Of a stretch of DNA of 12,984 nucleotides, positions 1 through 12,984 are shown piece after piece (the first letter of the stretch is position 1; every line of letters starts with the position of its first letter). The notes beneath the pieces were generated by a model. It made no database searches, had not been told where the DNA came from, and worked only from the letters and a program-made list of their open reading frames with translations. The position numbers were made by a program, and so were the translations under genes. The stretch is taken from assembly GCA_019347795.1 (NCBI GenBank), contig JAHWKS010000045.1:1-12984 (forward strand), given 5' to 3'. This stretch comes from Planctomycetota bacterium. Its GTDB lineage: Bacteria; Planctomycetota; Planctomycetia; Pirellulales; Pirellulaceae.

Positions 1-465
1 GGGGTGATCGAGGATAAGCTCGTGGGGGACAAGACGCCCGACTCGTTCGACCGGGTGTTCGCCACCAAGGTCGAGAGCGCGTTGATCCTCACGCGGCTGT
101 TGGACTTTGAGAAGCTCAAGTGCTGCGTGTTGTTCGCCTCGGTGGCAAGCCGGTACGGCAATCGCGGCCAGAGCGACTACGCCGCCGCCAACGAGGTGCT
201 GGCGAAGCTCGCCTGGCGCCTGGACCGGCAGACGCCCTGCCGCGTGGTCGCGATCGATTGGGGGCCCTGGTCCGGCGTCGGCATGGTGTCCGACCTGGAG
301 AAGCACATGGTCGCCCGCGGGCTGACGCTGATCGACCCGCCGACCGGCGTGCAGTTCTTCGTCGATGAGCTGCTCCGCGGCCGCAAGGGCGAAAGCGAGG
401 TAATCATCGGCGGCGGCGCCGAACGCCTCGTGGACACGCCGCAGAACGAAGCGGCGCTGGTGTAA
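1..465 (+). CDS. Polyketide/PUFA-type synthase, C-terminal ketoreductase domain (5' truncated)
   Basis: The reading frame is open from the first base, so this is the 3' end of a larger protein whose ketosynthase and other domains lie outside the window. The visible 154 residues are the C-terminal half of a short-chain-dehydrogenase-like ketoreductase (KR), which reduces a beta-ketoacyl group on a carrier protein with NADPH. Numbering from the first codon, the KR tetrad appears as Lys23 (ATKVESA), Ser47 (FASVAS), Tyr60 and Asn64 (DYAAAN), with Ser-Tyr and Tyr-Asn spacings of 13 and 4. The Asp of an LDD-like motif is seen near the N-end (GVIED) and no Trp precedes the Tyr, which suggests a B-type KR giving a D-hydroxy product suitable for the dehydratase encoded next. 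The protein ends soon after the domain (QNEAALV). The next gene starts 107 bases downstream on the same strand. Family assignment is firm; whether the parent is PfaA-like or enediyne-like cannot be seen. Confidence 0.9.
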   Translation, partial: GVIEDKLVGDKTPDSFDRVFATKVESALILTRLLDFEKLKCCVLFASVASRYGNRGQSDYAAANEVLAKLAWRLDRQTPCRVVAIDWGPWSGVGMVSDLEKHMVARGLTLIDPPTGVQFFVDELLRGRKGESEVIIGGGAERLVDTPQNEAALV

Positions 466-471
466 GCATCT

Positions 472-510
472 CGCTTGCGGTTTCGCGGTGAGTTTTCGCG
501 GTCGCAAGCG
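472..510. repeat. Inverted repeat in the gap between the two synthase genes
   Basis: CGCTTGCG (472-479) and CGCAAGCG (503-510) are perfect 8-base inverted arms with a 23-base loop. The loop also holds a 9-base direct repeat, TTTCGCGGT, at 481-489 and 494-502. It begins seven bases after the ketoreductase stop codon. It could be a weak hairpin or part of a dispersed repeat. No T-run follows, so a classical intrinsic terminator is not supported. Confidence 0.5.
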
Positions 511-571
511 TTCGATTTCGCCCCCACGTTCGTACCATCGAGTGAATTGAATCCTGTAACCTGACCCCGTC

Positions 572-3500
572 ATGACCTTCCCCGCCGACAACTCGACCCA
601 CGACGATCCCCCATGGGACGCGGAGTTGTTCGTCCTGCGCGGCGAGGATCGCGCGGAGCTGCGGGGGAAGCTCGCGGAATTCGAGCAGCTTCTTAACGCG
701 GCGCCTGAGGCGGGACTTTGCGATCTCGCCTCTAACCTCAACTCCGGCCTGGCGCCCGGCGGCGTGCGATTGGCGATCGTCGCCAAGTCGCGGGAGGATT
801 TGGAGGCGAAGCTCGCCCGCGCAGCCGGCAAGCTGGCGGACCCCGCGTGCGAGAAGATTCGCGACGTCACCGGTATTTATTTCTTCGCCGAGCCGCTCCA
901 TCCGCAGGGCAAGATCGCTTTCCTCTTTCCCGGCGAAGGGGCCCAGTACCTGCACATGCTGGGCGATCTGCTGCCGCACTTTCCGGTGCTGGACGCGGTG
1001 CTGGCGGACTGCGATGAGATCGCCGCCCGGCCGGAGATGACGATGCTGTCGCCGCGACGCTTCATCGCCTTTCCCAAAGACGCGGCGCCGGAGGAGCGCG
1101 AGGCGGCCGAGCGGGAGTTGCGGCGGCTAGGAAACGCAATGTTCAGCGTGCTGGTGGCCGACCTGGCGCTGTTCCATCTGCTGGAGCAGTTCGGCGTGAC
1201 GCCCGACATGATCGGCGGCCACAGCGCCGGCGAACTGGCGGCGTTGATGGCGTCCGGCGCCACGAGCGACGAGCACGATACCACGGAGCGCGTCGTCCAC
1301 ACAATGCAGGCGCTGGAGGAGATGGAGGATGAAACCGGCATCGAGCCGGCCGTGCTCCTGGCGGTCGGGGCCTCGCGGGAGAAGATGACGGCGTTGCTGG
1401 AGGCCGCCGGCGTCGAAAACGCCTTCGTGGCGATGGACAATTGTCCGCATCAGACGGTCCTCGTGGGGGAAGCGGCGCCGATGGCGGAAGTCGAGGCTCG
1501 GCTGCAAAAGGAGGGTTACGTCTTTGAGCGATTGACGCTCACGCGTCCTTACCACACGAAGTTGTTCGAGCCGTATTCCGCGCCGCTGGCGGAAATGCTC
1601 GAAGGCATTCCCTTCCAGGCGCCGGCCGGAAAGCTCTACTCCTGCACCACCGCCGCCGAGTTTCCCAGCGACCCGGCAGCGATGCGGAGCCTCACCTTGG
1701 CGCACTGGTTTTCGCCGGTGGAGTTCACGCAGATGATCCGCAATATGTACGACGACGGCGCCAGGCTGTTTGTCGAAGTCGGACCGCGCGGCAATCTTAC
1801 CTCGTTCGTAGAAGACATCCTCCGCGGCCGGCCGTCGCTGGCCATTCCCGCCGATACCCCGCGCCGCAGCGGCATCACGCAGCTCCATCATCTGCTCGCG
1901 CAACTCGCCGCCCACGACGTCCCCCTGGACCTCGCCCCGCTCTACGACCACCGCCTCACAAAAGACGATAGCCGGGGGCCGGCAGCCTCCGGAGGTCAGC
2001 ATTACGAATCGCTCACCACCACCTCGCACACCGACGTCGTCACCGGCCATCTCTCGCTGATGGACCAGTTCCTCGGCGATCAGGAAGCGGTAATGCAGCA
2101 GTATCTGGCGGCGCGGCAGGCGGGGAGGTTGCCGGCGCGGGGGCGGCGAGGCGGAGGACGAGTGGCGACAGCGGTGATGGCGAGTGATGCATCCGTTCAT
2201 CCTCCGGAGGCTGTTAGCCTCCGGCTAGGGGAAGATGATGAAACCGCGCTCGGCCCGCGCCCCCTGCCGCTGCTTGGCGAGATCGTCCACCACGAGCCCG
2301 GGCAGCACGTTGTCATGCGGCGGCGGCTTGATCTGGCGGAGGATCTGTTCGCGGCCGATCACACCGTCGGCGGTCGGCTGGTCAGCAAGGTTCACCCGGA
2401 TCACTACGGGCTGCCGATCGGGCCGATGACGTTCACGCTGGAGCTGATGGCGGAAACGGCGGCTCTGCTGGCGCCGGAGATGGCGGCCGTCGAGGTGAAA
2501 GATGTGCGGCTGTTTCGCTGGCTGGCGTATCACGAAGACGCCCCGGGCGAGATCGAAGTGACGGCGAACGTAGTAGGCACACTCCAGGCGCCGTCCGATA
2601 AACCCGCGGACTTGCGGTCAGAGAACGGCACACGGAGTGTGCCTGCTACTTTGGAGGTGGACGTCCGGCTCTCGATTGTCGACAACGGCAACCTGCCCCC
2701 GGGCGAGACGGCCGGTCCGGCCGCGGTCGGCCGCGTCGTGCTGGCGCCGGCGTATCCGGCTGCTCCCGCCGCCGAGCCGTTGGACTTGACCGGACGACGA
2801 CCCGTGTCGGTCACGCTTGAGCGTCTCTATCACGACCTGTTCCACGGACCGCTGTTTATGGGCGTCACCGACTTGATTGCCATCGGCGAGGAGGGAATCG
2901 AGGCCGAGGCAATCGCGCTGCCGCGGCAGGGGCTGCTGCGTTCGACTGACGATCCGCAGTTCCTGCTCGATCCGGTGCTCATGGACGTGGCGATGCATCC
3001 GCTGTGCGCCTGGCATCTGGAGCAGCCCGATCTCGCGGGGCGGACGCTGCTGCCGTTCGAGCTGCAGTCGATGAAGGTCTACGGTCCGCAGCCGGCGGAA
3101 GGGATGCGGCTCCGCGTGCGGGGTAAGATCGTCGAGAAGTCGCCGCGGCACTTCGTCCACGGCGTGGAAGTGTTGGACGAGCACGGCCGCTTGTGGTGTG
3201 AGCTGGTCGCCAAGTACTGGCGATTCTATATGCCCTACGGCGATGTGAACTTCCACGGCCGGAAAGACGAATACTTCATCAGCAATCGTTGGGACGAGGC
3301 GGTCGCCGATACGCCGCGGGGGGTGTGCGTGCGGTTGGAGCCGCCGGTCGATCTGCACCAGCCGGCCATGCAGATGGTCACCGCAAAAATCACACTCTCC
3401 GACGACGAGATGCGGGAGTATTGCCGGATGAACGTCCCGCCGAAGAAGCGGTTCGACTGGGTCTTCGGCCGGCTGGCGGCCAAAGACGCCGTGCGGCTGG

Positions 3501-4024
3501 CGTGGTGGGAGCAACATGGCGAACGCTTCTTCCCCGCCGACATGGAGATCAAGCACGATGAGCGCGGCCGGCCCTGGGCGATGCATCTTGGCTACGGCGA
3601 GGATGCGGCGATGCCGAATGTTTCCGTCTCGCACGCGGACGGCGTGATGGCGGCGCTGGCTTCGTTCGAGCCGCACCTGGGAATCGACCTGGAGAAGATC
3701 GAGCCGCGGGAAGCGAGCTTCGGGGCCCTCGCCTTTGACGACGAGGAGCGGCGGTTGCTGGACGAGCAGCTGGACCGCATGGAAGCGGTCACCCGGTTCT
3801 GGTGCGCAAAGGAGGCGGTCGCGAAGGCGCTCGGCCGCGGATTGTCAGAGGGACCCCGCAGCGTGACGGTGCGAGCTTTCGATCCCGCATCCGGCGGCGT
3901 CGAGGTGGAGCTGGGCGCGGCCCTTGCAGCCGAGTTCCCCGACTTCGCCGGAAAGCGCCTTACTGCCTTCACGCGGCGGTACAAGAACTTCATCGTCGCG
4001 ACGACGTTCTGCGACCGTGCGTAA
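572..4024 (+). CDS. Multidomain synthase subunit: acyltransferase - PKS dehydratase - phosphopantetheinyl transferase
   Basis: A 1150-residue iterative-synthase subunit. Residues about 15-112 resemble the linker that normally joins a ketosynthase to an acyltransferase (AT). The AT spans about 113-430, with FPGEGAQY (119-126), nucleophile Ser218 in GGHSAGE and probable catalytic His328 in RPYHT. A linker containing HLSLMDQFLGDQEAVMQQYL follows (493-512). A double-hotdog PKS dehydratase spans about 567-888, with His597 in HTVGG (HxxxG) and Asp805 in DVAMH (DxxxH). The C-terminus (about 930-1150) is an Sfp-type phosphopantetheinyl transferase (PPTase): GIDLE (1037-1041; Asp1039 and Glu1041 likely bind Mg) and WCAKE (1077-1081). 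The expected roles are transacylation, dehydration of beta-hydroxyacyl-ACP and activation of the carrier proteins. The start is ATG 572; no good Shine-Dalgarno is seen, but the conserved linker begins within 15 codons. Three palindromic repeats lie in frame (residues about 466-475, 543-552 and 667-693). The AT lacks the usual malonyl-binding Arg. The ACP gene follows after 30 bases. Confidence 0.93.
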   Translation: MTFPADNSTHDDPPWDAELFVLRGEDRAELRGKLAEFEQLLNAAPEAGLCDLASNLNSGLAPGGVRLAIVAKSREDLEAKLARAAGKLADPACEKIRDVTGIYFFAEPLHPQGKIAFLFPGEGAQYLHMLGDLLPHFPVLDAVLADCDEIAARPEMTMLSPRRFIAFPKDAAPEEREAAERELRRLGNAMFSVLVADLALFHLLEQFGVTPDMIGGHSAGELAALMASGATSDEHDTTERVVHTMQALEEMEDETGIEPAVLLAVGASREKMTALLEAAGVENAFVAMDNCPHQTVLVGEAAPMAEVEARLQKEGYVFERLTLTRPYHTKLFEPYSAPLAEMLEGIPFQAPAGKLYSCTTAAEFPSDPAAMRSLTLAHWFSPVEFTQMIRNMYDDGARLFVEVGPRGNLTSFVEDILRGRPSLAIPADTPRRSGITQLHHLLAQLAAHDVPLDLAPLYDHRLTKDDSRGPAASGGQHYESLTTTSHTDVVTGHLSLMDQFLGDQEAVMQQYLAARQAGRLPARGRRGGGRVATAVMASDASVHPPEAVSLRLGEDDETALGPRPLPLLGEIVHHEPGQHVVMRRRLDLAEDLFAADHTVGGRLVSKVHPDHYGLPIGPMTFTLELMAETAALLAPEMAAVEVKDVRLFRWLAYHEDAPGEIEVTANVVGTLQAPSDKPADLRSENGTRSVPATLEVDVRLSIVDNGNLPPGETAGPAAVGRVVLAPAYPAAPAAEPLDLTGRRPVSVTLERLYHDLFHGPLFMGVTDLIAIGEEGIEAEAIALPRQGLLRSTDDPQFLLDPVLMDVAMHPLCAWHLEQPDLAGRTLLPFELQSMKVYGPQPAEGMRLRVRGKIVEKSPRHFVHGVEVLDEHGRLWCELVAKYWRFYMPYGDVNFHGRKDEYFISNRWDEAVADTPRGVCVRLEPPVDLHQPAMQMVTAKITLSDDEMREYCRMNVPPKKRFDWVFGRLAAKDAVRLAWWEQHGERFFPADMEIKHDERGRPWAMHLGYGEDAAMPNVSVSHADGVMAALASFEPHLGIDLEKIEPREASFGALAFDDEERRLLDEQLDRMEAVTRFWCAKEAVAKALGRGLSEGPRSVTVRAFDPASGGVEVELGAALAAEFPDFAGKRLTAFTRRYKNFIVATTFCDRA
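1969..1995 (+). repeat. 27-base hairpin repeat, copy 1, inside the synthase gene
   Basis: The stretch begins TAGCCGGGGGCC and ends AGCCTCCGGAGG, and can fold into a short hairpin. It matches the reverse complement of 2201-2227 at 23 of 27 positions. It falls in the AT-to-dehydratase linker and is translated in frame (around residues DSRGPAASGG). It looks like an acquired repeat rather than protein-driven sequence, because its mate has the opposite orientation and so a different peptide translation. Confidence 0.65.
2201..2227 (-). repeat. 27-base hairpin repeat, copy 2, opposite orientation
   Basis: CCGGAGGCT (2204-2212), a 3-base loop and AGCCTCCGG (2216-2224) form a perfect 9-base stem. 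The whole unit is the inverted mate of 1969-1995. It is read in frame as part of a low-complexity segment just before the dehydratase (around PPEAVSLRLG). The two copies flank the conserved HLSLMDQFL linker, so the sequence between them is native synthase rather than a mobile cargo. Confidence 0.7.
2570..2649 (+). repeat. Palindromic dispersed element, in-frame copy inside the dehydratase
   Basis: The left end GTAGTAGGCACACT (2570-2583) and right end AGTGTGCCTGCTAC (2636-2649) are inverted repeats matching at 13 of 14 positions. Imperfect complementarity continues inward through GCCGTCCG and GAACGGCACACGG. The same family recurs in the gap at 6691-6773. The 80-base unit encodes residues about 667-693 (including NGTRSVPAT) without breaking the frame. 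It sits between two apparent beta strands of the first hotdog (IEVTANVV and LEVDVRLSIV), the sort of turn that could tolerate an insertion. No transposase is present, so it resembles a MITE or REP-like unit. Confidence 0.85.
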
Positions 4025-4054
4025 CAACCATCGACCAATTGCGCCTCAACGATC

Positions 4055-4348
4055 ATGTCTACAAAAACACAGCCTGAAATCATTGATGACCTGGCCGGCA
4101 TCCTCCGCGAGTTTGAGGACCGCGAGTACTCGGGGCACATCGGCCCGGAGACGCAGTTCTTCGGCGACCTCGGCTTCGCCTCGATCGACGCGGTGATCCT
4201 CGGCGAAAAGCTCGAAGTCTACTACGGCCAAAAGATCCCGTTCAACAAGTTCCTCGCGCAATTGATGCAAAGCGGCGCCGAAGACCTCGAAGTCGGCCAA
4301 CTCGCCGCGTTCCTGGAGGCGGAACTCGGTCGCCACCACAAGCCGTGA
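4055..4348 (+). CDS. Stand-alone acyl carrier protein
   Basis: A 97-residue acidic acyl carrier protein (ACP). The phosphopantetheine attachment site is Ser43 in DLGFASIDAV, at the start of the predicted second helix and followed by the usual hydrophobic/acidic face (ILGEKLEVYYG). The common D/E before the serine is Ala (F-A-S), a mild departure from the DSL consensus. Length is in the normal range for a type II ACP. It lies 30 bases behind the AT-dehydratase-PPTase gene and is likely co-transcribed. The PPTase fused in that protein is the natural candidate to convert it to holo form (inference). It could be an elongation carrier, a starter carrier, or the carrier that passes the product to the hydrolase; sequence alone cannot decide. 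The start is the ATG at 4055 and no strong Shine-Dalgarno is seen. Confidence 0.9.
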   Translation: MSTKTQPEIIDDLAGILREFEDREYSGHIGPETQFFGDLGFASIDAVILGEKLEVYYGQKIPFNKFLAQLMQSGAEDLEVGQLAAFLEAELGRHHKP

Positions 4349-4370
4349 CGGTGAAGCGAACGCCGGTCAT

Positions 4371-4457
4371 GGAGTGATGGAGTAATGGGGGAGAATCCTC
4401 GATGCAGGTCACCTGGATTCCTCGCAACACTCCAACACTCCAACACTCCAACACTCC
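4371..4457. repeat. GGAGTGAT / ACTCC inverted-repeat element with an 8-base tandem array
   Basis: The ACP-hydrolase gap opens with GGAGTGATGGAGTAATGG (4371-4388) and closes with four exact tandem copies of AACACTCC (4426-4457). The array is the inverted complement of the opening motif (12 of 13 positions). The opening motif recurs at 5303-5320 with one mismatch in 18. The element begins about 22 bases after the ACP stop and fills most of the gap, so the gene pair may once have been more tightly spaced. Confidence 0.75.
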
Positions 4458-4469
4458 ACCCCGCGGCCC

Positions 4470-5309
4470 ATGCCCCGTCTCTCCCTCGACTCCCTCACCC
4501 TCCACTACCAACAAACCGGCGACGGTCCGGACGTGGTGCTGGTGCATGCCTTTACCGGCAACCTGGCGGTGTGGGCGTTTTCGGGGATTATGGAGGCGCT
4601 GGAGAGCGAGTTTCGCGTCACCGCGTACGATCTGCGGGGTCACGGCGCCAGCAGCGTTCCGCCGGCGGGATATAATTCGGCGCAGATGGCGGATGACTTT
4701 CGCCGGATGCACGACGCGCTCGGGCTGCGCCCGGCGTACGTGGTCGGCCACAGCTACGGCGGCGTGGTCGCGATGCACGCGGCGGTGCTGCACCCGGAGA
4801 AGGTGGCGGGCGTGATCCTCTCCGACACTTACTTTCCCGGCCTGCGGGACCTGGAGCCGGACATGGGCCAGACGGACATCTGGCGGGAAATGCAGGAGCA
4901 GTTCCTGGCTGTCGGCGAGGAGATCGGGAATTCGGTAGACTTCTCGCGGCTGTTCCAGATCGTGCGGCGGCTGACGCCCGAGCAGATGCAGGGAATCAAG
5001 CGGCAGATGGGGGCCGCCGGCGCCCGCTGGCTGGCCCAGGCCGGCCAGCTTGCCGATACCACGGCGGGCGAGGAGATGTTCGAGGTCGCGGGCCTCACCC
5101 GCGAACGGCTGTGCGAGATTCGCCAGCCGGTGCTGGCCCTGTACGATGAGCACTCCCCCTTCAAGGCCACCTGCCGATTCCTGATCGAAAACTTGCCCAA
5201 CTGCCGGGCCGACATCGTCCCCGGCGCCAAGCACTTCGCCCCGGTCGAATGCGCCGAGACGTTCAACGACATGGTTCGGAGCCAGTTGCGGCAGTGGCGA
5301 GAGGAGTGA
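4470..5309 (+). CDS. Alpha/beta hydrolase, candidate thioesterase of the synthase locus
   Basis: A 279-residue alpha/beta-hydrolase-fold protein, a typical length for single-domain members. HAFTGN (26-31) is in the oxyanion position, YDLRGHGAS (53-61) follows strand 4, and the nucleophile elbow is GHSYGG with Ser95. Asp226 (LYDEHSP) and His255 (GAKHFAP) complete a plausible triad. Residues about 125-210 form a helical cap. No signal peptide is seen, so it is probably cytoplasmic. Its place directly behind the ACP and ahead of an ABC exporter suggests hydrolysis or transfer of the acyl product from the carrier (inference); the family also includes esterases, lipases and C-C hydrolases, so the substrate is open. 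The start is ATG 4470, just after a repeat array. The stop codon and last two Glu residues lie at the edge of the next GGAGTGAT repeat, so the original C-terminus may have differed slightly. Confidence 0.88.
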   Translation: MPRLSLDSLTLHYQQTGDGPDVVLVHAFTGNLAVWAFSGIMEALESEFRVTAYDLRGHGASSVPPAGYNSAQMADDFRRMHDALGLRPAYVVGHSYGGVVAMHAAVLHPEKVAGVILSDTYFPGLRDLEPDMGQTDIWREMQEQFLAVGEEIGNSVDFSRLFQIVRRLTPEQMQGIKRQMGAAGARWLAQAGQLADTTAGEEMFEVAGLTRERLCEIRQPVLALYDEHSPFKATCRFLIENLPNCRADIVPGAKHFAPVECAETFNDMVRSQLRQWREE

Positions 5310-5480
5310 TGGAGTCATGGAAAGGCATCCAGTCTTCGCGTTTCCAAGCGTTACGGGCAACGTAGAATGAAGAAAAAGTCACATCCTGAGACAATCCACG
5401 CTCCTGCATGACAGCCAAGTCCTCCGACACGCCACCACTCCACTCCAACCCTCCATAACTCCACTACTCCATTACTCCCC
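5303..5480. repeat. GGAGTGAT / ACTCC inverted-repeat element, second copy
   Basis: GGAGTGATGGAGTCATGG (5303-5320) overlaps the hydrolase stop codon (TGA at 5307-5309). An array of degenerate ACTCC units occupies 5432-5480 and contains ACTCCATTACTCC (5466-5478), the inverted complement of the opening 13 bases with one mismatch. The intervening 110 bases show no gene. The layout matches the element at 4371-4457 with a longer centre. Confidence 0.72.
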
Positions 5481-5531
5481 CCGTTTCCCCGTTCCCCCGT
5501 TTCCGGGCTTCCTTTCCCCCTCGCTTCCTTC
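5476..5531 (+). other. Polypyrimidine tract immediately upstream of the ABC permease
   Basis: On the + strand this stretch is almost wholly C and T, with repeated C-runs joined by GTT or GTTT, and it runs right up to the permease ATG. The strand bias continues the ACTCC array before it. No Shine-Dalgarno can exist in such a leader, so the permease must start by another route or by coupling. The run resembles slippage-prone simple sequence. Confidence 0.6.
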
Positions 5532-6686
5532 ATGTGGTTCTCCACCTTTCTTCTGAAAAATCTGCTGCGGCGTAAGACGCGGACGCTGCTTACTTCGTGC
5601 GGGGTGGCGGTCGCGGTCGGCACGACCGTGGCGCTTTTGGGGCTGTCCGACAGCTTCGAGCGCAGCACTTTGAGCGATCTGGCCCAGCGCGGGATCGACA
5701 TCATCGTGGTCGAGAAGGGGGTGCTGGATCAGCTTTCCAGCGACCTGCGGGAAAGCGCCGCGGAGAAGATTCGCGAGCTGCCCGGGGTGGTGGAGGCGGA
5801 GCCGAGCCTGGTCGAGCTGGTCGGCTACACCGACCCCAACACCGGCAACACGATCAATGTCTTGCTCCAGGGCTGGCGTCCCGGCTCCTTCCAGTTCGAG
5901 GAGTTTGAAATTGTGGAAGGCCGCTCGCTCCAGCCGGGCGAGACGAAGGCCATCCTGCTGGGGAGCACGCTGGCCGAGAACGTCAAGAAGCACGCCGGCG
6001 ACAAATTCGTGCTTAACGAGGAAGAGTTGGAAGTGGTGGGCGTGTTCCGCAGCTTCTCCACGTTCGAGTCCGGCGGCGCCGTGATGCCGCTGGCGGCTCT
6101 GCAAGAGATGAGCTTTCGCGAAGGAAGCGTCACCGGCGTCCCCGTCATTCTGGAGCACGGGCCGGATGCGCCGAGCGTGGAGGAGGTCGTCGCGGCGATC
6201 AATCAGCTCAAGGACGAGGAGGGCCGCAGCTACAACTTGCACGCCAGGCCGTCGCAGGAATACGCCCAGGAGTCGCTGCACCTGAAGATGGCGCATGCGA
6301 TGGCGTGGATGACCTCGTTCATCGCCGTGTTTGTGGGATCGATCGGCATGCTCAACACGATGATCATGTCCGTGGTGGAGCGGATTCGCGAGATCAGCAT
6401 TCTGCGGGCGATCGGCTGGCGGAAGTCGCGGGTGGTGTCGATGATCCTCGGCGAGTCGCTCATCCTCAGCATGCTGGGCGGCGTCTTGGGGGCCATCGGG
6501 GCCGTGATCCTGGTCCGCCTTTTGACGCAGATGCCGACGGTGGCCGGCTTCATGACCGGCGAGATTGCTCCCGTGGTGATCGCCAAAGGATTTATACTGG
6601 CGTTCGTGGTGGGCGTGCTGGGCGGCGTCTTCCCCGCCTACCGCGCCGCCCAACTGATGCCCTCCGAAGGCCTGCGCAGCGAATAG
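5532..6686 (+). CDS. ABC transporter permease, MacB/FtsX-type
   Basis: A 384-residue inner-membrane permease with the four-helix MacB/LolC/E layout. TM1 is at about 18-38, a large extracytoplasmic domain spans about 40-255, and three C-terminal helices lie at about 258-282, 303-330 and 350-370 within the FtsX domain. ERIREISILRAIGW (283-296) matches the conserved coupling segment. The end, FPAYRAAQLMPSEGLR, matches the FtsX-family terminus. Such permeases use ATP hydrolysis in the cytoplasm to drive extraction or extrusion from the membrane or periplasmic side (mechanotransmission) rather than classical substrate channelling. The partner ATPase follows at 6791, separated by a palindromic repeat. 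No periplasmic adaptor or outer-membrane factor is encoded in the window. Location behind the synthase genes suggests a lipid or lipid-like substrate (inference). The start is ATG 5532, giving a normal short N-terminus (MWFSTFLLKNLLRRK) before TM1. Confidence 0.93.
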   Translation: MWFSTFLLKNLLRRKTRTLLTSCGVAVAVGTTVALLGLSDSFERSTLSDLAQRGIDIIVVEKGVLDQLSSDLRESAAEKIRELPGVVEAEPSLVELVGYTDPNTGNTINVLLQGWRPGSFQFEEFEIVEGRSLQPGETKAILLGSTLAENVKKHAGDKFVLNEEELEVVGVFRSFSTFESGGAVMPLAALQEMSFREGSVTGVPVILEHGPDAPSVEEVVAAINQLKDEEGRSYNLHARPSQEYAQESLHLKMAHAMAWMTSFIAVFVGSIGMLNTMIMSVVERIREISILRAIGWRKSRVVSMILGESLILSMLGGVLGAIGAVILVRLLTQMPTVAGFMTGEIAPVVIAKGFILAFVVGVLGGVFPAYRAAQLMPSEGLRSE

Positions 6687-6690
6687 ATCC

Positions 6691-6773
6691 GTAATAGGCA
6701 CACTCGTGTGCCGTCCGCGAACAATGTTCGCGACAGAAGCGAAGAAGAACGGCGCCCGGAGTGTGCCTGCTAC
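6691..6773 (+). repeat. Palindromic dispersed element, intergenic copy
   Basis: GTAATAGGCACACT (6691-6704) and AGTGTGCCTGCTAC (6760-6773) are inverted ends of the family also present at 2570-2649; the 14-base right ends of the two copies are identical. Inside, CGCGAACA and TGTTCGCG around one central A form a perfect 17-base nested palindrome (6716-6732). The element begins four bases after the permease stop and ends 17 bases before the ATPase start, so it accounts for nearly the whole gap. Confidence 0.85.
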
Positions 6774-6790
6774 CTTAACCCGTCAAAACG

Positions 6791-7501
6791 ATGATCCCCA
6801 ACGCATCCGACATCCTCGTCCGCACCGAGCACCTGACCAAGATCTATCCGGACGGTCACGTGAACGCCTTGCGGGATGTGAGCCTCGAGATCCGCCGCGG
6901 CGAGTACGTGGCCATTATGGGCCCCAGCGGCAGCGGCAAATCGACGCTGCTCTCGATGCTCGGCGCGCTGGACCGCCCCACCTCAGGCGAAGTCTACTTC
7001 GAGGGGGAGCCGCTCTCGCGGATGAGCAACCTCGACCGCTTCCGCAGCGAAAAGATCGGCTTCGTCTTTCAATCGTTCTACCTCCTCCCCACCCTCTCGG
7101 CGCTGGAGAACGTGCAGATTCCGATGTTCGAGGGGAAACTGCCGCCGAAGGAGCGCGTCGAAAGGGCGAAGGAGCTTTTGGCGGCGGTGAACATGAGCCA
7201 CCGCGCCGATCACCTTCCCACGAAGCTGAGCGTGGGCGAACGGCAGCGGGTGGCGATCGCCCGCTCGCTGGCGAACGATCCCGTGCTCCTCTTCGGCGAC
7301 GAGCCGACGGGGAACCTCGACACCAAGACCGCCGACACGATCCTCGCCCTCTTCGAGCGCCTGCACCAAAAGAGCGGCGTGACGCTGGTGATCGTCACCC
7401 ACAGCGACGAAGTGGCCGCCCACGCCGGCCGCACCATCCACATCCGCGACGGCCAGGTCGCCGAAGATATCTACGCGGAGCAAGTCTCCAAAAGCGCATG
7501 A
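6791..7501 (+). CDS. ABC transporter ATP-binding protein, MacB/LolD-type
   Basis: A 236-residue cytoplasmic ATPase of the LolD/MacB/YknY group that powers FtsX-type permeases. Walker A is GPSGSGKST (44-52), the Q-loop Gln94 is in FVFQSFYLLPTLSALENV, the signature is LSVGERQ (146-152), Walker B is LLFGDEP with Glu171, the D-loop is GNLD, and the H-loop His204 is in VTHSDE. All catalytic elements are present. The signature departs from LSGGQQ at its third and fifth positions, which is unusual but keeps the central Gly. It is almost certainly the partner of the permease at 5532-6686 and was probably co-transcribed with it. The start is ATG 6791, placing the conserved LTKIYPDG segment at the normal distance from the N-terminus; no Shine-Dalgarno is evident. 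A 64-base palindrome lies about 20 bases behind the stop. Confidence 0.95.
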   Translation: MIPNASDILVRTEHLTKIYPDGHVNALRDVSLEIRRGEYVAIMGPSGSGKSTLLSMLGALDRPTSGEVYFEGEPLSRMSNLDRFRSEKIGFVFQSFYLLPTLSALENVQIPMFEGKLPPKERVERAKELLAAVNMSHRADHLPTKLSVGERQRVAIARSLANDPVLLFGDEPTGNLDTKTADTILALFERLHQKSGVTLVIVTHSDEVAAHAGRTIHIRDGQVAEDIYAEQVSKSA

Positions 7502-7522
7502 CGGCGCCCCGCAGGAAAGAGG

Positions 7523-7586
7523 GGAACACTAATCGACGCTAATCTCCGCTTATCTATTAGCGAGAATTGGCGCCGATTAGTGTTCC
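7523..7586. repeat. 64-base imperfect palindrome after the ABC ATPase
   Basis: GGAACACTAATC (7523-7534) and GATTAGTGTTCC (7575-7586) are perfect 12-base inverted ends. Pairing extends to about 21 bases with two mismatches, and further with small bulges. The interior shows a TAATC/CGCT rhythm at 8-10-base spacing. It could end transcription of the ABC operon as a long hairpin, but no clear T-run follows. It is more AT-rich than its surroundings. It looks like another dispersed repeat family. Confidence 0.75.
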
Positions 7587-7655
7587 GTCTCCTTTGTGCG
7601 GATACGCCATTGCTTCCTCGCATTCGTTACACTGGAAAGGTGACCCGGTGGTGAA

Positions 7656-7663
7656 AGGTGGAG
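7656..7663 (+). promoter_or_regulatory. Ribosome binding site supporting a GTG start
   Basis: AGGTGGAG ends four bases before the GTG at 7668. It is one of the better Shine-Dalgarno-like sites in the window. It supports the GTG as the start of the LRR protein, because this start also yields a complete signal peptide, whereas the first in-frame ATG would remove about 83 residues. Confidence 0.6.
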
Positions 7664-7667
7664 CGTC

Positions 7668-10600
7668 GTGCGTGGATTGGCGATCATCTTCGGTTTGGCT
7701 TTCAGCTTCATCAGCGCCGTCCGTGGGGCTGCGGCGGACGAGGAGCGGCGTGCGGCGGCGTCCGCGGTGTTCGCCTGCGAGATTCTCGGAATCTGTGATT
7801 CGCCGGAGTCGCGGTATGGCTGGTGGGACGCCCGCGGCGAGCCGCTGGAGGAGGCGCCCGAGGCGAAGGCCGCTAAGCCGGGGCTGGGGAAGTCGATCCC
7901 GGTTCAGCCGGACCAGATGAAGCGGCTCATTCTACTGCGGGCGAGGGCTCTGCGCGGCGCCCTTGTTCAGGTAAAGATCGAAGGAGACAAGCTGAGCGTG
8001 CGGCTTCCGGAGGCGGCGGAAGGGCCGACGGTGGTCTATTCGCTGGGGCACGTTTTGGTGCTGCCGGAGACGCAGGAGTCGATCTCCTTCCGCGTCGGTG
8101 TGGCGTCGGGCGAGTGGAAGACGGCGGCGGTTCGGCCGCGGCGCCCCGATGAGGGGAATGTCCTGCAGTTCGATCTGGCGGAGTTCACCGACGACGGCGT
8201 GCAGGCCTTCGATCCCCAGACGCAGCATACCGACGTCCGCGTGCTGGCGGAGGATGATGAAGGCGCGCTGCACCCGTCCCAGGGCGGTCTGCGTCTCACG
8301 GCTGAGGGAACGGTGATGAAGCTCGGCGCCCGCTTCGACGTTCCCGCGGCGCGTATTCGCAACTTCCATTTGCAAACGCGGCCGCTCCACTGGATCGAAT
8401 TCCGCGACGTCACTCTGCAGCCGAGCACGCTGCCGGAGGCGGAGCGGATTCGCCTCGCCGGCGGCGAATGGACCGCCGAAGGCGACGGCCCTCATGCGAA
8501 GCTGCGGTGGTACAACGTTGCGGACGGCGCGCTGGAGCGGCTCGCGAAAATCGAGGGGCTGCGCGAACTCGATCTCGCCGGCCCGCATCTGACCAATCGC
8601 GGCGTCGAACGCCTTGCGGATCTCGCAGAACTGGAGCAACTGCGAATCGTCGGCTCGAAGATCAACGGCGACGCCCTGGAGGACATCGCGCGGCTGGAGA
8701 ATCTCTGCTCGCTTGAGCTGAGCGGCTCCTGGCTGAAAGAGGCGACGGCGGAGCAACTGGCGCCGCTGGCGGGGCTGAAAAAGCTGCAACGATTGAAGCT
8801 GTGGGACGTGCCGCTCACGGACGACGGGATGGCGATCATCGCTCAACTTCCGCAGTTGCGAGGGTTCTATGGCGATGGGGCGAAAGTGACGGAATCGGGA
8901 CTCGCACACTTTGCGAGGCATCCTCACTTGGAGACGCTCGACCTGAACGAAACCGATGCCGCGGACGCCGCACTCGCCCATCTCGCAACATGCACGAAGC
9001 TCCAGCGGCTCGACGTGAGCAGCCCCAAGTTCACCGATGCAGGGCTGCGTCACGTGGCGCTGATCGACGGATTGGAGCGGCTCGACCTTCGCGGCGGACA
9101 AATCACCGACGCCGGCCTGCAACACCTGGCCGACATGAAGAATCTCGACTTGCTCGACCTGCGCGGCACGCAGGTCACGCGGGACGGCTGGCGGCGGCTG
9201 AGGGAAACGGCGCCCGAGGTGCGATGTTACCTGCCCGAGCCGGAACGCAGCCCTACGGTCACCCTCCGCGGCCGCGTGGTGAACGCCGCGGATGAACCCA
9301 TCGCCGATGCGGATGTCTATTGCTTCACCAGCGATAATCCCTATGCCGGCGGCGGCGTTGCTTGGGGACCAGGACCGCCGCGAACGCCCATCGCCGAGGG
9401 CCGCAGCGATTCGGAAGGTCGGTTGGACCTTGTTCTGCCGCGCGCACGTGTTGAGCAACATCAGACGCTGTGGGCGGTCGCTTCCGACGGCCGCAGCGGC
9501 TCGACGATCTTGTGGGGCAATCTCGCAAGCAACGACGAGCACACAATTCGCATCGGCGACGATCGCATCGCCTTTCGCGTGCTGTACGCCGACGGCCGGC
9601 CTGCGGCAGGCGTGCGGGTGATGCCGCTCCAGTTGGCGCAAGAGGGAAGAAACCTCCGCTACGATGTTCCTCCCTCCCTCTTGCAGCGCGTTGCGCAGGT
9701 CACGGATGCCGGCGGCCGCGCCAGCGTTATCAGCTATCCTGCGGAGCGATTGCGAAACGTGGGTTTCGCCTCGCCGGAGGTCGGCATGCAATCCACCAGC
9801 TACGCGATTGCCAAACACGCCGACAAGAAGGGGGAGATCGTGGTGCTGCTGGCGCCCGCCAGCCGGATCAAAGGTCGCATCATCGCGCCGCAGGAGACCG
9901 ACTTCTCCGCAGTCGAATTCACCATCTACAACCACACGCGGCTGGATCGTGAGCATCCCAAGGCGGACATTACCGAACTGTACGGCTCGGCCGTCGTCCG
10001 CCCCGACGCCGAGGGTCGATTCACCGTGCCCGCGATGCCGCCGGGTTGGCTTCGCTTCCTCGACCGCACGCCTGCAGGCGCGCCGGTGCAGCTACGCTTT
10101 CCCGACAAGGCGAAAGTTGAGCCGGGCGAGCCGTTCCAACTCGACATTGCTGCGGTCGATACCGTGCTTCTCCGCGGCTCGGTGCTTCTCTCCGACTCCG
10201 ACGACGGCGCGGCCGACTTCGAGCTGCGCGTCTCGCACGGCCGGACGGGCCAGAGTTGGACCAACGCCGCCGCCGTTCACACCGATCGTTGCGGCCGATT
10301 CGAGGTCCGCGTGATCCCGGGTGAAGTGCGGATTTACTGCGTGAGCATCCATCGCGGCTATCGCGACGTGGAGCTATGGAAGTGGCGAGGAGGCCGGGTC
10401 GGCGGCTACCACCACGTCCCCGCCGGCGTCGAAGCTTACGAGGCGCCGGCGATCGTGCTCGTGCCGGAAGTGAAAGGCGCCGGTCGGCTCGTGAACGCCG
10501 CGGGCGAGCCGCTGAAAGGCTGGAGCATCTACGGCTATCCGAGCGAGAAGCCGCGCGACGAGGTCACCAACTGCTTCGCCGGCCGCACCGACTCCAAAGG

Positions 10601-10745
10601 CGAGTTCACCTTCGCCTACCCCGGCACGCACCCGCCGCAATCGTACGCGGCTTACAAGGATGGCGATTATCACGCCGTTGCGGTGCAGTCCGCCGACCCG
10701 CTCGTGCTGGAGCTGGGACCGGAATTGGGAAACGAGCTGGACTGA
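7668..10745 (+). CDS. Secreted leucine-rich-repeat protein with carboxypeptidase-regulatory-like modules
   Basis: A 1025-residue protein starting at GTG. Residues 1-23 form a signal peptide (hydrophobic core LAIIFGLAFSFISAV, likely cleavage after AAA), so it is exported. Residues about 30-290 are unassigned. Residues about 298-515 hold nine leucine-rich repeats of about 24-27 residues, of the LxxLDLxxxxITDAGLxxL kind. From about 530 to 1015 there are several beta-sandwich modules resembling carboxypeptidase-regulatory-like or Cna-B-type domains: starts near 530 (LRGRVVNAADEPIADADVY), 634, 734, 834 and 936 (GAGRLVNAAGEPLKGW), with turns such as TDSKGEFTF. No transmembrane anchor or sortase motif is seen at the C-terminus. 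No enzyme motif was recognised, so a surface or periplasmic binding role is the most that can be inferred. It is separated from the ABC genes by a palindrome and probably has its own promoter, which I could not place. An ordinary planctomycete-style architecture. Confidence 0.88.
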   Translation: MRGLAIIFGLAFSFISAVRGAAADEERRAAASAVFACEILGICDSPESRYGWWDARGEPLEEAPEAKAAKPGLGKSIPVQPDQMKRLILLRARALRGALVQVKIEGDKLSVRLPEAAEGPTVVYSLGHVLVLPETQESISFRVGVASGEWKTAAVRPRRPDEGNVLQFDLAEFTDDGVQAFDPQTQHTDVRVLAEDDEGALHPSQGGLRLTAEGTVMKLGARFDVPAARIRNFHLQTRPLHWIEFRDVTLQPSTLPEAERIRLAGGEWTAEGDGPHAKLRWYNVADGALERLAKIEGLRELDLAGPHLTNRGVERLADLAELEQLRIVGSKINGDALEDIARLENLCSLELSGSWLKEATAEQLAPLAGLKKLQRLKLWDVPLTDDGMAIIAQLPQLRGFYGDGAKVTESGLAHFARHPHLETLDLNETDAADAALAHLATCTKLQRLDVSSPKFTDAGLRHVALIDGLERLDLRGGQITDAGLQHLADMKNLDLLDLRGTQVTRDGWRRLRETAPEVRCYLPEPERSPTVTLRGRVVNAADEPIADADVYCFTSDNPYAGGGVAWGPGPPRTPIAEGRSDSEGRLDLVLPRARVEQHQTLWAVASDGRSGSTILWGNLASNDEHTIRIGDDRIAFRVLYADGRPAAGVRVMPLQLAQEGRNLRYDVPPSLLQRVAQVTDAGGRASVISYPAERLRNVGFASPEVGMQSTSYAIAKHADKKGEIVVLLAPASRIKGRIIAPQETDFSAVEFTIYNHTRLDREHPKADITELYGSAVVRPDAEGRFTVPAMPPGWLRFLDRTPAGAPVQLRFPDKAKVEPGEPFQLDIAAVDTVLLRGSVLLSDSDDGAADFELRVSHGRTGQSWTNAAAVHTDRCGRFEVRVIPGEVRIYCVSIHRGYRDVELWKWRGGRVGGYHHVPAGVEAYEAPAIVLVPEVKGAGRLVNAAGEPLKGWSIYGYPSEKPRDEVTNCFAGRTDSKGEFTFAYPGTHPPQSYAAYKDGDYHAVAVQSADPLVLELGPELGNELD

Positions 10746-10830
10746 GCCGGGGATGGCGGGATGTTGCTCGACGCTGGTATCATGCCCGGACCAACACCAA
10801 CGATTCTCGAAGCACAACGAGAGAAACAGC

Positions 10831-11676
10831 ATGTCCCAAGGACGCCCTGAGTCGGCTCAGGAGCCTCCGTCGCTTACGCCGCGCGAGGGTTGGCATTGCC
10901 TGCACATTTTCTACCGCTTTGATCGCGGCGTGCTGGCGGCGATGCCGCCCGAGCAGGTGCGGCAAGGTCGCGAGGAGGTGACCGGCATGCTCGATCCCGC
11001 CGGCTCCGAGGCGCCGCAGCGGATGCAGACGAGCGTCGTCAGCGGCCACAAAGCGGACTTCGGCCTCATGCTGATGGACCCGGACCCGCTCAAGATCGAC
11101 GCCGTGCACCAGCGGCTCTCGGCGAGCCGGTTGGGACCAGCGCTCACCCCCGCGTACTCCTTCGTCTCGATGACCGAGGTTTCCGAGTACGTTCCTTCGG
11201 TCGAGCAGTACGCTCAGCAGTTGATCGACGAAGGGGAGCAAGAAGGGAGCCCTGCCTTTCAAGCGAAGGTCAAGGCGTACCAGGGGCGCGAGCCGGCGAT
11301 GCGCAAAATGCGGCTTACGCCCGACCTGCCCGACTGGCCCGCCACCTGCTTCTACCCGATGAACAAGAAGCGGAAGGTGGGCGAAAACTGGTTCACGCTT
11401 CCCTTCTCCGCCCGGCGGAAGATGATGAGCGAGCATGCCCGCAGCGGCATGTCGTTCGCCGGCCGAGTGACGCAGCTCATCACCGTCGGCGTGGGGCTGG
11501 AGGACTGGGAGTGGGGCGTCACGCTCTGGGCGAAGAATCCGGAGTACCTGAAAGACATCGTCTACCGCATGCGTTTCGACGAAGCCAGCGCCCGCTACGC
11601 CGAGTTCGGCCCGTTCTACACCAGCTACATCGTCCCGCCCGCCGAGATGCTCCGGCACTGCCGGGTGGAAAGGTAG
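10831..11676 (+). CDS. hemQ: HemQ-type coproheme decarboxylase (chlorite dismutase family)
   Basis: A 281-residue cytoplasmic protein of the chlorite-dismutase-like superfamily. HemQ/ChdC proteins use peroxide to decarboxylate coproheme III to heme b, the last step of the coproporphyrin-dependent heme pathway. From ATG 10831, His202 (SEHARSG) is the proximal heme ligand, Gln215 (RVTQLITVG) sits 13 residues later where true chlorite dismutases carry Arg, and Tyr175 (CFYPMNKKR) lies 27 residues before the His. Those spacings match the Tyr, His and Gln of characterised Firmicute HemQ proteins as I remember them. The C-terminal MRFDEASARYAEFGPF block is also typical. The frame is open further upstream into the LRR gene, but ATG 10831 is preferred: it follows a weak GAGAGAAA and puts GWHCLHIFYRF at the usual N-terminal position. 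No other heme gene is in the window. Confidence 0.92.
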   Translation: MSQGRPESAQEPPSLTPREGWHCLHIFYRFDRGVLAAMPPEQVRQGREEVTGMLDPAGSEAPQRMQTSVVSGHKADFGLMLMDPDPLKIDAVHQRLSASRLGPALTPAYSFVSMTEVSEYVPSVEQYAQQLIDEGEQEGSPAFQAKVKAYQGREPAMRKMRLTPDLPDWPATCFYPMNKKRKVGENWFTLPFSARRKMMSEHARSGMSFAGRVTQLITVGVGLEDWEWGVTLWAKNPEYLKDIVYRMRFDEASARYAEFGPFYTSYIVPPAEMLRHCRVER

Positions 11677-11695
11677 GTGGTGTATGACGTGTGGC

Positions 11696-11767
11696 TGGCG
11701 GCGGAGCGCAGCGACGTCCCGGCGCGCTATCGCCATCCGCTAGGGAAGTAGCTGCGCTCCGCCGCTA
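11696..11767. repeat. 72-base palindrome between hemQ and the dehydrogenase gene
   Basis: Two 25-base arms (11696-11720 and 11743-11767) are inverted repeats matching at 22 positions, with a perfect 15-base core, GCGGCGGAGCGCAGC at 11698-11712 against 11751-11765. The loop is 22 bases. It fills most of the gap. It can form a very stable hairpin, but no T-run follows. It does not resemble the other repeat families in the window. Confidence 0.8.
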
Positions 11768-11791
11768 CCCATCACGTGAGGTTAGCTTCCT

Positions 11792-12754
11792 ATGCTTGCC
11801 GGCGATATTCATGCTCCCGAAAAAATCCGCCTGATCGACGTTCCGGAGATGACGCTCGACCGGCCGGGGGAGATCCTGTTCCAGGTGGAGCTGGCCTGCC
11901 TGTGCGGGTCCGACTTGCTGTTTTTCGAGGGGACGTATCCCGAGTTCGCCATTGAAGTCGGCCACTCGCTGCACGAGATGATCGGGACGGTGGTCCAGAC
12001 CACCGGCGAGCGATTCCAGCCGGGCGAACGCGTGCTCTGCGTGCCGGTGAACCAGCGCGGGCTGTTCGAGCGTTTCGCGGTGACCGAGCAACGGGCGATC
12101 CCGCTCGACCCCCGCATCCCCGAGGAGCAGGCGCTCTTGGCTCAGCCGCTGGGGACGGTGATCTATGCGCTGCGGAAGCTGCCGAACCTGATCGATCAAA
12201 ACGTGGCGGTCGTGGGACAAGGCCCCATCGGACAGCTCTTCACCGCCGCGGTGCGGAATTTAGGCGCCCGGGAGATCATCGCGATCGACCTCTTGGAGTC
12301 GCGACTTTCGACCAGCCCCACGATGGGCGCCACGGCGGTCGTGAACGCGTCGCAGGAAGATCCGGTCGAAGCGACGCGGCGGATTCTCGGCGGCGCGTCG
12401 GCCGACGTGGTGATCGAGGCGGTCGGCCATCGCGAGCAGGCGCTCAACCTCTGCACCGACCTCTGCCGCAAATTCGGCTCGATCCTCTTCTTTGGCGTGC
12501 CCCGCAAGCAGGTGGACGAGTTGCGCTGGTACGACCTCTTCCGCAAGAACCTGACCGTCTACACCAGCGTGGAGCCGGACTTCACCCGCGACTTCCCGCT
12601 GGCGATGCGCTGGATCGCTGAAGGCCGCCTCGACGTGGCGCCGCTCATCACCCACCGCTTCCCGCTGGAGCAAATTCAGGAAGCCTTCGACACGTTCCGC
12701 CATCGCCGCGACGGAGCGATGAAGGTGTTCGTCGATTTCCCGGCGCGGACATAA
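11792..12754 (+). CDS. Medium-chain dehydrogenase/reductase (zinc-dehydrogenase-like) without structural zinc lobe
   Basis: A 320-residue member of the alcohol/sorbitol/threonine dehydrogenase superfamily, shorter than the usual 340-350 because the four-cysteine structural zinc loop is absent (the chain goes from RVLCVPVNQRG straight to LFERFAV). Catalytic-zinc candidates are Cys38 in CLCGSD and His61-Glu62 in LHEMIG. The usual third ligand, Glu or Cys before Pro-Leu, is Gln118 (AQPLG), so zinc binding may be altered. The Rossmann motif is GQGPIG (142-147), and Asp166 at the end of the second strand (IIAID) favours NAD over NADP. The expected reaction is reversible oxidation of a hydroxyl group, with unknown substrate. 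A Shine-Dalgarno-like GAGGT (11778-11782) supports ATG 11792. The gene stands alone behind a palindrome. A 20-base palindrome begins two bases after its stop. Confidence 0.9.
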   Translation: MLAGDIHAPEKIRLIDVPEMTLDRPGEILFQVELACLCGSDLLFFEGTYPEFAIEVGHSLHEMIGTVVQTTGERFQPGERVLCVPVNQRGLFERFAVTEQRAIPLDPRIPEEQALLAQPLGTVIYALRKLPNLIDQNVAVVGQGPIGQLFTAAVRNLGAREIIAIDLLESRLSTSPTMGATAVVNASQEDPVEATRRILGGASADVVIEAVGHREQALNLCTDLCRKFGSILFFGVPRKQVDELRWYDLFRKNLTVYTSVEPDFTRDFPLAMRWIAEGRLDVAPLITHRFPLEQIQEAFDTFRHRRDGAMKVFVDFPART

Positions 12755-12755
12755 T

Positions 12756-12775
12756 GCGCCGGCGGCCGCCGGCGC
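12756..12775. terminator. 20-base perfect GC palindrome just after the dehydrogenase stop
   Basis: GCGCCGGCGG (12756-12765) is followed directly by its exact reverse complement, starting one base after the TAA. It would form a very stable stem with a small forced loop and may act as a 3' boundary. No T-run follows, so termination is only a possibility; a repeat-family fragment is the alternative. Confidence 0.4.
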
Positions 12776-12984
12776 TCGCCCGGGAGCAAGCGGCGCCGCC
12801 GATGACCGGCCTTAGGACTGTTCGAGAAACTAATGTCCTTAACCTCCCATATGGGGAGGTCGGACGCGGTAGCGGCCGGGTGGGGCGGGGGCAGGCTCAA
12901 ACGACAGTTTGTTATCGAGCGACCCTTGGCGAGCGACCTTTCAAGGCATCGCTGTGCATGACCGCCCGCTCGGCGGGAAGCAGG
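12776..12984. other. Gene-free 3' flank with small repeats
   Basis: I see no supportable gene here on either strand. It holds a near-palindrome, CCTCCCATATGGGGAGG (12844-12860), and a degenerate direct repeat, GAGCGACCCTT / GAGCGACCTTT, at 12917-12927 and 12931-12941. The next gene, if any, starts beyond the window. Confidence 0.5.

Follow-up and report, generated by a model that had tools for sequence, protein, structure and literature searches.

The window (the whole stretch of planctomycete DNA analysed, 12,984 nt) contains a gene for an AT–dehydratase–phosphopantetheinyl transferase protein, whose open reading frame runs uninterrupted across an 80-nt palindromic repeat with GTAG...CTAC ends coding for residues 667-693 (Table 1). 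An earlier note on this DNA had placed a dispersed palindromic unit at exactly this position, had read it as translated in frame inside the dehydratase domain, and had pointed to an intergenic relative with like ends. The letters and the genome counts bear out the first of these, and the other two also hold, the relative being a second dimer of the same repeat family.

Table 1. Position of the host gene and of the repeat features in the window.
Feature	Position	Strand	Basis or remark
Host gene, AT–dehydratase–phosphopantetheinyl transferase protein (1150 aa)	572..4024	+	Pfam Acyl_transf_1, PS-DH, ACPS
Diverged inverted mate of the second repeat	1969..1995	-	85% complementary; read as SRGPAAS
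Second palindromic repeat CTCCGGAGGCTGTTAGCCTCCGGCTA	2202..2227	+	Read as PEAVSLRL, in frame, within the AT-DH linker
Head-to-head dimer of GTAG-tagged REPs (80 nt)	2570..2649		In frame as VVGTLQAPSDKPADLRSENGTRSVPAT, residues 667-693
Left REP, GTAG-TA-GGCACAC-TCC-AGGCGCC	2570..2592	+	Sequence, fold
Spacer between left and right REP (34 nt)	2593..2626		Length and sequence vary among copies
Right REP, exact GTAGCAGGCACACTCCGTGTGCC on the minus strand	2627..2649	-	Pattern search
Right flank TTTG (outward CAAA)	2650..2653		Matches the flank signature YAWR-GTAG
Second dimer of the REP family (83 nt)	6691..6773		Between a permease-like gene and an ATPase gene

The 80-nt unit reads GTAGTAGGCACACTCCAGGCGCC, then the spacer, then GGCACACGGAGTGTGCCTGCTAC, and is a REPIN/BIME-like dimer of GTAG-tagged REP hairpins. 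The REP has the form GTAGYA-GGCACAC-TCC-GTGTGCC; each half is a tagged hairpin with a 7-bp stem and a TCC loop, and the tags face outward. In this copy the inner arm of the left half pairs poorly and is one base off the GGGCGCC variant of other copies, and the left flank (GAAC) agrees with the YAWR signature at -3 and -2 only. The single-strand fold of the unit gave z = -4.4 against shuffled sequences, and a one-hairpin fold was obtained for all five copies tested, picked from 43 dimers (z -3.9 to -13.4). The length of the unit is not a multiple of three. The peptide NGARSVPAT, previously proposed as the counterpart of this unit's translation in the intergenic copy, is a potential reading there, that copy lying between two genes.

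Two repeat families are represented in the host gene, every copy in frame. The second is that of CTCCGGAGGCTGTTAGCCTCCGGCTA, which a genome-wide search allowing 3 mismatches located at 12 places, eight of them exact (reversed control 0); the homologue designated P0002 reads PEAAGLRL at this position and has related peptides in its AT-DH linker. A search of 295 kb with its 11-nt arms returned 13 matches against 13 for the control. Other repeats lie elsewhere in the window. An intergenic inverted repeat at 11692-11771 (29-nt arms, 86%) with a GTAG...CTCCGC...CTAC motif is perhaps another REP dimer, a hairpin whose 31-nt arms, separated by 2 nt, are 81% complementary follows the ABC ATPase gene at 7523-7586, and intergenic arrays of the 8-nt unit CACTCCAA and its relatives flank a hydrolase gene at 4420-4467 and 5420-5480.

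The REP is dispersed through its own genome (an assembly of 5.9 Mb in 976 contigs, 72% complete). A 16-nt arm with up to 2 mismatches gave 88 matches against 10 for the reversed pattern, and the 23-nt REP with up to 1 mismatch occurred 63 times against none; the ends are therefore not confined to the two places where they had been seen in the window. Copies were examined in 51 stretches, comprising the window, 43 of the 44 other match-bearing contigs (C233 was left out) and seven stretches with transposase matches. These hold 43 dimers, 54-131 nt long with spacer sequences that differ among copies, and 11 single arms, of which some, like the weakest dimer (L085), may be chance matches. Outside the tags lies the signature YAWR, 94% of flanks having A at -3; this is consistent with cleavage at CA/CT as described for TnpAREP in the text available from PMC8266576.

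Among related genomes the distribution is patchy. At up to 1 mismatch the 23-nt REP is present in 36 of 241 genomes of the family and in 11 of 148 genomes of the class, the latter from three families and so also outside its own (the two sets overlap; reversed control 0 in both). The number of occurrences reaches 311 in genome G257, and at this threshold none was found in G032, which is the one further genome of the genus among the 241.

An AlphaFold2 model of the full protein with 42 homologues (mean pLDDT 86, pTM 0.65) places the insert in a predicted low-confidence loop (pLDDT about 51-54) between strands E659-667 and E695-704, in agreement with the position between two beta strands suggested earlier. 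These strands we take to be part of the first hotdog of the dehydratase. Residues H597, D805 and H809 are invariant in the 43-protein alignment; the earlier statement that both catalytic motifs are intact stands to this extent, the three residues being presumably those of the dehydratase motifs.

A protein search returned 76 proteins, of which the first 71 (the host protein and 70 others) were aligned and five more distant ones left out. Read from this alignment, the insert peptide is found in one of the 70 others, P0002, and the region is variable among homologues. P0002 is 79% identical to the host protein in the region searched and 72% overall, and reads VAGTLRVPSA...DGTRSVPAT at the insert, with a diverged spacer. 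In line with the expectation that orthologues would be without the insert, 69 of 70 aligned homologues lack it, P0002 being the exception, and no conservation of the 26 residues among distant orthologues was seen. The expected gap of about 26 residues did not appear. The segment around the loop has 61 residues here, 62 in P0002, 48 and 47 in the next two proteins and 38-50 in the rest, a net gain of 13-14 residues over the nearest insert-free homologues, because the repeat stands where a native variable loop was.

The same relation is seen in other genes when G032 is used for comparison. The comparison, made at the protein level, covered seven of the nine dimers located within genes, as the PKS was not in the query and the LVIVD protein had no match, and at all seven sites G032 has an unrelated loop. 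The repeat encodes 19-28 residues, and the net length changes relative to G032 are +12, -3, +8, +6, +17, +24 and +13 residues, figures that derive from loose loop alignments. Since the net changes in the seven genes are smaller than the insert length, the repeat stands in for native loop residues, which may have been removed by the insertion or by later deletions.

In-gene copies were called with a codon-usage score, which required that both flanks (up to 240 nt) be coding, in the same frame and open. Codon statistics were used because Pfam assigned a family to only eight of 30 ORFs over copies, one of them below cut-off. Many of the long ORFs that span the palindrome belong to the wrong strand; of the L119 ORFs, Pfam was given that of the plus strand and not that of the minus strand. 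By this rough test 9 of 43 dimers lie in frame inside genes and 34 fail, the score having been trained on 11 genes of which five hold a copy, so that for those five it is partly circular. The hosts are PdxA, an impB/mucB-type polymerase-like protein, a 1226-aa protein without a Pfam family, an LVIVD-repeat protein, a PKS, two contig-end UvrA pieces, a second UvrA-like protein and the dehydratase. A copy in HisG (L093) was rejected, as it falls within residues 1-22 and its two flanks are in different frames, and the only one of 11 single arms to pass the test (L115, 2 mismatches) is probably due to chance.

Three of the dimers are in UvrA-type genes (L116, L118, L119), L118 and L119 being named UvrA from protein matches and alignments with G032. 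Because both UvrA pieces match one 2359-aa ORF of G032, they probably belong to a single gene that received two insertions. Judged by eye from flanking residues, one of these insertions and that in the second UvrA occupy corresponding positions of the paralogues. UvrA as a general target was rejected; in the UvrA loci of 12 other repeat-carrying genomes (available for 30 of 40 matches and reaching about 1.5 kb to either side of the interaction domain) no arm turned up within 2 mismatches, and allowing 3 gave a single one.

The right half is read in a single frame, [ND]-G-[TA]-R-S-[VL]-P-[AT]-[TS], in 9/9 in-gene dimers, and the left half as V-[VA]-G-[TA]-L in seven and as SRHTPCA or SKHTPCA in two. 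The 43 dimers allow 258 readings, of which 135 are open, and in 53 of these (39%) the right half is in this frame; the probability of 9/9 by chance is about 2e-4 if the sites are independent. The bias may come from selection against Cys- and hydrophobic-rich frames or from a target effect. An insert length of 2 mod 3 was found in 7 of 9 in-gene dimers versus 13 of 34 others, which is not significant (Fisher p 0.059), and no insertion length was inferred from it.

The fixed frame and the displaced loops could be read together. In this lineage REP doublets may act as loop replacers, persisting in genes in one hydrophilic frame where native variable loops used to be, the loops at corresponding sites of the two UvrA paralogues among them, so that one cassette would be reused as a linker in unrelated enzymes; this reading is tentative and we hold it to be rather doubtful. 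It is improbable that the insert is under selection, either as a protein loop with a task or as an mRNA hairpin tuning translation or stability of the operon. The peptide shared with P0002 despite the diverged spacer and the 9/9 frame bias speak for such a role, but the insert is missing from 69 of the 70 other aligned homologues, the copy in the dehydratase gene has lost the pairing of its left REP, and the same peptide occurs at nine sites in different proteins.

The mover of the repeat was sought among RAYT-type transposases. In the own assembly, which is 72% complete, no RAYT adjoining the REP came to light; its nine Y1_Tnp matches fall in seven stretches, none with the repeat; two of these stretches carry other GTAG hairpins. 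Likewise, none of 30 Y1_Tnp loci from 12 other genomes carries the repeat, and the linked RAYTs described here are weak matches outside these 30. In G073, which has 98 arms at up to 2 mismatches and in which 17 of 19 dimers inspected are 59 or 89 nt long, contig C173 encodes a 241-aa RAYT-type protein with GTAGCAGGCACATTCCATGTGCC on both sides (one changed stem pair, GGCACAT). Its scores lie below the cut-offs (NF047646, 57 bits against 80; Y1_Tnp, 20.9 against 23). In G212 a 91% identical homologue lies between a GGCACAT and a GGCAGTC variant, and a 65% homologue in G229, with one stop and cut by a contig end, has family-like, partly masked arms at its 3' end. Both the G073 and the G212 protein are thus flanked by stem variants and not by the dispersed GGCACAC form.

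Homologues of the G073 RAYT were found in 20 of 23 genomes tested, some by weak matches. The own genome has one such weak match (E 2.7e-4), with other hairpins alongside, and the homologue in G032 has its own hairpin type on both sides. Three of the 23 gave no homologue although they carry the repeat, namely G160 (67 arms), G038 (16 arms) and G009 (5 arms), and G038, which is 99% complete, gave no Y1_Tnp match whatsoever. Many of the 30 RAYT loci inspected have other tagged hairpins beside them, with an apex resembling CTCCG. At the RAYT homologues L276-L305 the flanking hairpins carry GTAG, GTCG, GTGG or GTTG, many with a CTCCG apex, and judged from these hairpins the tag changes inside one transposase clade. 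Many dimers of G073 (L257-L275) have a longer conserved flank, TTCCAAA-GTAG, so that what moves in that genome may extend beyond the dimer. A RAYT as the putative mover is supported in relatives and unproven in the own genome.

These data also bear on the proposal of a MITE/REP-like element, of which the REP-like part stood: the element is dispersed, in frame and predicted to form a loop. A MITE with terminal inverted repeats, moved by a cut-and-paste DDE transposase, would account for the inverted ends, the length of 54-131 nt and the variable middle. This is nevertheless very improbable, given that no target-site duplication was detected in 42 flank pairs over 30 length/shift combinations (lowest p 0.056), that each arm is itself a GTAG hairpin, and that a RAYT is associated with the repeat in G073 and G212. 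A repeat-induced chimera of assembly or binning, which 976 contigs and 72% completeness might invite, is hardly credible when codon statistics agree on both sides of the insert and the separate sequence P0002 has it at the same place. The notion of a native loop that merely resembles the repeat, suggested by the variability of the region, can be dismissed in view of the exact 23-nt right REP and the 63 such REPs in the genome.

The explanation we consider probable is that of a REP doublet (REPIN/BIME type) of a GTAG-tagged family, most likely spread in trans by a RAYT, with the copy in the dehydratase gene being a loop-tolerated insert that predates the split from P0002. A RAYT, an HUH/Y1 single-strand transposase, would recognise the tagged hairpin and move the doublet. 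One copy would have entered the dehydratase gene before the two lineages separated, as shared descent with P0002 (seen as protein only) suggests. It may have survived because its frame is open and hydrophilic and because a variable surface loop between strands would put little constraint on length or sequence, the change being near-neutral if so. The native loop residues are gone, by a route that may be either of those given above. Confidence in the RAYT explanation is lowered because the REPs flanking the RAYTs are stem variants and because three repeat-carrying genomes are without that RAYT. Furthermore, simple insertion does not explain net changes smaller than the insert length in seven genes.

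GTAG-tagged REPs have been described with a stem of 6-13 bp, mostly a small loop and the tag at one end, and planctomycetes are among the hosts named in the portions consulted of Di Nocera, De Gregorio and Rocco (2013; PMC3733652). The present repeat resembles those described there in its GTAG tag, short stem, small TCC loop, head-to-head dimers and high dispersed copy number, and may be one of the R. baltica families of that paper. Such REPs lie for the most part outside genes; of the 43 dimers here, 34 did not pass the rough in-gene test. Two 15-nt repeat cores and GTRSVPAT were not found in a search of literature text, figures and supplements lying outside it. Intragenic GTAG REP dimers encoding 20-30 aa were also reported in 2013, O. 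terrae having a double insertion in each of its two uvrA genes (as excerpted from PMC3733652); as intragenic uvrA dimers now recur with a repeat of another phylum, the question of why repair genes are hit becomes testable. REPINs, according to the sections seen of Bertels and Rainey (2011; PMC3116915), share the inverted doublet folding into one hairpin and, in relatives of the present genome, the RAYT flanked by the REP type. They differ in being nearly all extragenic (14 of 1,067 16-mers overlap genes), whereas here 9 of 43 dimers are called in genes and a RAYT was not found in the own genome. The link made here is to a divergent RAYT clade, which scores near the Pfam cut-off and is easily missed.

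That the element writes new loops into proteins, as the earlier note suggested, holds as an in-frame loop at this site, but the phenomenon was already known, as parts of PMC3733652 and PMC10969869 indicate. Rickettsia palindromic elements, as portrayed in excerpts of these two sources, are likewise palindromes inserted in frame in unrelated genes with a recurrent peptide. By description rather than sequence comparison, they differ from the present repeat in size, about 150 bp in the review PMC10969869 against 80 nt here, and in their ends, CGTC in R. conorii (PMC3733652, in part) against GTAG/CTAC. The dehydratase insert is a well-documented further case of in-frame palindromic insertion, which it extends to a planctomycete with a second genome in its genus that gave no match to the repeat, so that before-and-after protein pairs become directly testable.
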